Source: Catenuloplanes atrovinosus
GTDB taxonomy: Bacteria > Actinomycetota > Actinomycetes > Mycobacteriales > Micromonosporaceae
DNA: 64,000 bases
Direction of reading: 5' to 3'
NCBI RefSeq assembly: GCF_031458235.1
Contig: NZ_JAVDYB010000001.1
Coordinates: 8,395,001-8,459,000, forward strand
Positions within the stretch are counted from its first letter, which is position 1. Each line of letters begins with the position of its first letter. This document shows, in pieces, positions 1-64,000 of the stretch. The notes beneath the pieces were generated by a model. The model was given only the letters and a program-made list of their open reading frames with translations. It was not told where the DNA came from and made no database searches. The position numbers were made by a program, and so were the translations under genes.

Positions 1-289
1 CGCGGCGCGCCTCCAGCCCGTCCACGTCCAGGTAGAAGCTCCAGTCGGCGCCGCCGCCGGCGTCGTCGAAGAGGACCACGCCGACCGGCTCGCCGTCCGC
101 GCAGGCGATGTGCAGGTGCCGGGCGTCGTCCGCGGCCACCCGCGACCACCAGGCCGCGTGCTCGTCCGGCGCGATCACGTGCGTGGTGAAGCTGGCCTGG
201 CGTACCACCTCGTGGTTGCGCCAGCGCAGCACCCGGTCGCGATCGTCGTCCGTGGCCGGGCGCAGCCTCACGGTCGGTACGGGGCTCAT
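1..289 (-). CDS. GNAT family N-acetyltransferase, PseH-like (partial)
   Basis: The gene starts at ATG 289 and runs off the left edge, so only about 96 N-terminal residues are visible. They read as a GNAT acyltransferase: an RLRPATDDDRDRVLRWRN opening, then a core strand with EPVGVVLFDD, followed by a WSFYLDVD strand. This is the pattern of acetyltransferases acting on amino sugars, such as PseH, which N-acetylates UDP-4-amino-4,6-dideoxy-AltNAc. The stop of the upstream gene overlaps the start by four bases (ATGA), so the two are translationally coupled. The pseB-pseC context supports a sugar-nucleotide substrate, but RimJ/RimL-type activity cannot be excluded from this fragment. Confidence 0.72.
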   Translation of the reverse strand, partial: MSPVPTVRLRPATDDDRDRVLRWRNHEVVRQASFTTHVIAPDEHAAWWSRVAADDARHLHIACADGEPVGVVLFDDAGGGADWSFYLDVDGLEARR

Positions 290-2001
290 CGGCCACTCCT
301 GGACACTCGTTTGACGGTCTGGCGGGCCAGCCGCAGCGGCGCGGTGACCGCGCGGCCGACCAGGAAGCTGCGCGAGTTCTCGTAGTGGTGCAGGCGGCGC
401 TCGTGCTCCCGGTGCGAGGTGCGCACCCGCTCCTCCCACCAGGCGATCTCGTCGCGGGCCTGGGCCAGCTCCGCGGCCAGCCGGTCCATCGCGCCGGTCA
501 TCGCGCGCCAGTCCCGCGCGGCCAGCGCGGTGTGCCGCGCGGTGACCGTGCCCAGCTCGCAGCGCAGTTCCTGCTCGGCCTGCTCGGTGAGCAGCCAGCG
601 CGCGGCCTGGATCTCGCACTCCAGCGCCACGGCCCCGCGCGCGGCCTCGCGGGTCAGCGGGCGACCCGCCGCCGCGGCCAGCGACACGGTCAGGCTCTCC
701 ACGTCCAGGCTGGTCGGCCACGGGTGCGGGAGCCCGGAGGTGAGCAGCGTGACCGCGAACCCGCGCAGCGCCCGGGCCAGCACCTCGTCCACCGGGATCG
801 GCGCGGACAGGTGCCAGGACGGGTCCAGCAGCTCGTGCCGGGTGCCGTCGGTGAGCACGTTGTCGCAGGTGGCGAACGCGAGGTGGCCGCTGGGCGGCGA
901 GCCGGCCAGCCAGTCCGCGTACCCGCGCAGCAGCCCGCGGACCGCCGGCAGGTCGTGCTCCGCGCATGCGGCCAGCAGCAGCTCCTCCAGCAGCCGATCC
1001 GGCGCGACCCGGCCGGTGAGCAGCTCCGGCATGCGGGTGACCCGGCCGACCAGGCGCAGCGTGGCGCCGGAGTCGGACAGCAGGCGGCGGGACCACTGGC
1101 CGTCGTCGGCGCGCTCGTAGGCGACCGCGGTGTCCCAGTGCGCGGCGTGCGCGCCGCCGGCGATGAACGCGGGGGGCAGCGGCTCGCGCGGGCACACCGG
1201 CCGGCGCCCGGCCGCCACCACCCAGCCCGGCGCGAGCTGCGCGCCCATCCCGGCGCGCAGCGCGGCACCGGCGAGCCGGCGCGGATCGTCCAGCAGCGGC
1301 CGGCGGCGGGTGGCGGCGGCGAACGCGGCGGCGGCCTCCGCGGCCAGCAGCGGCACCGTGCCGGAGGCGGCGTCCAGTTCGGGGGTACGGGCCAGCACGG
1401 TCGGCCGGGCCGGATCCGCGAACGCCGCGTAGCTCGGCGCCACGTGCAGCCCCGCCTCGCGCAGCCGCGCCACCAGCGCGCTGTGCCCGACCGGCTCGGC
1501 CGGGTCCGGCGCGGGCAGCCCGCCGGCCGCGGTCAACCGGTGCACGCCGAGCGCGTTCTCCACGCCGAGCAGCAGCACGCCGTCGCCGGCCGCCGCGCCG
1601 ATCAGCCGGTCCAGCGCGGCCGGCCAGGACAGCCGGGCGCCGTCCGGGCCGTGCAGCCGGCCCAGCCCGGCCAGCGCCAGCACCAGGTCGTGGTCGCCGG
1701 CCGGGGTGAACCTGTCCAGGCTGCCGCAGAGCACCCGCACGCGCGGGTTGCGCTCGTGCCGCCGGGCCAGCGCCTGCGCGTCCACGTGCGAGCGGATCAG
1801 GCAGGTGACGGCCGCGCACCGGTCGGCGAGCGCGTCGGTCAGCTCGGTGGTGTGCGGGCCGGCGACCAGCACCCGGCTCTCCGCGTCCGCGTACGCGCCG
1901 GCCAGCAGCTCGAACGCCGCGCCGCCGGCCGCGTGCCCGGCGTCGGAGTGCGCCATGGTCTCGCCGCCGATGAGACGGAAGGATTGATCAAGATCTGACA
2001 C
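286..2001 (-). CDS. Methyltransferase-like protein of the glycan locus, C-terminal coiled coil
   Basis: This 571-residue protein has no confident family name. Residues about 20-190 look like a Rossmann-type SAM-binding domain: ESRVLVAG, an acidic/SH turn, HDLVLALAGLGRLHG where class I methyltransferases carry their D-x-V strand, and a GVLLLGVEN strand. The middle part (about 200-460) is alpha/beta with WDTAVAYER and LLDPSWHL and is unrecognised. Residues about 470-545 are strongly helical, rich in Glu, Arg and Ala, and likely coiled coil; the tail is very basic. Start GTG 2001 has GAGGGCGAG just upstream and lies 14 bases inside the preceding gene. A role in modifying or transferring the locus glycan is inferred from position only. 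Confidence 0.6.
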   Translation of the reverse strand: MSDLDQSFRLIGGETMAHSDAGHAAGGAAFELLAGAYADAESRVLVAGPHTTELTDALADRCAAVTCLIRSHVDAQALARRHERNPRVRVLCGSLDRFTPAGDHDLVLALAGLGRLHGPDGARLSWPAALDRLIGAAAGDGVLLLGVENALGVHRLTAAGGLPAPDPAEPVGHSALVARLREAGLHVAPSYAAFADPARPTVLARTPELDAASGTVPLLAAEAAAAFAAATRRRPLLDDPRRLAGAALRAGMGAQLAPGWVVAAGRRPVCPREPLPPAFIAGGAHAAHWDTAVAYERADDGQWSRRLLSDSGATLRLVGRVTRMPELLTGRVAPDRLLEELLLAACAEHDLPAVRGLLRGYADWLAGSPPSGHLAFATCDNVLTDGTRHELLDPSWHLSAPIPVDEVLARALRGFAVTLLTSGLPHPWPTSLDVESLTVSLAAAAGRPLTREAARGAVALECEIQAARWLLTEQAEQELRCELGTVTARHTALAARDWRAMTGAMDRLAAELAQARDEIAWWEERVRTSHREHERRLHHYENSRSFLVGRAVTAPLRLARQTVKRVSRSGR

Positions 2002-2911
2002 GGCTCGCCCTCGGATCCGGAGTGGCCTGTGCGGGAAGGGGTGGTTCCTGGGGCCAGCCGAGGAGGTCGCGCAGCTCCTCCGGGCCGGCCAGGTGGTCGA
2101 GTCCGAGCTCGGTGCGGGCCGCCTCGCGCGCGGCCCGGGGGTCGATCTGCTCGCCGTGCAGCGCGGACCACTGGCGCCGCACCCGGGCGTGGCCGCCGTA
2201 CCGGGGGTCCTCGCCGGTGAGCGTCATCGGGTCGCCGTAGACGGCCGGTTCGCAGCCGGCCGCGATGCCGTAGAAGATCGCGGTGGAGAGCCGGTTGGAC
2301 GCGACCCGGCGGTGTCCGCGCAGCTCGGCGAGCTGGCGGTCGAGGAATTGCGGGTCGGTGCCGCGCCACTTCAGCCCGCGGCGGCCGTGGCAGACGACGC
2401 GGAAGCCGGCCCGCTCGTACCGGGTGCGTACCCGCCGGTCGTCGTGGTCCTGCCAGTAGAGACAGACGGTGACCGGCTCGGTCTCCACCGATCTGATCGT
2501 GTCGATCAGCGCGTCGTGGTCGCCGCGGACCTTCTGCCGCTCCCAGCCGTGGAACGGGTACCAGATGGTGCCGGTCCGCCGCATGTCGCTCTGCCGCGGC
2601 ACGCTCAGCGCCGGCGGCGCTAGCCGGGGCCGCTCGGCGGCCAGCACCCGGTCCGCGTGCGCGATCAGGTACGCGAACGGCGCGCCGATCACCACCGCCG
2701 GCCGACCGGCCAGCCGCGCGCGCCGGGCCGTGGCCGCGGACCAGGCGAACGTGGGCCGCCCGGCGACCAGCCGCGTGCCCTCGCCCAGCCCGTCGCCGAT
2801 GTTCCACCCGTGCTGGAGGTAGCCGGCGATCCGCGGCGGGTCCGTGTCGTCCAGTCCGCAGTACCGGGCCAGCACGTGCGCGTGGCCGTAGAAGTGGTTC
2901 GCGTGGTGCAT
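1988..2911 (-). CDS. Putative glycosyltransferase-like protein of the pseudaminic-type locus
   Basis: The start ATG 2911 shares one base with the pseC stop (TGATG), which rules out longer readings through pseC. The 307-residue product has two alpha/beta halves, a GYLQHGWNIGDG motif near residue 31, a TIWYPFHGWE strand, and near residue 215 SNRLSTAIFYGIAAGCEPAVYGD. The last resembles the donor-side motif of GT-B enzymes that handle surface polysaccharides (Ser/Thr-rich loop, then Gly-x-P/A-V-x-x-G-D). There is no signal peptide or membrane segment. It is probably cytoplasmic and glycan-related. It lacks the recognisable core of PseG, PseI or PseF, so I do not assign a pathway step. Confidence 0.6.
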   Translation of the reverse strand: MHHANHFYGHAHVLARYCGLDDTDPPRIAGYLQHGWNIGDGLGEGTRLVAGRPTFAWSAATARRARLAGRPAVVIGAPFAYLIAHADRVLAAERPRLAPPALSVPRQSDMRRTGTIWYPFHGWERQKVRGDHDALIDTIRSVETEPVTVCLYWQDHDDRRVRTRYERAGFRVVCHGRRGLKWRGTDPQFLDRQLAELRGHRRVASNRLSTAIFYGIAAGCEPAVYGDPMTLTGEDPRYGGHARVRRQWSALHGEQIDPRAAREAARTELGLDHLAGPEELRDLLGWPQEPPLPAQATPDPRASRVRS

Positions 2912-4035
2912 CAGCCCAGGACGGCCCGCAGCGCCTCGACGGCCCGCTCCTGGTCGGCGTCCGTGAGGTCGGCGAAGAGCGGCAGCGAGAGCTGCTCGTC
3001 GTAGAACCGCTCGGCGGCCGGGCACATGCCGCGCCGGTAGCCGAGGTCGGCGAAGACCGGGTGCAGGTGCACCGGCAGGTAGTTGACCTGCACGCCGATC
3101 CCGGCGGCGCGCATGCGCTGGTAGACCTCGCGGCGGCGGCCGTGGGCGATCCGCACCGGGTAGAGGTGCCACGTCGGGTCGGCCCAGGCGCGCTGCACCG
3201 GCAGGCTCAGCCCGGGCACTCCGGCCAGCATCTCGTTGTAGCGGGCGACCAGCCGGGCCCGGGCCGCCTTGAACTGGCCGAGCCGGCGCAGCTGGCTGAG
3301 CCCGAGCGCACAGAGCACGTCCGGCAGCCGGTAGTTCAGGCCGAACGAGTGCACCTCCTGGTGCCAGCCGCCCTCGTCCGGCGCGCGCATCAGCTCGCGG
3401 TCGCGGACCATGCCCTGGTTGGCGAAGCGCCGGGCCCGGCCCAGCACCGCCGGGTCGGTGGCCGCCACCGCGCCGCCCTCGGCCGTGGTCAGGTTCTTGG
3501 TCGGGAAGAACGACAGCGTGGTCACGTCCGCCAGCGAGCCGACCGGCACGCCGCGGTAGACGGAGCCGATCGAGTGCGCGGCGTCGCCGATCAGCACCGC
3601 GTCCGCGCGCCGGGCCACCTTGGTCAGCGCCTCGTACTCGGCCGGGTGGCCGGCGTAGTCGACCGCGGTGATCGCCCTGGTCCGGGTGCCGATCGCGGCG
3701 TCGACCGCGGCCGCGTCCAGGTTCGCGGTCTCCTCCTCCACGTCGGCGAACACGATCCTGGCGCCGTGCAGCGCGGCCGTGGCCGCGGTGGCGGCGAACG
3801 TGATCGGCGTGGTGATCACCTCGTCGCCGGGCCGGATCCCGACCGCCGCGTACGCCGTGTGCAGCGCCGCGGTCCCGGACGTGACGGCCACGCAGCCGGT
3901 GCCGCCGAGGTTCGCGGTGAGCGCCGCCTCGAACGCGCCGACGGTGGGGCCGGTGGTCAGGAAGTCACCCCGGAGCGCGGCCGTGACCGCGGCGATGTCG
4001 TCGTCGTCGATGGACTGGCGTCCGTAGGGGAGCAT
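2911..4035 (-). CDS. pseC: UDP-4-amino-4,6-dideoxy-N-acetyl-beta-L-altrosamine transaminase
   Basis: A 374-residue DegT/DnrJ/EryC1-family PLP aminotransferase. The opening MLPYGRQSIDDDDI is typical of PseC. VTSGTAALH (about 52-60) is the phosphate-binding loop, the PLP-contacting Asp lies in DAAHSIG (about 151), and the Schiff-base lysine is Lys180 in FFPTKN. By family, PseC aminates C4 of the 4-keto sugar made by PseB, with glutamate as donor, as step two of pseudaminic acid synthesis. ATG 4035 directly follows the pseB stop with no gap. FlmB-type annotation would be equivalent, and a viosamine or perosamine transaminase is less likely with pseB next door. Confidence 0.85.
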   Translation of the reverse strand: MLPYGRQSIDDDDIAAVTAALRGDFLTTGPTVGAFEAALTANLGGTGCVAVTSGTAALHTAYAAVGIRPGDEVITTPITFAATAATAALHGARIVFADVEEETANLDAAAVDAAIGTRTRAITAVDYAGHPAEYEALTKVARRADAVLIGDAAHSIGSVYRGVPVGSLADVTTLSFFPTKNLTTAEGGAVAATDPAVLGRARRFANQGMVRDRELMRAPDEGGWHQEVHSFGLNYRLPDVLCALGLSQLRRLGQFKAARARLVARYNEMLAGVPGLSLPVQRAWADPTWHLYPVRIAHGRRREVYQRMRAAGIGVQVNYLPVHLHPVFADLGYRRGMCPAAERFYDEQLSLPLFADLTDADQERAVEALRAVLG

Positions 4036-5019
4036 TCAGGCACCTGTGCCGATCATGTCGCGCAGCTCGTCGATGGAGAGCCACAGGTCGTTGGTGTCGG
4101 AGCGGTAGACGAAGTCGTCGGCGACCGGCTCGCCACCGGCCGGCGGCGTGTAGCCCCAGGACGCGATGGTCGGCTGGACCACGTACCGGTCGGGCAGGCG
4201 CAGCGTCCGCGGCGCGTCGTCCAGCGCGATCATCTCCTCGTGCAGCTTCTCGCCGGGGCGGATGCCGATCTCGTACGTGGAGACGTCCGGCGCGACCGCG
4301 TTGGCCAGGTCGAGGATGCGCATCGAGGGGATTCGCGGCACGAACAGCTCGCCGCCGTGCATCAGGTCGAACGAGGTGGAGACGAAGCGCACGGCCTGGT
4401 CCAGCGTGATCCAGAAGCGGGTCATCCGCTTGTCCGTGATCGGCAGGCTGCGCCCCTCCGCGTGCAGCCTGCGGAAGAACGGCACCACCGAGCCGCGGCT
4501 GCCGACCACGTTGCCGTAGCGCACCACCGCGAACCGGGTCGGGTGGTTGGCCGCGTAGTGGTTCGCGGAGATGAAGATCTTGTCGGCGGTCAGCTTGGTG
4601 GCGCCGTACAGGTTGATCGGGCTGGACGCCTTGTCGGTGGAGAGCGCCACCACCTTCGTGACGCCGCAGTCGATCGCGGCCTCGACCACGTTCTGCGATC
4701 CGTACACGTTGGTGCGGACGAACTCGAACGGGTTGTACTCCGCGGTGTCCACCTGCTTGAGCGCGGCCGCGTGCACCACGAAGTCGACGCCGTGCATGGC
4801 CCGGGTGAGCCGCTCGCGGTCGCGCACGTCGCCGATGAACCAGCGCAGCCGCGGGTCGTCGCCCAGTAGCTGCCGCGTCTCGTACTGCTTCAGCTCGTCG
4901 CGGGAGAACACCACCAGCCGCTTCGGGTTCAGGTGATCGAGGGCGTAGCGCAGGAACGCCTTGCCCAGCGAGCCCGTACCCCCGGTGATCAGAATCGCCG
5001 ACCCGGTCAGCACGCTCAC
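4036..5019 (-). CDS. pseB: UDP-N-acetylglucosamine 4,6-dehydratase (inverting)
   Basis: A 327-residue extended short-chain dehydrogenase. The NADP-binding glycine motif TGGTGSLG is at residues 12-19, and the catalytic Asp129-Lys130 pair with Tyr138 and Lys142 lies in STDKASSPINLYGATK. The Asp-Lys pair and the short length without membrane helices match PseB/FlaA1, which converts UDP-GlcNAc to UDP-2-acetamido-2,6-dideoxy-arabino-4-hexulose, rather than the membrane-bound PglF type. GTG 5019 is preceded by CAGGGGG. It heads the leftward operon and is transcribed divergently from the ACP gene. CapD-like polysaccharide dehydratases are the main alternative; pseC immediately downstream favours PseB. 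Confidence 0.87.
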   Translation of the reverse strand: MSVLTGSAILITGGTGSLGKAFLRYALDHLNPKRLVVFSRDELKQYETRQLLGDDPRLRWFIGDVRDRERLTRAMHGVDFVVHAAALKQVDTAEYNPFEFVRTNVYGSQNVVEAAIDCGVTKVVALSTDKASSPINLYGATKLTADKIFISANHYAANHPTRFAVVRYGNVVGSRGSVVPFFRRLHAEGRSLPITDKRMTRFWITLDQAVRFVSTSFDLMHGGELFVPRIPSMRILDLANAVAPDVSTYEIGIRPGEKLHEEMIALDDAPRTLRLPDRYVVQPTIASWGYTPPAGGEPVADDFVYRSDTNDLWLSIDELRDMIGTGA

Positions 5020-5147
5020 GGTGAAAACCCCCTGGTACCTCGACTATGCGATTGCCACCCGACCTAACGACCAAGCATCTTGATCGTTCGTTGGACAGGC
5101 GGAAGAAAAGCAGCAGAACGCTAAAAATCGCCGCAAAGGAGTCTTCT
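5020..5147. promoter_or_regulatory. Divergent promoter region between pseB and the ACP operon
   Basis: This 128-base gap separates the two divergent halves of the glycan locus. It is distinctly AT-richer than the flanking genes, with runs such as GAAGAAAAGCAG and CTAAAAATCG, as expected for a divergent promoter. No clear -35/-10 pair or flagellar-sigma element could be picked out by eye. Confidence 0.45.
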
Positions 5148-5390
5148 TTGCCACCCCTGGACCGCCTGCGCGAGGTGTTTCGCGCGTCGCTCGAGCTCCC
5201 GGCCGACGCCGTCGTCGACGGCCTGGAGTACCGCGGCATCGAGAAGTGGGACTCGCTGGCGCACATGGCCCTGGTCGCCGCGCTGGAGCAGGCCTTCGAC
5301 GTCATGATCGACACCGAGGACGTGCTGGCCATCAGCTCGTTCACGGCGGCCCGCAAGGTGCTGGAGCGCCAGGGGGTCGACTTTGACTAG
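5148..5390 (+). CDS. Acyl carrier protein of the glycan locus
   Basis: An 80-residue ACP-like protein. The phosphopantetheine attachment serine is Ser36 in KWDSLAHM, with helix III AFDVMIDTEDV after it. Start TTG 5148 is chosen because AAAGGA (5135-5140) sits seven bases before it; an ATG at 5046 is in frame but adds a basic, non-ACP extension. ACPs of this W-D-S-L-A-H type occur in flagellar-glycan and lipo-oligosaccharide loci rather than in fatty-acid synthase clusters. The gene overlaps the ketoreductase by eight bases and opens an ACP, ketoreductase, ligase operon, suggesting that an acyl or aminoacyl group is activated and carried for attachment to the sugar. Confidence 0.82.
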   Translation: MPPLDRLREVFRASLELPADAVVDGLEYRGIEKWDSLAHMALVAALEQAFDVMIDTEDVLAISSFTAARKVLERQGVDFD

Positions 5391-6090
5391 CCGCGTCGCG
5401 CTGATCACCGGCGCGTCGCGCGGCATCGGCCGGGCCGTCGCCGCCCGCCTGGCCGCGGACGGCCACACGCTCTGCCTGCACGCCAGCCGGGCGGAGCACG
5501 TGGACTTTCCCGGGGCGCTCGCGGTCGGCGGCGACGTCGCCGACGCGGACGCGATGAAGGCGGTGGCCCGGGAGATCTTCACCGCCCACCGCCGCCTGGA
5601 CGCGCTGGTGATCAACGCGGGTACGCACGACGCCGCGATGCTCGGCGCGATGCCGGCCGCCGCGGTGGACCGGCTGTTCGCGGTCAACGCGGCCGGCGCC
5701 ACGCACACGCTGCAGGCCTCGATCAGCCTGCTCCGCCGTGGCGACCGGCCCGCCGTCGTGCTGGTCTCCTCCGTCATGGGTACGGCCGGAGCCGCCGGTC
5801 AGGCCGTCTACGGCGCCACCAAGGCCGCGGTCGCCGGGCTGGCCCGCGCCGCCGCCAAGGAGCTCGGCCCGCTCGGCATCCGGGTCAACGCGGTCGCGCC
5901 CGGCTTCGTCGACACGGACATGCTGGCTTCGCTTCCCGAGGCGCAGCGCAAGGAGCGGATCGCGGCCACCGCGCTCGGCCGGCTCGGCACCGCGGACGAC
6001 GTCGCCGCCGCCGTCGCGTTCCTGCTCGGCCCGGACGCCGGCTTCGTCACCGGCCAGGTGCTGGGCGTGGACGGCGGGCTGACCGTATGA
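5383..6090 (+). CDS. SDR-family 3-oxoacyl-ACP reductase (FabG-like)
   Basis: A 235-residue classical short-chain dehydrogenase. It has TGASRGIG (10-16 region), NAG in VINAGTHD, the catalytic serine in VSSVMG (about 129-130), and Tyr143/Lys147 in YGATK. The C terminus ends GFVTGQVLGVDGGLTV, the usual FabG tail that closes over the cofactor. Start is TTG 5383, inside the last codons of the ACP gene, with AGGGGG upstream, so translation is coupled to the ACP. NADPH-dependent reduction of a beta-keto acyl-ACP is the expected chemistry. A sugar or polyol substrate is possible for this broad family, but the ACP partner favours an acyl thioester. Confidence 0.82.
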   Translation: MTSRVALITGASRGIGRAVAARLAADGHTLCLHASRAEHVDFPGALAVGGDVADADAMKAVAREIFTAHRRLDALVINAGTHDAAMLGAMPAAAVDRLFAVNAAGATHTLQASISLLRRGDRPAVVLVSSVMGTAGAAGQAVYGATKAAVAGLARAAAKELGPLGIRVNAVAPGFVDTDMLASLPEAQRKERIAATALGRLGTADDVAAAVAFLLGPDAGFVTGQVLGVDGGLTV

Positions 6091-6159
6091 GCCGGCTTGC
6101 GAGCGAATCACCGGCTCGGTGCCGACCACGGCGGACCGCGGCGCTGAGGGGAGGCCGGC

Positions 6160-7626
6160 ATGAGGCTCGGTGACGCGGATCGGCTGACCGTGCCCGCGCA
6201 GGCGGCCGGGTCGGCCGCGACCGGCCTCTCGGACGCGGACGCGGTCACGCTGCCGCACCCGGGCGCCGCGCTGATCGACCCGATCGCCGGCCGTGAGCTG
6301 AGCGGCTCCGCGCTGGTCGCGGCCGTGGACGCGGCCGCGGACCGGTACGCGGAGCTGCCCGCCGGGCCGGTCTTCGCGCTGACCGGCACGGACCTCGACT
6401 CGGTCGTCCGCTACCTGGGCGCGGTGCAGGCCCGGCGGCCGGTCGCGCTGCTCGACGGGAGCCTGCCCGCGGAGACGCTCGGCGACCTGATCGACCGGTA
6501 CCGGCCCGGCGTGATCACCGGCGTCGCCGGCCGGACGCAGGACCGGCTCACCCCGTACCACGGGCAGGAATGTGCGGTTCTGGGACCGCTGTGGGCCGGG
6601 CCCGGCGGCGCCGAGACGCACCCGGACCTGGCGTTGCTGCTGGCGACGTCCGGCTCGACCGGCAACCCGCGGCTGGTCCGGCTGTCCCGGCACGCGCTGT
6701 TCCGGAACGTGGCCTCGGTGGTGGCGGCGCTCGGCATCGACGCCACCGAGACCACGGTCACCAGCCTGCCGCTGTTCTACACGTACGGGCTGATGGTCCT
6801 GAACACGCACCTGGCGGCCGGCGGCACCGTGCTGCTCGACCCGCGCGGGCTGCTCGACGCCGGGTTCTGGCGCACCGCGGCGGAGCGGCGGATCACGTCG
6901 CTGGCCACGGTGCCGTACCAGTGCGAGATGCTGCGCCGGATCGGCTTCGACCCGCAGACCGTGCCCACGCTGCGCACGCTCACCCAGGCCGGCGGCCGGC
7001 TGCGCGGCGACCTGGTGGTCGACTTCAGCGCGCGCATGCGCACGGCCGGCGGCGAGCTGATCGTCATGTACGGCCAGACCGAGGCCGGCCGGATGGCCGT
7101 GCTCCCGCCGGGGCTGCTGCCGGACGCCGCGGAGTCCGCCGGCGCCGCGATCCCGGGCGGCGCGTTCCTGGTCGACTCGCCGGACTCGGACGGGATCGGC
7201 GAGATCGTGTACACCGGGCCGAACGTGATGATGGGGTACGCCGACTCCGCCGCCGACCTGGTCCGCGGCGACGATCTGGCCGGCGTGCTGCCGACCGGGG
7301 ACGTCGGCCGGGTGGACGAGCGCGGGCTGCTGTTCCTCAGCGGCCGGATCAAGCGGTTCAGCAAGGTCTTCGGCGTCCGCCTCAACCTGGACGACGTGGA
7401 GCGCATGCTGGCCGGGCGCGGCCCGGTCGCGGCGGTGAGCGGCGACGACCGGATCGTGGTCTACGCGGAGGCGGCCGACGACGACCTGCGCACCGTGATC
7501 CGCCACGACCTGGTCAAGCGCACCGGGCTGCACTCCACCGGCTTCGACATCCGCGCGATCGACGCGCTCCCGCTGCTGCCCAACGGGAAGATCGACTACC
7601 AGACCCTGGGTGGTATGGAGCGGTAG
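6160..7626 (+). CDS. AMP-dependent acyl/aminoacyl-activating ligase (ANL superfamily)
   Basis: A 488-residue adenylate-forming enzyme. The P-loop-like core A3 is ATSGSTGNPRLVRLS (about 162-176), the adenine-binding motif is MYGQTEAGRM, the hinge region carries PTGDVGRVDERGLLFLSGR, and the C-terminal catalytic lysine is in LPNGKIDY. There is no fused carrier domain, so it presumably charges the ACP encoded at 5148-5390. ATG 6160 is preceded by GAGGGGAGG. Gene order ACP, ketoreductase, ligase parallels the acyl/amino-acid activation genes embedded in Campylobacter flagellar glycosylation loci. The substrate cannot be read from the sequence. Confidence 0.8.
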   Translation: MRLGDADRLTVPAQAAGSAATGLSDADAVTLPHPGAALIDPIAGRELSGSALVAAVDAAADRYAELPAGPVFALTGTDLDSVVRYLGAVQARRPVALLDGSLPAETLGDLIDRYRPGVITGVAGRTQDRLTPYHGQECAVLGPLWAGPGGAETHPDLALLLATSGSTGNPRLVRLSRHALFRNVASVVAALGIDATETTVTSLPLFYTYGLMVLNTHLAAGGTVLLDPRGLLDAGFWRTAAERRITSLATVPYQCEMLRRIGFDPQTVPTLRTLTQAGGRLRGDLVVDFSARMRTAGGELIVMYGQTEAGRMAVLPPGLLPDAAESAGAAIPGGAFLVDSPDSDGIGEIVYTGPNVMMGYADSAADLVRGDDLAGVLPTGDVGRVDERGLLFLSGRIKRFSKVFGVRLNLDDVERMLAGRGPVAAVSGDDRIVVYAEAADDDLRTVIRHDLVKRTGLHSTGFDIRAIDALPLLPNGKIDYQTLGGMER

Positions 7627-7638
7627 GTCCGGTTTCCG

Positions 7639-7670
7639 GGACCCCGTCGGCCTTCGGGCCGGCGGGGTCC
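7639..7670 (+). terminator. Strong hairpin terminator after the ligase gene
   Basis: A perfect 14-bp stem (one G-T wobble) capped by a TTCG tetraloop at 7653-7656, thirteen bases after the ligase stop. GC-rich actinobacterial terminators often lack a U tract, as here. Confidence 0.85.
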
Positions 7671-7735
7671 TCGCCGTTTCCGGCCCCGCACCCGTCCGGG
7701 ACCCGAGCGCTCACCGCATAGCACCCGGTCGATTC

Positions 7736-7761
7736 GTCAGACCCGCGAACACCCCGCCGAA
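7736..7761 (+). promoter_or_regulatory. Candidate FliA/WhiG-type promoter for the CAP-domain gene
   Basis: GTCA (7736-7739), a 16-base spacer and GCCGAA (7756-7761) fit the flagellar/sporulation sigma-28 class, which recognises a TCA-containing -35 and GCCGAA/GCCGATA -10. The predicted start near 7771 would leave a leader of about 36 bases before TTG 7807. The match is by eye and the -35 differs by one base from the form I recall for Actinoplanes. Confidence 0.4.
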
Positions 7762-7806
7762 CGTGATGGGCGTAAGCAACGCAACGCCGATCGAGAGGCT
7801 GAATTC

Positions 7807-8283
7807 TTGCGCAACCTGGTCCGCTCCGCCGTTCTGACCGCCGTCACCGCCGCCGTCACGATCGGTGGCACCGCCACCGCCGCGACCGCCGCCGTCACCC
7901 CGGCCACCACGCTGGAGACCCAGGTCGTCGCCGCCACCAACACCGAGCGCGCCAAGCACGGCTGCAAGAAGCTGACCATCTCCCCCGCCCTGACCAAGGC
8001 CGCCCGCGGCCACTCCAGCGACCAGGCCAAGCACGGCTACTTCTCCCACACCGGCCGCAACGGCTCCACCTTCACCCAGCGCGTCAAGTCCGCCGGCTAC
8101 GCCCCCGCCGTCGGCGAGAACATCGCCTGGGGCTACGCCGACACCACCGGCGTCATGACCGGCTGGATGAACAGCCCCGGCCACCGCAAGAACATCCTCA
8201 ACTGCAAGGCCATCAAGATCGGCGTCGGCGTCGCCCGCGACGCCAAGGGCACCATCTACTGGACCCAGGAGTTCGGCGGCTGA
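7807..8283 (+). CDS. Secreted CAP-domain (SCP/PR-1) protein
   Basis: A 158-residue exported protein. Residues 1 to about 28 form a signal peptide (basic start, hydrophobic Ala/Val core, Ala-rich cleavage region). The rest is one CAP domain: NTERAKHGCKKL, HSSDQAKHGYFSHTG with the conserved histidines, VGENIAWGY, and the second signature WMNSPGHRKNIL ending in YWTQEFGG. Two cysteines could form a disulfide. Start TTG 7807 follows GAGAGGC. CAP proteins of bacteria are extracellular with varied or unknown activity. It lies between two hairpins and so is monocistronic. The candidate sigma-28 promoter and the adjacent glycan genes hint at co-expression with motility. Confidence 0.86.
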   Translation: MRNLVRSAVLTAVTAAVTIGGTATAATAAVTPATTLETQVVAATNTERAKHGCKKLTISPALTKAARGHSSDQAKHGYFSHTGRNGSTFTQRVKSAGYAPAVGENIAWGYADTTGVMTGWMNSPGHRKNILNCKAIKIGVGVARDAKGTIYWTQEFGG

Positions 8284-8297
8284 ATCGGCCCGCCACC

Positions 8298-8325
8298 GGG
8301 ACCGGCGTCGGATGACGCCGGTCCC
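8298..8325. terminator. Bidirectional hairpin terminator between convergent genes
   Basis: A perfect 12-bp stem, GGGACCGGCGTC paired with GACGCCGGTCCC, loop GGAT, then CTTT. It lies between the CAP gene and the convergent ATPase gene and can serve both. Confidence 0.88.
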
Positions 8326-8330
8326 TTTCG

Positions 8331-9617
8331 CTATGCGCCGAGCAGCGCGGCCGGGACCACGGCGATGCCGTCCGCCCGGCGGTACGCGTCCCGCCCGGTG
8401 GTGATCACGGCGGCGTCCAGCAGGTCGGGGCCGAGCCGGTCGCGCAGCCAGTGCAGGTGCTTCACGTCCTCGTCGGACACGTCCGGAGCGAGCTTCACCT
8501 CCAGCGCCACCACCCGCTGATCGGCCCGCTGCACGATCAGATCCACCTCGTGCCGCCCGTCCGCCGTTCGCAGGTGGTGGACGGTCGCCTCGGCGGCCTG
8601 CGCGTACACCCGGACGCACAGCGTCACCAGCGACTCGAACATCGCGCCGAGCAGCGGCCCGGGCCGGCGCACGCCGGAGGCGGCCACCGAGTCGTCGAGC
8701 AGCGCCGGCACCTCGGCACCGAGGAGACGGCAGGCGAGCGCGGGATCGGCGAGATGATGCTTGGGTGCCGCGGCGAGCCGGGAGAAGGAGCTGCGGCTCG
8801 GCAGCCAGCCGCTGACCGGATCCAGCAGCCAGAGCTGGGTCAGGACGTCCCGATAGGCGCTGGTGGTGGTCTTCGCCGGCTTGTCCACCTCGCCGGGGGT
8901 GGCGGCGTCGAGGATGGCGCTGTATGACGCGGTCGTCGCGGTCGCGCTCGCGTAGGCCGCCAGCCAGGCCCGCAGGATGGCCGGCCGCCGGACCATGTGG
9001 CCCTGTTCCGGGAAATCCCGCTCGACGATCCGCGCCAGGTAGCCATCGAGCTGCGCGCGCCGGGCACGGGCCGGCAGCCGCCGGATGGCGGGGAAGCCGG
9101 AGCCGACGATCTCCTCCGCATAGCGCGTCAGGGTCACGTCCGACGAACCCGTGATCTCCGGCCGGTTGCCCGCGATCATCTCGGCCAGGCTCACCGTGGG
9201 CCAGGAGATCGCCCGCTCGGCGAGGCTCATCGGCCGCATGCGCAACTGGACGATGCGGCCGGCGCCGGAGTGGGTGGGCGCGGTGGTCGGTGAGGCGCTG
9301 CCGGTCAGCAGGAAGCGCGCGGGACTCGGGTCGTCGTCCACGCTGCGCCGGACGAGATCCCAGATCGCCGGCTCGCGCTGCCACTCGTCGATCAGCACCG
9401 GCCGTCCCGCGCGGTCGAGGCGTTCGGGATCGGCCCGGACGAGCTGGCGCTGCGCCGGATCGTCCATGGCGAAGACGGTTGCGGCCCGCCGCCCGGCGGT
9501 AGCCGTCTTGCCGACTCCCTTCGGCCCTTCCAAGCTGATCGCGGGAAGCCCGCTCAGGAGATCGTCGAGCTCACCGTCGACGATGCGCGGATCATAGCCT
9601 CTCACCAGCGTGATCAC
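8331..9617 (-). CDS. AAA-family ATPase with DUF4143 (predicted ATP-binding protein)
   Basis: A protein of about 428 residues. The Walker A is EGPKGVGKTATA near the N terminus, and Walker B is RPVLIDEWQ. LLTGSASP is the sensor-like strand. The C-terminal half (YLARIVERDFPEQG, FESLVTLCVRVYAQA, and KLAPDVSD preceded by a D-x-x-VDLI-type strand) is the DUF4143 nuclease-like region. These ATPases are widespread in actinomycetes, often orphan, with no settled function. GTG 9617 with GAGGGCG upstream is preferred; GTG 9605 is an in-frame alternative. Its promoter lies inside the tandem repeats at 9632-9723. Confidence 0.83.
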   Translation of the reverse strand: MITLVRGYDPRIVDGELDDLLSGLPAISLEGPKGVGKTATAGRRAATVFAMDDPAQRQLVRADPERLDRAGRPVLIDEWQREPAIWDLVRRSVDDDPSPARFLLTGSASPTTAPTHSGAGRIVQLRMRPMSLAERAISWPTVSLAEMIAGNRPEITGSSDVTLTRYAEEIVGSGFPAIRRLPARARRAQLDGYLARIVERDFPEQGHMVRRPAILRAWLAAYASATATTASYSAILDAATPGEVDKPAKTTTSAYRDVLTQLWLLDPVSGWLPSRSSFSRLAAAPKHHLADPALACRLLGAEVPALLDDSVAASGVRRPGPLLGAMFESLVTLCVRVYAQAAEATVHHLRTADGRHEVDLIVQRADQRVVALEVKLAPDVSDEDVKHLHWLRDRLGPDLLDAAVITTGRDAYRRADGIAVVPAALLGA

Positions 9618-9631
9618 CGCCCTCGGCCTGC

Positions 9632-9723
9632 TCGGCCTACAGTTTACAGGTCTTCTGGCCTGCATTTTTCAAGGGTTCTGGACTACTTTTTTCAAGCGTC
9701 CTGGGCTGCACTTTTCACGCGCC
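9632..9723. repeat. Four 23-bp tandem repeats over the ATPase promoter
   Basis: Units 9632-9654, 9655-9677, 9678-9700 and 9701-9723 align in register with no gaps. The last three share a CTGG-C/A-CT start and a CTTTTTCAAG-like core; the first is more diverged (15 of 23 identical to the second). The array is T-rich on the plus strand in a GC-rich setting. It covers the 3' end of the mutase gene (stop at 9715-9717) and the upstream region of the ATPase gene. Regularly spaced copies this close to a start suggest protein-binding sites. Confidence 0.8.
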
Positions 9724-11355
9724 ACGGCCGAGGGCGGTGGCGATCTCGGTGCGGAGGGTGGCCAGGCGGCTGGTGGCGCGGTCCCGGGCGGCCGGGACGG
9801 GGGCGTCGCCGACCGGCTCGATGACCTCGAGATACGCCTTGAGTTTGGGCTCGGTGCCGGAGGGGCGGACCACGGCGCGGGCCGAGGCGGTGCGCAGGAT
9901 GAGCACGTCCGCGTCGGGGAGCAGGTCCTCGGCGGCGGTGAGCGGCTCGCCGAGCAGCGTGGCCGGGCTCGCGGCGCGGAGCGCGGCCATCATGGTGGCG
10001 ATCTCGGAGAGGTCCTGGACCCGGACGGAGAGCTGGTCGGTGGCGTGCACGCCGAACTCGGCGGCCAGCTCGTCCAGCCGGTCCGCGAGCGTGCGGCCCT
10101 CGCGCTTCAGCGCGGCGGCCAGCTCGGCGGCGAGCAGCGCGGCGGTGATCCCGTCCTTGTCGCGGACCAGGTCCGGCGCGACGCAGTAGCCGAGCGCCTC
10201 CTCGTACCCGAAGACCAGCTCGCCGCCGGTGGCGCGGACGATCCACTTGAAGCCGGTCAGCGTCTCGTCGTAGGCCCGGCCGCGCGCCGCGCACAGCGCG
10301 CGGAGCAGCGACGACGAGACGATGGTGGTCGCGAACAGGCCGTCGGTGCCGCGCCGGATCAGCGCGTCCGCCAGCAGCGCGCCCAGCTCGTCCCCGCGGA
10401 GCATGCGCCAGCCGCCGCCGGCCGGCACCGCGACCGCGCACCGGTCCGCGTCCGGGTCGTTGGCGATCGCCAGGTCCGCGCCGGACGACGCGGCCAGCGC
10501 CAGCAGCAGGTCGGTGGCGCCGGGCTCCTCCGGGTTCGGGAACGCCACGGTCGGGAAATCCGGATCGGGCTCGGCCTGCTCGGCCACCACGACCGGCGCG
10601 GCGAACCCGGCGGCCTCGAACGCGGCGGCCAGCACCGGCCCGCCGACGCCGTGCATCGGCGTGTAGGCGACGGTCAGGTCGCGGGAGCCGGCGGAGACCG
10701 TCCCGGCGGCCGCGGTGACGTAGGCGGTGACGATCTCCTCGTCCAGGACCGTGCCGTCCGGCCCGAGCGGCACGCCGGCCAGCGGCCCGACCGCGCGGAT
10801 GGCGTCGGAGATGCCCGCGTCCGCCGGCGGCACGATCTGCGCGCCGTCGCCGAGCGGCCCGCCCAGCCCGTTACCCAGGTAGACCTTGTAGCCGTTGTCC
10901 CGCGGCGGGTTGTGGCTGGCGGTGACCATCACGCCGGCGGCGGCGCCGAGCCGGCGCACCGCGAACGCGAGCACCGGCGTGGGCAGCGGGCGGGGCAGCA
11001 GCAGCGCCTCCCGGCCGGCGCCGGTGGCGACCCGCGCGGTGCGCTCGGCGAACGCGCGGGAGCCGTGCCGCGCGTCGTACCCGATCACCAGCGGGCCGGT
11101 CGCGCCCTGCGCGTCGAGCCAGCGGACCAGCCCGGCGGCGGCGCCGGTGACCACCGCGAGGTTCATCCCGTTCGGCCCGGCGCGCAGCGGCCCCCGCAGC
11201 CCGGCGGTGCCGAACGTGAGCGGGCCGGCGAAGCGGTCGGCCAGCTCGGCGGGGTCGTCGAGCACCGCGCGCAACTCGTCCCGGGAGGCGGGGTCGGGGT
11301 CGTCAGCGATCCATGCCTCGGCCTGTGCGATCAGCGACTGCGCGTGCGTACTCAT
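9715..11355 (-). CDS. pmmB: Phosphomannomutase/phosphoglucomutase family phosphosugar mutase
   Basis: A 546-residue alpha-D-phosphohexomutase. Catalytic Ser147 lies in VTASHNPPRDNGYK, the metal loop is NDPDADR, the sugar-binding loop contains GYEEALGY, and the C-terminal phosphate site is RPSGTEPKLKAYLE. FGTAGLRG near residue 48 marks the PgmA-like long subfamily. It interconverts hexose 1- and 6-phosphates in the cytoplasm; mannose against glucose preference is not decidable here. The length and the neighbourhood with amidohydrolase and lpdA fit mycobacterial PmmB (Rv3308). ATG 11355 is the start; the open frame continues into the antisense of the kinase gene but that part is noise. Confidence 0.87.
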   Translation of the reverse strand: MSTHAQSLIAQAEAWIADDPDPASRDELRAVLDDPAELADRFAGPLTFGTAGLRGPLRAGPNGMNLAVVTGAAAGLVRWLDAQGATGPLVIGYDARHGSRAFAERTARVATGAGREALLLPRPLPTPVLAFAVRRLGAAAGVMVTASHNPPRDNGYKVYLGNGLGGPLGDGAQIVPPADAGISDAIRAVGPLAGVPLGPDGTVLDEEIVTAYVTAAAGTVSAGSRDLTVAYTPMHGVGGPVLAAAFEAAGFAAPVVVAEQAEPDPDFPTVAFPNPEEPGATDLLLALAASSGADLAIANDPDADRCAVAVPAGGGWRMLRGDELGALLADALIRRGTDGLFATTIVSSSLLRALCAARGRAYDETLTGFKWIVRATGGELVFGYEEALGYCVAPDLVRDKDGITAALLAAELAAALKREGRTLADRLDELAAEFGVHATDQLSVRVQDLSEIATMMAALRAASPATLLGEPLTAAEDLLPDADVLILRTASARAVVRPSGTEPKLKAYLEVIEPVGDAPVPAARDRATSRLATLRTEIATALGRGA

Positions 11356-11372
11356 TGAGTCTTGATAGCACG

Positions 11373-11404
11373 CCGCCGGGACCGCAAGATCGCCGTCCCG
11401 GCGG
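11373..11404 (-). terminator. Hairpin between the kinase gene and pmmB
   Basis: CCGCCGGGAC pairs perfectly with GTCCCGGCGG across a 12-base loop, seven bases after the kinase stop in the direction of transcription. Confidence 0.75.
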
Positions 11405-11411
11405 TTCCGGG

Positions 11412-13397
11412 TCAGGACGCGGTGAGCGTGAACGTCTGCACGGTCTGGTCGTAGATCGGCCTGCTCTCCTGGAACCGGGCCTCGGTGGTGGTCAGGAAGA
11501 AGGAGTAGACCTTGCCGCCGGAGGCGACGAACCGGCGGATGCCGTGCCGGCCGGCGTCGCCCTGGCCGCAGGTGTACTCCAGCTCGATCGCCTCCTCGCC
11601 GGACATCTTCGCCGCGGTGCGCTGCACCTGCGTGTACGGCTTCGGGCAGGAGTTCGAGTTCTTTTCCAGGAAGCCCTCCGCCGCGTTGACGAAGTTCTCC
11701 AGGTTGCCGCCGTTCTCCACCGTTATGCGCAGCCGGCGGCCCTTGTCCTCCGGGTCGGTGAAGTCGACGTAGACCCGCTGCTCCGCGTCGTCGACCTTCC
11801 AGCCGGCCGGCACCTGCACCGAGATGCCGCGGTTCGCGTACTCCTCGACCGGGATGGTCGGCGCGGCCGGCTCGGACGCGGTGGGACCGCCGCCCGCGAC
11901 CGGTGCCGGCGTCGGTGACTCCTGGCCGCCGCCCAGGTTGAACAGCACGATGACCAGGATCAGCGCGGCGGCGGTGCCGGCCGCGGCGAGCGCCTGGGTG
12001 CGGCGCGGCCAGGACCGGACCGTGTCCACGGTGCGCACGCCGATCCGCTTCGCGGAGTCGAGCGCGCCGGCGGCGCCACCGGCACTGCGCGGTGACCCGC
12101 CGTACACCCCGCCCTGGGACATGCCGGGCGCCATGCCGGTCGGTGCCATGCCGGCCGGCACCATGCCGGTCGGTGCCATGCCGGGGTAGCCGCCGTGCGG
12201 CGGAAGCTGGTGGGTGGTGTCGCCGTGCGACTGCCACGGCGCGCCCATCGGTGGCGGACCGGCCTGCATGCCGCCGTAGCCGGCGGGGGAGACCGGGGAC
12301 GCGGGCGCGCCGCCGGACTGCTCGCCCGACTGGATCTTGCGGAGCCGGTCGGTCAGCGACTCGCCGGGAGCCAGCATGGCCGGGCCGCCGATCTGGCCGC
12401 TCGGCGGCGGCTTCGGCGGGGCGAGCGGCGCGGGCGACTGCGGCGCGTTCGGGTTCTGCCGGGGGCGCTGGGCGGGGACCACCGCGTACGGATCGGTGGC
12501 CATGTGCGGCGGCACGTTGCTGGCCAGCGGGCCGGCCAGCAGCTCGCGCAGCAGTCGGCGGGCGGTGTTGACGTCCATCCGCCGGTCGGGGTCCTTCTCC
12601 AGCAGCCCGAGCAGCACGTTCGCCAGGGAGCCGGCGCGGACCGGCTGGAGCGGCGGGTCCTCGACCACCGAGTGCATGGTCTCGATCGGGTCGCCCTTGT
12701 CGAACGGCGGCCGGCCCTCGACCGCGGTGAAGAGCGTCACACCGAGCGAGAAGAGGTCGCTGGGCGGGCCGAAGGCCTGGCCCATGGCCCGCTCCGGCGA
12801 GATGAAGTGCGGCGAGCCGAGCACCATGCCGGGCGTGGTGAGCTGCACGTCCGTGGGCATGCGGGCGACGCCGAAGTCGGTGAGCACGCACCGGCCGTCG
12901 GAGGCGATCAGCACGTTCGCCGGCTTCACGTCGCGGTGCAGCACGCCGGCCGCGTGCGCGACCTCGAGCGCGCCGAGCAGCGCGATCCCGATCTTGGCGA
13001 CCGCGCGCGGCGCCAGCGGGCCGTCCTCGATGATCATGTCGGCCAGGGAGCGCGCGTCCAGCAGCTCCATCACGATCCACGGACGGCCGCCCTCGTGGAC
13101 CACGTCGTAGACCTGGACGACCGCGGGGTGTTGCAGCGCGGCGGCGGCGCGGGCCTCGCGCAGCGTCCGCTCGTACATCTGGTCCCGGTCGCTGGGGGCG
13201 AGCCCCGGCGGCAGGATGACCTCCTTGACCGCGACGTCGCGGCGCAGCAGCGTGTCGGACGCGCGCCACACGGTGCCCATGCCGCCGTGGCCCACCGCGG
13301 TGCGCAGGCTGTACCTGCCGCCGATGGTCGCGCCGGGGACGGCACGGCCTCCGGTCGGGCCGACAGAGGGGCTGTTCCACGTCGGAATCTGTGTCAC
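11412..13397 (-). CDS. Transmembrane serine/threonine protein kinase
   Basis: A 661-residue receptor-type Hanks kinase. Kinase domain about residues 28-285: glycine loop [18 protein letters not shown] lysine, RD motif [13 protein letters not shown] in TDFGVARM, then [10 protein letters not shown] Pro/Gln/Gly/Met-rich linker (about 300-450, with repeated GMAPTGM-type units) leads to one membrane helix near 465-488. The C-terminal extracellular domain of about 155 residues has [11 protein letters not shown] and two cysteines, and resembles the outer domain of the kinase at 42412-45876. There are no PASTA repeats. Start GTG 13397. Ligand and targets are unknown; cell-envelope sensing is the usual role. 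Confidence 0.88.
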
Positions 13398-13610
13398 TGG
13401 AAATGCCGCCCGGGGGAGTCGTGGGCCGGAACCAACCCCCCTATCTTGCGGGGTGGCTCGCCGTGAGGAAAGGTGCGGGGTACCAACTCTCCGCGAACTC
13501 GACCCTGTGTGTCCGCCGAGTGGCCCTCGGTCTATGTTTTATCGCGGGTGCGCAACGATGCCCGAACCGGCGGTGCGAAATACCTCACCCATCGATGGTG
13601 TCCCGAGTCA

Positions 13611-13616
13611 TAGGAT
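13611..13616 (+). promoter_or_regulatory. -10 element (TAGGAT) for a leaderless mutase mRNA
   Basis: TAGGAT ends seven bases before ATG 13624. That places the expected transcription start at or next to the start codon, so the mRNA would have no 5' leader. There is no Shine-Dalgarno sequence, which fits. The same arrangement recurs at 17 other genes here. Confidence 0.6.
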
Positions 13617-13623
13617 CGTCGAA

Positions 13624-15204
13624 ATGAGGGATCGTTCAGGGGAGTCGGGTTTCCCGATCAAGCCGGTCTACGACGAGTCCGACCTCCCGCCCGGCTTGGC
13701 CGAGCGCCTCGGCGCGCCGGGGGCGTACCCGTACACGCGTGGCGTCTATCCGACCATGTATACGACCCGCCCGTGGACCATGCGGCAGTACGCCGGCTTC
13801 GGCACCGCGGCCGAGTCCAACGCCCGCTACCACGCGCTGCTCGCGGCCGGGACCATGGGCCTGTCCGTGGCGTTCGACCTGCCCACGCAGATGGGGTACG
13901 ACTCGGACGAGCCGATCGCGCACGGCGAGGTGGGCAAGGTCGGCGTGGCGATCGACTCGATCGACGACATGCGGCTGCTGTTCGGCGGCATTCCGCTGGA
14001 CAAGGTCTCCACGTCCATGACGATCAACGCGCCGGGCTCCGTGCTGCTGCTGCTCTATCAGCTGGTGGCGGAGGAGAATGGGATTCCCGGATCGGCGCTG
14101 AACGGCACGATCCAGAACGACATTCTCAAGGAGTACATCGCGCGGGGCACCTACATCTTCCCGCCGAAACCGTCGTTGCGGCTGGTCGCGGACACGTTCG
14201 CGTACTGCCGCAAGGAGACGCCGAAATGGAACACGATCTCCATCTCCGGCTATCACATGGCGGAGGCCGGCGCGACGCCCGTGCAGGAGGTCGCGTTCAC
14301 GCTGGCCAACGGCGTGGAGTACGTGCGCGCCGCGATCGAGGCCGGCCTGGCCGTCGACGACTTCGCGCCCCGGCTGTCGTTCTTCTTCGTGGCCCGCACC
14401 ACGCTGCTGGAGGAGGTCGCGAAGTTCCGCGCGGCGCGGCGCATCTGGGCCGGCCTGATGCGCGACGAGTTCGGCGCCACCGACCCGAAGTCGTTGATGC
14501 TGCGCTTCCACACCCAGACCGCGGGCGTGCAGCTCACCGCGCAGCAGCCGGAGGTGAACCTGATCCGGGTCGCGGTGCAGGCGCTCGGCGCGGTCCTGGG
14601 CGGCACCCAGTCGCTGCACACCAACTCGTACGACGAGGCGATCGCGCTGCCCACCGAGAAGGCGGCCCGGCTCGCGCTGCGCACCCAGCAGGTGCTCGCG
14701 CACGAGACCGACCTGACCGCGACCGTGGACCCGTTCGCCGGCTCGTACGTGGTGGAGGCGATGACCGACGAGATCGAGCGTGGCGCCCGCGAGCTGATCG
14801 ACCGGGTCTTCGCGTTCGGCTCCTCGGTGGCGGCGATCGAGGCCGGGTTCCAGAAGCGGGAGATCGAGGCGTCCGCGTACCGGACCGCTCAGGAGATCGA
14901 CGCCGGTGACCGCGTGGTGGTCGGCGTCAACCGGTTCGCGACCGACACCGAGGAGCCGTACGAGCCGCTGCGCGTGGACCCGGCGATCGAGGCCGCGCAG
15001 GCCGAGCGGCTGGCCCGGCTGCGCGCCGAGCGGGACGGTGACGCGGTGACGCGGGCGCTGTCGACGCTGCGTGACGCCGCCGCCGGTACCGAGAACGTGC
15101 TCTATCCGATGCGTGAGGCGCTGCGTGCGCGGGCTACCGTGGGTGAGGTCTGCCATGCCCTCCGCGACGTCTGGGGCACTTATCGCCCGTCCGAGACGTT
15201 CTGA
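13624..15204 (+). CDS. Acyl-CoA mutase large subunit (methylmalonyl/isobutyryl-CoA mutase family)
   Basis: A 526-residue B12-dependent mutase catalytic subunit (TIM barrel) without the C-terminal cobalamin domain: the DXHXXG motif is absent and the protein ends at YRPSETF. Signature blocks are [56 protein letters not shown] and [14 protein letters not shown]. Two substrate-contacting positions look methylmalonyl-CoA-like: Tyr in TMY and Arg in PSLRLV, where isobutyryl-CoA mutase has Phe and Gln. A separate small B12-binding subunit is needed and is not in the window. The start follows the -10 at 13611. Succinyl-CoA/methylmalonyl-CoA or related branched acyl-CoA isomerisation is expected. Confidence 0.82.
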
Positions 15205-15620
15205 CCGCGCGGTGATCACTCGAACGAGTGGCGATCACCGATCCCGCCGCGCGGTGTGCGTTTGGCCTCATGGGGTACCAAGGAACGAGCGGCGGACCCT
15301 GCCGAAAGCGCGATAACGCCCCCTTGACCAGGGGTAATTTTGATCAGAACACCTGTTGGCTGTCCGGTGTATACGGGACTCGCCCGAAGTTCACTCGTGT
15401 CCCGTGACGCCGTAACGCGTTGTAGAAAGGGAGGTGGCGAGTGCCTGCGCAGGACCATGGCGCAGCCGGCGCCCCACCGACCCTCAAGCGTCCTTACCAG
15501 CGCTTTCGTGACGGACCGCGACCCGATCACTACCGTAACGAGGTTGCGCAGCGTCACCATTTGAGGTCTAGGCTGTCCGAGTCAACATCCATCCCCATCA
15601 ACAGTGATCGAGAATCCGAC
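15205..15620. other. Intergenic region between mutase and amidohydrolase genes
   Basis: No gene was found in these 416 bases. A hairpin (GGTGATC/GATCACC plus ACTCG/CGAGT, 15211-15239) directly after the mutase stop is a possible terminator. TAGGCT at 15569-15574 is a reasonable -10 for the downstream gene, with TTGCGC at 15544-15549 as a -35 at 19 bases. A 7-bp inverted pair ACGGGAC/GTCCCGT (15373-15379, 15399-15405) lies in the middle; its meaning is unknown. Confidence 0.5.
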
Positions 15621-16880
15621 GTGACGAGTGCGTTGACGCTGCCGAGCAGCGAGCTGACGTCGTCCTGGCCCGATACTCCACCCGGGGCCGACCCCCTGCC
15701 CGGTCAACTCGACCGATGGCTCGCGTCACGAGGGGCCGAGCTGGTAGCCGTACGCCGGCACATCCACGCGCACCCGGAGCTGTCCTACCACGAGTTCGAG
15801 ACCGCGGCGCTGGTCGCGCGCGAGCTCGCGGTGGCCGGGCTGAAGCCGCGGTTCCTGCCCAAGGGCAACGGCGTGATCTGCGACATCGGCACCGGCGACC
15901 GGGTGATCGCGTTCCGGGCCGACCTCGACGCGCTGCCCATCCAGGACACCAAGGACGTGGCGTACCGGTCCACCGTCGACGGCGTGATGCACGCCTGCGG
16001 CCACGACGTGCACACCACGATCCTGCTCGGCCTCGGCCTGGCGCTGGCCAAGCTGAACGAGGAGGGTCAGCTGCCCGGCCGGGTGCGGCTGCTGTTCCAG
16101 CCCGCCGAGGAGTCCATCCCGTCCGGCGCGCCGCACGTCATCGCGGCCGGCGGGCTCAAGGACGTCGCCGCGATCTTCGCGCTGCACTGCTACCCGCAGC
16201 TCCCGGCCGGCCTGGTCGGCGTGCGCTCCGGCCCGTTCACGGCCGCGGCGGACACGCTCGAGGTGCGGCTGCGCGGCGCCGGCGGGCACACCGCCCGCCC
16301 GCACCTGACCACGGACCTGGTGCACGCGCTGGGCCGGGTGATCGTGGACGTGCCCGCGCTGCTGGACCGGCGGATGGACGCCCGCGCCGGCGTCTCCATG
16401 GTCTGGGGCACCGTGCACGCCGGCGAGGCGTACAACGCGATCCCGGCCGAGGGCTACGCCAAGGGCACCATCCGCATCCTCAGCCGCGAGGCGTGGCGGG
16501 AGGCGCCCGAGCTGATCACCCGCCTGATCAAGGACGTGGTGGCGGCGACCGGCGCGGAGGCCGACGTGGTCTACACGCGCGGCGTGCCGCCGGTGATCAA
16601 CGACCGGATGACGTCCGCCGTGATCGCGGCCGCGGCCGGCGCCGCGCTCGGCCCCGAGCGGGTGGTCGAGGCCGAGATCAGCATGGGCGGCGAGGACTTC
16701 GCGTTCTACCTGGAGCAGGTGCCGGGCACCATGATCCGGCTGGGCACCAGCACGCCCGGGTCCGAGATCCGCCGGGACATCCACCAGGCCGGCTTCGACG
16801 TGGACGAACGCGCGATCGGATACGGCATCCGGGTGATGGCGCACACCGCGCTCGCGGCGCTCGCCAGCGGCGCGTTCTGA
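15621..16880 (+). CDS. M20-family amidohydrolase (AmiA/AmiB-like)
   Basis: A 419-residue M20D peptidase-like hydrolase. The metal-binding blocks are HIHAHPELSYHE, ADLDALPIQD, MHACGHDVHTT (Cys and His ligands), FQPAEE and HCYPQLP. The dimerisation domain includes GAGGHTARPH, and the C-terminal His ligand region has MGGEDFAFYLE. By family it cleaves N-acyl or N-carbamoyl bonds of amino-acid derivatives in the cytoplasm; the true substrate is not evident. Start GTG 15621 removes a 60-codon, Arg-rich upstream extension that is not family-like. It corresponds in position to amiA1/amiB1 of mycobacteria, next to pmmB and lpdA. Confidence 0.84.
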   Translation: MTSALTLPSSELTSSWPDTPPGADPLPGQLDRWLASRGAELVAVRRHIHAHPELSYHEFETAALVARELAVAGLKPRFLPKGNGVICDIGTGDRVIAFRADLDALPIQDTKDVAYRSTVDGVMHACGHDVHTTILLGLGLALAKLNEEGQLPGRVRLLFQPAEESIPSGAPHVIAAGGLKDVAAIFALHCYPQLPAGLVGVRSGPFTAAADTLEVRLRGAGGHTARPHLTTDLVHALGRVIVDVPALLDRRMDARAGVSMVWGTVHAGEAYNAIPAEGYAKGTIRILSREAWREAPELITRLIKDVVAATGAEADVVYTRGVPPVINDRMTSAVIAAAAGAALGPERVVEAEISMGGEDFAFYLEQVPGTMIRLGTSTPGSEIRRDIHQAGFDVDERAIGYGIRVMAHTALAALASGAF

Positions 16881-16904
16881 CAGATCAAGATCATTCGAGG
16901 GTAC

Positions 16905-16941
16905 GGGTGGCCCGTTCGCCGAGACGGCGGACGGGCCACCC
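16905..16941. terminator. Bidirectional terminator between convergent genes
   Basis: A 16-bp stem (one G-T pair): GGGTGGCCCGT at 16905-16915 pairs with ACGGGCCACCC at 16931-16941 and continues inward to a GAGAC loop. Confidence 0.88.
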
Positions 16942-16955
16942 GTCGCCCTTGGTGA

Positions 16956-17951
16956 TCAGGGGGCCGAGGCCGGCGGCGGGGCGCTCACCGGGATGACCGG
17001 GCGGCGGCGCCGCGACCGGCGCCAGAGCAGCACCAGCGCCAGCACCGGCAGCCCCAGCCCGGCCAGCCACGGCAGCAGCAGGCCGACCAGCGTGAGCACG
17101 CCCGCGCCGAACGACAGGAACGAGTTCCAGCCGTTGCGCAGGCCGAACAGGAAGCCGCTGCGCTCCTCCGGCTCCTCCTCGGCCACCGGCGCGGTGTCCT
17201 GCACCAGCTCGACCGTGAGCGTGGAGAGCGCGGACAGGTCCTTCAGCCGGTCCCGCTTCGCCTCCAGCGAGGCCAGGTCCGCCTGCCGCCGGGCCAGCTC
17301 GTTCTCCAGCGAGACCAGGTCGTTCAGCGTCTTCGCCTGGGCCAGCAGCTTGCGGGCGCTCTCCACCTGCGCGCGCTGGCTGGCGATCCGCGAGTCCAGG
17401 TCGACGACCGCCTCGGTCACGTCCTGCGCGTCGACCTTCCGGTTCTCCTGCTCGCCGAGCGCCGCGATCTTGCCGAGCGTGTCGTAGAACGCGTCCCGCG
17501 GAATCCGCAGCGTGATGGTGGCCTTCTCGTACGGCGTGCCGGTGGGGTTCACGTCCGAGGTGCGCGCGTCCGCGCCGACGAACCCGCCGGCCGCCTCGAC
17601 CAGCCGGATCGTCTCCTCGGCCCGCGCGGTCACGTCCGTGACCCGGACCGTCACCGAGCCGGTGTAGATCACGTCTCGGTTGATCACCGGTGCGCCGCCG
17701 CCACCACCGGACGCGGGCGTTTGCTCACCGGAGCCCGAGCCGGTGCCGGTGCCCGCGCCGCCGTCGTCCGCGCTGCCGTCGTCCGTGGCGCCGTTGTTCT
17801 GCGGCTTCGCGGGCGCGGCGGCCGGCGCCTCGCCCGCGGTGCTGGCGGCCTCTTCGGAACCGCCCGCGCCGCAGCCGGTCAGCGCGAGCGTGAGCGCCAG
17901 ACCCGTCGCGCCGAACGCGGTGAGTGCGCGATGTCGTCGTACCGTGGCCAT
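16956..17951 (-). CDS. DUF4349 lipoprotein with C-terminal membrane helix
   Basis: A 331-residue lipoprotein. The signal sequence ends in the lipobox LTGC (about residues 24-27), followed by a Gly/Ser/Ala/Asp-rich spacer to about residue 90. The DUF4349 domain (about 92-260) begins DVIYTGSVTVRVTDV and contains a long coiled coil (QRAQVESARKLLAQAKTLND and onward). A helix at about 285-310 ends in the basic stretch RRSRRRRP. The protein is probably tethered at both ends on the outer face of the membrane. ATG 17951 has a GAGGGGATC upstream. The function of DUF4349 is unknown. Confidence 0.85.
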   Translation of the reverse strand: MATVRRHRALTAFGATGLALTLALTGCGAGGSEEAASTAGEAPAAAPAKPQNNGATDDGSADDGGAGTGTGSGSGEQTPASGGGGGAPVINRDVIYTGSVTVRVTDVTARAEETIRLVEAAGGFVGADARTSDVNPTGTPYEKATITLRIPRDAFYDTLGKIAALGEQENRKVDAQDVTEAVVDLDSRIASQRAQVESARKLLAQAKTLNDLVSLENELARRQADLASLEAKRDRLKDLSALSTLTVELVQDTAPVAEEEPEERSGFLFGLRNGWNSFLSFGAGVLTLVGLLLPWLAGLGLPVLALVLLWRRSRRRRPVIPVSAPPPASAP

Positions 17952-18100
17952 GGTGTGTCCGATCCCCTCGTCAGACGCGCGCCGTGGCGGCGCGTGCGTG
18001 ATCGATCAGACGCACCCGGCGGATGAACCGGTTCCGCGCGGGAACCTTCGGTAGCGTCACGGTTCGGCCGCGAGACGGCCACGGCCAGAAGGAGGCGTCG

Positions 18101-18736
18101 ATGCGGATCACGAAGTTCACCCATGCCTGCGTCCGGCTGGAGCGCGACGGCGCGGTGCTGGTCATCGACCCGGGCGCGTTCAGTGAACGGGACGCGCTGG
18201 ACGGTGCGGACGCGATCCTGATCACGCACGAGCACATCGACCACGCGGAGCCGGAGCGGATCGCGGCCGTGGTCAAGGAGCGCGGCGTGCCGGTCTTCGC
18301 GCACCCGGGCGTGGCGGCCGCGCTGCCGGAGCTGACCAGCGTGATCACCACGGTGCAGCCGGGCGAGTCGATCGAGGCGGCCGGCTTCGCGGTGAGCGCG
18401 CACGGCGGCGCGCACCAGATCATCCACCCGGACATCCCGCGGGTACCGAACCTGGCCTGGCTGGTCGAGGCGGACGGCACGAACGTCTACCACCCGGGCG
18501 ACTCGTTCGCGCGCCCGGACGGCGTCGACGTGGACACGCTGTTCCTGCCGATCTCCGGGCCGTGGATGCGGATGGCCGAGGCCGTCGACTTCGCCCGCGA
18601 GGTCAACCCGCGGCGCGCGTTCGCGCTGCACGACGCCCTGCTCAGCGATATCGGGCTGGGCGTGGTCGGGCGGAACCTGGAACGGCTGCTGGACGTGGAG
18701 TACGCCCGGCTCCAGCCCGGGACCACCGTGTCGTGA
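18101..18736 (+). CDS. MBL-fold metallo-hydrolase
   Basis: A 211-residue metallo-beta-lactamase-fold protein. ITKFTHACVRLE opens the first strand, THEHIDHAEP is the HxHxDH zinc motif (about 54-59), GGAHQIIHPD supplies a further His, and HPGDSF supplies the bridging Asp. It resembles UlaG/YtnP-like small hydrolases. AAGGAGG lies five bases before ATG 18101. Its stop overlaps the next start (GTGA). Substrate unknown; cytoplasmic. Confidence 0.85.
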   Translation: MRITKFTHACVRLERDGAVLVIDPGAFSERDALDGADAILITHEHIDHAEPERIAAVVKERGVPVFAHPGVAAALPELTSVITTVQPGESIEAAGFAVSAHGGAHQIIHPDIPRVPNLAWLVEADGTNVYHPGDSFARPDGVDVDTLFLPISGPWMRMAEAVDFAREVNPRRAFALHDALLSDIGLGVVGRNLERLLDVEYARLQPGTTVS

Positions 18737-19767
18737 CCGTCGGCGCGGACCTGGTCTGGCGGCTCTACGGCGAGCCGCCGGAGCGTTTCACGGCCGCCCG
18801 GGACCGGGCCGTGGCCGAGGCGCGGGCGCGCGGTGACGCGGCCGGGGCGAAGGAGATCGCGGCGCTGCGCAAGCCCACGATCGCGGCCTGGCTGGTCAAC
18901 CTGCTGGCGATCCGCCGCCCGGAGCTGCTGGCCGACCTGGCCGCGCTGGCCGGCGAGATGCGCGCCGCCCAGCGCGAGCTGCGCGGCGCGCAGCTGCGCG
19001 AGCTGTCCGCGCAGCGGCGGCGCGTGGTGTCGTCGCTGGTGGCCGAGGTGCGCACGCTGGCCGGCGCGGCCGGGGTGAGCACCGCGAAGCTGCCGCTGAA
19101 CGAGGTGGAGGACACGCTGAACGCGGCACTGTCCGATGAGGGGATCGCGGCGTCGGTCCGATCCGGACGGCTGCTGCGCCCGGTGTCCTACGCCGGGTTC
19201 GGCGAGGTGCCCCGCCCGAGACTGCGCCTGGTGACGGCCGAGCCCGGCGCCGCCTCCGAAGAGGACGGACCGGGCCGCGCGCGGCCCGGCGAGACCCGGA
19301 CGAGCCGCCCGCGGCGGGAGGAGCCGAAGGCCGGGGCGCGCAGGAGGGAGGCGGCCCGCGAGGCCGAGGCGGCCGCGCGGCGCGCGCTGGAACGGGCCGA
19401 ACGCGAGGCACTGCGCGAGCGCGAACAGGCCGACGTGGACCTCGCCGCCGCCGAGGACGCCGAGCGCGCCGCCGTCGCCGCGATCGCGGACCTGACCGAG
19501 CGGATCGCCGCGTTGCAGGCGGAGCGCGCCGAGGCCGAGCACGAGGCCGGCCGGCGCAGGCTCGCGCGCCGGACCGCGGAGCGCGCCGCGAGCGCGGCCC
19601 GGCGCCGGCACGGTGACGCGGCCGCCGCGCTGGAGGCCGCCGGGGGCACGCCGGGACCGTTCGTCGAGCCCGCGGCGCCGTTCGCCGACGGGGGCGGGCG
19701 GAAAGCTGCGGCACGCCGGGGCAGGGCTGACCGTGGCGGCGCCACCAAGGCAGAATCGGGCGCGTGA
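18733..19767 (+). CDS. Coiled-coil protein of unknown function
   Basis: A 344-residue protein with no family I recognise. Residues 1 to about 155 are a conserved-looking helical domain (VWRLYGEPPERFTAARD, LRKPTIAAWLVNLLA, LPLNEVEDTLNAAL). Residues about 190-310 are a highly charged Ala/Glu/Arg coiled coil. The tail is basic and disordered. GTG 18733 overlaps the upstream stop and the protein's own stop overlaps the next start, so it is translationally coupled on both sides. The K-P-T-I-A-A-W-L-V-N-L-L segment is a motif I associate with uncharacterised actinobacterial proteins. Confidence 0.75.
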   Translation: MTVGADLVWRLYGEPPERFTAARDRAVAEARARGDAAGAKEIAALRKPTIAAWLVNLLAIRRPELLADLAALAGEMRAAQRELRGAQLRELSAQRRRVVSSLVAEVRTLAGAAGVSTAKLPLNEVEDTLNAALSDEGIAASVRSGRLLRPVSYAGFGEVPRPRLRLVTAEPGAASEEDGPGRARPGETRTSRPRREEPKAGARRREAAREAEAAARRALERAEREALREREQADVDLAAAEDAERAAVAAIADLTERIAALQAERAEAEHEAGRRRLARRTAERAASAARRRHGDAAAALEAAGGTPGPFVEPAAPFADGGGRKAAARRGRADRGGATKAESGA

Positions 19768-20519
19768 CCCCCGACCAGGCGGCGGCTGCCGCGAAGGCGC
19801 ACGTGCTGCGTCTCGGCGGGGCGTTCGCGGAGGACCCGCTGACGCTGCAACGCGCGCGGCGGCTCGGCCTCTCCGGCTGGGCGTACTACGTGGCCGCGCG
19901 CGGCGGCGCGCTGGGCGACGTGCGGGCGGACACGGTGGCGGCCGCGCTCGGGTTCATAGCGCCGGACGCGGTCTCGGACGGGTGGGACGCCGCCGCGACC
20001 GTGCTGCCGCCGTCGAAGATAGCGGCCGAGCACCTGTCCGAGTGCGCGCGCTGGGGCGTCGAGCGGCTGTCCACGTTCCCGCGGCTGACCCGGCTGATCG
20101 AGCTGTGCCGGCGCGTGGTGCTGGCCGCGGACCCGGCCGGGCTGCCGCTGTTCGCGGCGTGGCGGGCGATGCCGGTGCCGGACCACCGCGCGGGCGGGCA
20201 GGCCGCGGTGCTGCTGCACCTGATGCGTGAGCACCGCAACGGCGCGCACCTGCTGGCCGCGCGGGTCAGCGGACTGAGCCCGCTGGAGGCGGTGATCTCC
20301 GGCCCGGAGGGCGAGGCCGGCGCCGTGGCGTACGGCTGGCAGCCGCCCTACCCGAAGGTGCCGCCGCTGGTCCGGCGCCGGCTGTGGGCGGACTCGGTCA
20401 CCGACCGGATCGCCGGCCAGGCGTTCGAGGTGCTCACCCTGACCGAGCGCGCGGAACTGCTCGGCCTGCTGGAGTCCGCCTGCGCGCTGATCTGGCCGGA
20501 GGACCGGCCCGGTGGCTAA
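19764..20519 (+). CDS. SCO6745-family helical protein
   Basis: A 251-residue all-helical protein. LGLSGWAYYVAARGGALGDV, TVAAALGFIAPDAVSDGWDAA, and a later HRNGAHLLAARVSGLSPLEAV block are hallmarks of the SCO6745 family, common in actinomycetes. No catalytic residues are known to me. It is third in a tightly coupled operon (MBL hydrolase, coiled coil, this gene) with GTGA overlaps. Its TAA stop overlaps the stop of the convergent cyclotransferase gene by three bases, so there is no terminator between them. Confidence 0.78.
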   Translation: MTPDQAAAAAKAHVLRLGGAFAEDPLTLQRARRLGLSGWAYYVAARGGALGDVRADTVAAALGFIAPDAVSDGWDAAATVLPPSKIAAEHLSECARWGVERLSTFPRLTRLIELCRRVVLAADPAGLPLFAAWRAMPVPDHRAGGQAAVLLHLMREHRNGAHLLAARVSGLSPLEAVISGPEGEAGAVAYGWQPPYPKVPPLVRRRLWADSVTDRIAGQAFEVLTLTERAELLGLLESACALIWPEDRPGG

Positions 20520-20974
20520 TCCGGCTTCGCCGTGCGGGTGGGCCGGGCGCGCAGCTCGGCCACGTAGTCGTCGGGGGCGCCGGCCGCCTGTGCCGCGTTG
20601 GCGATCTCGGTGAGGTACCAGGAGGTGGGCAGGCCGCCCTCGTACCCGTTGAGCACGTAGACCCACGCGGTGACCTCACCCTCCAGGGTGGCGACCCGCA
20701 CGGTCAGCTTCCGGTAGGTGCCGGAGTTCACCCCCTCGACCTCGTCGAGCTGCGCGGCGTCGAACTCGTCGACGTCGTACAGGGCCACGAACACGCGGTC
20801 GCCCGGCGACTCCACCACCGTGGTGACGGCGCCCTCCCAGCCGAGGACGTCCTCCCCGGCGAAGGTCAGCCGCCAACCCTCCAGCCACCCGACCCCGATC
20901 ATGGGCGAGTGCGGAGCGTAAGCATGCATGCGGGCTGGGTCGAGGTTTGAGCCATACGCGGCGTAATGACGCAC
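20516..20974 (-). CDS. Gamma-glutamylcyclotransferase family protein
   Basis: A 152-residue GGCT-like protein. The substrate-loop signature YAAYGSNL is at residues 4-11, GWRLTFAG and VFVALYDVD follow, and the catalytic Glu is probably in LDEVEGV. The fold forms 5-oxoproline from gamma-glutamyl amines or peptides; the precise substrate is unknown. GTG 20974 is seven bases after a -10 (TATCGT, minus strand, 20982-20987), so the mRNA is probably leaderless and divergent from lpdA. The same pairing is found at Rv3304/lpdA of M. tuberculosis as far as I recall. Confidence 0.82.
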   Translation of the reverse strand: MRHYAAYGSNLDPARMHAYAPHSPMIGVGWLEGWRLTFAGEDVLGWEGAVTTVVESPGDRVFVALYDVDEFDAAQLDEVEGVNSGTYRKLTVRVATLEGEVTAWVYVLNGYEGGLPTSWYLTEIANAAQAAGAPDDYVAELRARPTRTAKPD

Positions 20975-20981
20975 GGCGATG

Positions 20982-20987
20982 ACGATA
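20982..20987 (-). promoter_or_regulatory. -10 element (TATCGT), leaderless cyclotransferase mRNA
   Basis: Minus-strand TATCGT, seven bases upstream of GTG 20974. Confidence 0.5.
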
Positions 20988-21074
20988 GCCCGGCCGACGG
21001 TTGGGGGAGAATATGACCGAGCGTGTCGTATCTGGTTTACGGGGAAAAACCAGATCGTGGTTGGGAGGAATGGC

Positions 21075-22493
21075 ATGGGCGAGGGGCCTGCTTCGGGCGG
21101 AATCGTCATCATCGGTGGCGGTCCGGCCGGATACGAGGCGGCGCTGGTCGCCGCGCAGCTGGGGGCCGAGGTGACGGTGGTCGAGCAGGACGGCGCGGGC
21201 GGTGCCTGCGTGCTGTTCGACTGCGTACCCTCGAAGACCTTCATCGCCAGCTCCGGGGTGGTGACGGCGTTCCGGGACACGGAGGAGTTCGGCATCGACT
21301 CCGACGGCCTGGAGGCGGTCACCGTGGACGCGCCCGCGGTGCACGCGCGGGTGAAGCGGCTGGCGCTGGCGCAGTCGTCGGACATCCACGAAAAGCTGAT
21401 CAAGGCGGGTGTGACCATGGTGTCCGGCCGGGCGCGCCTCGGCGACGACACGCTCGGTCACACTCACCGGGTGCTGGTCACGCCGGACAATGGTGACTCC
21501 GAGTATTCGATTGATGCCTCAACGGTTCTGATCGCCACCGGCGCGACGCCGCGCCAGCTCCCGTCCGCCATGCCGGACGGCGAGCGCATCCTGACCTGGC
21601 GGGAGATCTACGACCTGCCGGAACTGCCGGAGCACCTGATCGTGGTCGGGTCCGGGGTCACCGGTGCGGAGTTCGCCAGCGCCTACCTGGCGATGGGAAT
21701 TGACGTGACGTTGGTCTCCAGCCGCGACCGGGTGATGCCGCACGAGGACGCGGACGCGGCCATGGCGATCGAGCGCGTGTTCCGCTCCCGCGGCATGAAC
21801 ATCCTCAACAACTCGCGCGCCGAGTCGGTGGTCCGCGGCGGCGACGGCGTCAAGGTCACGCTCGCCGACGGCCGCGAGGTCTTCGGCTCGCACGCCCTGA
21901 TGGCGGTCGGCTCCATCCCCAACACGCAGAACCTGGGCCTGGAGGAGTACGGCGTCGCGGTGGCCAAGGGCGGCTACATCACGGTGGACCGCACCTCGCG
22001 CACGAACGTGCCGGGCATCTACGCGGCCGGCGACTGCACCGGCGTGCTGCCGCTGGCCAGCGTCGCCGCCATGCAGGGCCGGATCGCGATGTGGCACGCG
22101 CTCGGCGACGCGGTCCGCCCGCTGCGGCTGCGCACGGTCGCGGCGAACGTGTTCACCGATCCGGAACTGGCCACGGTCGGTGTCTCCCAGGACGAGGTGG
22201 ACGCCGGCAAGGTCACCGCGCGCCAGGTGATGCTGCCGCTGAACGGCAACGCCCGCGCCAAGATGGACGATCTGCACGACGGCTTCGTGAAGATGTTCTG
22301 CCGGCCGAGCGGGCACGTGATCGGCGGCGTGGTGGTGGCGCCCAAGGCCAGCGAGCTGATCCAGCAGATCGCGCTGGCGGTGGAGAACAACCTCACGGTG
22401 GATCAGCTCGCCCAGACCATCACGATCTACCCGTCGCTGTCCGGTTCGGTGGCCGAGGCCGCGCGCCAGCTCATGCTGCACGACCTGGAGTAG
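21075..22493 (+). CDS. lpdA: NAD(P)H-quinone dehydrogenase LpdA
   Basis: A 472-residue flavoprotein disulfide-reductase-fold enzyme. FAD motif IIGGGPAGYEAA (12-23), NAD motif VVGSGVTGAEFASAY, second FAD motif YAAGDCTG. Both cysteines of the usual redox pair are present (Cys45 and Cys50 in GGACVLFDCVPSK). The C-terminal catalytic histidine of true lipoamide dehydrogenases (HPTLSE) is replaced by YPSLSG, so it is not an E3 subunit. M. tuberculosis LpdA (Rv3303c) reduces quinones with NAD(P)H. ATG 21075 is preferred over the out-of-frame ATG 21070; GGGAGGA lies at 21063-21069. Confidence 0.86.
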   Translation: MGEGPASGGIVIIGGGPAGYEAALVAAQLGAEVTVVEQDGAGGACVLFDCVPSKTFIASSGVVTAFRDTEEFGIDSDGLEAVTVDAPAVHARVKRLALAQSSDIHEKLIKAGVTMVSGRARLGDDTLGHTHRVLVTPDNGDSEYSIDASTVLIATGATPRQLPSAMPDGERILTWREIYDLPELPEHLIVVGSGVTGAEFASAYLAMGIDVTLVSSRDRVMPHEDADAAMAIERVFRSRGMNILNNSRAESVVRGGDGVKVTLADGREVFGSHALMAVGSIPNTQNLGLEEYGVAVAKGGYITVDRTSRTNVPGIYAAGDCTGVLPLASVAAMQGRIAMWHALGDAVRPLRLRTVAANVFTDPELATVGVSQDEVDAGKVTARQVMLPLNGNARAKMDDLHDGFVKMFCRPSGHVIGGVVVAPKASELIQQIALAVENNLTVDQLAQTITIYPSLSGSVAEAARQLMLHDLE

Positions 22494-22758
22494 GCGCGGC
22501 GGCCCGACTCACCGGGGCGAAACGTCCACATTTGGCGCTCGGTTCGCCGCGCGGCGCGTACCGTAGAGGGGCCCACGACATCGGGTCCCCCGTTCTCGAT
22601 GTCGGGCGTCGGCACCACCCGCCGGTCGCTCGCGATGCAGGCCGGCGGCGCGCGGTGCCGGGGCCGCCGGCAGGTCCCGTGCCGGCGGCCCGCGCACACG
22701 CCGCGACCATGCAAGATCCGTAATGCGCCCGCAACGAGATCGGCGTAATTTCCAGCGC

Positions 22759-24357
22759 ATGGCGGACCTGTTCGAGGACTATCGCCTCGGCCCCGGATGG
22801 GACGAGATGTTCGGCGAGCCCGGCATGCCGCGGGAGATCTACGAGGCGCTGCACGGCACGCTGCAGCCGCTCTCCAGCGCCGAGCTCGGCGTGCGCGCGG
22901 ACGTGCTGGCCCGCGTGTTCCTCGACCAGGGCATCACGTTCGCGCTCAAGGGCGTGGAGCGGCCGTTCCCGCTGGACATCGTGCCCCGGATCATCGCGAA
23001 CGCGGAGTGGGAGGCGGTCTCCGCCGGCGTCGCGCAGCGCATCCGCGCGCTGGAGGCGTTCCTCGCCGACGTCTACGGCCCCGGCCAGGTGCTCAAGGAC
23101 GGCGTGGTGCCCCGCCGGGTGGTGATGACCTCGGGCGGCTTCCACCGCGCGGCGTTCGGGATCACGCCGCACAACGGGGTGCGCGTGCACGTCGCCGGCG
23201 TCGACCTGATCCGCGACGAGCGGGGCGTGTTCCGGGTGCTGGAGGACAACGTCCGCATCCCGTCCGGGGTCAGCTATGTGATGGAGAACCGGCGTGCGAT
23301 GGCGCACGTGCTGCCGGAGGTGTTCGCGGCCACCCGGGTCTGCCCGGTCGACTCGTACCCCGCGATGCTGCTCACCGCGCTGCGCGCCGCCGCACCGGTC
23401 GGCATCAACGACCCGACCGTGGTGGTGCTGACGCCGGGCGTGCACAACTCCGCCTACTTCGAGCACACGCTGCTGGCCCGCGAGATGGGCGTGGAGCTGG
23501 TCGAGGGCCGCGACCTGATCTGCGTGGGCAATGAGGTCGCGATGCGCACCACGGCCGGCGAGCAGCGGGTCGACGTGATCTACCGCCGGGTCGACGACGA
23601 GTTCCTCGACCCGGTGCAGTTCCGGGCCGACTCCGTGCTCGGCGTGGCCGGCCTGATCAACGCGGCCCGCGCCGGGCGGGTCACCATCGCGAACGCGGTG
23701 GGCAACGGCATCGCGGACGACAAGCTGCTCTACACGTACGTGCCGGAGCTGATCCGCTACTACCTCAACGAGGAACCGCTGCTGCCCAACGTGGACACGT
23801 ACCGGCTGGAGGAGCCGGACGCGCTGGCCCACGTGATCGACCGGCTGGACGAGCTGGTGCTCAAGCCGGTCGACGGCGCCGGTGGCGCGGGCATCGTGAT
23901 CGGCTCGCAGGCCTCGGACGAGGAACTGGCCGCGGCCCGCGAACGGGTGCTCGCCGACCCGCGCGGCTGGATCGCGCAGCGCGAGGTGAAGCTCTCGATG
24001 GTGCCCACGCTGGTCGGCAACCGGCTGCGCGCCCGGCACGTGGACCTGCGCCCGTTCGCGGTCAACGACGGCGAGCGGATCCGGGTGCTGCCCGGCGGCC
24101 TGACCCGGGTGGCGCTGCCGGAGGGCGCCCTGGTGGTGAACTCCAGCCAGGGCGGCGGCTCCAAGGACACCTGGATTCTGGCGGCGGAACCGTCCCTGCC
24201 GGACGGCCCGCCGGTGCTGGAGCACGTCGAGCCGGACCCGGCGCTGGAACAGCTGGTCGAGGGCCACGCCGCGCCGGACCCTGGCCCCGGCACCGCGGCC
24301 ACCGGCGGTCAGGAGCAGCAGGAGCAGCAACAGCAGGGGAGGTACGCCGCATGCTGA
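22759..24357 (+). CDS. Circularly permuted ATP-grasp type 2 protein
   Basis: A 532-residue DUF404/DUF407-type amidoligase. ALKGVERPFPLDIVPRII and FLADVYGPGQVLKDG mark the N-terminal part, the ATP-grasp core includes VLEDNVRIPSGVSYV, GIADDKLLYTYVPELIRYYL and LKPVDGAGGAGIV, and WIAQREV ends the fold. The tail from about residue 485 is Gln/Glu/Pro-rich and disordered. Predicted reaction: ATP-dependent peptide-bond formation. It is coupled to an alpha-E protein and a transglutaminase-like protease, a trio proposed by Iyer and Aravind to make and process an unknown peptide. ATG 22759 gives the family-like MADLFEDY start; ATG 22723 is also in frame. Confidence 0.87.
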   Translation: MADLFEDYRLGPGWDEMFGEPGMPREIYEALHGTLQPLSSAELGVRADVLARVFLDQGITFALKGVERPFPLDIVPRIIANAEWEAVSAGVAQRIRALEAFLADVYGPGQVLKDGVVPRRVVMTSGGFHRAAFGITPHNGVRVHVAGVDLIRDERGVFRVLEDNVRIPSGVSYVMENRRAMAHVLPEVFAATRVCPVDSYPAMLLTALRAAAPVGINDPTVVVLTPGVHNSAYFEHTLLAREMGVELVEGRDLICVGNEVAMRTTAGEQRVDVIYRRVDDEFLDPVQFRADSVLGVAGLINAARAGRVTIANAVGNGIADDKLLYTYVPELIRYYLNEEPLLPNVDTYRLEEPDALAHVIDRLDELVLKPVDGAGGAGIVIGSQASDEELAAARERVLADPRGWIAQREVKLSMVPTLVGNRLRARHVDLRPFAVNDGERIRVLPGGLTRVALPEGALVVNSSQGGGSKDTWILAAEPSLPDGPPVLEHVEPDPALEQLVEGHAAPDPGPGTAATGGQEQQEQQQQGRYAAC

Positions 24358-25289
24358 GCCGGATCGCCGAGTCGCTCTACTGGATCGGCCGGTACGTGGA
24401 GCGCGCCGAGGACACCGCGCGCATCCTCGACGTGCACCTGCACCGCATGCTCGCCGACCCGTGGATCGACGAGCAGACCGCCTGCCGCTCGCTGCTGTCC
24501 GTGATGGGCGTGGCGACGGTCGAGCCGCCCTACACGTCCGCGCGCATGGTCGGCCTGCTCGGCCTGGACGAGCGGAACCCGAGCGCGGTCACCGGCGCGC
24601 TCGCCGCCGCCCGGGAGAACGCGCGCGGCGCCCGCGAGACGATCTCCGCGGAGATGTGGGAGTGCCTGAACGCGACCTGGCACGGCCTGCCGGACGCCCG
24701 CCGCCGCGTCGACCAGCAGGGCGTGCACGCGTTCTTCCGCTGGGTGCGCGAGCGCTGCTCGGTGATGACCGGGCTGACCGACGCCACCATGAGCCGCGAC
24801 GAGGGCTGGCTGTTCCTGGTGCTGGGCCGCAGCGTGGAGCGGGTGGACATGACCGCGCGGCTGCTCTCCACGCACGTCGGCGCGGGCGGCAGCATCCCGT
24901 CGTGGCTGACGCTGCTGCGTTCCTGCGGCGCCTGGGAGACGTTCCTGCGCACGTACCGCGGCGCGCTGGACGACCGGCACGCGGCCGAGTTCCTGCTGCT
25001 GGACCGGCTCTTCCCGCGCTCGGTCTTCGCGGCGCTGGCCACCGCCGAGTCGTGCCTGCGCGACCTGGAGCCGGAGCCGGGCCGCGCGGGCGTGGCCACG
25101 GAGGCGCAGCGCATCGTCGGGCGGGCCCGCACCAACCTGGAGTTCCGCGGCGCGGACGAGCTGCTCGGCGACCTCGGCACCGTCCTGGCCGGACTCCAGC
25201 GCACCTGCTCGCAGGTCAACGACGCGGTCTCCCGCCGGTACTTCCGGCAGACCGGCGCGGTCCGGTGGGTCAGCGAGGTGGCGGTCTGA
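24351..25289 (+). CDS. Alpha-E domain protein
   Basis: A 312-residue all-helical protein opening LSRIAESLYWIGRYVERAEDTARILDV (first 20 residues after Met are diagnostic), with ETISAEMWECLNATWHGL and VERVDMTARLLSTH. The alpha-E domain has no known catalytic activity and nearly always accompanies a circularly permuted ATP-grasp. ATG 24351 lies seven bases inside the ATP-grasp gene. Its stop shares one base with the next start (TGATG). Confidence 0.87.
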   Translation: MLSRIAESLYWIGRYVERAEDTARILDVHLHRMLADPWIDEQTACRSLLSVMGVATVEPPYTSARMVGLLGLDERNPSAVTGALAAARENARGARETISAEMWECLNATWHGLPDARRRVDQQGVHAFFRWVRERCSVMTGLTDATMSRDEGWLFLVLGRSVERVDMTARLLSTHVGAGGSIPSWLTLLRSCGAWETFLRTYRGALDDRHAAEFLLLDRLFPRSVFAALATAESCLRDLEPEPGRAGVATEAQRIVGRARTNLEFRGADELLGDLGTVLAGLQRTCSQVNDAVSRRYFRQTGAVRWVSEVAV

Positions 25290-26149
25290 TGGTCGACTCG
25301 TGGCGCCTGAAGATCAGGCACCGGACCGGGTTCACGTACGCCGGGAAGGTCCGCTCGTCGTACAACGAGGCCCGGATGTCGCCGCGGAACGAGGCCCGCC
25401 AGGCCGTGCTGGACGCGCGCGTGGAGGTGTGGCCGCCGGCCCGCACGCACCGCTACGAGGACTACTGGGGCACCGTGGTCACCGCCTTCGACGTGCACTC
25501 CCCGCACGACCGGCTGGAGGTCACCGCGACCGCCACGGTGGAGACGCTGCCGGCCGGCGACCGGCTTGCCGCGCACGAGGGCGTCTCCTGGGACGACCTG
25601 GCCGTGCCGGACACCGTGGACCGCTGGTACGAGTTACTGCTGGCCACGCCGCGCACCCGGCTCGACGAGGAGCTGACCGCGCTGGCGACGGAGATCGCCG
25701 GTGTGCACGCCACGCCGCACGCGGCCGCGCTGGCGCTGTGCGAGCGGATCCGGCAGGACGTCACGTACCAGACCGGCGCGACGGGCGTGCAGACCGACGC
25801 GGTCCACGCCTGGCGCCAGCGCAAGGGCGTCTGCCAGGACATCAGCCACCTGGTCGTGGGCCTGCTCCGCGCGATGGGCACGCCCGCGCGCTACGTCTCC
25901 GGCTACCTGCACCCGGCGCCGAACGCGGGCATCGGCGAGAGCGTGACCGGTCAGAGCCACGCCTGGGTCGAGTGGTGGGTCGGGCGCTGGACCGCGTTCG
26001 ACCCGACCAACGGCGTGCCGGTGGGGGAGCGGCACGTGGTGGTCGGGCGCGGCCGGGAGTACGGCGACGTGACGCCGCTGAAGGGCGTCTTCTCCGGCCC
26101 GGCCAACACCGGCCAGGAGGTCGAGGTCACGTTAACCCGGCTGCGCTGA
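25289..26149 (+). CDS. Transglutaminase-like cysteine protease family protein
   Basis: A 286-residue protein. The N-terminal domain (about 1-110) is the beta-rich region paired with bacterial transglutaminases (RLKIRHRTGFTYAG). The core has catalytic Cys in RKGVCQDISHL, His in GQSHAWVEWW and Asp in FDPTNGVPVG. No signal peptide, so cytoplasmic action is likely. In this trio it may hydrolyse or cross-link the product of the ATP-grasp enzyme; that is inferred from conserved gene order, not from known biochemistry. Confidence 0.87.
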   Translation: MVDSWRLKIRHRTGFTYAGKVRSSYNEARMSPRNEARQAVLDARVEVWPPARTHRYEDYWGTVVTAFDVHSPHDRLEVTATATVETLPAGDRLAAHEGVSWDDLAVPDTVDRWYELLLATPRTRLDEELTALATEIAGVHATPHAAALALCERIRQDVTYQTGATGVQTDAVHAWRQRKGVCQDISHLVVGLLRAMGTPARYVSGYLHPAPNAGIGESVTGQSHAWVEWWVGRWTAFDPTNGVPVGERHVVVGRGREYGDVTPLKGVFSGPANTGQEVEVTLTRLR

Positions 26150-26163
26150 GGACCTTCCACGAG

Positions 26164-26169
26164 TACGGT
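26164..26169 (+). promoter_or_regulatory. -10 element (TACGGT) for the Thr leader transcript
   Basis: TACGGT ends seven bases before the leader-peptide ATG at 26177, implying a leaderless leader ORF. No convincing -35 at 17-18 bases. Confidence 0.5.
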
Positions 26170-26176
26170 GGGCGCC

Positions 26177-26239
26177 ATGCGATACGGCCAGCTGACGACG
26201 ACGCCGGGTTTCCCCCGGCGGCGACGGTCGGTGCGCTGA
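26177..26239 (+). CDS. Putative threonine-codon leader peptide
   Basis: A 20-codon ORF starting MRYGQLTTTPGF, with three consecutive ACG threonine codons at positions 7-9 (26195-26203), then an Arg-rich end and TGA at 26237. It stands directly upstream of a threonyl-tRNA synthetase gene and is followed by two hairpins. This is the layout of classical attenuation, in which ribosome stalling on uncharged tRNA-Thr would change downstream RNA folding. The Thr run next to a ThrRS gene is seen in the sequence; the regulatory role is inference. Confidence 0.55.
   Translation: MRYGQLTTTPGFPRRRRSVR
26202..26220 (+). promoter_or_regulatory. Leader hairpin overlapping the last Thr codon
   Basis: CGCCGGG pairs with CCCGGCG across a TTTCC loop. 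A ribosome stalled on the ACG codons would mask its left arm, as expected of the first helix in an attenuator. Confidence 0.5.
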
Positions 26240-26256
26240 CGCACGTCGACATCCGC

Positions 26257-26286
26257 AAGCCCCGGGGCGAGTTCGCTCCGGGGCTT
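26257..26286 (+). terminator. Candidate attenuator terminator ahead of the ThrRS gene
   Basis: AAGCCCCGG pairs with CCGGGGCTT, with an inner GCGA/TCGC helix, followed by the pyrimidine-rich CGTTCTTCCTC. It lies between the leader peptide stop and the ThrRS ribosome-binding site. Confidence 0.6.
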
Positions 26287-26341
26287 CGTTCTTCCTCGCC
26301 CGGTGCGGCTCGCCCCCGTACCCGCGAAGGAGAGAACCGTC

Positions 26342-27547
26342 ATGAACGATCACCGCAGGCTGGGCCGCGAACTGGAGCTGTTCGCGACCGACCCGCTGGC
26401 CGGCGCCGGCCTGCCGCTCTGGCTGCCGGACGGCGCGGCCGCGCGGCACGCCGTGGAGGAGTACCTGCGCGAGGAGGAGCGCCGCGCGGGCTATCAGCAC
26501 GTGTACTCGCCGCCGGTGGGCAAGCGGGAGATGTACGAGATCAGCGGGCACCTGCCGCACTACGCGGACGACATGTTCCCGGTGATGGCGCTCTCCTCCT
26601 CGCCCGACGACGAGTTCGTGCTGAGACCGTCGGCCTGCCCGCACCACGCGCTGATCTACCGGTCCCGCGGCCGGTCCTACCGGGAGCTGCCGCTGCGGAT
26701 CGCGGAGCTGGGCGGCATGTACCGGTCGGAGCGGTCCGGCGTGCTCGGCGGGCTGAGCCGGGTGCGCGGCATGTGGCTCAACGACGCGCACGTGTTCGCG
26801 CCGCTGGAGCTGGTTCACGAGGAGATCGCGCTGGTGCTGCGGATGGTGGGCCGGGCGCACGCGGCGCTGGGCGTGAAACCGGCCGGGTTCCGGCTGTCGC
26901 TGCGCGGCGACGGCCCGAAGTACGTCGGCGAGGGCGCGATGTGGGACGAGGCCGAGGGCATCCTGCGGGACGTGCTGCGCGACTCCGGCCGCGCGTTCGC
27001 CGAGGAGCCGGGCGAGGCGGCGTTCTACGGACCGAAGATCGACATCCAGGTGGTGGACGCGGGCGGACGGGAGATGACCCTCTCCACCGTCCAGCTGGAC
27101 TTCCACCAGCCGGCCCGGTTCGACCTGTCCTACGTGGACTCGTCCGGCGCCCGGCGGCGGCCGGTGATGATCCATCGCAGCCTGGTGGGGAGCATGGAGC
27201 GGCTGTTCGCGTACCTGATCGAGGTGCACGACGGCGCGTTCCCGCTCTGGTACGCGCCGCGCCAGCTCCAGGTGCTGCCGGTCTCGGCCGGGGAGGAGGA
27301 CGCGGCGCACGCGTTCGCGCGCGCCGCGGTACTGGCCGGGTTGCGCGCGGAGGTGGTGTCCGACGGGTCGGTCTCGTCCCGGGTCCGGCTGTCCGCCAGG
27401 CAGCGGGTGCCGTACGCGGCGATCATCGGCCCGGCCGAGGCGGCCGCCGGGGAGGTCTCGCTGCGCCCGCGCAACCAGCGGGGGCTGGCGCCGATGCCGG
27501 TCGAGGCGGCGCTGCGCGCGCTGCGGGCCGAGGCCGATCCGCACTGA
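26342..27547 (+). CDS. thrS: Threonyl-tRNA synthetase, short form without TGS/editing domains
   Basis: A 401-residue class II synthetase. The three zinc ligands of ThrRS are present: Cys in SACPHHALIY, His in LNDAHVF and His in MIHRSLVGSMERL. Motif 2 reads RELPLRIAELGGMYRSE. The C-terminal anticodon domain is about residues 300-395 (LQVLPVSAGEED). The N-terminal TGS and editing domains of the usual roughly 690-residue bacterial ThrRS are missing, so it cannot edit mischarged serine in cis. ATG 26342 follows AAGGAG (26327-26332). It may be a second ThrRS for stress or inhibitor tolerance, or supply threonyl-tRNA to a side pathway. Confidence 0.85.
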   Translation: MNDHRRLGRELELFATDPLAGAGLPLWLPDGAAARHAVEEYLREEERRAGYQHVYSPPVGKREMYEISGHLPHYADDMFPVMALSSSPDDEFVLRPSACPHHALIYRSRGRSYRELPLRIAELGGMYRSERSGVLGGLSRVRGMWLNDAHVFAPLELVHEEIALVLRMVGRAHAALGVKPAGFRLSLRGDGPKYVGEGAMWDEAEGILRDVLRDSGRAFAEEPGEAAFYGPKIDIQVVDAGGREMTLSTVQLDFHQPARFDLSYVDSSGARRRPVMIHRSLVGSMERLFAYLIEVHDGAFPLWYAPRQLQVLPVSAGEEDAAHAFARAAVLAGLRAEVVSDGSVSSRVRLSARQRVPYAAIIGPAEAAAGEVSLRPRNQRGLAPMPVEAALRALRAEADPH

Positions 27548-27551
27548 CCGC

Positions 27552-27594
27552 CGCGCGGTGGGGGACGCCCGGCTCGGACGTCCCCCACCGCGCG
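27552..27594. terminator. Bidirectional terminator, 16-bp perfect stem
   Basis: CGCGCGGTGGGGGACG (27552-27567) pairs fully with its complement at 27579-27594 over an 11-base loop, between convergent thrS and ABC permease genes. Confidence 0.9.
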
Positions 27595-27615
27595 ACCTCG
27601 GGCCGCCGCGTCACG

Positions 27616-28419
27616 TCAGGTCACCGCGCGGCGGCGGAAGCCGATCAGGCCGGTCACCGTGAACGCCGCGCCGAAGCCGGCCAGCGCGACCAGCGAGATC
27701 CACGGCGCGATGTGCGGCACGTCCGGCACCGACGCCGCGCGCACCGCCTCGGACAGGTAGGTCAGCGGGTTGAAGAGCGTGACCACCTGGAACCAGGCCA
27801 TCGAGTCCAGTGACTTCCACGGGTACTGGGTGGCGCCGGTGAACATCAGCGGCGTCAGGATCAGCGCGAACATGATGCTGATCCGGGACGGCTGCACCAC
27901 GGTGCCGAGGGTGAGCCCGATCGCGGCGCCGACCCACGAGCCGAGCAGCAGGGCCACCACCATCAGCGGTACGCCCGGCGGGTGCCACGGCACGGCGCCG
28001 AGCACCAGGAAGCCGATCGGGAACATGATCACGACCGAGACCATCGCCCGGGCCACCGCGATCGTGAGCTTCTCCACCGCCACGGCCCAGGTCGGCAGCG
28101 GCGCGAGCAGCCGGTCCTCGATCTCCTTGGTGAACGAGAACTCCATCACCATCGGCAGCGCCACGGTCTGCAGCGCGGTCAGGAACGCGGTCAGCGCCAC
28201 GATGCCGGGCAGCAGCAACAGCGAGTACTCCTCCGAGACGTACCCGCCGGCGTTGAGCACCTTGGCGAAGACGAACAGCATGAACAGCGGCTGCAGCGCG
28301 GTCTGGGCCAGGAAGACCCAGATCTCCTTGCCGGTGACGAAGACGTCCCGCCACAGGATCGCGGCGAACGCGCCCAGCGCGGACGGGCGCGCGGGCGCCA
28401 ACTCGGTCGGCGTGCTCAT
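27616..28419 (-). CDS. ABC-2 type transporter permease (DrrB-like)
   Basis: A 267-residue membrane protein with about six hydrophobic segments (for example ALQPLFMLFVFAKVL, LLLLPGIVALTAFLTALQTV, ALILTPLMFTGATQYPW). FSFTKEIEDRLLAPLP lies on the cytoplasmic side, as in ABC-2 exporters. ATG 28419 overlaps the ATPase stop by four bases (ATGA), so the two subunits are made together. It is probably a drug or lipid exporter; substrate unknown. Confidence 0.87.
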   Translation of the reverse strand: MSTPTELAPARPSALGAFAAILWRDVFVTGKEIWVFLAQTALQPLFMLFVFAKVLNAGGYVSEEYSLLLLPGIVALTAFLTALQTVALPMVMEFSFTKEIEDRLLAPLPTWAVAVEKLTIAVARAMVSVVIMFPIGFLVLGAVPWHPPGVPLMVVALLLGSWVGAAIGLTLGTVVQPSRISIMFALILTPLMFTGATQYPWKSLDSMAWFQVVTLFNPLTYLSEAVRAASVPDVPHIAPWISLVALAGFGAAFTVTGLIGFRRRAVT

Positions 28420-29468
28420 CGCAGGCCCCTTCCGGTCAGATCGATGAAGACGTCCTCCAGGCTGGGCTCGCCGATGTGCACGTTCGCCAGCGTGGCGGCG
28501 CGCGCGTCCAGCACCGCGACCACGGGGCCGAGCAGGCCGGCCGGCGCGCGGTCCAGGTACAGCCGGATCTTGATCTCGTCGGTGCCGGGCGCTCCCGGTG
28601 GTCCCGGTGGTGATCCGCCGCCCAGGGCCGCGAGCGCGGCCGGTGGGAGCGCGGGCGCGCCGGCGCTGACCGCCTCGCCGCGGCTCACGCCGTCCACGTC
28701 GGTCAGCGCCGCGATCAGCTTGTCCGCGTCGTCGGCGGGCGCGGGCGTGACGGACAGCTCCAGCACGGCCTGGCCGGTCAGGCGCCGGGTGAGCGCCTCC
28801 GGCGTGTCCAGCGCCAGCAGCCGGCCGTGGTCGACGATGCCGACCCGGTCCGACATCTCCGCGGCCTCGTCCATGTCGTGCGTGGTCAGCACCACGGTCA
28901 CGCCGCGGTCGCGCATCTCGCGTACCCGCTCCCAGAGGAAGATCCGGGACTGCGGGTCGAGGCCGGTGGTCGGCTCGTCCAGGAACAGCACGGCCGGCTC
29001 GTGCATCATGGCCCGCGCGATCATCAGGCGCTGCGCCATGCCGCCGGAGTAGAAGTCGATCTTCTTGTTCGCGGCCTCGGTCAGCCCGAACTGCTCCAGC
29101 AACTCGTCCGCCCGGGCGTTCCGGTACGCCCGGGAGAACCCGTGGTAGGCCGCGTGGAACGCCAGGTTCTGCCGGGGGGTGAGCGACCGGTCCAGGTTGC
29201 TGCGCTGCGGCACCACCGCGAACGCGCTGCGCGCCCGGACGCCGTCGCGGATCACGTCCCGCCCGGCGACGGTGGCGCTGCCGCTGGTGGCCCGGACCCG
29301 GGTGGTCAAGATGCCGATCGTGGTGGACTTGCCCGCGCCGTTCGGCCCGAGCAGCCCGAAGATCTCGCCGGGCGCCACGTCGAAGCTGATCCCGTCCACC
29401 GCGTTGACCTGCGCCTTCGGGTATCGCTTGACGAGCTCTTTCACATCAACCGCGGGTGGTGACGTCAT
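28416..29468 (-). CDS. ABC transporter ATPase (DrrA-like)
   Basis: A 350-residue ATPase. Walker A is LLGPNGAGKSTT, the signature is YSGGMAQRL, Walker B is AVLFLDEPTTGLDPQSR, and the switch His is in TTHDMDEA. The C-terminal 110 residues hold a Gly/Pro-rich insert (GGGSPPGPPGAPG) before EPSLEDVFIDLTGRGLR, the end typical of DrrA exporters. Its start lies 23 bases inside the marR-like gene, so regulator, ATPase and permease form one operon. Confidence 0.88.
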   Translation of the reverse strand: MTSPPAVDVKELVKRYPKAQVNAVDGISFDVAPGEIFGLLGPNGAGKSTTIGILTTRVRATSGSATVAGRDVIRDGVRARSAFAVVPQRSNLDRSLTPRQNLAFHAAYHGFSRAYRNARADELLEQFGLTEAANKKIDFYSGGMAQRLMIARAMMHEPAVLFLDEPTTGLDPQSRIFLWERVREMRDRGVTVVLTTHDMDEAAEMSDRVGIVDHGRLLALDTPEALTRRLTGQAVLELSVTPAPADDADKLIAALTDVDGVSRGEAVSAGAPALPPAALAALGGGSPPGPPGAPGTDEIKIRLYLDRAPAGLLGPVVAVLDARAATLANVHIGEPSLEDVFIDLTGRGLR

Positions 29469-29910
29469 CGGGGTCCTCCATCGTGGAGATCAGCTCCAGC
29501 AGAAACTCGCGGATGATCGCGGCCTTCGCCGGGTCGGCGTCGACCGGGGTGAGCGGCGTGTTCAGGGTGCGGACCTCGTGCACCTTGGCCAGCGCGAGCC
29601 GGCCGGACTCGGTGATGCCGATCCGGATCGCGCGCCGGTCGTGCTCGTCCGGCAGCCGCACCACGTGTCCCGACCGCTCCAGCGTGTCGACGATGCCGGT
29701 GAGCGTGGCGGGCTTGAAGAAGCACAGCTCGGCGATCCGCCGGTGACCGAGGTCGCCGCCGTGCATGCCGAGCGTGGTGAGCACGGCGACGCCGGCCGGC
29801 GTCAGGTTGTGGTGTGCGGCCAGGTAACCGCCCCAGCGATGCTGGGCCAGCCGGGCCGCCAGCACGAGCAGGCTGCCGAGCGGTGCCTCGTGCAGTCGTG
29901 AGGTGTCCAC
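29446..29910 (-). CDS. MarR-family transcriptional regulator
   Basis: A 154-residue winged-helix protein. HHNLTPAGVAVLTTLGMH leads into the HTH RRIAELCFFKPATLTGIVDTLERSGHV (recognition helix about 70-85) and the wing RLPDEHDRRAIRI. GTG 29910 is chosen because the minus strand carries TAACGT seven bases upstream (29918-29923); GTG 29919 is in frame with GGGGG ahead of it and is the alternative. It probably represses its own operon with the DrrAB-like exporter. GCCCC/GGGGC arms flank the promoter (29924-29943) and could be its operator. Confidence 0.84.
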   Translation of the reverse strand: MDTSRLHEAPLGSLLVLAARLAQHRWGGYLAAHHNLTPAGVAVLTTLGMHGGDLGHRRIAELCFFKPATLTGIVDTLERSGHVVRLPDEHDRRAIRIGITESGRLALAKVHEVRTLNTPLTPVDADPAKAAIIREFLLELISTMEDPDDVTTRG

Positions 29911-29917
29911 GCGGCAC

Positions 29918-29923
29918 ACGTTA
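29918..29923 (-). promoter_or_regulatory. -10 element (TAACGT) of the marR-exporter operon
   Basis: Minus-strand TAACGT, seven bases before GTG 29910. Confidence 0.45.
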
Positions 29924-29951
29924 GCCCCCGTATAGTTAGGGGCCAAACGAT

Positions 29952-30635
29952 TTATTCGCGCGGCTCCGGCGTGGCCGCCAGGATGGCGTCCAGCCCCCGG
30001 GTGAACAGCTCGTCGTCGTCCCACGGTGGCTCGTCCAGGTGCCCGGAGGCGGCCAGTGTGGGGTAGGCGTCCCGGTTCGCCAGCAGGTGCTGTCGCGCCC
30101 GCGGGTCGCGGTGCTGCCGCCAGGTGCTCTCGGTGAGCGCCGCGCCGATCACGTAGTTGGCCAGCAGCCGGGTGACCACGGCCAGTTCCCGGCCGGCGAA
30201 ACCGCCCCGGGCCAGCGCCGCCTGGAGGAACTCGGTGCGCGCCAGCACGTTCGGCCCGAGCATCGGGCGGCCGATCAGGCCCGGCGCCCACGGATGCCGC
30301 AGCATCGCGGCGCGCCAGCCGCCGGCCAGCGCGCGGACGTCGTCCCGCCAGGCGGCCGGCTCGGGCAGCGCCACCTCGCCGAAGATGTGGTCGACCGCCA
30401 GGTCCAGCACGTCGTCCTTGGTCTTCACGTGCCAGTAGAGCGCGGTCGACGTGACGCCGAGCCGCTCGGCCAGGCGCCGCATGGTCAGCCCGTCGATGCC
30501 GTGCAGGTCGAGGAGGTCGACCGCCTCCGCCACGATCCGCTCCCGGGTCAGTGGCGCCGCCCGCCGCGCCCGCTCCGGCTCGACCCGCAGCCACACCGCA
30601 CCCGCCCGGCCGTCACCACCCGCCCCGGCCCTCAT
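29952..30635 (-). CDS. TetR-family transcriptional regulator
   Basis: A 227-residue repressor. The HTH is at the N terminus: LTRERIVAEAVDLLDLHG, then LTMRRLAERLGVTSTALYWHV with the Y-W-H-V ending of TetR recognition helices. The C-terminal domain looks like TetR_C (WRAAMLRHPWAPGLIGRP). ATG 30635 has GGAGG six bases ahead; ATG 30653 is possible but lacks a spaced ribosome-binding site. The palindrome at 30656-30678 sits in the divergent gap and is its likely operator, controlling itself and the 75-residue gene at 30711. Confidence 0.86.
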   Translation of the reverse strand: MRAGAGGDGRAGAVWLRVEPERARRAAPLTRERIVAEAVDLLDLHGIDGLTMRRLAERLGVTSTALYWHVKTKDDVLDLAVDHIFGEVALPEPAAWRDDVRALAGGWRAAMLRHPWAPGLIGRPMLGPNVLARTEFLQAALARGGFAGRELAVVTRLLANYVIGAALTESTWRQHRDPRARQHLLANRDAYPTLAASGHLDEPPWDDDELFTRGLDAILAATPEPRE

Positions 30636-30655
30636 GCGCGCCTCCGTTGCCATCC

Positions 30656-30678
30656 TTAACTTACCGGCGATAAGTTAA
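30656..30678. promoter_or_regulatory. TetR-type operator palindrome
   Basis: TTAACTTA and TAAGTTAA form perfect 8-bp arms around a 7-base spacer (CCGGCGA). The AT-rich palindrome is unlike its surroundings and lies between the tetR gene and the divergent small gene, as expected for autoregulation. Confidence 0.8.
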
Positions 30679-30710
30679 CAGAACACCGATCAGGAGGGTA
30701 CGGCAGACCG

Positions 30711-30938
30711 ATGCCCCTGCTGCGAATTCAGTTGGATGCCGACCGGAACACCGCACGTCGCGTGGTCGAACTCCACCGCGCCGGCAAGGTCGACGCCGAG
30801 TTCCGCGCCGCCGCGGAGGCCGAGGTCTGGCGCCGCGGCTACACCCCCGCCGCGGCCCCCGTCTTCATCGGCATCACCAACGGCACCCCGACCCACCTCA
30901 TCTACGACGTCGAGATCTACCCCGACACGACCCCCTGA
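30711..30938 (+). CDS. 75-residue protein of unknown function, TetR-linked
   Basis: A small soluble protein: MPLLRIQLDADRNTARRVVE at the N terminus, a charged helix (AAAEAEVWRRGY), then a strand-rich end VFIGITNGTPTHLIYDVEIYPD. Codon use matches neighbouring genes. AGGAGG at 30692-30697 is 13 bases before ATG 30711, rather far. I do not recognise the family. Its placement opposite tetR across a perfect operator suggests it is the main regulated target. Confidence 0.65.
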   Translation: MPLLRIQLDADRNTARRVVELHRAGKVDAEFRAAAEAEVWRRGYTPAAAPVFIGITNGTPTHLIYDVEIYPDTTP

Positions 30939-31142
30939 CACCGTCGCCCGCCCGGGCGGCGTCGCCACCAGCGGGCACCCCGGATTCGCCGGGCCGCTCG
31001 GACCGGCCTCGCCGCGGGGTGATTCTCACCGGCCACGGATCTGGCAGGGAGGAGCCCCGGCGACGACCGGTGCCCGCGGGAGCATGCGGAGGCCGGCCAG
31101 GCCGGGAGCGGGAAGATGAGGCTCTTGATCGGGGTCTTGAGG

Positions 31143-32885
31143 TCAGTCCTTGATGGAGCAGATGATGCCGCCGGCGGGGATCGTGCTGCCGGGGGTGGCG
31201 GCGAGGTCGGTGATGGTGCCGGACTTGTGGGCGTGGAGGGGTTGTTCCATCTTCATCGCCTCCAGGACCACGATCAGGTCGCCCTCCGTGACCGTGTCGC
31301 CCTCGGCGATGGCGATCTTGACGATGGTGCCCTGCATGGGTGAGGTGAGTGCGTCGCCGCCGGCGGCCGTGGTGGTGGTGCGGGTGGCGCCGCGGCGGGG
31401 GGTGGTGCGTTCGGGGCGGGGGGACGGGGTGCCGAGGCCGGCCGGCAGGGTGACCTCGAGGCGCTTGCCGCCGACCTCGACGACCAGCGTGTCACGTTCC
31501 TCCGTGGGGGCGGTGGGCGCGCCGCCGGTGAAGGCGGGGACGCCGCCGGCCCACTCGGTCTCGATCCAGCGGGTGTGCACGGTGAACGGCTCGGTGGTGA
31601 ACGCGGGGTCGCGGATGACGAGCCGGTGGAACGGCAGCGCGGTGGCCATGCCCTCCACGCGCATCTCGTCGAGCGCGCGGCGGGCGCGTTCCAGCGCCTC
31701 GGTGCGGGTCTCGCCCACGATGATCACCTTGGCGAGCAGCGAGTCGAAGGCGCCGCCGACCACGCTGCCGCTCTCGATGCCGGCGTCGACGCGGACGCCG
31801 GGGCCGGCCGGCAGCACCAGCGAGGTGACCGTGCCGGGCGCGGGCAGGAAGCCGCGGCCCGGGTCCTCGCCGTTGATCCGGAACTCGATCGCGTGCCCGC
31901 GCGGCACCGGGTCCGCGTCGAGGCGCAGCTTCTCGCCGGCCGCGATCCGGAACTGCTCGCGGACCAGGTCGATGCCGGACGTCTCCTCGGTGACCGGGTG
32001 CTCGACCTGCAGGCGCGTGTTGACCTCCAGGAACGAGATGGTGCCGTCGCGGCCGACCAGGTACTCGACCGTGCCGGCGCCGTGGTAGCCGGCCTCGCGG
32101 CAGATCGCCTTGGCCGAGGAGTGGATCTGCGCGCGCTGCTCGTCGGTGAGGAACGGCGCGGGCGCCTCCTCGACCAGCTTCTGGTGGCGGCGCTGCAGTG
32201 AGCAGTCGCGGGTGCCGACGACGATCACGTTGCCGTGCGTGTCCGCCAGCACCTGCGCCTCGACGTGCCGCGGCTGGTCCAGGTAGCGCTCCACGAAGCA
32301 CTCGCCCCGGCCGAACGCGGCGACCGCCTCGCGGGTGGCGGACTCGAACAGCGCGGGGATCTCCTCGCGGGTGCGGGCGACCTTGAGGCCGCGCCCGCCA
32401 CCGCCGAACGCCGCCTTGATCGCGACCGGTAGCCCGTGCGCGTCCGCGAACGCGATCACCTCGTCCGGGCCGGCGACCGGGTCCGGCGTGCCGGGGACCA
32501 GCGGCGCGCCGGCGCGCTGCGCGAGGTGCCGGGCGGTCACCTTGTCGCCGAGGTCGCGGATCGCCTGCGGGGACGGGCCGATCCAGGTCAGGCCCGCGTC
32601 CAGCACGGCCTGCGCGAAGTCCGCGTTCTCGGAGAGAAAACCATAACCGGGGTGTACGGCGTCCGCGCCCGCCCGCGCGGCCCGCTCCAGCAGCTTGCCG
32701 ATGTGCAGGTACGTCTCGGCGGGCGTGTCACCGCCGAGCGCGTAGGCCTCGTCCGCCAGCCGCGCGTGCGGCGCGTCCCGGTCGGAGTCCGCGTAGACCG
32801 CCACGCTGGCGAGCCCCGCGTCGCGGCAGGCGCGCACCACCCGGACGGCGATCTCACCACGGTTGGCGATCAGAACCTTACGCAC
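31143..32885 (-). CDS. accA: Acyl-CoA carboxylase biotin carboxylase/BCCP subunit
   Basis: A 580-residue fusion. The N-terminal biotin carboxylase domain begins [20 protein letters not shown], has the ATP-grasp loop [12 protein letters not shown], and [14 protein letters not shown]. The C terminus is a biotinyl domain whose target lysine lies in [10 protein letters not shown]. This is the alpha subunit of actinobacterial acetyl/propionyl-CoA carboxylases; AccD (47596-49161) and AccE (42108-42308) are in the same window, and BirA (52021-52899) would biotinylate it. GTG 32885 has AGGAG six bases upstream. It corresponds to accA3 (Rv3285) by context. Confidence 0.9.
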
Positions 32886-32959
32886 AGCACGCTCCTGCCC
32901 ACCCCGGCGATGACGTTACTGAGCGGGAGTTTAGTGGCACGCCGCGCGGCCCGCCGACT

Positions 32960-32973
32960 AGTCAAACTTGGCT
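32960..32973. promoter_or_regulatory. Imperfect PadR operator copy upstream of padR
   Basis: AGTCAAACTTGGCT is an imperfect palindrome sharing TCAA-x-CTTG with the perfect site at 33600-33615. It lies just upstream of the padR -10. Confidence 0.5.
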
Positions 32974-32975
32974 AT

Positions 32976-32981
32976 TACGCT
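32976..32981 (+). promoter_or_regulatory. -10 element (TACGCT), leaderless padR mRNA
   Basis: TACGCT, six bases before GTG 32988. Confidence 0.5.
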
Positions 32982-32987
32982 TCTGAC

Positions 32988-33599
32988 GTGTCTACCACCC
33001 GCCTCATGATCCTCGGTCTCGTGCGCTGGACCCAGCCGGTGCACGGGTACGACGTCCGCCGCGAGCTGCTCAGCTGGAGCGCCGACAAGTGGGCGAACGT
33101 GCAGCCCGGCTCGATCTACCACGCGCTGCGCAAGCTCACCGAGGACGGGATGCTGCGCGAGGTGGCGACCGAGCAGGTGGGCGCGCGCCCGGCCCGCACC
33201 ACGTACGAACTCACGCCCAAGGGCGAGGAGGAGTTCCAGAATCTGCTGCGCGGCGCGTGGTGGAACCTGGAGGGCGCGGTCGACCCGTTCTTCGCCGCGT
33301 TCGCGCTGCTCCCCGCGCTGCCCCGGGAGGAGGCGGCGGCCGCGCTGCGCAACCGCGCCCGGATGCTCCGGGCGAACAACGAGAGCCTGCGCGCCGCGAT
33401 GGAGTCCGGCTGGATGAGCCCGTCCTCCGGTAAGCCGCCGCACGTGGCCTGGATGTGGCAGCTGCAGATGGCCCGCGCGGAGGGGGAGATCGCCTGGTGC
33501 GAGCGGGTGGCGGCGCTGGTGGAGAGCGGCGAGTCGTACCAGCCGGCGGCCACGCCCTGGCCGCAGGGATGGCAGGGGTTCACCGCCGACATTGAGTAA
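32988..33599 (+). CDS. PadR-family transcriptional regulator
   Basis: A 203-residue regulator. The winged-helix domain is at the N terminus: RLMILGLVRWTQPVHGYDVRR, then WANVQPGSIYHALRKLTEDGML and the wing PARTTYELTPKGEEEF. The C-terminal helical dimer domain (about 95-200) is of the longer PadR type. The stop codon abuts the perfect palindrome at 33600-33615, and the downstream exporter genes read the same way. A repressor of the drug-exporter operon and of itself is the likely role. Effector unknown. Confidence 0.87.
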   Translation: MSTTRLMILGLVRWTQPVHGYDVRRELLSWSADKWANVQPGSIYHALRKLTEDGMLREVATEQVGARPARTTYELTPKGEEEFQNLLRGAWWNLEGAVDPFFAAFALLPALPREEAAAALRNRARMLRANNESLRAAMESGWMSPSSGKPPHVAWMWQLQMARAEGEIAWCERVAALVESGESYQPAATPWPQGWQGFTADIE

Positions 33600-33615
33600 T
33601 AATCAAGCTTGATTA
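33600..33615. promoter_or_regulatory. Perfect 16-bp palindrome, likely PadR operator
   Basis: TAATCAAGCTTGATTA is an exact palindrome directly after the padR stop and overlaps the -35 of the exporter promoter. Confidence 0.75.
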
Positions 33616-33638
33616 CCCGCGCTATATCGCGTTAGCGT
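33609..33638 (+). promoter_or_regulatory. Promoter of the PadR-linked exporter operon
   Basis: -35 TTGATT (33609-33614) and -10 TAGCGT (33633-33638) at 18 bases. The -35 falls inside the palindrome, so bound PadR would block polymerase. Confidence 0.55.
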
Positions 33639-33693
33639 GAGCGGGCCGCGGGCGCACGCCCGCGCCGACGTGCTGTTGGGGGAGAGCGGGGAC

Positions 33694-34635
33694 ATGATCG
33701 AGACGAAGGGGTTGCGGAAATCGTTCCGCAACCGGCGGGGGACGGTCGACGCCGTGCGCGGCGTCGACCTGTGTGTGGAGGCCGGGGAGATATACGGCTT
33801 CCTCGGTCCCAACGGGGCCGGCAAGACCACCACGCTGCGCATGCTGGCCACGCTGATCACGCCGGACGGCGGCGCCGCCACGATCGCCGGCGCCGACCTG
33901 CTCCGGGCGCCCGGCGAGGTCCGCCGCCGGATCGGCTACGTGGCGCAGGGCGGCAGCACGTCGGACGGCAGCATCGCGCGGCAGGAACTGGTGCTGCAGT
34001 CCCGGTTCTACGGCGTCAGCAAGGCCGAGTCGCGGCGCCGGGCCGACGCGGCGATCCAGGCGTTCCAGCTCACCGAGTTCGCCGACCGGCCGTGCGCGAC
34101 GTATTCCGGCGGTCAGCGCCGCCGGGTCGACATCGCGCTCGGCGTCATCCACCAACCGCGGGTCGTCTTCCTCGACGAGCCGACCACCGGGCTCGACCCG
34201 CAGAGTCGCGCGCACATGTGGGACGAGATCCGTCGGCTCCGCGACCAGGGCATGACCGTCTTCGTGACCACGCACTACCTCGACGAGGCGGACGCGCTCT
34301 GCGACCGGATCTCCATCATGGACCACGGCACGCTGGTCGCGGAGGGCACGCCCGCGGAGCTCAAGCGCGAGATCGCCGGCGACGTCGTCACCGTGGGCGT
34401 CGACGGGTCCGCGCCGGAGGCCGCCAAGCTGCTCGACGGTGCGCCGTTCGTGACGGGTCTCGAGCAGACCGGCGACGGGCTCCGGCTCTACGTCGACGCG
34501 GGCGGCACCGCCATCCCGCAGATCATGCGGGTCCTGGACGGCGCCGGCATCGCACTCGGCAAGATCGAGCTGCACCGGCCCAGCCTCGACGACGTCTTCC
34601 TCGCCAAGACCGGCCGATCGCTGCGGGAGAGCTGA
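33694..34635 (+). CDS. ABC transporter ATPase, daunorubicin-resistance type
   Basis: A 313-residue ATPase: Walker A FLGPNGAGKTTT, signature YSGGQRRRVDIA, Walker B VVFLDEPTTGLDPQSR, switch His in TTHYLDEAD. The C-terminal end PSLDDVFLAKTGRSLRES matches DrrA-like exporters. ATG 33694 follows GGAGAG. The permease begins three bases after the stop. Likely drug export under PadR control. Confidence 0.89.
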   Translation: MIETKGLRKSFRNRRGTVDAVRGVDLCVEAGEIYGFLGPNGAGKTTTLRMLATLITPDGGAATIAGADLLRAPGEVRRRIGYVAQGGSTSDGSIARQELVLQSRFYGVSKAESRRRADAAIQAFQLTEFADRPCATYSGGQRRRVDIALGVIHQPRVVFLDEPTTGLDPQSRAHMWDEIRRLRDQGMTVFVTTHYLDEADALCDRISIMDHGTLVAEGTPAELKREIAGDVVTVGVDGSAPEAAKLLDGAPFVTGLEQTGDGLRLYVDAGGTAIPQIMRVLDGAGIALGKIELHRPSLDDVFLAKTGRSLRES

Positions 34636-34638
34636 CCC

Positions 34639-35403
34639 ATGACCTTCCTCCGGGACATTTGGCTCGTCTTCCAGAACCAGTTGCGCCTGCTGCTGCGCCA
34701 GCCGGTCTGGATCTTCATCAACCTGTTCCAGCCGCTCATGTTCCTGCTGCTGTTCGCGCCGCTGCTCAAGCCCGCGCTGTCGGCCGGCGGCGCGGTCAGC
34801 GACGCCGAGGTCTACCGCACGTTCGTGCCCGGGCTGCTGGTCATGCTGGCCATCTTCGGCGGGCTGTTCCAGGGCTTCGGCCTGATCTCCGACCTGCGGG
34901 CCGGCGTGATCGAGCGGGCCCGCGTCACGCCGGTCAGCCGCACCGCGCTGCTGCTCGGCCGCTCCCTGCAGGACGTGGTGAGCCTGCTGGTCCAAGCCGT
35001 TATCATCACGTTGCTGGCGCTGCCGTTCGGGCTCCGCGTGGGCCTGGTCGACCTGCTGTTGGCGTACCTGATGCTGGCCCTGATCGCGCTGATGACGTCC
35101 GCGCTCTCCTACGGCGTGGCGCTGCTGCTCAAGAGCGAGGACGCGCTCGCCCCGGTGATGAACACGCTGTCCCAGCCGCTGCTGCTGCTCTCCGGCATCC
35201 TGCTGCCGCTCACCTTCGCCCCGGTCTGGCTGCAGCGCGTCGCCGACTGGAACCCGTTCTCCTGGGCCGTCGACGGCACCCGCGCGCTGTTCGCCGGCGA
35301 CCCGGGCGCGCCCGCGGTCTGGCAGGGCCTCGCCATCACGCTGACGCTGGCCGTGATCGCCGTGGCCTGGGCCGCGCGCATGTTCGCCCGGAGCGTCCGC
35401 TGA
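34639..35403 (+). CDS. ABC-2 type transporter permease
   Basis: A 254-residue membrane protein with six predicted helices (FINLFQPLMFLLLFAPLL, TFVPGLLVMLAIFGGLFQGF, VQAVIITLLALPFG, LLAYLMLALIALMTSAL, PLLLLSGILLPLTF, LAITLTLAVIAVAWAARM). DLRAGVIERARVTPVSR is the conserved cytoplasmic loop of DrrB-like permeases. It pairs with the ATPase at 33694-34635. Confidence 0.88.
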   Translation: MTFLRDIWLVFQNQLRLLLRQPVWIFINLFQPLMFLLLFAPLLKPALSAGGAVSDAEVYRTFVPGLLVMLAIFGGLFQGFGLISDLRAGVIERARVTPVSRTALLLGRSLQDVVSLLVQAVIITLLALPFGLRVGLVDLLLAYLMLALIALMTSALSYGVALLLKSEDALAPVMNTLSQPLLLLSGILLPLTFAPVWLQRVADWNPFSWAVDGTRALFAGDPGAPAVWQGLAITLTLAVIAVAWAARMFARSVR

Positions 35404-35410
35404 CTCCCTC

Positions 35411-35416
35411 TACCGT
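35411..35416 (+). promoter_or_regulatory. -10 element (TACCGT), leaderless MFS mRNA
   Basis: TACCGT, six bases before ATG 35423. Confidence 0.5.
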
Positions 35417-35422
35417 GGGGCG

Positions 35423-37144
35423 ATGCCCCGACTCGTGCGCGACCGGACCACCTGGCTGATCTACGTCCAGCTCGGCCTGTGGGGCTTCTTCCTCTACGGC
35501 TTCGGCCCGGTCGTCCCGCTGCTCCGCGACGAGCAGCACACCAGCGCCGCGATCGCGGGCCTGCACAGCACCGGGCTCGCGATCGGCGGCCTGCTCGGCG
35601 GCGCCCTCTACCCGTGGCTCTCCCGCCGCCTCGGCCGTACCCGCACCATGTGGCTCGCCCTCACCGGCGTCGCCCTCGCCACCACGCTGCTCATCTCACT
35701 CCCGTCCCTGCCCGCCACGCTGACCGCCGCCACACTCGCCTCCATGTGCGGCTGGACCGTCGTCAGCTGCGGCGTCAGCACCCTCACCGACCACCACGGT
35801 CCCGTCGCCCCCACCGCCATCACGGAAGCGAACGCGGCAGCGGTCGGGTTGGGGATGGTGTCGCCACTGCTGATCGGTCTCAGCACGCGGGTCTGGGAGA
35901 ACTGGCGTCCGGGCATGGGCGTGCTGGTCTTGCTGATCGCCGCTGTCGCCGCTCATTCCCTCTTCACCACGGGGGTACGGGGACGGTCCGCTTCCGCCGT
36001 CGGGACGGGCGCGCCGCTCGCGCCGTCCGCCGGGTCTGTCGCGTCTTCGGGTTCCGGTGCGTCTTCCGGTTCTGCGGCGTCTTTCGGTTCTGCCGCGTCT
36101 TCCGGTTCTGCGGCGTCTTTCGGTTCTGCGGCGTCTTTCGGTTCTGCCGCGTCTTTCGGTTCTGCGGCGTCTTTCGGTTCTGCCGCGTCTTTCGGTTCTG
36201 CGGCGTCTTTCGGTTCTGCCGCGTCTTCCGGTTCTGACGCGTCCTCCGGTTCCGCTGCGTCGCCCGGTTCTGCCGCGCCTCCCGGGTTCGCCGCGTCTTT
36301 CGGTTCCGCTGCGTCGTCGAGTTCTGTTGGGTCTCCGATTTCTGGTGTGGCTCCGGGTGCTGTGCCGCCGGCCGGTGCCGCTGCTTCGGGCGATCCTGTC
36401 GCGCCCTCCGGGGACGCCGAGCCGATGGGGCGCGGGGCGCCGGATTCCGGTGGGGCGCCTCCTGGTCCGGCAGGGTTTCCCGGCGAACCGCTGGGCTCTG
36501 CTGCGGCGGACGGTGCCGCGGCTACGCCGGCCGCTGCTAGACCGCCGGCGAACGTGACGCGGTCCGGCGGTGGTGGGCGGCGGCTGCCGAGGACGTACTG
36601 GCTGGCCTGGTCGTTGCTCTGCGTCACCGGGGCGGTCGAGGTGTGCCTGTCGTTGTGGGCGGCGGATGTGCTGCGCGACCATGCCGGAATGTCACCCGGC
36701 GGTGCGTCCGCGACCGTGGCCGCGATCGTCGGCGGCATGCTGGCCGGGCGGCTCGCCGGTGGCCGGATCGCGCTGCGCGTACCGCCGATTCCGCTCCTGC
36801 TGATCGCGCTGGGCCTGTCGGCGGCCGGATTCCTGCTGTTCTGGGTACCGACGGTGAGCTGGGTCGCGGCGGCCGGGCTGATCGTGCTCGGGGTCGGCAA
36901 CGCGATGCACTATCCACTGACGATCTCGCTGGCCATGGCCGCCGCCCCCGGACAGGCCGACGTCGCCGCGGCGACCGCCAGCTACTCGGCGGCGGTCGGC
37001 TTCGGCGTCGCGCCGCTGCTGCTCGGCTGGATCGCCGACCGGGTCGGGCCGCACCCGGCCTTCCTCCTGCTGCCGATTCTGATCGTGACCGCCGCGGCGA
37101 TCGTGCTCCGGCTGCGGAGGCGGCTGCCGCCCGTCACCGATTGA
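35423..37144 (+). CDS. MFS transporter with long repetitive central insert
   Basis: A 573-residue major facilitator protein. The two six-helix halves (about 1-190 and 390-573) are ordinary: LYGFGPVVPLLRDEQ, motif-A-like YPWLSRRLGRTRT, and WSLLCVTGAVEVCLSLW opening the second half. Between them, residues about 193-385 form a Ser/Ala/Gly/Pro-rich stretch of low complexity where a normal transporter has a short cytoplasmic loop, making the protein about 170 residues too long. Reading frame and membrane pattern continue cleanly on both sides, so it is one gene. Substrate unknown; it follows the PadR exporter operon but has its own promoter. Confidence 0.82.
   Translation: MPRLVRDRTTWLIYVQLGLWGFFLYGFGPVVPLLRDEQHTSAAIAGLHSTGLAIGGLLGGALYPWLSRRLGRTRTMWLALTGVALATTLLISLPSLPATLTAATLASMCGWTVVSCGVSTLTDHHGPVAPTAITEANAAAVGLGMVSPLLIGLSTRVWENWRPGMGVLVLLIAAVAAHSLFTTGVRGRSASAVGTGAPLAPSAGSVASSGSGASSGSAASFGSAASSGSAASFGSAASFGSAASFGSAASFGSAASFGSAASFGSAASSGSDASSGSAASPGSAAPPGFAASFGSAASSSSVGSPISGVAPGAVPPAGAAASGDPVAPSGDAEPMGRGAPDSGGAPPGPAGFPGEPLGSAAADGAAATPAAARPPANVTRSGGGGRRLPRTYWLAWSLLCVTGAVEVCLSLWAADVLRDHAGMSPGGASATVAAIVGGMLAGRLAGGRIALRVPPIPLLLIALGLSAAGFLLFWVPTVSWVAAAGLIVLGVGNAMHYPLTISLAMAAAPGQADVAAATASYSAAVGFGVAPLLLGWIADRVGPHPAFLLLPILIVTAAAIVLRLRRRLPPVTD
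36043..36300 (+). repeat. 18-bp in-frame repeats in the MFS gene
   Basis: Repeats of GGTTCTGCGGCGTCTTTC, each encoding Gly-Ser-Ala-Ala-Ser-Phe or Ser-Gly variants, run nearly unbroken for about 14 units. Central units are almost identical at the DNA level and units decay toward both ends, the pattern of recent slippage. Confidence 0.88.
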
Positions 37145-37168
37145 GGTCGCCGCCCGCGCGATCGATCG

Positions 37169-37448
37169 TGTGGTGACCGGGCGGTCGCGCTGCCGGGTGT
37201 GCCGGTGGCGTGTGTGGTCGGTCGTGTGGTGATCGGGCGGTCGCGCTGCTGGGTGTGCCGGTGGCGTGTGTGGTCGGTCGTGTGGTGATCGGGCGGTCGC
37301 GCTGCTGGGTGTGCCGGTGGCGTGTGTGGTCGGTCGTGTGGTGATCGCGCGGTCGCGCTGCTGGGTGTGCCGGTGGCCTGTGTGGTCGGTCGTGTGGTGA
37401 CCTCGCGGTCGCGCTGCCCGGTGCGCCGGTGGCCTGTGTGTCGATCGG
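37169..37448. repeat. 56-bp minisatellite, five copies
   Basis: Units start at 37169, 37225, 37281, 37337 and 37393, each beginning TGTGGTGA. Copies 2 and 3 are nearly identical and copies 1, 4 and 5 differ at several positions; a degenerate sixth follows. There are no unique spacers, so it is not a CRISPR. Confidence 0.88.
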
Positions 37449-37600
37449 GTGGTGACCGGCCGGTCATGCCGCCCGCTGCTCACCTGATCGATTGAGAGGT
37501 GACCCGGCGGCAACGCTGCGGAGTGGGCCCGCGGGCGCTTCGCGCCGATATTTCGCCATAAAGGAGTACGGCGCGGTCGCTGGGAGGTCGCTGTTCCGCT

Positions 37601-37684
37601 GCCTTTGCTCTGCTTACCTGGACATATCGCCGCACGTACCCGGCGAGGTTCTTCAACGTTGTCCCCGGTAAGCAGAGCAAAGGC
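37601..37684. repeat. 18-bp perfect inverted repeat
   Basis: GCCTTTGCTCTGCTTACC (37601-37618) and its exact complement (37667-37684) flank 48 bases. A near copy of the right arm, one base different, occurs at 51989-52002 with flanking similarity, so this may be a dispersed element. Confidence 0.85.
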
Positions 37685-37697
37685 GCGCGGACTCAGG

Positions 37698-38354
37698 TCA
37701 GCGGCGGCGGGCCAGGGTGATGCCGTCCGCGAGCGGGAGCACGATCGCGTCGACGCGGTCGTCCGTGGCTACGATGTCGTTGAAGCGCACCATCGCCCGG
37801 TCGCCGTCGTTGCGTGGGTCGAGCACCCGGCCGTGGCGCAGCACGTTGTCGATGATCAGCAGGCCGCCGGGGCGCATCCGCGGGACCAACTCGGACCAGT
37901 ACGTGGGGTAGCCGACCTTGTCCGCGTCGATGAAGACCAGATCGAGGTGCGGCTCGGCGGGCAGTTCGCGAAGCCCCTCCGCCGCCGGGCCGATCCGCAG
38001 CTCGATCTTCTTGTCCACGCCGGCGCGCTCCCAGTACCGGCGCGCCACCGACGTGTACTCCTCCGAGATGTCGAAGCAGGTCAGCCGCCCATCCTCGGGC
38101 AGCCCGCGCGCGATCGCCAGCGACGACAGCCCGGTGAACGTGCCCACCTCCACCGCGGTGCGCGCGCCGACCAGCCGCGTCAGCATGGTCAGCAGGCCGG
38201 CCTGCTCCGGCGAGACCTGCATGGCGACCTCGTCCGGCCCGAGCGTGGCGCGCGTCTCCCGGATCAGCTCCTGGAAGACGTCGTCGAGGGGCATGCCATG
38301 AGCCAGCGCGTACGCGTACAACTCCGGCGTGTGCGGCAGCGTCTTGAAGTCCAT
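37698..38354 (-). CDS. O-methyltransferase, CCoAMT family
   Basis: A 218-residue class I methyltransferase of the catechol/caffeoyl-CoA type. SAM-binding block VEVGTFTGLSSLAIARGL, ISEEYTSVARRYWERAGV, and the metal-binding FIDADK and IIDNVLRHG regions are all present. It probably methylates a hydroxyl of a small molecule with a divalent metal. ATG 38354 is preferred: minus-strand TAGCGT is seven bases upstream. GTG 38363 is in frame but would overlap that element. Confidence 0.85.
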   Translation of the reverse strand: MDFKTLPHTPELYAYALAHGMPLDDVFQELIRETRATLGPDEVAMQVSPEQAGLLTMLTRLVGARTAVEVGTFTGLSSLAIARGLPEDGRLTCFDISEEYTSVARRYWERAGVDKKIELRIGPAAEGLRELPAEPHLDLVFIDADKVGYPTYWSELVPRMRPGGLLIIDNVLRHGRVLDPRNDGDRAMVRFNDIVATDDRVDAIVLPLADGITLARRR

Positions 38355-38361
38355 GCCGCTC

Positions 38362-38367
38362 ACGCTA
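38362..38367 (-). promoter_or_regulatory. -10 element (TAGCGT), leaderless O-methyltransferase mRNA
   Basis: Minus-strand TAGCGT, seven bases before ATG 38354, in the short gap after maf. Confidence 0.5.
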
Positions 38368-38372
38368 TTGCG

Positions 38373-39017
38373 TCACGCGGTCGTCCAGAAGTCCGTGATG
38401 GAGAAGCCGAGCTCCGCGACCAGCCGGCGCAGCAGCGGCAGCGACAGCCCCACCACCGTCCCGTGATCGCCCTCGATCCGCTCCACGAACGCGCCACCCA
38501 GCCCGTCGATCGTGAACGATCCGGCCACGTGGAGCGGCTCCCCCGTACCCACGTAGGTCTTGATCTCCTGATCGGACAGCTCCGCGAAGTGCACGACCGT
38601 CGCCGCGACGCCCTCGGCCGTCCCGTTGCCGCCCACGTCGACCAGGCTGTGGCCGGTGTAGAGCGTCCCGCTGCGCCCGCGCATCGCCTGCCAGCGGCGC
38701 ACCGCCTCGTCCGCGTCGCGCGGCTTGCCCAGGATCTCCCCGTCGAACGCCAGCACCGAGTCGCACCCGAGCACGAGCGTCGCCGGCCCGGTGCCGGGCA
38801 ACGTCGCCGCCTCGGTCTGCCGTACCCGATCGGCGACGGCCGCCGCCTTCAGCCGCGCCAATATCTGACACAGGGTGTCCGCACTGACCGCCTCCACCGC
38901 CGACTCGTCCACGCCCGAGACGATCACCTCCACCTCGATCCCCGCGGACTTCAGCAGGGCACGGCGGGCGGGGCTCGCGGAGCCCAGAATCAGGCGGGGC
39001 CGGTTCGACGTCTGCAC
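38373..39017 (-). CDS. maf: Maf-family nucleoside triphosphate pyrophosphatase
   Basis: A 214-residue Maf protein. The signature LILGSASPARRALL is at the N terminus, GCDSVL with the catalytic Asp follows, and LGKPRDADEAVRRW and HVAGSFTIDGLG complete the fold. It hydrolyses non-canonical or pyrimidine nucleoside triphosphates. GTG 39017 is chosen because TAGCGT lies eight bases upstream on the minus strand; TTG 39026 would be inside that element. In mycobacteria maf adjoins accD5-accE5; here accE is 3 kb away beyond an ESX-like island. Confidence 0.86.
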   Translation of the reverse strand: MQTSNRPRLILGSASPARRALLKSAGIEVEVIVSGVDESAVEAVSADTLCQILARLKAAAVADRVRQTEAATLPGTGPATLVLGCDSVLAFDGEILGKPRDADEAVRRWQAMRGRSGTLYTGHSLVDVGGNGTAEGVAATVVHFAELSDQEIKTYVGTGEPLHVAGSFTIDGLGGAFVERIEGDHGTVVGLSLPLLRRLVAELGFSITDFWTTA

Positions 39018-39025
39018 GGTGCTCA

Positions 39026-39031
39026 ACGCTA
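39026..39031 (-). promoter_or_regulatory. -10 element (TAGCGT), leaderless maf mRNA
   Basis: Minus-strand TAGCGT, eight bases before GTG 39017. Confidence 0.45.
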
Positions 39032-39254
39032 CCGGTAGCGGTGCGGGGTATCGCTAACCGGGCGCGTCAGTCATAAATCGGGCCAAAAGTTAAACGTGGC
39101 CGTAACGCAGGGGAATCAGACTCGCAAGATTGTCTTTGTACGGTGCTTGACTTGGGAGGGGGCTTGCGAGCAGCCGCCACCTGCGGCCGCCGGGCGCCTG
39201 GTTCAGGTCCTCGTCGAGCAACGCCGCTCGACGCACCGCGCCGGCCGCGGTGAC

Positions 39255-39286
39255 CGTTCGGGACCGCATCGCCGCGGTCCCGAACG
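39255..39286 (-). terminator. Terminator of the ESX-like operon
   Basis: CGTTCGGGACCGC pairs perfectly with GCGGTCCCGAACG over a 6-base loop, just past the mycosin stop. Confidence 0.82.
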
Positions 39287-39298
39287 CTCCACCTGTGG

Positions 39299-40384
39299 TC
39301 ACGGCTCGGCGCGGTTGCGCGGGCGGGCGACGGCGAGGGCGATCACCAGCGCCACGCCTATCAGGCTTCCGATCACCGCTATGAGAATGACGGCGGTCCG
39401 CCCCATCGTGTTCGGCACCGGTGCGGCTTGCGCGGTCGCGGTCGGTTCCGCGGCGGGTTCAGTCTCAAGAGGCGGTACATTCGCGGTCAGCGCTGCCACC
39501 GGATCCACGATCCCGAACCCGTATTCGGGATCCCGCCCGGGCGCCCCCTTGTCGACGGCGGTCGCCGTCATCCGATGAACGACCTCGGCGGCCGACAACT
39601 CCGGGTAACGACTCCACACCAACGCCGCCACCCCAGAAACAATCGCCGCCGACGCCGACGTGCCGGTTCCGGGCTGGTACGTCTGTCCAGTCCAGGTGCT
39701 CAACAGATCGACGCCGGGCGCAGCTAGATCGAGTTTTTCTCCGCTGGTTGATATGTCGGCAATGGCGCCGTCTCGTCCCGTAGCACCGACGGCAACTACG
39801 CTATCTATATAGGCCGGGAAAGCTATAACGTTGTGCGTAGGCTTATTTCCCGAGCTGGCCACAATCACAACGTCGGCGGCGATGGCCTCCTCGATTGCTT
39901 TTCTTACTTCAATATTGGGGCCGCTGGCTGTCGAAATATTTATAATTTTGGCGCCATGTGAGGTTGCCCATCGAATACCCTTGGCGGTATTGTCTGTGCT
40001 TCCCCGTCCTTGGGCGTCAAGGATCTTAATAGGGAGAATTTTCGATCCCGGTGCTATTCCAGATGCGCCATCGGTGCCCCCGGATGCAGCAATAAGTCCT
40101 GCAATGGCAGTCCCGTGCCCCTGCTCGTCACTCTGTCCTGAGGTCGCGGCGCCGTCCAGTAAGGAGATTCCGGGAAGCAACGCTGGCTGGAGATCGCGAT
40201 GGGAATCGACGCCAGAGTCAAGCACCGCCACAGTTATTCCCACCCCCGTCGATATTTGGTGCGCCTGGTCAATCTTGAGGGACTCGAGATGCCACTGCTC
40301 AAGATGGGCGGCGGTTTGTATGGGGATTCCTGCTGTCATTATGATAGCAACAGCCGCGCGTGTGTAGCTGGCCTTACGGTTCAC
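39299..40384 (-). CDS. Mycosin-like S8 serine protease (type VII secretion type)
   Basis: A 361-residue subtilisin-fold protease with an N-terminal signal peptide (basic start, TRAAVAIIMTAGIPIQTAA) and a C-terminal membrane helix (about 328-350) followed by ARPRNRAEP. Catalytic Asp is in VAVLDSGVD, His in GHGTAIAG and Ser in GTSASAAIVSG. The Ser loop departs from the usual GTSFAAP. Architecture matches MycP mycosins, which stabilise ESX secretion machines and cleave substrates outside the membrane. GTG 40384 overlaps the upstream stop by four bases. Base composition across 39780-40400 is clearly AT-richer than the surroundings, suggesting acquisition. No EccB-E genes are near. Confidence 0.84.
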   Translation of the reverse strand: MNRKASYTRAAVAIIMTAGIPIQTAAHLEQWHLESLKIDQAHQISTGVGITVAVLDSGVDSHRDLQPALLPGISLLDGAATSGQSDEQGHGTAIAGLIAASGGTDGASGIAPGSKILPIKILDAQGRGSTDNTAKGIRWATSHGAKIINISTASGPNIEVRKAIEEAIAADVVIVASSGNKPTHNVIAFPAYIDSVVAVGATGRDGAIADISTSGEKLDLAAPGVDLLSTWTGQTYQPGTGTSASAAIVSGVAALVWSRYPELSAAEVVHRMTATAVDKGAPGRDPEYGFGIVDPVAALTANVPPLETEPAAEPTATAQAAPVPNTMGRTAVILIAVIGSLIGVALVIALAVARPRNRAEP

Positions 40385-41577
40385 TTCTCGCGGCCGATTG
40401 CTGGACCCGGGTCGATCGCAGAAAGCGGTGGATCTGGTTGTACTATAGGCGGCACTCCAGTTTCGGTAGACCACGGGCTATCGGCCTCTCGGCTAGGGTC
40501 ATGCTGTTGCATTCGAGAGTCCCGTGGAGCCGTGGTCTGGAATGGCATAACGGTGTTGGGACTGCTTGTTGCGGAAGATGGCAGCAAGGACCCTACGGGC
40601 TGAGCGATCGGTGTCGTGCGGCTTCCCGGAGGCGACCCGATGACTAGGCCAGTTCTCCCGTTGTCGACCCTCGGTGAGGTGTTCTGCGTATTTGTTGATC
40701 TACTGGTGTGTCCGATGATGCCGGGTGTCGGTATCGGTGGAAGCGATGTGCCCGTTTTGTTGCCCGACGCATTAACGGTCTCCGAGGACGCGCCATTGTT
40801 AGGACCGAGTGGGTCTCGAACTCCAGTAAATTCTGCGAGAGAAATATCGCGATCCCGCATGCTTGGCCCCGGTGCTTGATCCGCAAGGGGCAGAGCGACG
40901 TCTCCTGAGCGGGATGGTCGTGTCTCAAGCGGTACGACTGGAGGGATGTCTGGAGGTCTTATACCGGTATCGGGTGGTGGGGCGAGAACTGCACTGGAGT
41001 CGATATATTTCGGTGGCACCTGGAGGGCTGCTGTTGCTTCGATTAGCTCCTGGCTGGCGCGGTACATCACGGCGCGGGCTTGGGTTGTCAGGTCGGCCTG
41101 GCGGGCGGCTGTGTCTGGGGCGACCGCGTGCATGGCCAGACCCGCTTCGATGCCGGCGCCGTGGGCGGCGCGTTGGAAGTCTTGTTCGGCGGTGAGGTTG
41201 ACCGAGTATTCGTCGGCGATGGGGCGGAGGGCCGTGTATGCGTCGGTGATGATCGCCAGGGCGGCTGCGTAGGCGGTGTAGTTGGCGACGCTGGCGTCGT
41301 GGGTGCGCTGGAAGTTGTCGAGGTCGGCGTCGAAATGGGCCAGGTAGGTGGCGGCGGCGGGGCTGTGGGTGGGGTTCCACGCGGTGGCCAGATTGTCCCG
41401 GTAGATGCGCATCCGGGTGATGTGCTGGGAGAGCAGTTCCGAGGTGCGGCGCCAGCCGGCGAGGTGGGTGGCATACGCGTCGGGGGTGTGGTGGGCGATG
41501 GTGGCCCAGATGGAGGGTACGTCCATGGTGTGCCACGGGGTGCCGGTCCAGTCGGCGCGGCCGTTGTCGAGGGCCAT
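40381..41577 (-). CDS. WXG100/PPE-like helical protein with disordered tail
   Basis: A 398-residue protein. The first 190 residues are helical with a DWTGTPWHTMD start, two more tryptophans (IWATIAHHT, GWRRTSELL) and long amphipathic helices, in the manner of ESX substrates of the WXG100/PPE/LXG class. Residues about 195-398 are Pro/Ser/Thr-rich and disordered. No signal peptide. It is coupled to the mycosin gene (GTGA) and preceded by another small helical protein by four bases. A substrate or chaperone of a type VII system is inferred. Codon use loses its GC bias toward the 3' end. Confidence 0.65.
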   Translation of the reverse strand: MALDNGRADWTGTPWHTMDVPSIWATIAHHTPDAYATHLAGWRRTSELLSQHITRMRIYRDNLATAWNPTHSPAAATYLAHFDADLDNFQRTHDASVANYTAYAAALAIITDAYTALRPIADEYSVNLTAEQDFQRAAHGAGIEAGLAMHAVAPDTAARQADLTTQARAVMYRASQELIEATAALQVPPKYIDSSAVLAPPPDTGIRPPDIPPVVPLETRPSRSGDVALPLADQAPGPSMRDRDISLAEFTGVRDPLGPNNGASSETVNASGNKTGTSLPPIPTPGIIGHTSRSTNTQNTSPRVDNGRTGLVIGSPPGSRTTPIAQPVGSLLPSSATSSPNTVMPFQTTAPRDSRMQQHDPSREADSPWSTETGVPPIVQPDPPLSAIDPGPAIGREK

Positions 41578-41581
41578 GGGT

Positions 41582-41980
41582 TTACCGGGCCTCGGTGGCG
41601 CCGGAGGCTTCGAGGGCCTCGCGGACGTCGTGGGTCTGGGCGGCGGAGAAGGCGTCGGCGTCGGCGTAGCGGGTGCTGATCTCGGCGGCGGCGTTGCCGA
41701 GGCGGTTGCCGGCCTGGACGTACCAGTAGACGTTGTCGGTGGCGGCGCGCATGGCGGTCTCGTGCTCGGCCAGGAAGCGGGCGTGTTCCCGGAAGTCGCC
41801 GGCGGGCCGGGGGTGCTCGGCCTCCATGTCGGCGATGACGCGGGTGGCGTGTGGGACGTAGTTGTCCTGGATCTCGGCGATCAGGGCGCGGGCGAACGCG
41901 GACATGGCCTCGATGTCGGCCTCGATCCTGCCGTAGTCGCGCAGCCAGGCCGGTCCCAGATCGTCGTCGGGTATCGCCAC
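41582..41980 (-). CDS. Small helical Esx-like protein
   Basis: A 132-residue all-helical acidic protein (AIPDDDLGPAWLRDYGRIEADI; later FREHARFLAEHETAMRAATDNVYWYVQAGN). It lacks a clear WXG turn, but its size, helicity and position ahead of the PPE-like and mycosin genes fit an ESX partner protein. GTG 41980 is well spaced behind GGGAGG; ATG 42007 is an alternative with no ribosome-binding site. TAACCT at 42011-42016 (minus strand) is a plausible operon -10. Confidence 0.6.
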   Translation of the reverse strand: MAIPDDDLGPAWLRDYGRIEADIEAMSAFARALIAEIQDNYVPHATRVIADMEAEHPRPAGDFREHARFLAEHETAMRAATDNVYWYVQAGNRLGNAAAEISTRYADADAFSAAQTHDVREALEASGATEAR

Positions 41981-42107
41981 AAGATCCTCCCGGAGCCGCC
42001 TCGGCATCGAGGTTAGCCAATCGAGGCTCACCCTTGGGGGCACCGACAGGGGGCGCGCCGAATTGTCCGGAGGATGCGATTTCTCACATGGGATGGTTAC
42101 TCATGTG

Positions 42108-42308
42108 TCATCGGGGGAGTGCGGAGTGTCGCCAGGTGGCGGTGTAGCCGGGACGGGACGACCGGGACCACGGCGCCGCGGCGGGCGGGGCGGCCGGGCG
42201 GGACACCCGTGTCAGCGCACGCAAGGCGCCGATCAGCGCGGCCAGTTCCTCGGGCGTGGGCGTACCGTTGACGATCTTGAGATCTGGGGCACGGTCGCCG
42301 GAGTGCAT
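42108..42308 (-). CDS. accE: Acyl-CoA carboxylase epsilon subunit
   Basis: A 66-residue AccE. The diagnostic stretch is LKIVNGTPTPEELAALIGAL (about 10-29), followed by a short Pro/Ala linker and the typical C-terminal TATWRHSALPR. Epsilon subunits are small actinobacterial proteins that hold alpha-beta carboxylase complexes together. It is 5 kb from accD rather than adjacent. Its own -10 (TAGTCT, minus strand) is six bases before ATG 42308, so it is a separate leaderless transcript, divergent from the kinase gene. Confidence 0.8.
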   Translation of the reverse strand: MHSGDRAPDLKIVNGTPTPEELAALIGALRALTRVSRPAAPPAAAPWSRSSRPGYTATWRHSALPR

Positions 42309-42314
42309 TAGGCC

Positions 42315-42320
42315 AGACTA
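42315..42320 (-). promoter_or_regulatory. -10 element (TAGTCT), leaderless accE mRNA
   Basis: Minus-strand TAGTCT, six bases before ATG 42308. Confidence 0.5.
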
Positions 42321-42398
42321 AGGCCAGAACGCTTGATAACAAACTGATGTGCGTCTCACTCGACGCGGGTCAATTGGTGTGATGAGGGCGGGTGCGGG

Positions 42399-42404
42399 TA
42401 CGTT
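42399..42404 (+). promoter_or_regulatory. -10 element (TACGTT), leaderless kinase mRNA
   Basis: TACGTT, seven bases before ATG 42412; TTGGTG at 42374-42379 could be the -35 at 19 bases. Confidence 0.5.
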
Positions 42405-42411
42405 CCTCTGG

Positions 42412-45400
42412 ATGTCTGCCCCCGAATTGATCGCCCACCGATACCGGCTGCTCCGGCCGCTCGGTCAGGGCGGCATGGGCCGGGTCTGGCTGGCGCGCGA
42501 CGAGGTGCTGCACCGCGACGTCGCGATCAAGGAACTCGTTCCGCCGCCCGGGCTGACCGTGGACGAGCGGCGCGAGATGCGGGAACGGTCGCTGCGCGAG
42601 GCGCGCGCCATCGCCCGCCTGAACAACATCAACGTGGTACGCGTCTTCGACGTGCTCCGCACGGACGGCGACCCGTGGATCGTCATGGAGTACGTGGCCT
42701 CGCGCTCGCTCCAGGACATCCTGACCGACGTGGGCCCGGTGCCGCCGGCGCGCGGCATCGAGATAGGGCTCGGGATGCTCAACGCGCTCCGGGCCGCGCA
42801 CCGCGCCGGGGTCGTGCACCGCGACGTGAAGCCGGGCAACGTGCTGATCGGCGAGGACGGCCGGGTCGTGCTGACCGACTTCGGCCTCGCCACCGTCCCC
42901 GGCGACCCGAACGTGACGCGCACCGGCCTGGTGCTGGGCTCCCCGGCGTACATCGCGCCGGAGCGCGCCCGGGACGGCACGGCCGGTCCGCAGGCGGACA
43001 TGTGGTCGCTCGGCGCCACGCTCTACGCCGCGGTGGAGGGCCAGTCGCCGTACGCGCGCCCGTCCGCCATCGGCACGCTCGCCGCGCTCGCCACCGAGCC
43101 GCCGCCCACCGCGCGCAACGCGGGGCCGCTGCGGCCGGTGCTGGCCGGGCTGCTGCGCAAGGACCCGACGGAGCGGCTCTCGGCCGAGGAGGCCGAGCGC
43201 ATGCTGATGCGCGCGGCCGGGCGGAAGTCGCGCGCGCCGCTCAACCTGTGGCAGACGCCGCGCCGCGGGCCGGGCGGCGCCCGGGTCGGCGGCGACACGC
43301 AGTCCTCCCCGGCGGTGCCCGCGCCGCGCCCGCCGCTGACCGGTCAGCGGTCCTCGATCGCGCCGGTGACCGGCTCGCATCCGCCGATCTTCTCCAAGGG
43401 CCGCGCCGCCGCCGCGGAGAACCGGCCGCCGCTGGACGCCACGCGCGTCGACGGCGCACCGGCCGCGGACGCCACCACGCGCATCCCGGACCCGGGCCGC
43501 GACGCGACCACCCGGATCGACCCGCGCATGCTCGCGGGCACGCCGCCGCAGGACACCACCACCCGGATCACCGGCGGCCACCTGCTCGGCGGTCGTGACG
43601 CGACCACCCGGATCGACCCGGTCAAGCGGTCCGGAGCTGCGGAAACGTCCGTTCCGGTGCCCCCGGGCGCCGGCGCGCCGGGCCGCGGTTCACAATCGAA
43701 TACATCCGGCGGTACGCCAGCGGCGTCCGTGTCGGACGAGACCACCGTCGTGCCGCCCGCTGCCCTGGGCGCCGACGCTTCGAGGCCGGGCTCCACCAAG
43801 CCGGGCTCCGCCGAGCCGGACGCGGCTGACCCGGGTGCAGCCGGAGTCGCCGCGTCCGGCTCGGCCACCGCCCCGGCTACCCGGAACAACCCCAGGATCG
43901 ATCCACTGGGTACGGGTGCCAGCGGCGCGTTCCCGGTGATCAGCGGCTTCGGCGGCCGGACGACCGGCACGACGCTCCCGGCCGACCGCCTCACCGGCAC
44001 CCCGTCCGGCACCTGGGCGACGACGACCCCGGCCGGCCCGGCGGCGCCGGGTGGGACGACCGGGACCGGGACGGGCGCCTCGACGGGCTCGACCAGCTCG
44101 ACGGGTACGCCGGCGGCCGTATCCGCGGCCACGGCCGGCGCGAGCACGGGCGCGACCGCGGCCGCAGGCGGGGACTCCACCGCCGAGGGCGCCGACGGCG
44201 ACGCCAACGGCCCCGAGAGCGGGACCGAGGCCGAGAACGGCGCCGAGAGCGGGGCCAAGGCCAAGAGCGGGACCAAGGCCGAGAGCGGGACCAAGGCCGA
44301 GAGCGGGACCAAGGCCCGGAGCGGGACCAAGGCCGGGAACGGCGCCGGAGCCGACAGCAGCGCCAAGGCCGGAAGCGGCGCCGACGCTGGAGGCGGCACC
44401 AAGAGCACGGCCGCGAGTGGCGTCGACGCCGAGAGCGGCGCCGGAGCCGGGAACGCCGGAGCCGAGAGCGGCACGGAGACCGGCAGCGCTATTGAGGGCG
44501 CGAGCGGCACGAACGACGGGGACGCCGACGGCGCGACGACCGCCGCCGTGGGCAGCGGCACGACCGCCCCCGTGAGCAGCGGCACCACCGCCGTGAGCGG
44601 CACGGAGACCGGCGACGGCACGGCGAAGGCCACCACCGCGACCCCCGAGACCACCGGCGCCCCCACGGCCACCGCCCCCGCCGCGCGGGACAGCGCCGCA
44701 CCCGGCGAGACGTCCGACGCCCCCGGCGCGGACGACGCCCCGGCGCCGGACGACGCCCCCGAGACGACCGGCGACACCGCGCCGGCCGGCACCGTGCCCG
44801 AGGCCGACGGCGCGCTCGTCACCAGCGTCATCGCCGCCCCCGCCGGTCCGGAATCCGACACCGACGGCACCACCGTCATCCGCGGCGGTGCCGGGGACGT
44901 CACCAGCGTCATCGCGGCCGGCGCTCCCGGTCGTACCCCCGAGGCCGTGGGGGGTTCCGGCGACAGCGACTGGGCGCGGGACGCCTGGGCGCGCACGAAC
45001 CCGGACGCCACCGCCGTGGTCCCGCCGTCCTCGGCGGTGAACCGGGCGGCCAAGACCGGCCGCCCGAACCGCGCCGACGCGAAGAAGGCGCTGGGCGCGC
45101 CGCTGGCCCGGTTCGCCCGGTCGGCGCCGCGTGACGGCTTCGAGGACCGCACGCAGGTGGTGGCCCCGGCGCGCAGCGGCGGGTACGACGACTACGACCG
45201 GCCGCCGCGGCCGAACCGGGTGTCCCGGCTGGCCGCCGACCCGCGGGCCTGGATCGTGGTGGCGCTGGTCGTCGCGGTCGTGGTCGCGCTGATCCTGGTG
45301 GTGCCGAACCTGATGGCGGACGACCGGCGGGACGCGTCGCCGACGCCGTCCGCGACCGGTTCCCCGGCGGCGAGCAGGTCGCCGTCGCCGCGCCCGACCC

Positions 45401-45876
45401 GTTCCGCCGGGCCCGGGGTGGCGCCGCTGAACATGCCGGACGGCTGGCACACCTACGAGAGCGCGGCCGGCTGGTCGGTACCGGTGCCGGACGACTGGTC
45501 GGTGTCCGGCGACGGCAGCCACGTGGAGTTCCGGGAGACGAACGGCGGTGGCCGGCTGATGCTGATCACCATGATCGACGGCCCGATGCAGGACGCCAAG
45601 GCGGACGCCACCCAGCAGGAGCAGAACCGGCGCGGCGAGTACCAGGAGTACTCGCTGGTCGGTGTGCGGGACGTGGACTACTTCGACAGCGCGGCGGAGT
45701 GGGAGTTCGCGTACGGCCCGGCCGGCAACTACCGCAACCACGTGCTGATCCGCACGTTCGTCACGACGCCGGACCGCGGCTACCAGATCTACTGGGGTAC
45801 GCCGGACAACGTCTGGGACGACAACCGCCAGCACCTCGATCTCATCATGGCGCTGTTCAAGCCGGACAAAGACTGA
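42412..45876 (+). CDS. Large transmembrane serine/threonine protein kinase
   Basis: An 1154-residue receptor kinase. Kinase domain about 8-265: glycine loop LGQGGMGRVWLA, VAIKELV, HRDVKPGNVL, TDFGLATV, GSPAYIAPE. Then comes a cytoplasmic linker of nearly 680 residues, Ala/Gly/Thr/Ser-rich, with repeated Thr motifs (ATTRI three times, TTTRI, ETTVV, GTTVI, ATAVV, RTQVV) and a block of Lys-Ser-Gly-Thr-Lys-Ala-Glu units (44240-44420). One membrane helix lies near 945-968. The outer domain of about 165 residues (DGWHTYESAAGWSVPVPDDWSV) resembles that of the kinase at 11412-13397. ATG 42412 follows the -10 at 42399. The Thr motifs look like autophosphorylation or FHA-docking sites. Confidence 0.87.
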   Translation: MSAPELIAHRYRLLRPLGQGGMGRVWLARDEVLHRDVAIKELVPPPGLTVDERREMRERSLREARAIARLNNINVVRVFDVLRTDGDPWIVMEYVASRSLQDILTDVGPVPPARGIEIGLGMLNALRAAHRAGVVHRDVKPGNVLIGEDGRVVLTDFGLATVPGDPNVTRTGLVLGSPAYIAPERARDGTAGPQADMWSLGATLYAAVEGQSPYARPSAIGTLAALATEPPPTARNAGPLRPVLAGLLRKDPTERLSAEEAERMLMRAAGRKSRAPLNLWQTPRRGPGGARVGGDTQSSPAVPAPRPPLTGQRSSIAPVTGSHPPIFSKGRAAAAENRPPLDATRVDGAPAADATTRIPDPGRDATTRIDPRMLAGTPPQDTTTRITGGHLLGGRDATTRIDPVKRSGAAETSVPVPPGAGAPGRGSQSNTSGGTPAASVSDETTVVPPAALGADASRPGSTKPGSAEPDAADPGAAGVAASGSATAPATRNNPRIDPLGTGASGAFPVISGFGGRTTGTTLPADRLTGTPSGTWATTTPAGPAAPGGTTGTGTGASTGSTSSTGTPAAVSAATAGASTGATAAAGGDSTAEGADGDANGPESGTEAENGAESGAKAKSGTKAESGTKAESGTKARSGTKAGNGAGADSSAKAGSGADAGGGTKSTAASGVDAESGAGAGNAGAESGTETGSAIEGASGTNDGDADGATTAAVGSGTTAPVSSGTTAVSGTETGDGTAKATTATPETTGAPTATAPAARDSAAPGETSDAPGADDAPAPDDAPETTGDTAPAGTVPEADGALVTSVIAAPAGPESDTDGTTVIRGGAGDVTSVIAAGAPGRTPEAVGGSGDSDWARDAWARTNPDATAVVPPSSAVNRAAKTGRPNRADAKKALGAPLARFARSAPRDGFEDRTQVVAPARSGGYDDYDRPPRPNRVSRLAADPRAWIVVALVVAVVVALILVVPNLMADDRRDASPTPSATGSPAASRSPSPRPTRSAGPGVAPLNMPDGWHTYESAAGWSVPVPDDWSVSGDGSHVEFRETNGGGRLMLITMIDGPMQDAKADATQQEQNRRGEYQEYSLVGVRDVDYFDSAAEWEFAYGPAGNYRNHVLIRTFVTTPDRGYQIYWGTPDNVWDDNRQHLDLIMALFKPDKD

Positions 45877-45949
45877 TCCTTCCGCTCCGTGCATGCGTAG
45901 ATCCGCCAACTGGCGGGTATCCACCTCGCAACGGAGAGAGGAGGACGAC

Positions 45950-46195
45950 GTGAGCTACTACAAGCGGCACTGCACCAGGACCGCGGTCGCGATGTGGACG
46001 ATCGCCGCCACGGTGCTGACCGTGGCCAGTGTGGGTACTGCCCTGCTGATCGCGCTCTCGGCGGTCGTCATTATTTCCGTGGCCGCGGTCGGGTCATGGT
46101 TTCTGCTGCACCGGGCGGTGCCGCAGCGGGTGCGGGACTCCGCGCCCGTGGGAACGCCGATGCGGGTTCCCGTCGGCGCACGCCGTCAGGCCTGA
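45950..46195 (+). CDS. Small two-helix membrane protein
   Basis: An 81-residue protein starting VSYYKRHCTRTAVAM, with two adjacent hydrophobic segments (AMWTIAATVLTVASVGTALLI and IALSAVVIISVAAVGSWFLL) and a basic tail. GAGAGGAGG at 45935-45943 precedes GTG 45950. It follows the kinase gene by 73 bases; a small stem (CCGCC/GGCGG, around 45903-45916) lies between. Function unknown. Confidence 0.68.
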   Translation: MSYYKRHCTRTAVAMWTIAATVLTVASVGTALLIALSAVVIISVAAVGSWFLLHRAVPQRVRDSAPVGTPMRVPVGARRQA

Positions 46196-46203
46196 AACAT
46201 CGA

Positions 46204-46243
46204 AACGGCGACAGCCGGACGCCGAGGTCCCGCTGTCGCCGTT
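46204..46243. terminator. Bidirectional terminator
   Basis: AACGGCGACAGC pairs perfectly with GCTGTCGCCGTT over a 16-base loop, between two convergent small genes. Confidence 0.82.
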
Positions 46244-46255
46244 CGCTGTGCGGCG

Positions 46256-46642
46256 TCAGAGCAGATCGATGTCGACGCCCAGGTCGACCTCGATGTCGAT
46301 CTCGACGTCCAGGTCGAGGTCCAGGTCGGAGTCGTTGCTCTCGCCGTCGTCGTCCCAGTCCTCGTTGGAGTCGGTCTCGTCGAGCGCGTCCGCGACCGCG
46401 TCGACGGTGTCCTCGTCGCAGTCGTAGCCGTGCGCCTCCAGCCACTTGGCGACCAGCCACTCCAGCTTCTTCTCGTCCGAGTCGTCGTCGGACTGCGAGT
46501 AGCCCCCGCCGTTGCCGTTGCCGTGGCCGTGGCCGTGGCCGCCGCCCGCGAACGCGGCGGACGCGGTGCCGAAGGTGAGGCCGGTGAAGAGCACGGAGCC
46601 GGCGGCGAGGACGGTCAGGCGGCGAAGCGTGGTGTTACGCAT
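46256..46642 (-). CDS. Small secreted acidic repeat protein
   Basis: A 128-residue exported protein. The signal peptide is about residues 1-30 (RNTTLRRLTVLAAGSVLFTG, then TASA-A). A His/Gly/Asn run (GHGHGHGNGNGGG) follows, then a short helical region (EKKLEWLVAKWLEAHGYDCDED). The last 40 residues are extremely acidic, ending in alternating Asp-hydrophobic pairs (SDLDLDLDVEIDIEVDLGVD). The alternation could form an acidic beta strand and the His/Asp content suggests metal or calcium binding. I do not recognise the family. Confidence 0.78.
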   Translation of the reverse strand: MRNTTLRRLTVLAAGSVLFTGLTFGTASAAFAGGGHGHGHGNGNGGGYSQSDDDSDEKKLEWLVAKWLEAHGYDCDEDTVDAVADALDETDSNEDWDDDGESNDSDLDLDLDVEIDIEVDLGVDIDLL

Positions 46643-46807
46643 GATTGTGGTTCCCCCGTGGGTGTCTGTGTGAGTGTGAGCGCCCGCGGCGCCCGCCCTG
46701 GCCGACTATGCCCCGCGGATCGCGTACGGGTGAGGAGAATGAAGAAGATTCGGCCGGTACGCGAGGCTTCCGCACCTTCTTCCCAGGAGGCCCTGGGCGC
46801 GCTGAGC

Positions 46808-46813
46808 TAGGCT
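46808..46813 (+). promoter_or_regulatory. -10 element (TAGGCT), leaderless M50 protease mRNA
   Basis: TAGGCT, eight bases before GTG 46822. Confidence 0.5.
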
Positions 46814-46821
46814 GCCGAGCT

Positions 46822-47559
46822 GTGTCGATCGACAGCCTGACCGATCTGCGGGATCAGCTCTTCGGAGCGCAGCCGGACCCGCCGTTCCTGCTCGTCCTCA
46901 TCACGGCGCTGCTCGCGCTCGCCGTGATCTTCGTGCGCGTGACCTGGCGGGTGGGCCGCAACGCGATCACGATCGCGCACGAGGGCGGGCACGCGCTCGC
47001 CGCCGTGCTCACCGGCCGCCGGCTGACCGGCATCAAACTGCACTCGGACACGTCCGGGCTGACGCTCTCGGCCGGCCGCCCGACCGGCCCCGGCATGACG
47101 TTCACGCTGCTGGCCGGCTATGTGGCGCCGTCGTTGATCGGCCTGCTCGGCGCGTGGCTGCTGGCCGGCAACCGGATCACGCTGCTGCTGTGGATCACGG
47201 TGGCCGCGCTGCTGGCGATGCTCATCATGATCCGGAACGTGTACGGGATCGTGTCGATCCTGGTCACCGGCGCGGTGGTGTTCGGCGTCTCCTGGTACGC
47301 GGAGCCGGAGGTCCAGGCCGCGTTCGCGTACACCGGCGTGTGGTTCCTGCTGATCGGCGGCGTGCGCCCGGTCTTCGAGCTCCAGTCGATGCGCAGCTGG
47401 GGGCGCATGCCGCAGTCGGACGCGGACCAGCTCGCCGGCATCACCCGCGTCCCGGCGATCTTCTGGGTGGGCGTGTTCCTGGTGGTGAACCTGGCCGCGC
47501 TGGCCGCCGGCCTGCTCCTGCTGGCCGGTGGTTACCTGCCGGAGATCACGCTGAACTAG
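46822..47559 (+). CDS. M50-family membrane metallopeptidase
   Basis: A 245-residue integral membrane protein with about six helices. The zinc motif is HEGGHALAA (HExxH, about 53-57) inside a helix, followed by LTGRRLTGIKLH and a small beta insert LTLSAGRPTGPG, as in M50B-like proteases. A second ligand is not obvious. These proteins are thought to cut within or at the face of the membrane; several actinobacterial ones are uncharacterised. GTG 46822 follows the -10 at 46808 and drops a non-conserved upstream extension. Confidence 0.82.
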   Translation: MSIDSLTDLRDQLFGAQPDPPFLLVLITALLALAVIFVRVTWRVGRNAITIAHEGGHALAAVLTGRRLTGIKLHSDTSGLTLSAGRPTGPGMTFTLLAGYVAPSLIGLLGAWLLAGNRITLLLWITVAALLAMLIMIRNVYGIVSILVTGAVVFGVSWYAEPEVQAAFAYTGVWFLLIGGVRPVFELQSMRSWGRMPQSDADQLAGITRVPAIFWVGVFLVVNLAALAAGLLLLAGGYLPEITLN

Positions 47560-47560
47560 T

Positions 47561-47588
47561 TTCGGGTCCGGCGCGGGCCGGACCCGAA
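47561..47588. terminator. Bidirectional terminator between M50 and accD genes
   Basis: An 11-bp perfect stem (TTCGGGTCCGG and complement) closing a short GC loop; the two stops lie just outside it. Confidence 0.87.
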
Positions 47589-47595
47589 GGATCTT

Positions 47596-49161
47596 CTAGA
47601 GCGGGATGTTGCCGTGCTTCTTCGGCGGCAGCGTCTCCCGCTTGGTGCGGAGCGCGCGCAGCCCGCGGATCAGGTGGGCGCGCGTCTCCGACGGCCGGAT
47701 CACCGCGTCCACGTAACCGCGCTCCGCCGCCACGTACGGGTTCGCCAGCGTGTCCTCGTAGTCGGCGACCAGCTCCGCGCGCAGCGCCGCCGGGTCGGCC
47801 GCGGCCGCCAGCTCCGAGCGGTAGAGGATGTTCACCGCGCCCTGCGCGCCCATCACCGCGATCTGCGCGGTCGGCCAGGCCAGGTTCAGGTCCGCGCCCA
47901 GATGCTTGGAGCCCATCACGTCGTAGGCGCCGCCGTACGCCTTGCGGGTGATCACGGTCAGCTTGGGCACGGTCGCCTCCGCGTACGCGTACAGCAGCTT
48001 CGCGCCACGCCGGATGATGCCGTCCCACTCCTGGCCGGTGCCGGGCAGGAAGCCGGGCACGTCCACCAGCGTCAGCACCGGGATGTTGAACGCGTCGCAG
48101 GTGCGCACGAACCGGGCCGCCTTCTCCGACGCCGCGATGTCCAGGCAGCCGGCCAGGTGGGTGGGCTGGTTCGCCACCACGCCGACCGGGCGGCCCTCGA
48201 CCCGGCCGAAGCCGACCACGATGTTCCGCGCGTAGAGCGGCTGCACCTCGAGGAAGTCGTCGACCAAGCGCTCGATGACCCCGTGCATGTCGTACGGCTG
48301 GTTCGCCGAGTCCGGGATCAGCGCGTCGAGCTCGTCGTCCGGGGTCAGGTCGGCCTCGGCGTCGAAGACCGGCGGGTCGTCGAGGTTGTTCGACGGCAGG
48401 TAGGACAGCAGCGCCTTCACGTACTCGATCGCGTCCTCCTCGCCGGAGGCGAGATAGTGCGCGTTGCCGCTGGTCGTGTTGTGGGTGCGGGCCCCGCCGA
48501 GCTCCTCCATGCCGACGTCCTCGCCGGTCACCGTCTTGATCACGTCCGGCCCGGTGATGAACATGTGCGACGTCCGATCCACCATCACGGTGAAGTCGGT
48601 GACCGCGGGGGAGTAGACCGCGCCGCCCGCGCACGGGCCCATCACCAGCGAGATCTGCGGGATCACGCCGGACGCGCGGACGTTGCGGAAGAAGATCTCG
48701 CCGTACCGGCCGAGGCTGACCACGCCCTCCTGAATCCGCGCGCCGCCGGAGTCGTTGATGCCGATCACCGGGCAGCCGGTCTTCATGGCCAGGTCCATCA
48801 CCTTGACGATCTTCTCGCCGAAGACCTCGCCGAGCGAGCCGCCGAAGACCGTGAAGTCCTGCGCGAACACGCACACCTGCCGGCCGTCGATGGTGCCGTA
48901 GCCGGTCACCACGCCGTCCCCGTACGGCCGGTTGCGCTCCTGCCCGAAGTTCGTCGACCGGTGCCGGGCCAGCGCGTCCAGCTCGACGAACGAGCCCTCG
49001 TCGAGCAGCAGCGCGATCCGTTCCCGGGCGGTCCTCTTGCCGCGCGCGTGCTGCTTCTCGACCGCGCGCGCCGAGCCCGCGTGCACGGCCTCGTCGACGC
49101 GGCGGTCCAGGTCGGCGAGCCGGCCCGCGGTGGTGTGCGGATTGACGTCGGTGTCGGTCAC
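47596..49161 (-). CDS. accD: Acyl-CoA carboxylase carboxyltransferase (beta) subunit
   Basis: A 521-residue carboxyltransferase (AccD/PccB). Crotonase-fold halves: acyl-CoA site [13 protein letters not shown] with oxyanion [21 protein letters not shown], and carboxybiotin site [25 protein letters not shown] (first 20 residues diagnostic), [12 protein letters not shown]. It transfers CO2 from AccA-biotin to acetyl- or propionyl-CoA. The acyl-specificity residue (Asp/Ile/Cys in characterised AccD5/PccB) needs an alignment. GTG 49161 is seven bases after TACGAT on the minus strand. It matches accD5 (Rv3280) by context, upstream of birA. Confidence 0.9.
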
Positions 49162-49168
49162 ATCCCGG

Positions 49169-49174
49169 ATCGTA
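49169..49174 (-). promoter_or_regulatory. -10 element (TACGAT), leaderless accD mRNA
   Basis: Minus-strand TACGAT, seven bases before GTG 49161. Confidence 0.55.
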
Positions 49175-49290
49175 TGACTATCGGGGCGGCCGTGCGTGGC
49201 GGGATTCGCGCGGTGCCGCTCAATCGTTCGGGGGCGTACCGCCGACATCGTGCGTTTCGTTACACGTGGCGTGACGACAGGGACCCCGCG

Positions 49291-51963
49291 GTGACGCACT
49301 ACGGCGTCGCCCTCATCGCCGGCGGCCTCGCCGCTCTCATCGCGCTCAGCCTGGCCATCCGCGCGGCGTCCCGCGCCGCCGCCCGTCGCCGCGACCCGCT
49401 CGACGGCGACGACGACCGCATCGGGCAGGCCCGCCGCGCCGCGCACATCCCCGCCCGCGAGCTGCCGCACCTGGCCGCCGCCGAGGCCGCCCGCCGCGCG
49501 AACACCCCGGCCCGCCGGTCCCGCGGCCGCGTCGTCCACCCCCGCGCCGAACAGCGGCGCCGGATCACCGCACCGACCATCCTCATCCCGGTGGTCTCCG
49601 AACTCACCCAGCTCCTCCCGGCCATCGGCCGCCGTCCCCAGGGCCGGCACACGGCCTCCCGGCCGCGCACCACCAACCCCAGAAACCAGCAGCGGTACGA
49701 CGAGAAGCCGCTGCCCGCGACCCCGGAGCCCGCGCTGACTCACTCGGACCTCGAGCCCTCGACCGGATCCGCCGACGGCCGCTGGGGCGCGCGCGAGGCA
49801 CGCCCGTACCCGGACGCGGACACCTACGGCCCCGCGTCGTACGCGGCGGCCGGATACGGCACGGACGCCGCCGGGATGCCGGGGCTGCGGCCGGGTGCGC
49901 CCGGCCGGCCCGCGGCCTCCGGTCCGGTGGCCGAGGCACGGCCGGCGGAGGGCGCGGGTACGCGATCGCCGCGCCCCCGTCCGGCGCCGCGGCCCGCGCC
50001 GGACGCGGCCACGCTGTCGTACTGGCCGGACGCCGGCGGGACGGCCGAGGCCGAGCCGGAGGCGGCGGACGGGCCGGGACATCCCGGTGTCACGCGGCCG
50101 GGCTGGCCGGCCGGCACGCCGGCGCCCGCCTACGACTCCGACGGGTACTACGGCGACTCCGACCGGTACGGGCGGCCCTCCGGCGGCCATGGCGCCTACC
50201 GGGGCATGCCGGCCGTGGAGCGGCGTGGCGACGAGCCCGGCCCGGACGGTGAGCGCCGCCGGCCGGCGCCGAGCGGCTCGCCCGACGCGGGCGGGTGGCA
50301 CGACGGTACGTACGGTGCCGGGTTCGCCGACGCCACGACGGCCCAGACGCCGGTGTTCACGCCGGACCGGGACGGGCGCCGCGGCGCTGGTCCCGCCGGC
50401 GACGCGGTCGCGGCGTGGGAGGCGAGCACCAGCCGTACGTCCCGGCGGTCCCGGTCCGCGGTGATGGATCCGCTGGCCGCCGACGGGAACCGGCACGGCG
50501 AGCAGACCGCCGCCGGCGACCCGGCGGGTGCCTGGGACGCCCCCACCGTGCGGCCGGTGCGGGACCCGGCGCCCCGCGACCTCACGCCGGGCCGGAGCCG
50601 CGCCGCCGGACGGGATCGCCTCCCGGCCGCCGAGCAGGCGGCAAGCCCGGTCTCCGGAACGGGATACGCGGGCGGGCAGGCCTACCACCGCGAGCCGTCC
50701 GGCCAGGCCGGCGGCTTCCTCCCGGCCGGCGGCACCGCACCGCACCGCGACCGCGCCCCGGGCGCGGCCGGCGGGGACGTCTCCACGAGTTGGGCCGGCA
50801 CCGACGGCCGGGCCGAGTCGACCGGCTGGGCCGGGTCCTCCGGCTGGGCGGGTGCCGACGCGTCCGCGGGCTGGGCGGGCGCCGACGTGCGGGGCGGGTC
50901 CTCGGGCTGGGCCGGTGCCGACGTGCGGAACGGGTCCTCGGGCTGGGCCGGTACCGATGTGCGGACCGGGTCCACGGGCGCGCCGGGTACCGAGGGCCGG
51001 AACGGGTCCCGGGGCTGGGCCGTCACCGACGGGCGCAACGGGTCCGCCGGCTGGACCGGGGCCGAGGACCGGAACGGGTCTTCCGGCTGGACGGAGACCG
51101 CTGCCTGGAACGCGCCGGACGGCGGCCGGTCGGCGGCCCGCACCGAGCGGGACGGCTGGAACGACGCGCCGGCCCGCGCCGGCGCCGCGGGCCGGAACCT
51201 CAACGGCCGCGGTCAGGTCCCCGGTCAGGCCGGCTCTCCGGACGGCGAGGGGTACGGCGGCCGCGAATCAGACGCGCACCGCAACGGCGGCACGGACGCG
51301 CGGTCGCTCACCGGCCGCTCGGCGCGGCGTGGCTTCCCCGCGTCGCATGGCACCGGCCCCACGCGCTCTCCCGGCATCGATCCCGCCGGGTCGCCCGGTT
51401 ACGGCCCGGCGGCGTCGCCCGGCGCCGGTCCGGCGCCGTCGTCCGGTACAGGCCCGACGCGGTCTCCCTGCATCGATCCCGCCGGGTCGCCCGGCTTCGG
51501 CCCGGCGGCGTCGCCCGGCTTCGGCCCGGCGGCGTCGCCCGGCGCCGGTCCCGCGCGGTCGCCCGGCATCCGCCCCGCGGCATCGCGTGACGCCGGTCCC
51601 GCGCCGGCGCCGGGCGCCGGTGATGCGCGGCCGGCCGGCACCTCCGGGCCGCGCCCCGCGGCCCGCCGTGCCGCGGCGTCCGGGCCGCAGGCCGGGGACG
51701 CCGTCGCCAGCACGCCCAGCCGGGCCGGGCGGAAGGGCTTCGCCAACCTCGGCGACCTCGCCGAGCTCGCGAGGATCGCCGCGAACGCGGAGCGCTCCGG
51801 GGCCCGTGACGGTCGCCCGCTCGACGTGCACACGCGGCAGACGGTCTCGCTGAGCCTGCCGCGCCCGGCCGCGGCCGCCGTGGCCGCGCACCTGGCGGAT
51901 CCGGCGCCGAGCGCACCGACGCCCCGGTCGACCATCTACTCCAGCCGCCACGCGGCCGGCTGA
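49291..51963 (+). CDS. Large low-complexity protein with N-terminal membrane anchor
   Basis: An 890-residue protein with no recognised domain. Residues 1-28 hold one hydrophobic helix ([20 protein letters not shown]) followed by a basic RRRD stretch. The bulk is disordered and rich in Gly, Pro, Ala, Arg and Asp, with two repeat blocks: S-G-W-A-G-A-D-V-R-x-G-S units (about 50800-51090) and S-P-G-x-G-P-A units (about 51350-51600). A conserved-looking end, [19 protein letters not shown] and [16 protein letters not shown], closes it. GC3 bias favours this frame throughout. GTG 49291 has AGGGA upstream. It may be a cytoplasmic-facing scaffold. It is divergent from accD. Confidence 0.66.
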
Positions 51964-51988
51964 CGCCGACTCACCGTTGAGCCCGGTA

Positions 51989-52005
51989 AGCAGTGCAAAG
52001 GCGGC
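51989..52005 (+). repeat. Copy of the GGTAAGCAG-x-GCAAAGG motif
   Basis: CGGTAAGCAGTGCAAAGG lies just before birA and differs by one base from the right arm of the inverted repeat at 37601-37684. GTTG and CCC upstream are also shared. Confidence 0.7.
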
Positions 52006-52008
52006 GCG

Positions 52009-52014
52009 TAGGCT
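52009..52014 (+). promoter_or_regulatory. -10 element (TAGGCT), leaderless birA mRNA
   Basis: TAGGCT, six bases before ATG 52021, directly after the shared motif. Confidence 0.55.
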
Positions 52015-52020
52015 GGGCGG

Positions 52021-52899
52021 ATGTCGTTCGCTGGGGGCGGGAGCCCGTACTCGGACCTTGGCCGCCCGCCGCTGAACGAGCGGGCCCTGCGCCGCGCGCT
52101 GCTGACCCCCGGCGCGCTGTGGCAGCGCCTGGAGGTGCGCGCCGAGACCGGCTCGACGAACGCGGACGTGGCCGACGCGGCCCGGGACGGCGCGCCGGAG
52201 GGCGTGATCATCGTGGCCGAGCGGCAGGTCGCCGGGCGCGGGCGGCTCGGCCGTAGCTGGGAGTCGCCGGCCCGGGCCGGGCTGTCGCTGAGCGTGCTGC
52301 TGCGCCCCGGTACGCCGGACGCCGCGCGCGGCTGGGCCGCGGTGCCCACGGCCGCGTACGGCTGGCTGCCGCTGCTGACCGGGGTGGCGCTGTGCGAGAG
52401 CGTGCGCCGGCTGACGGAGCTGGACGCCACGCTGAAGTGGCCGAACGACCTGCTCGTCCCGGTCGGTGACGGCGAGGGCAAGACCGCCGGCATCCTGGCC
52501 GAGGGCGTGTCCGGCGCGGTCGTGATGGGCATCGGGCTGAACGTGAGCCTGCGCGAGCACGAACTGCCCGACCGCCCGACCGGGCCGCCGGCCACGTCGC
52601 TGGTGCTGGCCGGTGCGCCGGACGCGGACCGGGAGCCGCTGCTCAAGGCGTTCCTGCGGAGCTTCGCGGACTGGTACGCGCGGTGGCGTGCGGCCGGCGG
52701 CGACCCGGAGGCGAGCGGGCTGCGCGCGGCGTACCGGGAGCACTGCGGCACGATCGGGCGCCGGGTGCGCGTGCTGCTGCCGGACGGCGCGGACGTGTCC
52801 GGCTACGTGACCGGCGTGGACGACGACGCGCGGCTGCTGCTGCGCACGCCCGAGGGCGACCGTCCGCTCGCCGCCGGCGACGTCGTGCACCTGCGCTGA
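52021..52899 (+). CDS. birA: Biotin--[acetyl-CoA carboxylase] ligase
   Basis: A 292-residue monofunctional biotin protein ligase. Biotin/ATP motifs: TGSTNADVADA, the GRGRLGRSW loop that binds biotinyl-AMP, and KWPNDLLV with the catalytic lysine. The C-terminal SH3-like cap begins near GTIGRRVRVLLPDG. It has no N-terminal HTH, so it does not double as a repressor. Its substrate is the AccA biotinyl domain (31143-32885). Next to accD as in mycobacteria. Confidence 0.9.
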   Translation: MSFAGGGSPYSDLGRPPLNERALRRALLTPGALWQRLEVRAETGSTNADVADAARDGAPEGVIIVAERQVAGRGRLGRSWESPARAGLSLSVLLRPGTPDAARGWAAVPTAAYGWLPLLTGVALCESVRRLTELDATLKWPNDLLVPVGDGEGKTAGILAEGVSGAVVMGIGLNVSLREHELPDRPTGPPATSLVLAGAPDADREPLLKAFLRSFADWYARWRAAGGDPEASGLRAAYREHCGTIGRRVRVLLPDGADVSGYVTGVDDDARLLLRTPEGDRPLAAGDVVHLR

Positions 52900-53027
52900 C
52901 CGCGCGCTCCCCGTCGTACCCGCGAAGCGGTTTTGCGCTGTTCTTCGGATGATCGTGACCCTGCGTCGGAGGTCTGGCACGGACCCGCTAGCGTGCGACC
53001 GACATCAGGTGTGCGAGGAGGATCACC

Positions 53028-53582
53028 GTGGCGTTTCCGGAGGACGTGCTCACCAGCGACGAGCACGTCGTGTTGCACCTTCACCCGCACTGGAAGGCGC
53101 TGATCGGACCGGTGACGGTCACCGTGCTCGCGGTCGCGGCCGCCGGTGCGAGCTTCCTGCTGCCCGAGGGCTGGATGGTGGCGCAGCTGGCGATCGCCGT
53201 GGTGGCGGTCGTGCTGCTCGGGTGGCTGGCGCTGTGGCCGTTCCTGGTCTGGCGCACCACGCACTACGTGTTCACGAACGAGCGGGTGCTGCTGCAGAAG
53301 GGCGTGCTCAACCGGGACCGCCGGGACATCCCGCTCTCCCGGGTGAACGACCACTCGATGACGCAGCGCCTCACCGAGCGGATGCTCGGCTGCGGCACGC
53401 TCACCATCGAGTCGGCCGGTGAGCGCGGCCAGTCGGTGCTGACCGACATCCCGCGCATCGAGCAGGTGCAGACCACGCTGTACGAACTGGTCGAGGCGGA
53501 CCGGGACAAGCACACGCTCGGCGACGACGAACTGCGGGAGGCGCTGAAGGGCGGCGGCCTCACCCAGGAGAAGCCGGCTTAG
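53028..53582 (+). CDS. PH-domain (bPH2) membrane protein
   Basis: A 184-residue protein. Two adjacent hydrophobic segments (about 25-48 and 50-75: LIGPVTVTVLAVAAAGASFL, MVAQLAIAVVAVVLLGWLAL) precede a bPH2/YdbS-like domain with TTHYVFTNERVLLQKGVLNR and RDIPLSRVNDHSM. GAGGAGG at 53015-53021 precedes GTG 53028. Function unknown. It sits downstream of birA as Rv3278c does in M. tuberculosis. Its stop overlaps that of the convergent gene by two bases. Confidence 0.85.
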   Translation: MAFPEDVLTSDEHVVLHLHPHWKALIGPVTVTVLAVAAAGASFLLPEGWMVAQLAIAVVAVVLLGWLALWPFLVWRTTHYVFTNERVLLQKGVLNRDRRDIPLSRVNDHSMTQRLTERMLGCGTLTIESAGERGQSVLTDIPRIEQVQTTLYELVEADRDKHTLGDDELREALKGGGLTQEKPA

Positions 53583-54070
53583 GCGGCCGACCGCTTCAGG
53601 AACCAGCCACGGAACCGGAGGCGGAGCACATCCTCCTCCGGGTATCCGGCCGGGTCGAGGCGGCTCATCGTCCCCTCGAGCGTGACCGTGCCGAGCCCGG
53701 GCCGGGCGCTGGACGGCCGGCGGCCGAGCACCTCCAGCCGCGTGCCGAGCTGGTCGCCGCCGCGGACCGGTGCCAGCCAGCGCAGCTCCTCGATGCCGGG
53801 CGAGGCGTCGGCGGCGGCGCGCTGGAGCACGTGCTCCACGTACGCGCGCATGAACAGCGCGGCCGTGAACCAGCCGCTCGCGATGAGCCCACGGTACGGG
53901 CTGCGCGCGGCCAGGTCGCCGTCCACGTGGTACCACTGCGGGTCGAACCGCTCCGCGAACGTGATCATCTCGACCTCGTCGACGGCCGTCACCCCGAGGT
54001 CGAACACGAGCCCCGGGGTGAGGTCCTCGAAGAACACGTCCGCCGGCTCACCCGTGCCGGACAGGATCAC
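53579..54070 (-). CDS. MaoC-like (hot-dog fold) dehydratase
   Basis: A 163-residue hot-dog-fold protein: FFEDLTPGLVFDLG, FAERFDPQWYHVDGDLAARSPY (D-P-x-x-x-H hydratase motif, Asp and His catalytic), and GLIASGWFTAALFMRAY. R-hydratases of this fold act on enoyl-CoA or similar thioesters. Start GTG 54070. It follows the first gtrA gene by eight bases, so is probably co-transcribed with it. Confidence 0.84.
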   Translation of the reverse strand: MILSGTGEPADVFFEDLTPGLVFDLGVTAVDEVEMITFAERFDPQWYHVDGDLAARSPYRGLIASGWFTAALFMRAYVEHVLQRAAADASPGIEELRWLAPVRGGDQLGTRLEVLGRRPSSARPGLGTVTLEGTMSRLDPAGYPEEDVLRLRFRGWFLKRSAA

Positions 54071-54078
54071 CGTGCCGG

Positions 54079-54726
54079 TCAGGACGTCGGGTTCGGGATG
54101 ACGGCGTTGCTATCCGCGGTCCGCTGCTGAGGGGCGACCGCGGTCACGCCATTTGGGCGTGGCTCGGCGTCCTTGCCCGTACCGTCCCGGTCGTGGTGGG
54201 TCGAGTGCTCGGCCAGCTCCGCGGTGAGGTCCAGGTCGGCCATCGCGTGCGGGTCGATGTGGTCGATGTGCAGGTGGTCGACCTGGCCGGCCGGCACCTT
54301 GCGGAACACGAACGTCCGGTACGACCAGAAGCGGAACAGCGTGCCCAGCACCTGACCGCCGAACTTGGCGATGTTCAGCGCGACCAGGGTCTCGACGCCG
54401 AGCCCGTACTTGAACGCGGCCAGCACGCCGGACTCGATGCCGAGCGCGACGGCGTTGAAGAAGAAGAAGAGCAGGTACTCGCGGTGCAAGCCCTCCTTCG
54501 GCCGGTCCCGGTAGGTCCAGTGCCTGTTCATCAGGTACGACGTCAGGGTCGCGATGCCGGTCGCGATGACGTTCGCCTTCAACTGCCCGCCCTGCATCAC
54601 GGTCAGGATCAGGATGTTGAAGATGGCGAAGTTGATTCCGAAGTTGACCCCACCGACGATGCCGAACTTGGCCGCCTCGCGGATCAGCTTCTGCCACCGT
54701 TCCGGCAGCAGACGGAGAAGACGCAT
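54079..54726 (-). CDS. GtrA-family membrane protein
   Basis: A 215-residue protein with four helices of the GtrA/DPMS fold: AAKFGIVGGVNFGINFAIFN, LKANVIATGIATLTSYLMNR, HREYLLFFFFNAVALGIESG and a fourth near 140, then FRFWSYRTFVFRKV. A His/Asp-rich soluble tail of about 55 residues follows (HLHIDHIDPHAMADLD). GtrA proteins help move polyprenyl-linked sugars or otherwise serve surface glycan synthesis. ATG 54726 is six bases from TAAGGT (minus strand). Confidence 0.84.
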   Translation of the reverse strand: MRLLRLLPERWQKLIREAAKFGIVGGVNFGINFAIFNILILTVMQGGQLKANVIATGIATLTSYLMNRHWTYRDRPKEGLHREYLLFFFFNAVALGIESGVLAAFKYGLGVETLVALNIAKFGGQVLGTLFRFWSYRTFVFRKVPAGQVDHLHIDHIDPHAMADLDLTAELAEHSTHHDRDGTGKDAEPRPNGVTAVAPQQRTADSNAVIPNPTS

Positions 54727-54732
54727 TCGGCC

Positions 54733-54738
54733 ACCTTA
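54733..54738 (-). promoter_or_regulatory. -10 element (TAAGGT), leaderless gtrA mRNA
   Basis: Minus-strand TAAGGT, six bases before ATG 54726. Confidence 0.5.
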
Positions 54739-54796
54739 CGACAGGTTGTCGGTAGTGAGCGGGGGACGGGGCGGTAGCAAATCGATTGCGGTGTTC

Positions 54797-55276
54797 TTAG
54801 TCACGTTCCGTACTTTCCGCAGGTACAGGCGGTGGCGCGCTGGCTACGAAAACGAACGTCCGGTACGACCAGAACCGGACGAGCGTGCCGAGCGCGGTGC
54901 CCAGGAACTGGGCGGAGAGGTAGTCCGCGACCTCCGTCCGGAAAACCGGCCAGACGGACCCGAGCCCGTAGTGGGTGAACGCCAGTGTGCCGAGCGCCAC
55001 ACCAATTCCGACCAGGTTGAAGAAGAAGTAGAGACCGTACTCGCGGGCGAGACCGGACCGCTCCCGGTGCCGCCAGGTCCAGAACCGGTTGCCGAAGAAC
55101 GCCAGCGTGGCGGCGATCGACGCGGCGATCGCCTTCGACGTGAGCGTCTCGATGCCGAGCCCCTGCAGGCACAGCGCGTAGATCGCGAAGTCGACCACGA
55201 ACGCGATGCCGCCCACCACGCCGAACTTGCCGATCTCCTGGACGAGGTGGCCGAACCGGGCCCAGAGCGTACGCAT
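54797..55276 (-). CDS. GtrA-family membrane protein (second copy)
   Basis: A 159-residue four-helix protein parallel to the neighbour at 54079: EIGKFGVVGGIAFVVDFAIY, SKAIAASIAATLAFFGNRFW, REYGLYFFFNLVGIGVALGT, then VRFWSYRTFVFV. It lacks the His-rich tail. The tandem pair looks like an old duplication, as the two share W-S-Y-R-T-F-V-F and helix spacing but differ widely elsewhere. It has its own -10 (TACGCT) six bases upstream. Confidence 0.85.
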   Translation of the reverse strand: MRTLWARFGHLVQEIGKFGVVGGIAFVVDFAIYALCLQGLGIETLTSKAIAASIAATLAFFGNRFWTWRHRERSGLAREYGLYFFFNLVGIGVALGTLAFTHYGLGSVWPVFRTEVADYLSAQFLGTALGTLVRFWSYRTFVFVASAPPPVPAESTERD

Positions 55277-55282
55277 CCGGCC

Positions 55283-55288
55283 AGCGTA
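55283..55288 (-). promoter_or_regulatory. -10 element (TACGCT), leaderless second gtrA mRNA
   Basis: Minus-strand TACGCT, six bases before ATG 55276, in the 13-base gap after the sigma-factor gene. Confidence 0.5.
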
Positions 55289-55289
55289 C

Positions 55290-56117
55290 TCAGGTGCGCG
55301 CGTGTCTCATCCGCACGCGGCACCGGCCGCCGTTGACCTCGCTCAGCTCGCCCACCCGCAGCGCGCACTGGCGGCAGCGGGCCAGGTGGTGGCCCACCTT
55401 GGTGCGCTCCCGCGCGGAGAGCCGCGCCCGCAGGTAGCCGCCGAGCCGGTCGCTGGTCCACCGGCAGTCCGCGGACGCCACGCCGGCCAGGTGCTCGCGC
55501 AGGTAGCCCTGGCGCAGCCCCTCCCGCGCGCGGTGCGCCAGGACCGCGGCCGCGTTCGGCGTGAGCCCGAGCAGCGGTGCGACCTGGCTCGGCGTGGCGC
55601 CCTCCACCTCGGTCCGCCACAGCACCTCCCGCCAGCGGGCCGGCAGCTTGCGGAACGCGCGCGCCGCGTAGGCCTGCTCCAGCGCGGCGAGCGTGGGATC
55701 GGGGAAGGGCTCGCTCACGTCGTACCGCGTCAGGTCGTCGGTGAACTGGAGCCGCCGGTCCCGGCGTGCCCGGTGGTAGCAGACGTGTCGCAGCGTGGTG
55801 CTCAGGTAGGCGCGGAAGGCCAGCTGCGGGCCCTGGCCCGCGCGCAGCTTCGCCAGCACCTTGGCGAACGTCTCCGCGACCAGGTCCTCGACGTCGGCCG
55901 GGTCGCGGACCAGGGTGCGGGCCAGCGCGCGGGCCGCGTCCGAGTGACGCTCCCAGAGCGTGCCGTAGGCGGAGCGGTCGCCGGCGCGGACCGCGTCGAG
56001 GAGCGCCGCGTCCTCGACCGCGGAGTCCAGCGACTCCAGCCCCAGCGAAGGGTCCGCGGGGACGCCCGCGGGCTTCGCGGGTTTCCCGGATGAGACGGAA
56101 GAGTGATCAGTGCCCAT
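55290..56117 (-). CDS. ECF sigma factor with C-terminal zinc-finger segment
   Basis: A 275-residue sigma-70-family protein. Region 2 is about 45-115 (YGTLWERHSDAARALARTLV, DVEDLVAETFAKVLAKL), and region 4 about 150-205 (FRKLPARWREVLWRTEVEGA, then VAPLLGLTPNAAAVLAHRAR). Unlike most ECFs it continues for about 65 residues with HHLARCRQCALRVGEL, a His-x3-Cys-x2-Cys group like the anti-sigma ZAS/zf-HC2 domain. It could therefore be self-controlled by redox or zinc. GAGG lies before ATG 56117. No separate anti-sigma gene adjoins it. Confidence 0.83.
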   Translation of the reverse strand: MGTDHSSVSSGKPAKPAGVPADPSLGLESLDSAVEDAALLDAVRAGDRSAYGTLWERHSDAARALARTLVRDPADVEDLVAETFAKVLAKLRAGQGPQLAFRAYLSTTLRHVCYHRARRDRRLQFTDDLTRYDVSEPFPDPTLAALEQAYAARAFRKLPARWREVLWRTEVEGATPSQVAPLLGLTPNAAAVLAHRAREGLRQGYLREHLAGVASADCRWTSDRLGGYLRARLSARERTKVGHHLARCRQCALRVGELSEVNGGRCRVRMRHART

Positions 56118-56442
56118 TGCTTGCCTCCTGAAGACGGGGTTGGGGAGGTACGCCTGGGATGTCGGATGACTCCGAGCTTATGGCAAAAAGTCCGGATTGT
56201 GCAGACCCGGTCCCTCCCCGGAAGTTCTTGCGCAGACCTGCGTGCCCGGCCGTGAAAAACACCGCGAAAGTGCAGCAGGACCGCAATCTGTGCACTTGTT
56301 CACCGAACGGCCACGCTGACCTGAAACGTCATTCGCCTTACGCTGTGGAGAACTCCCGTGACGGCCCCAGGCGTGAGCGTGTCGTGCTTACGCCCGGTCT
56401 CCGTACACGCGAACGGTCAGCGTCGACCTAAGGAGATCCGCC
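56118..56442. promoter_or_regulatory. Divergent control region between sigma-factor and pckG genes
   Basis: No gene is visible in these 325 bases. The stretch is less GC-rich than the genes. TACGCT at 56339-56344 and a second TTACGC near 56389 are candidate -10 elements for pckG; TGAAAC at 56321-56326 could be an ECF-type -35. The choice cannot be settled by eye. Confidence 0.45.
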
Positions 56443-58230
56443 ATGTCAGCCCCCGCCACAGGCCACCGAGATCTGCTCACCTGGGTCCAGCAGGTCGCCG
56501 ACCTGACGATGCCGGACCGCATCGTCTGGTGCGACGGATCCGACGACGAGTACCGCCGGCTCACCGACGAGCTGGTCGAGACCGGCACGCTGGTCCGGCT
56601 CGATCCCGGGCGCCGGCCCGCGTCCTTCTGGGCGCGCACCGACCCGTCGGACGTCGCCCGGGTCGAGGAGCGCACGTTCATCTGCTCGCCCGACGAGGCC
56701 GACGCCGGCCCCACCAACAACTGGGTGGCGCCGGACGAGATGAAACGGACGATGACCGCGCTGTACCGCGGCGCCATGCGTGGTCGTGCCATGTACGTGA
56801 TTCCTTTTTGTATGGGTCCCTTGGACGCCGAGGATCCCAAATTCGGAGTCGAAATCACGGACAGCGCGTACGTCGTGGCCTCCATGCGCATCATGACGCG
56901 CATGGGCACGGCGGTGCTGGAGGCGATGGGGACGGACGCGGAGTACGTCCGGGCGCTGCACTCGGTGGGCGCGCCGATCGAGCCCGGCGACGCGGACGTG
57001 CCGTGGCCGTGCAGCCGGACCAAGTACATCTCGCACTTCCCCCAGACGCGGGAGATCTGGTCGTACGGCTCCGGCTACGGCGGCAACTCGCTGCTCGGCA
57101 AGAAATGCTACGCGCTGCGGATCGCCAGCGTGCTGGCCCGCGACGAGGGCTGGCTGGCCGAGCACATGCTGATCATCAAGGTGACCTCGCCGGACGGTCG
57201 GGTGCGTCACATCGCGGGCGCGTTCCCGTCCGCCTGCGGCAAGACCAACCTGGCCATGCTCGACCCCGCGCTGCCCGGCTGGAAGGTCGAGACGATCGGC
57301 GACGACATCGCCTGGATGCGATTCGGGCCCGACGGCCGCCTGTACGCGGTCAACCCGGAGTCCGGGCTGTTCGGCGTCGCGCCCGGCACCGGCTGGACCA
57401 CGAACGCGAACGCCATGCGCACGCTCGCCCGCGGCAACGCGATCTTCACGAACGTGGCGCGCACGGACGACGGCGACGTCTGGTGGGAGGGGATGGGCGA
57501 CCCGCCCGCGCACCTCACCTCGTGGACGGGCGCCTCCTGGACGCCCGGCTCGGACGAGCCGTCGTCGCACCCGAACAGCCGGTTCTGCGTACCGATCGGG
57601 CAGTGCCCCACGCTGGCGCCGGAGTACCACGACCCGCGCGGCGTGCCGATCGACGCGATCCTGTTCGGCGGCCGGCGCAAGACCACGGTGCCGCTGGTCG
57701 CGGAGGCGCGGGACTGGAACCACGGCGTCTACCTCGGCGCCACGCTCTCCTCGGAGACCACCGCGGCCGCGGCCGGCGAGGTCGGCGTGGTGCGCCGCGA
57801 CCCGATGGCGATGCTGCCGTTCATCGGCTACCACGCCGGTGACTACGTCAGCCACTGGATCTCGCTGGGCAAGTCGGCCCCGGCCGCGGCACTGCCGAAG
57901 ATCTTCTACGTCAACTGGTTCCGGCGGGACGAGGACGGCGGCTTCCTCTGGCCCGGGTTCGGCGAGAACATCCGCGTGCTCAAGTGGATCACCGAGCGGC
58001 TGGACGGCCGTGGCGCCGCCGTCGACACCCCGATCGGCCTGGTCCCGCCGCCGTCCGCGATCGACGTCTCCGGCCTGCCGGCCACGGACCTGGAGGCGGC
58101 GCTGCGCGTCGATCCCGAGGAGTGGCGCGCGGAGCTTCCGCTGATCACGGAGTGGTTCGAGCGGTTCGGCACCAAGCTGCCGGCCGTGCTGTGGGCCGAA
58201 CTGGACGCGCTCAAGGCCCGTCTCGGCTGA
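56443..58230 (+). CDS. pckG: GTP-dependent phosphoenolpyruvate carboxykinase
   Basis: A 595-residue GTP-type PEPCK. The P-loop with reactive cysteine is [13 protein letters not shown], the metal/oxaloacetate region is [20 protein letters not shown], and [22 protein letters not shown] and the guanine-binding [25 protein letters not shown] (first 20 diagnostic) follow. It decarboxylates oxaloacetate to PEP for gluconeogenesis. AAGGAGA at 56430-56436 precedes ATG 56443. Length and motifs are normal. Confidence 0.95.
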
Positions 58231-58245
58231 TCCGCCGCCCGCGGC

Positions 58246-58269
58246 GGACGGCCGGGTGGCCGGCCGTCC
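58246..58269 (+). terminator. Hairpin terminator of pckG
   Basis: GGACGGCCG pairs with CGGCCGTCC over a GGTGGC loop, 16 bases past the stop. Confidence 0.8.
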
Positions 58270-58366
58270 CCCGCGTGGCCGGATTGTGACGTTTTCCTGA
58301 GCGCCCAGATCCGGATGAAGGGCGCTTTTGCGGTGTAATCGCCCTGGCGTGTCTTGCCACGATGGC

Positions 58367-58372
58367 TAGGCT
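58367..58372 (+). promoter_or_regulatory. -10 element (TAGGCT), leaderless prenyltransferase mRNA
   Basis: TAGGCT, eight bases before ATG 58381. Confidence 0.5.
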
Positions 58373-58380
58373 GCGTGGTG

Positions 58381-59151
58381 ATGAATCTGCGGAACCTCGC
58401 CTACGGCCTCTACGAACGGCGCCTGACCAGGAAACTGGTCGGCAAGCCGGTGCCCCGGCACGTGGGCGTCATGTGCGACGGCAACCGCCGGTGGGCCAAG
58501 GAAATGGGCTTCATCGACCCCAACGACGGCCACCGCGTCGGTGCCGAGCGGATCAAGCATCTGCTCGACTGGTGCGACCAGGCCGGCATCGAGCACGTCA
58601 CGCTCTACCTGCTGGCCACGGACAACCTGCGGCGGCCCGCCAAGGAGCTGGACCCGCTGCTCAAAATCATCGAGGTTCTCGGCACCGAGCTGGCCGAGGA
58701 GGGCAACCCGTGGCGCCTGCGCATGGTCGGCGCCATGGACGTGTTGCCGGTGGAGACCGCCACCGCGCTCAAGGCCGCCGAGGAGAAGACGCGCACCCGC
58801 TCCGGCGGCGTCGAGGTCAACTTCGCGGTCGGTTACGGTGGCCGCCGTGAGATCGCCGACGCGGTCCGCTCCCTGCTCTCCGAGCACGCCCGCGCCGGCG
58901 GCACGATCGAGGAACTGGTCGAGGTCCTCGACGTCGACCACATCGCCGAACACCTCTACACCCGAGGCCAGCCCGACCCCGACCTGATCATCCGGACCAG
59001 CGGCGAGCAGCGCCTCTCCGGCTTCCTTCTCTGGCAGTCCGCCCAGTCCGAGTTCTACTTCTGCGACGCCAACTGGCCCGACTTCCGCCGCACCGACTTC
59101 CTCCGCGCCCTCCGCGCCTACGGCGACCGCCAGCGCCGCTTCGGCGCGTAG
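58381..59151 (+). CDS. uppS: Cis-prenyltransferase (short-chain Z-isoprenyl diphosphate synthase / UppS family)
   Basis: A 256-residue UPP-synthase-family enzyme. The catalytic Asp is in VGVMCDGNRRWAKEMG (about 31), followed by NDGHRVGAERIKHLLDWC, LYLLATDNLRRP, and the C-terminal LIIRTSGEQRLSGFLLWQS and SEFYFCDANWPDF. Among mycobacterial homologues it is closer in type to Rv1086 (short-chain Z-FPP synthase) than to the long-chain enzyme, judging by Y-G-L-Y-E-R-R-L near the start; that is a recollection. It supplies lipid carrier precursors for the cell wall. Confidence 0.88.
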   Translation: MNLRNLAYGLYERRLTRKLVGKPVPRHVGVMCDGNRRWAKEMGFIDPNDGHRVGAERIKHLLDWCDQAGIEHVTLYLLATDNLRRPAKELDPLLKIIEVLGTELAEEGNPWRLRMVGAMDVLPVETATALKAAEEKTRTRSGGVEVNFAVGYGGRREIADAVRSLLSEHARAGGTIEELVEVLDVDHIAEHLYTRGQPDPDLIIRTSGEQRLSGFLLWQSAQSEFYFCDANWPDFRRTDFLRALRAYGDRQRRFGA

Positions 59152-59272
59152 CCCCGACGCGGCACCGGGGCCGCCGGCCGCTCCTGTGCGAGACCGCCGC
59201 CGTCCGGCGGGCGGCTTCCGCACAGGCGGGACCGCGGCTTCCGGCAGGCAGCGACCTTCTGGCGGCGGCACT

Positions 59273-59346
59273 GAGTGCCTGATCAATCGCTATTGAGCGC
59301 CCGATCAATCGCTATTGAGCGCCCGATCAGGCACTCCTGAGCGCCC
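59273..59346. repeat. 22-bp tandem repeats bounded by a 12-bp inverted repeat
   Basis: Three units (59281-59302, 59303-59324, 59325-59346) each start GATCA and end GAGCGCCC; the first two are identical. GAGTGCCTGATC (59273-59284) and GATCAGGCACTC (59325-59336) form perfect outer arms. The structure lies between convergent uppS and otsB and may act as a terminator. Confidence 0.85.
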
Positions 59347-59360
59347 ACTCATCCGCACGG

Positions 59361-60170
59361 TCAGGCGTTGGCCTTGAGGATGCGGACGGCGTCGGCGAGG
59401 AAGGCGCCCACCGCGACCGGCGACTCGATCGTGAAGTCGGCCGCGTCGGAGACCTCCTGGCCGGTCTCGTCCGAGCTGGCCACCGCCACGCAGACCCCCA
59501 GGAAACCGGGCTCCACGGCGGTGCGGGCGCGGAGCGCGTCGAAGGCCTTGATGTCCGACACGTCGTCCCCGAAGTACCACGCGCAGCCGACGGACAGCAC
59601 CGCCTCGCTGATCACGAAGCCCTTGTCCCGGTCGACCGGCGGCTTCAGCTCGATGACCTTGCGGCCGAGCTGCACCTTGAGGCCGCGCCGCTCCGCCTCG
59701 GCGTGCGCCCACGCCTCGATCTCGGCGGCGTGTTCCGGGGTCTTGCGCCAGTGCAGCGCCACGGACAGGCGCTTGAACTCCACATATGCCTTCTCGCCGA
59801 GGGCGGACGACGCGGCGGCGGCGACCTCCTCGACGACCGGCACCCAGGGGAGCGCGGCCGGCTCGGTGACGGTCTCGCCCTTGCCGTGGCTGCGCTCCAG
59901 GCCGTACAGCCCGAAGAGGTCGACCTCGGAGAGGGTGCCGAACCGGTCGCGCAGGAAGTCGACCGGGCGGGCGGAGACGATGGCGACGCGGCGGACGAGG
60001 CGGGAGAGTGCGTCGAGCGCCTCGAGCACCTCGGGCACCGGCTGGGACGCGCCGGGGTCGTCGGTGATCGGCGACAGGACGCCGTCGAAGTCGAAGAAGA
60101 GGGCGCAGTCAGCCGCACGGTTCGCGGTGGCCTGCCACGCCTCGGTGGGGGTTATCCGGTTCGACGACAC
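59361..60170 (-). CDS. otsB: Trehalose-6-phosphate phosphatase
   Basis: A 269-residue HAD-superfamily phosphatase. Motif I DFDGVLSPI holds the nucleophile and acid Asp, motif II is VAIVSARP, the cap carries GLERSHG, and motif IV is WYFGDDVSDIKAF. It dephosphorylates trehalose 6-phosphate. GTG 60170 lies seven bases after minus-strand TACGCT and removes a long unlikely extension. No otsA is nearby. Confidence 0.88.
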   Translation of the reverse strand: MSSNRITPTEAWQATANRAADCALFFDFDGVLSPITDDPGASQPVPEVLEALDALSRLVRRVAIVSARPVDFLRDRFGTLSEVDLFGLYGLERSHGKGETVTEPAALPWVPVVEEVAAAASSALGEKAYVEFKRLSVALHWRKTPEHAAEIEAWAHAEAERRGLKVQLGRKVIELKPPVDRDKGFVISEAVLSVGCAWYFGDDVSDIKAFDALRARTAVEPGFLGVCVAVASSDETGQEVSDAADFTIESPVAVGAFLADAVRILKANA

Positions 60171-60502
60171 GCCGGTCAGCGTACCCGCATGCGAGCACCC
60201 CGACCGAGTGAACGGCCGCTCATTCACTGCGTCGAAAATCAGTCTTGACAGTACGTGAATGCCTTCACTCATCGCTGGCCAGCACCTACGGGGCGGCAAA
60301 ACGTAACCTTGCGCATCTGGTCGTAGTCGCAATGTGCAGTTAGCGTCTTACTCACGGCACGGGGTTTTCCCGAGCCGTCCGGCCGGCCCGGACCTGCGAC
60401 GGAGTGCGCCACGGGGCCCGCATCCGACCCCGTGACGAAAGGGCCACCGGAGGAGGCGGATTGCGGGCGGGGTTCGGGTGCACGCCCGTTCGGAGCAGGC
60501 CT
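60171..60502. promoter_or_regulatory. Divergent region between otsB and phoH
   Basis: No gene seen in these 332 bases. The otsB -10 (TACGCT, minus strand) is at 60178-60183. For phoH, TAGCGT at 60341-60346 is a possible -10. GGAGGAGG at 60449-60456 would serve an upstream TTG start at 60461. Confidence 0.5.
60178..60183 (-). promoter_or_regulatory. -10 element (TACGCT), leaderless otsB mRNA
   Basis: Minus-strand TACGCT, seven bases before GTG 60170. Confidence 0.5.
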
Positions 60503-61924
60503 GTGACGATCCGTCCAACCACTTCTCGGGCCGACCACGACCCGACCGCCCTCCCAGTGTCCGAGTCCGCGACCGACGCCCACGAGATGGACGAGGCGGC
60601 GGGGACCACGGACGGGGAGCCTCCTCAAGCGCCGCTCTCCCAGGTCTTCGTCCTGGACACGTCGGTGCTGCTGTCCGATCCCGCGGCGTTCCACCGCTTC
60701 GCCGAGCACGAGGTGGTCCTGCCCCTCGTGGTCATCACGGAGCTGGAGGGCAAGCGCAGCCACCCCGAACTGGGCTGGTTCGCGCGGCAGTCCCTGCGAC
60801 TCCTCGACGACCTGCGGATCAAGCACGGCCGGCTGGACCAGCCCGTGCCCGCGAACGACGTCGGGGGCACGCTGCGCGTCGAGCTCAACCACTCGGACGA
60901 CACGATCCTGCCGCACGGGTTCAGGAACGAGTCGAACGATGCCCGCATCCTCTCCGTGGCGCTCAACTTCGCGGCCGAGGGCCGCGACGTGACGCTGGTC
61001 TCCAAGGACATGCCGCTGCGGGTCAAGGCGGCGTCCGTCGGTCTGGTGGCGGACGAGTACCGCCACGGTCAGGCGATGGACGCGACCTGGACGGGCATGG
61101 CCGATCTGGAGCTGTCCGAGGAGGAGGTGCAGCGGCTCTACTCCGGGGAGGCGCTCGACCTGGACGAGGCGGCGGGGAAGCCGGTGCACACTGGTCTCGT
61201 CGTGCATTCGCCGCGCGGTTCCGCGCTGGCGCGCGTCATGCACGACAAGACCGTCCGGCTGGTACGTGGTGACCGCGAGGCGTTCGGCCTGCGTGGCCGG
61301 TCCGCCGAGCAGCGGATCGCGCTGGACCTGCTGCTGGACGAGTCGATCGGGATCGTGTCGCTGGGCGGCCGGGCCGGCACCGGCAAGTCGGCGCTGGCGC
61401 TCTGCGCGGGCCTGGAGGCCACGATGGAGCGGAACCGGCACAAGAAGGTGGTGGTCTTCCGCCCGCTGTACGCGGTGGGCGGTCAGGAACTGGGCTACCT
61501 GCCCGGCTCCGAGGCGGAGAAGATGTCGCCCTGGGCGCAGGCCGTCTTCGACACGCTGGGCGCGGTGGTGCACGAGAACGTGATGGAGGAGGTCATGGCG
61601 CGCGGCATGCTCGAGGTGCTGCCGCTGACCCACATCCGCGGCCGGAGCCTGCACGACGCGTTCGTGATCGTGGACGAGGCGCAGTCGCTGGAGCGGAACG
61701 TGCTGCTGACCGTGCTGTCCCGGATCGGTCAGGGCTCGCGCGTGGTGCTCACCCACGACGTCGCGCAGCGTGACAATCTGCGAGTGGGTCGTCACGATGG
61801 GGTCACGGCGGTGATCGAGGCGCTGAAGGGGCATCCGATCTTCGCGCACGTGACGCTGACCCGATCCGAGCGGTCACCGATTGCTGAGGTGGTCACGGAC
61901 CTGCTGGAGGACATCCCACGATAG
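60503..61924 (+). CDS. phoH: PhoH2-type protein: PIN RNase domain fused to PhoH ATPase
   Basis: A 473-residue fusion. The N-terminal PIN domain (about 45-190) has [22 protein letters not shown] and [10 protein letters not shown] with the acidic metal ligands. The C-terminal PhoH/RecD-like ATPase has Walker [14 protein letters not shown] and Walker [14 protein letters not shown]. Such PhoH2 proteins unwind and cut RNA (studied in mycobacteria, Rv1095). GTG 60503 has GGAG seven bases ahead; TTG 60461, in frame behind GGAGGAGG, would add 14 residues and is a real alternative. Confidence 0.88.
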
Positions 61925-62224
61925 TTGACCTCGATCAACTGTGATATGTCCTAGTCTGAGGGCATTTTGGTGTGCTACATGTCACAAAAGTGCCTGAGGA
62001 TTTCGTTTACGCCTTGCGCTGGGTGAGGGTGGTCGGCGAGCGCTCGTCGCGACCCTTGCCGCCGGAGATCATCCTTCGGCCCACCCGGACCACACCGATC
62101 CGGGTGGCAGCGAGGCCGATTCCACCGAGTCGGGGGCGCTCGCGGCGTGGATTCGTCACGCTCCGTGGTTGGTCGATGAGGGCCGTCCGCGCCGCGTCCT
62201 TGCCCCCGACGAAGGGACCCCTTC
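61925..62224 (+). promoter_or_regulatory. Long structured leader of the transglycosylase gene
   Basis: These 300 bases hold no gene. TAGTCT at 61952-61957 may be a -10. A near-perfect hairpin (11 of 12 pairs) lies at 61961-61994. The remaining roughly 210 bases are GC-rich and could fold extensively. In actinomycetes cell-wall hydrolase genes often carry ydaO (c-di-AMP) riboswitches; I could not confirm the conserved core here. Confidence 0.45.
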
Positions 62225-62226
62225 GT
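62209..62226 (+). promoter_or_regulatory. Hairpin masking the ribosome-binding site
   Basis: ACGAAGGG pairs with CCCTTCGT; the stem contains the Shine-Dalgarno GAAGGG and reaches two bases of the GTG start (62225). Translation would need it opened. Confidence 0.65.
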
Positions 62227-62965
62227 GAGTCCGCTGTGGAGCCGTTACGGTGTCCGCTCGGCGTCCGTCGCCCTCCTCCTCTCCGGAGTCGCCGGCGGCG
62301 TGTACCTGAGCCAGGACCGTGAGATTCAACAGCAGAGCGTCTCCGCGCAGGCCGAGTTCGATGCCACGCTCGCCGAGGAGCGGTACATCAAGGATCGGCA
62401 CGCCGAGTACACCAAGGTGCACGCCCAGGAGGCCGAGTCCGAGCGGCTCGCCGCCGAGAAGGCGGCCGAGGCCGCCCAGGCCGCCGCCAAGCGCGCCGCC
62501 GCCGCCGAGGAGTCCGCCAGCCGCAAGGCCGAGCGGGAGAAGGCGGAGAAGGAGGCCGCGGAGCGGGCGAAGGCCGAGGAGGAGGCCGCCGCGAACGAGG
62601 ACGACGGCGGTTCCTCGGAGCCGGTGCCGTTCAGCGGCCCGATCCCCGAGTCGTGCGCCGAGTTCAGCGGCAACCGCGCCACCGGCTGCGCGATCATGCT
62701 GGACCAGGGCTTCGGCATCGACCAGTTCCCGTGCCTGGACAAGCTGTGGACCAGGGAGTCCGGCTGGAACCACACGGCGACCAACCCGAGTTCCGGCGCC
62801 TACGGCATCCCGCAGGCGCTGCCGGGCCCCAAGATGGCGTCCGCGGGCGGCGACTGGGAGTCCAACCCGGCGACGCAGATCAGCTGGGGCCTCGGCTACA
62901 TCAAGGGCCGCTACGGCACCCCGTGTGAGGCCTGGGCGCACTCGGAGAGCGTCGGCTGGTACTAG
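62225..62965 (+). CDS. Secreted lytic transglycosylase-like protein with coiled coil
   Basis: A 246-residue exported protein. Residues 1-28 form a signal or anchor (YGVRSASVALLLSGVAGGVYL). Residues about 40-135 are an Ala/Glu/Lys coiled coil. The C-terminal domain (about 150-246) is a transglycosylase-SLT-like fold with the likely catalytic Glu in LWTRESGWNH, then NPSSGAYGIPQALPG and SWGLGYIKGRYGTP. It probably cleaves peptidoglycan outside the cell. GTG 62225 lies eight bases after GAAGGGA. Confidence 0.86.
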   Translation: MSPLWSRYGVRSASVALLLSGVAGGVYLSQDREIQQQSVSAQAEFDATLAEERYIKDRHAEYTKVHAQEAESERLAAEKAAEAAQAAAKRAAAAEESASRKAEREKAEKEAAERAKAEEEAAANEDDGGSSEPVPFSGPIPESCAEFSGNRATGCAIMLDQGFGIDQFPCLDKLWTRESGWNHTATNPSSGAYGIPQALPGPKMASAGGDWESNPATQISWGLGYIKGRYGTPCEAWAHSESVGWY

Positions 62966-62988
62966 CCCGCAGCGGGCATGAGCTGCCG

Positions 62989-63023
62989 GAAGGGCGCGTG
63001 AGCGGTTCGCTCGCGCGCCCTTC
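62989..63023 (+). terminator. Strong terminator after the transglycosylase gene
   Basis: A 15-bp stem (GAAGGGCGCGTGAGC and complement, one G-T pair) with a GGTTC loop. Confidence 0.88.
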
Positions 63024-63072
63024 GCGTTCCCGAAGATCGCCTGAAAAGCGCCATCCGTCGTATACGCCCACT

Positions 63073-63078
63073 TATGCT
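63073..63078 (+). promoter_or_regulatory. -10 element (TATGCT), leaderless protease mRNA
   Basis: TATGCT, seven bases before ATG 63086; this disfavours the in-frame ATG 63074, which falls inside it. Confidence 0.55.
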
Positions 63079-63085
63079 GCCAGGG

Positions 63086-63889
63086 ATGTCACGATACGTC
63101 CCGAAGCGCGCGCTCGCCGTACCGCTGCTGCTGCTCCTCGCCCTGGTCCTTCCGGTGTCCGCCGGGGCGCCGCCGGCCGCGGCCGCGCGCCACGAGCCGG
63201 AGGTGGTCGGCGGTGACCTGGCCCGGGCCGGCCAGTTCCCATGGGTCGTGCGGCTCTCCGCGGCCTGCGCCGGCACGCTGGTCGCGGCGCGGGTGGTGCT
63301 GACCGCCGCGCACTGCGTCGCCGGCATGCCGATCGAAGGACTCTCGGTCACGGCCGGCACCGTGGACCTGGACGACGCGCGGGCCCACCGGGTGCGGGTC
63401 ACGCGCGCGATCGTGGCCCCGGGGTTCACGCAGGTCACCGACGGGGACGACTGGGCGCTGCTACGACTGGACCGTGAGCTGCGCCTTCCGACGATCCCGG
63501 TCAACGACGCACCGGGGTACGACACCGGCCGGTTCACCGTGATCGGCTGGGGCGCCACCGCCGAGGACCAGGCACAACAGCGCAGGCTGCGGTACGTCGA
63601 GGTGCCGCTGGTCGCGGACCGCCGGTGCGTCGCCGCGTATCGCGAGGCCGGATACACGTACCGGCCGGACGAGATGCTCTGCGCCGGATATCCCGAGGGT
63701 CCGCGGCGCGACGCCTGCTACGGCGACTCCGGCGGCCCGCTGGTGCGGCGCGACCCGTACGGCGGATGGCGGCAGGTCGGCGTGGTGAGCTGGGGCATCG
63801 GCTGCGCGCGCCCCGGCCTGGCCGGCGTCTACACCCAGCTCTCCACGCACGCGCCCGACCTGAGGGCGGCGCTGTCCGCGCTGCGCTGA
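63086..63889 (+). CDS. Secreted trypsin-like serine protease (S1)
   Basis: A 267-residue chymotrypsin-fold protease with a signal peptide (about 1-34, VPLLLLLALVLPVSAG core). The mature protein starts near EVVGGDLARAGQFPWVV. Triad: His in VLTAAHCV, Asp in DDWALLRLD, Ser in CYGDSGGPLV. The S1-pocket Asp six residues before the Ser (DACYGDS) predicts cleavage after Arg/Lys. Six or more cysteines allow disulfides. The N terminus after VVGG shows no long pro-region. Role probably nutritional or developmental. Confidence 0.9.
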   Translation: MSRYVPKRALAVPLLLLLALVLPVSAGAPPAAAARHEPEVVGGDLARAGQFPWVVRLSAACAGTLVAARVVLTAAHCVAGMPIEGLSVTAGTVDLDDARAHRVRVTRAIVAPGFTQVTDGDDWALLRLDRELRLPTIPVNDAPGYDTGRFTVIGWGATAEDQAQQRRLRYVEVPLVADRRCVAAYREAGYTYRPDEMLCAGYPEGPRRDACYGDSGGPLVRRDPYGGWRQVGVVSWGIGCARPGLAGVYTQLSTHAPDLRAALSALR

Positions 63890-63954
63890 GCGTCGCCTGT
63901 GACCTCAGCCGCCCGGGTGGCGCGAAGCGCAACCGCCTGGTAGCTCTTTGAGTT

Positions 63955-64000
63955 GTGAGCTACTACGCGGACCAGGATGCCGCCGGTCGGTTCGGCACCG
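63955..64000 (+). CDS. Start of a protein gene cut by the window edge
   Basis: GTG 63955 opens a frame reading SYYADQDAAGRFGT to the edge. TAGCTC lies upstream at 63941-63946, but not as a clean TANNNT element, and no ribosome-binding site is evident. Fifteen codons are too few to name it. Confidence 0.35.
   Translation, partial: MSYYADQDAAGRFGT

Follow-up and report, generated by a model that had tools for sequence, protein, structure and literature searches.

The window, a stretch of 64,000 nt from the genome of Catenuloplanes atrovinosus to which all positions refer, contains a short open reading frame (ORF) with a run of threonine codons, a series of predicted RNA helices, and a threonyl-tRNA synthetase gene, thrS (Table 1). 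The first-pass annotation had described a 20-codon ORF with three consecutive ACG codons, the hexamer TACGGT seven bases before its ATG, a hairpin starting from the last of the Thr codons, a stronger second hairpin with a pyrimidine tail, and a gene for ThrRS. We found the ORF, the hexamer and both hairpins, including the tail. The downstream gene does appear to encode a ThrRS; it is not the full-length enzyme but a short paralogue.

Table 1. Positions of the leader, the predicted RNA helices and thrS in the window
Feature	Position	Strand	Description
-10 box TACGGT	26164-26169	+	7 nt upstream of leader ATG; leaderless start inferred
Leader ORF, MRYGQLTTTPGFPRRRRSVR* (asterisk, stop)	26177-26239	+	20 codons; ATG at 26177, TGA stop at 26237-26239
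Control codons ACG ACG ACG (Thr x3)	26195-26203	+	
Hairpin 1 (strands 1:2)	26202-26220	+	Arms 26202-26208 and 26214-26220; begins in third Thr codon
Alternative helix 2:3 (predicted antiterminator)	26213-26267	+	26213-26218 with 26262-26267; 26220-26222 with 26259-26261
Hairpin 2 (strands 3:4), terminator-like	26257-26286	+	Arms 26257-26269 and 26274-26286; 13 bp
Pyrimidine-rich tail of hairpin 2	26287-26297	+	26289-26297 (9 nt) contains 5 U
Alternative helix X	26265-26315	+	26265-26273 with 26307-26315; 9 bp
Hairpin 3	26288-26337	+	Arms 26288-26299 and 26324-26337; 4 of 5 thrS Shine-Dalgarno nucleotides paired (MFE fold)
thrS Shine-Dalgarno sequence AGGAG	26328-26332	+	
thrS, short threonyl-tRNA synthetase	26342-27547	+	401 aa; ATG at 26342

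There is no Shine-Dalgarno (SD) sequence upstream of the leader ATG in the window. The sequence directly 3' of hairpin 2 is UUCUUCCUC, and helix X has a second register, found by eye, in which 26265-26271 pairs with 26295-26301. The region from 26179 to 26345 is predicted to fold more stably than 200 of 200 dinucleotide shuffles (z = -3.56). In the MFE fold of the window, nucleotides 26193-26197, in the region of the first Thr codon, pair with 26338-26342, which lie at the start codon of thrS, and this pairing closes the entire leader. Genes for a circularly permuted ATP-grasp protein, an Alpha-E protein and a transglutaminase lie directly upstream of the leader (22723-26149), and by eye the end of a transglutaminase gene precedes the leader in several relatives too.

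The short ThrRS scored 414.2 bits against TIGR00418 (cut-off 383.65), with a match that covers only positions 171-564 of the 565 in the profile, and it aligns with the Staphylococcus aureus ThrRS from residue 241 onward. Because the profile match begins at 171 and the alignment at 241, the protein is predicted to consist of the catalytic core and the anticodon-binding domain, without the N-terminal TGS/editing region. The Cys, His and His of the S. aureus enzyme, which we take to be its zinc-binding residues, are conserved in this alignment. Judged by the family score together with the zinc and active-site residues, the gene product is predicted to be a threonyl-tRNA synthetase. Another ThrRS encoded in the source genome (8.9 Mb, a single contig) is full-length, with 704 aa counted from a start codon assigned in this analysis. 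Its catalytic part is at G000:C1:979457-980620 and is 43% identical to the short ThrRS over the part they share; there is no Thr leader in the 400 nt upstream of this full-length gene. The closest named relative that we found is Catenuloplanes japonicus, with a synthetase identity of 84%. Both organisms are actinobacteria of the Micromonosporaceae.

We compared 137 loci with a short ThrRS, belonging to five families: 92 from the window's own family and 45 from four others (296-genome class sample). The 92 loci are part of the genomes in that family with a short ThrRS, picked by score and spread over genera. One locus (L010) was left out as its leader region is the same as that of L004, and two others (L005 and L096), probably a single record, were both counted. 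A leaderless leader ORF encoding Thr-Thr(-Thr)-Pro was present at 134 of the 137 loci, with three Thr codons at 131 and two at 3. The first-pass annotation had expected that relatives would keep the Thr codons and both hairpins and diverge in the remainder of the peptide; the alignment agrees on all three points, and the leaderless start is kept as well. By this comparison the leader, its Thr codons and the leaderless promoter appear to be conserved features. There were three loci without a match, two at contig ends (L046 and L144) and one (L109) in which the Thr run is lost. L109 retains the -10 box, the ORF and hairpin 1 with a single Thr (MHISVSSTAPASPGVGSS*), and may represent a natural loss of the sensor.

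We searched the 420 nt upstream of 30 full-length thrS genes, the 30 best-matching loci from a search that matched 142 of 148 genomes, with a like rule (leaderless start and Thr-Thr, Pro not required), and found a leader at none (0/30). In the 296-genome class sample, the leader pattern was present in 50 genomes, a short ThrRS (E <= 1e-115) in 47, and both in 43. Four genomes had the ThrRS only: two (G400 and G539) are cases of contig ends, and two (G447 and G456) have diverged leaders (L146 and L145). The seven genomes with the pattern only include one (G337, locus L154) whose short ThrRS carries an in-frame internal repeat insertion of the GGERL type, and four (G264, G353, G469 and G514) whose matches seem unrelated, judged from the matched string alone. 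Another pattern-only genome, G488, has no short-ThrRS match at the E <= 1e-115 cut-off, and there a Thr leader with hairpins 1 and 2 precedes a full-length ThrRS (L153, G488:C55:36813; 40% identical). In the remaining pattern-only genome, G481, a leader and hairpins (L155, G481:C18:1-330, - strand) are followed by an open frame that reaches the contig end after 27 codons; no ThrRS-like residues are visible in this frame, which may belong to a different gene or to an N-terminal extension. Long, low-complexity N-terminal extensions appear to be present in the short ThrRSs of L053, L060 and L144 (families f20 and f19). Within the window's own genome, the full leader pattern was found only in the window, and a loose Thr-Pro pattern gave 27 matches, compared with 19 for a reversed control, and no extra copies of the leader.

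The sequence TANNNT was located 6-7 nt before the leader start at 129 of the 134 loci, compared with 0.8 expected from shuffles, a count that is conditional on the leader search, which itself demanded TANNNT within 4-10 nt. An SD-like motif preceded none of the 134 leader starts and 122 of the 134 thrS starts. The spacing of the -10 box and the absent SD fit a leader that starts at the transcription start.

Hairpins 1 and 2 were predicted at every one of the 134 loci, with dG <= -6 for hairpin 1 and dG <= -15 for hairpin 2. In an alignment of 41 of the 43 sequences outside the window's family (A2; L145 and L146 omitted), 89.2% of the cells of hairpin 2 are paired, and both-side changes were counted for 7 pairs (2 of 500 shuffles) and 17 cells (0 of 500). 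Helix 2:3 of the window, with strand 1 withheld and strand 4 absent, had a predicted probability of 0.85 (9 bp, one bulge), and P(2:3) exceeded 0.5 at 133 of the 134 loci when strand 1 was withheld and strand 4 not yet made. With strand 1 present, the folding computation for the window gave P(1:2) of 0.68 and P(2:3) of 0.17. In the four other families, with strand 1 free, mean P(1:2) was 0.17-0.40 and mean P(2:3) was 0.46-0.75; strand 1 is thus no clear winner, and the outcome there would have to depend on which helix folds first. In these computations, helices 1:2, 2:3 and 3:4 are mutually exclusive and the control codons are in strand 1, and helix 2:3 is predicted to be the antiterminator of a classical attenuator.

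Forbidding hairpin 2 costs a mean of 6.2-12.9 kcal/mol, depending on the family. Because structures that lack hairpin 2 are far less stable than those that have it, an ON state would have to be kinetic and not at equilibrium, and we rejected equilibrium switching. The 9-nt tail of hairpin 2 has at least five U at 11 of the 134 loci, the window included, and the tails contain more U than the region around them (2.60 and 1.36 U per 9 nt, respectively). Because real U-tracts are rare in the relatives, transcription termination is not secure as the sole output of the leader.

Folding of the relatives revealed a third predicted hairpin, located over the SD of thrS. Helix X would be formed by the 5' arm of hairpin 3 and a complementary segment made up of the 3' part of strand 3 and the hairpin 2 loop. 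On the same 41 sequences from the four other families, 94.6% of the cells of helix X are paired, and both-side changes were counted for 4 pairs (0 of 500 shuffles) and 13 cells (0 of 500); slid controls were 32-60% paired. For one of five measures, the number of further pair types, X was no better than shuffles (227 of 500 as good). Hairpin 3 is 81.5% paired on these sequences, and its both-side changes affect 6 pairs (37 of 500 shuffles) and 20 cells (1 of 500). When an arm was permuted among species, native X and native hairpin 3 each did better than every one of 5000 permutations, whether in the window's own family, in the other families or in all combined. This result holds with 62, 38, 23 or 13 mutually dissimilar representatives, and a decoy segment in the permutation test gave no signal (1503/2000). 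The comparison thus points to hairpin 3 and X as conserved elements along with hairpins 1 and 2.

Individual loci varied. Against dinucleotide shuffles, X reached p <= 0.05 at 61 of the 134 loci and hairpin 3 at 51. In the window alone, X was modest (p = 0.02), hairpin 3 was not significant (p = 0.54), and X was poor in two close relatives (L004, p = 0.98; L007, p = 0.80). Of the elements in the window itself, hairpin 3 is weak and X moderate; the leader, the first two hairpins and helix 2:3 are clear. With hairpin 2 forbidden, X had a probability above 0.5 at only 55 of the 134 loci, and the mean predicted accessibility of the SD went from 0.35 to 0.38 in the window's family and stayed at 0.21 in family f20 (0.21 to 0.21). 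The best X duplex takes at least 3 nucleotides of the hairpin 2 stem at all 134 loci, and the loops of hairpin 2 have 3-6 nt. Because X uses stem nucleotides and the loops are this short, X cannot coexist with an intact hairpin 2. For the same reason we rejected, as the main form, a pseudoknot in which hairpin 2 stays intact and its loop pairs with the anti-SD arm.

Because hairpin 3 and X beat the permutations family-wide, the data suggest that Thr-tRNA charging may control both read-through and the unmasking of the thrS ribosome site. We give the SD layer, taken alone, about even odds. It would apply at the level of the family and is not proven for the locus in the window, because hairpin 3 has p = 0.54 there, X is poor in L004 and L007, and the computed folding shifts SD accessibility little.

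Two simpler schemes use a subset of these helices. In one, control would be by translational attenuation only: hairpin 2 would be no terminator, and the leader ribosome would choose between hairpin 3, with the SD covered, and X, with the SD open. The rarity of U-tracts fits this scheme, as does the covariation of X and hairpin 3, and the authors of the Streptomyces lividans study likewise report no U-rich stretch (PMC8079986). However, predicted SD accessibility barely shifts when hairpin 2 is blocked, and hairpin 2 is strong throughout and, in the window, is followed by a pyrimidine tail. We consider control by translation alone unlikely, although it retains some weight. In the other scheme, control would be by transcription attenuation only, with hairpin 2 an intrinsic terminator, helix 2:3 the antiterminator, and no role for hairpin 3 and X. 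The classical order of the strands, the five U in the tail in the window, the enrichment of U in the tails and the weakness of hairpin 3 in the window are all consistent with it. It is difficult to reconcile with the small number of loci that have at least five U, and it leaves the family-wide covariation of X and hairpin 3 unexplained. On balance, transcription attenuation alone seems improbable.

The codons of the leader allowed us to separate constraint on the peptide from constraint on the RNA. Synonymous variation is seen at the first Thr codon (ACG 105, ACC 25, ACT 1; n = 131) and, rarely, at the second (ACG 131, ACC 2, ACT 1; n = 134). The third Thr codon, ACG, and the Pro codon, CCG, which form an arm of hairpin 1, are invariant (134/134), in a leader search that left third positions free. 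Because the first codon varies synonymously, these patterns argue for a run that codes for Thr, separable from the RNA constraint on the arm of hairpin 1. No NCBIfam model matched the leader peptide. A motif, TTTPG or TTTPExVPAR*, recurs among the leaders, and the ORF might encode a functional small peptide or be a by-product of the constrained RNA. We regard both as very improbable: the residues that precede the Thr run are variable, the reading frame of the C-terminus shifts at some loci (L013, L141 and L143), the constant codons coincide with the hairpin arms, and the synonymous variation argues for Thr coding.

An Rfam 15 scan of the window gave no family at the gathering score, the T-box and proteobacterial Thr leader families included, and a T-box or other Rfam RNA at the locus was rejected on that basis. 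T-boxes have been predicted for some actinobacterial synthetase genes (PMC1262725), and the Escherichia coli ThrRS controls its own expression (PMC2965389), but a Thr-codon ORF that varies synonymously is in keeping with a peptide leader, and control of thrS by a T-box or a tRNA mimic has very little chance of being correct.

We therefore favor a ribosome-mediated attenuator that senses the charging of Thr-tRNA and controls a spare, editing-free ThrRS, and put the probability of this reading at roughly 0.8. Transcription would start at the leader ATG, and a ribosome would initiate there without an SD. When Thr-tRNA is ample, the ribosome would clear the three Thr codons and hairpins 1 and 2 would form. 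In this OFF state, transcription would tend to stop or pause at hairpin 2, and in any mRNA that is read through, hairpin 3 would mask the SD of thrS. When Thr-tRNA is scarce, a ribosome stalled at the ACG codons would cover strand 1, strands 2 and 3 would pair ahead of the synthesis of strand 4, and hairpin 2 would be avoided. X would then capture the anti-SD arm before the SD is transcribed, leaving the thrS SD open (ON). This route would be possible because of the order of transcription; thermodynamics alone would be insufficient. Stalling, the order of folding, termination and induction by threonine starvation are the steps that we infer.

The full cascade, a six-strand co-transcriptional domino in which a stalled leaderless ribosome would prevent hairpin 2 and then, by way of X, open the SD, so that both transcription and translation are controlled in five families, is a tentative proposal to which we assign somewhat less than even odds. 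The first-pass annotation was right about the elements present and very probably right about what the leader senses: the attenuator layout that it proposed, responding to Thr-tRNA charging, is supported by the alignment, in which the Thr run, the hairpins and the leaderless start are kept. If the reading is right, many of these bacteria hold a second, proofreading-free ThrRS off until Thr-tRNA charging fails, the trigger would be a shortage of threonine or inhibitors of ThrRS, and the charging of Thr-tRNA could be read out through the leader, a compact natural reporter. The pair of X and hairpin 3 would make the mode of attenuation in GC-rich bacteria without U-tracts directly testable.

In translational attenuators of the erm type, a stalled leader ribosome causes hairpins to re-pair in a cascade that frees the SD. 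Those attenuators respond to macrolides and not to tRNA charging, and the Thr leader differs from them in having a terminator-like hairpin inside the cascade. A second ThrRS is also known from Anabaena, where T2 is stress-induced when the main enzyme fails (PMC9437257); T2 is induced by low zinc, and the relevant parts of that report describe no leader peptide.

Leader-peptide attenuators of Actinobacteria include those of leuS, trpS, trp and ilvB, and Leu and Trp attenuators have been predicted before synthetase genes of Streptomyces (PMC1262725). They share with the Thr leader an ORF with control codons, an antiterminator and a terminator before synthetase or biosynthesis genes. No threonine attenuator appears in the sections of that paper considered here, and thrS and threonyl are absent from its main text. 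The leaderless polycysteine ORFs of mycobacteria (Canestrari 2020, as cited in PMC9031893) likewise use a run of identical codons to sense one amino acid and control downstream genes. Unlike the Thr leader, they concern cysteine and other genes.

The closest known case is thrL of S. lividans TK24, located before thrS (SLIV_19412 and SLIV_19410), which was found to be leaderless by start mapping in 2021 and was proposed to be an attenuator, with one hairpin reported and termination described as "not clear" (PMC8079986). The idea of a Thr attenuator is therefore not new. Compared by eye, its peptide (MKRVRPFLETTPGFVPAR) is likewise a Thr leader, with two adjacent Thr codons as compared with three in the window, and it ends in PAR*, as do most leaders of families f18-f21; hairpin 3, helix X and the distribution of the leader do not appear in the sections of the account considered here. 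In Table 4 of the same paper, TTTPG, the core motif of the Thr leaders, also occurs in the metL leader that precedes metNIQ in S. lividans, and it may be worth re-examining the assignment of that leader to methionine. Among the literature searched, thrL, thrS and Streptomyces occurred together as whole words in PMC8079986 only, and an SD switch for a thrS leader was not described in the titles and abstract beginnings of the open-licence literature. The kind of control is thus known and one member was named in 2021, the SD switch is probably new, and the broad conservation of the leader, its link to an editing-free paralogue and the conservation of the switch appear to be new within the literature searched.
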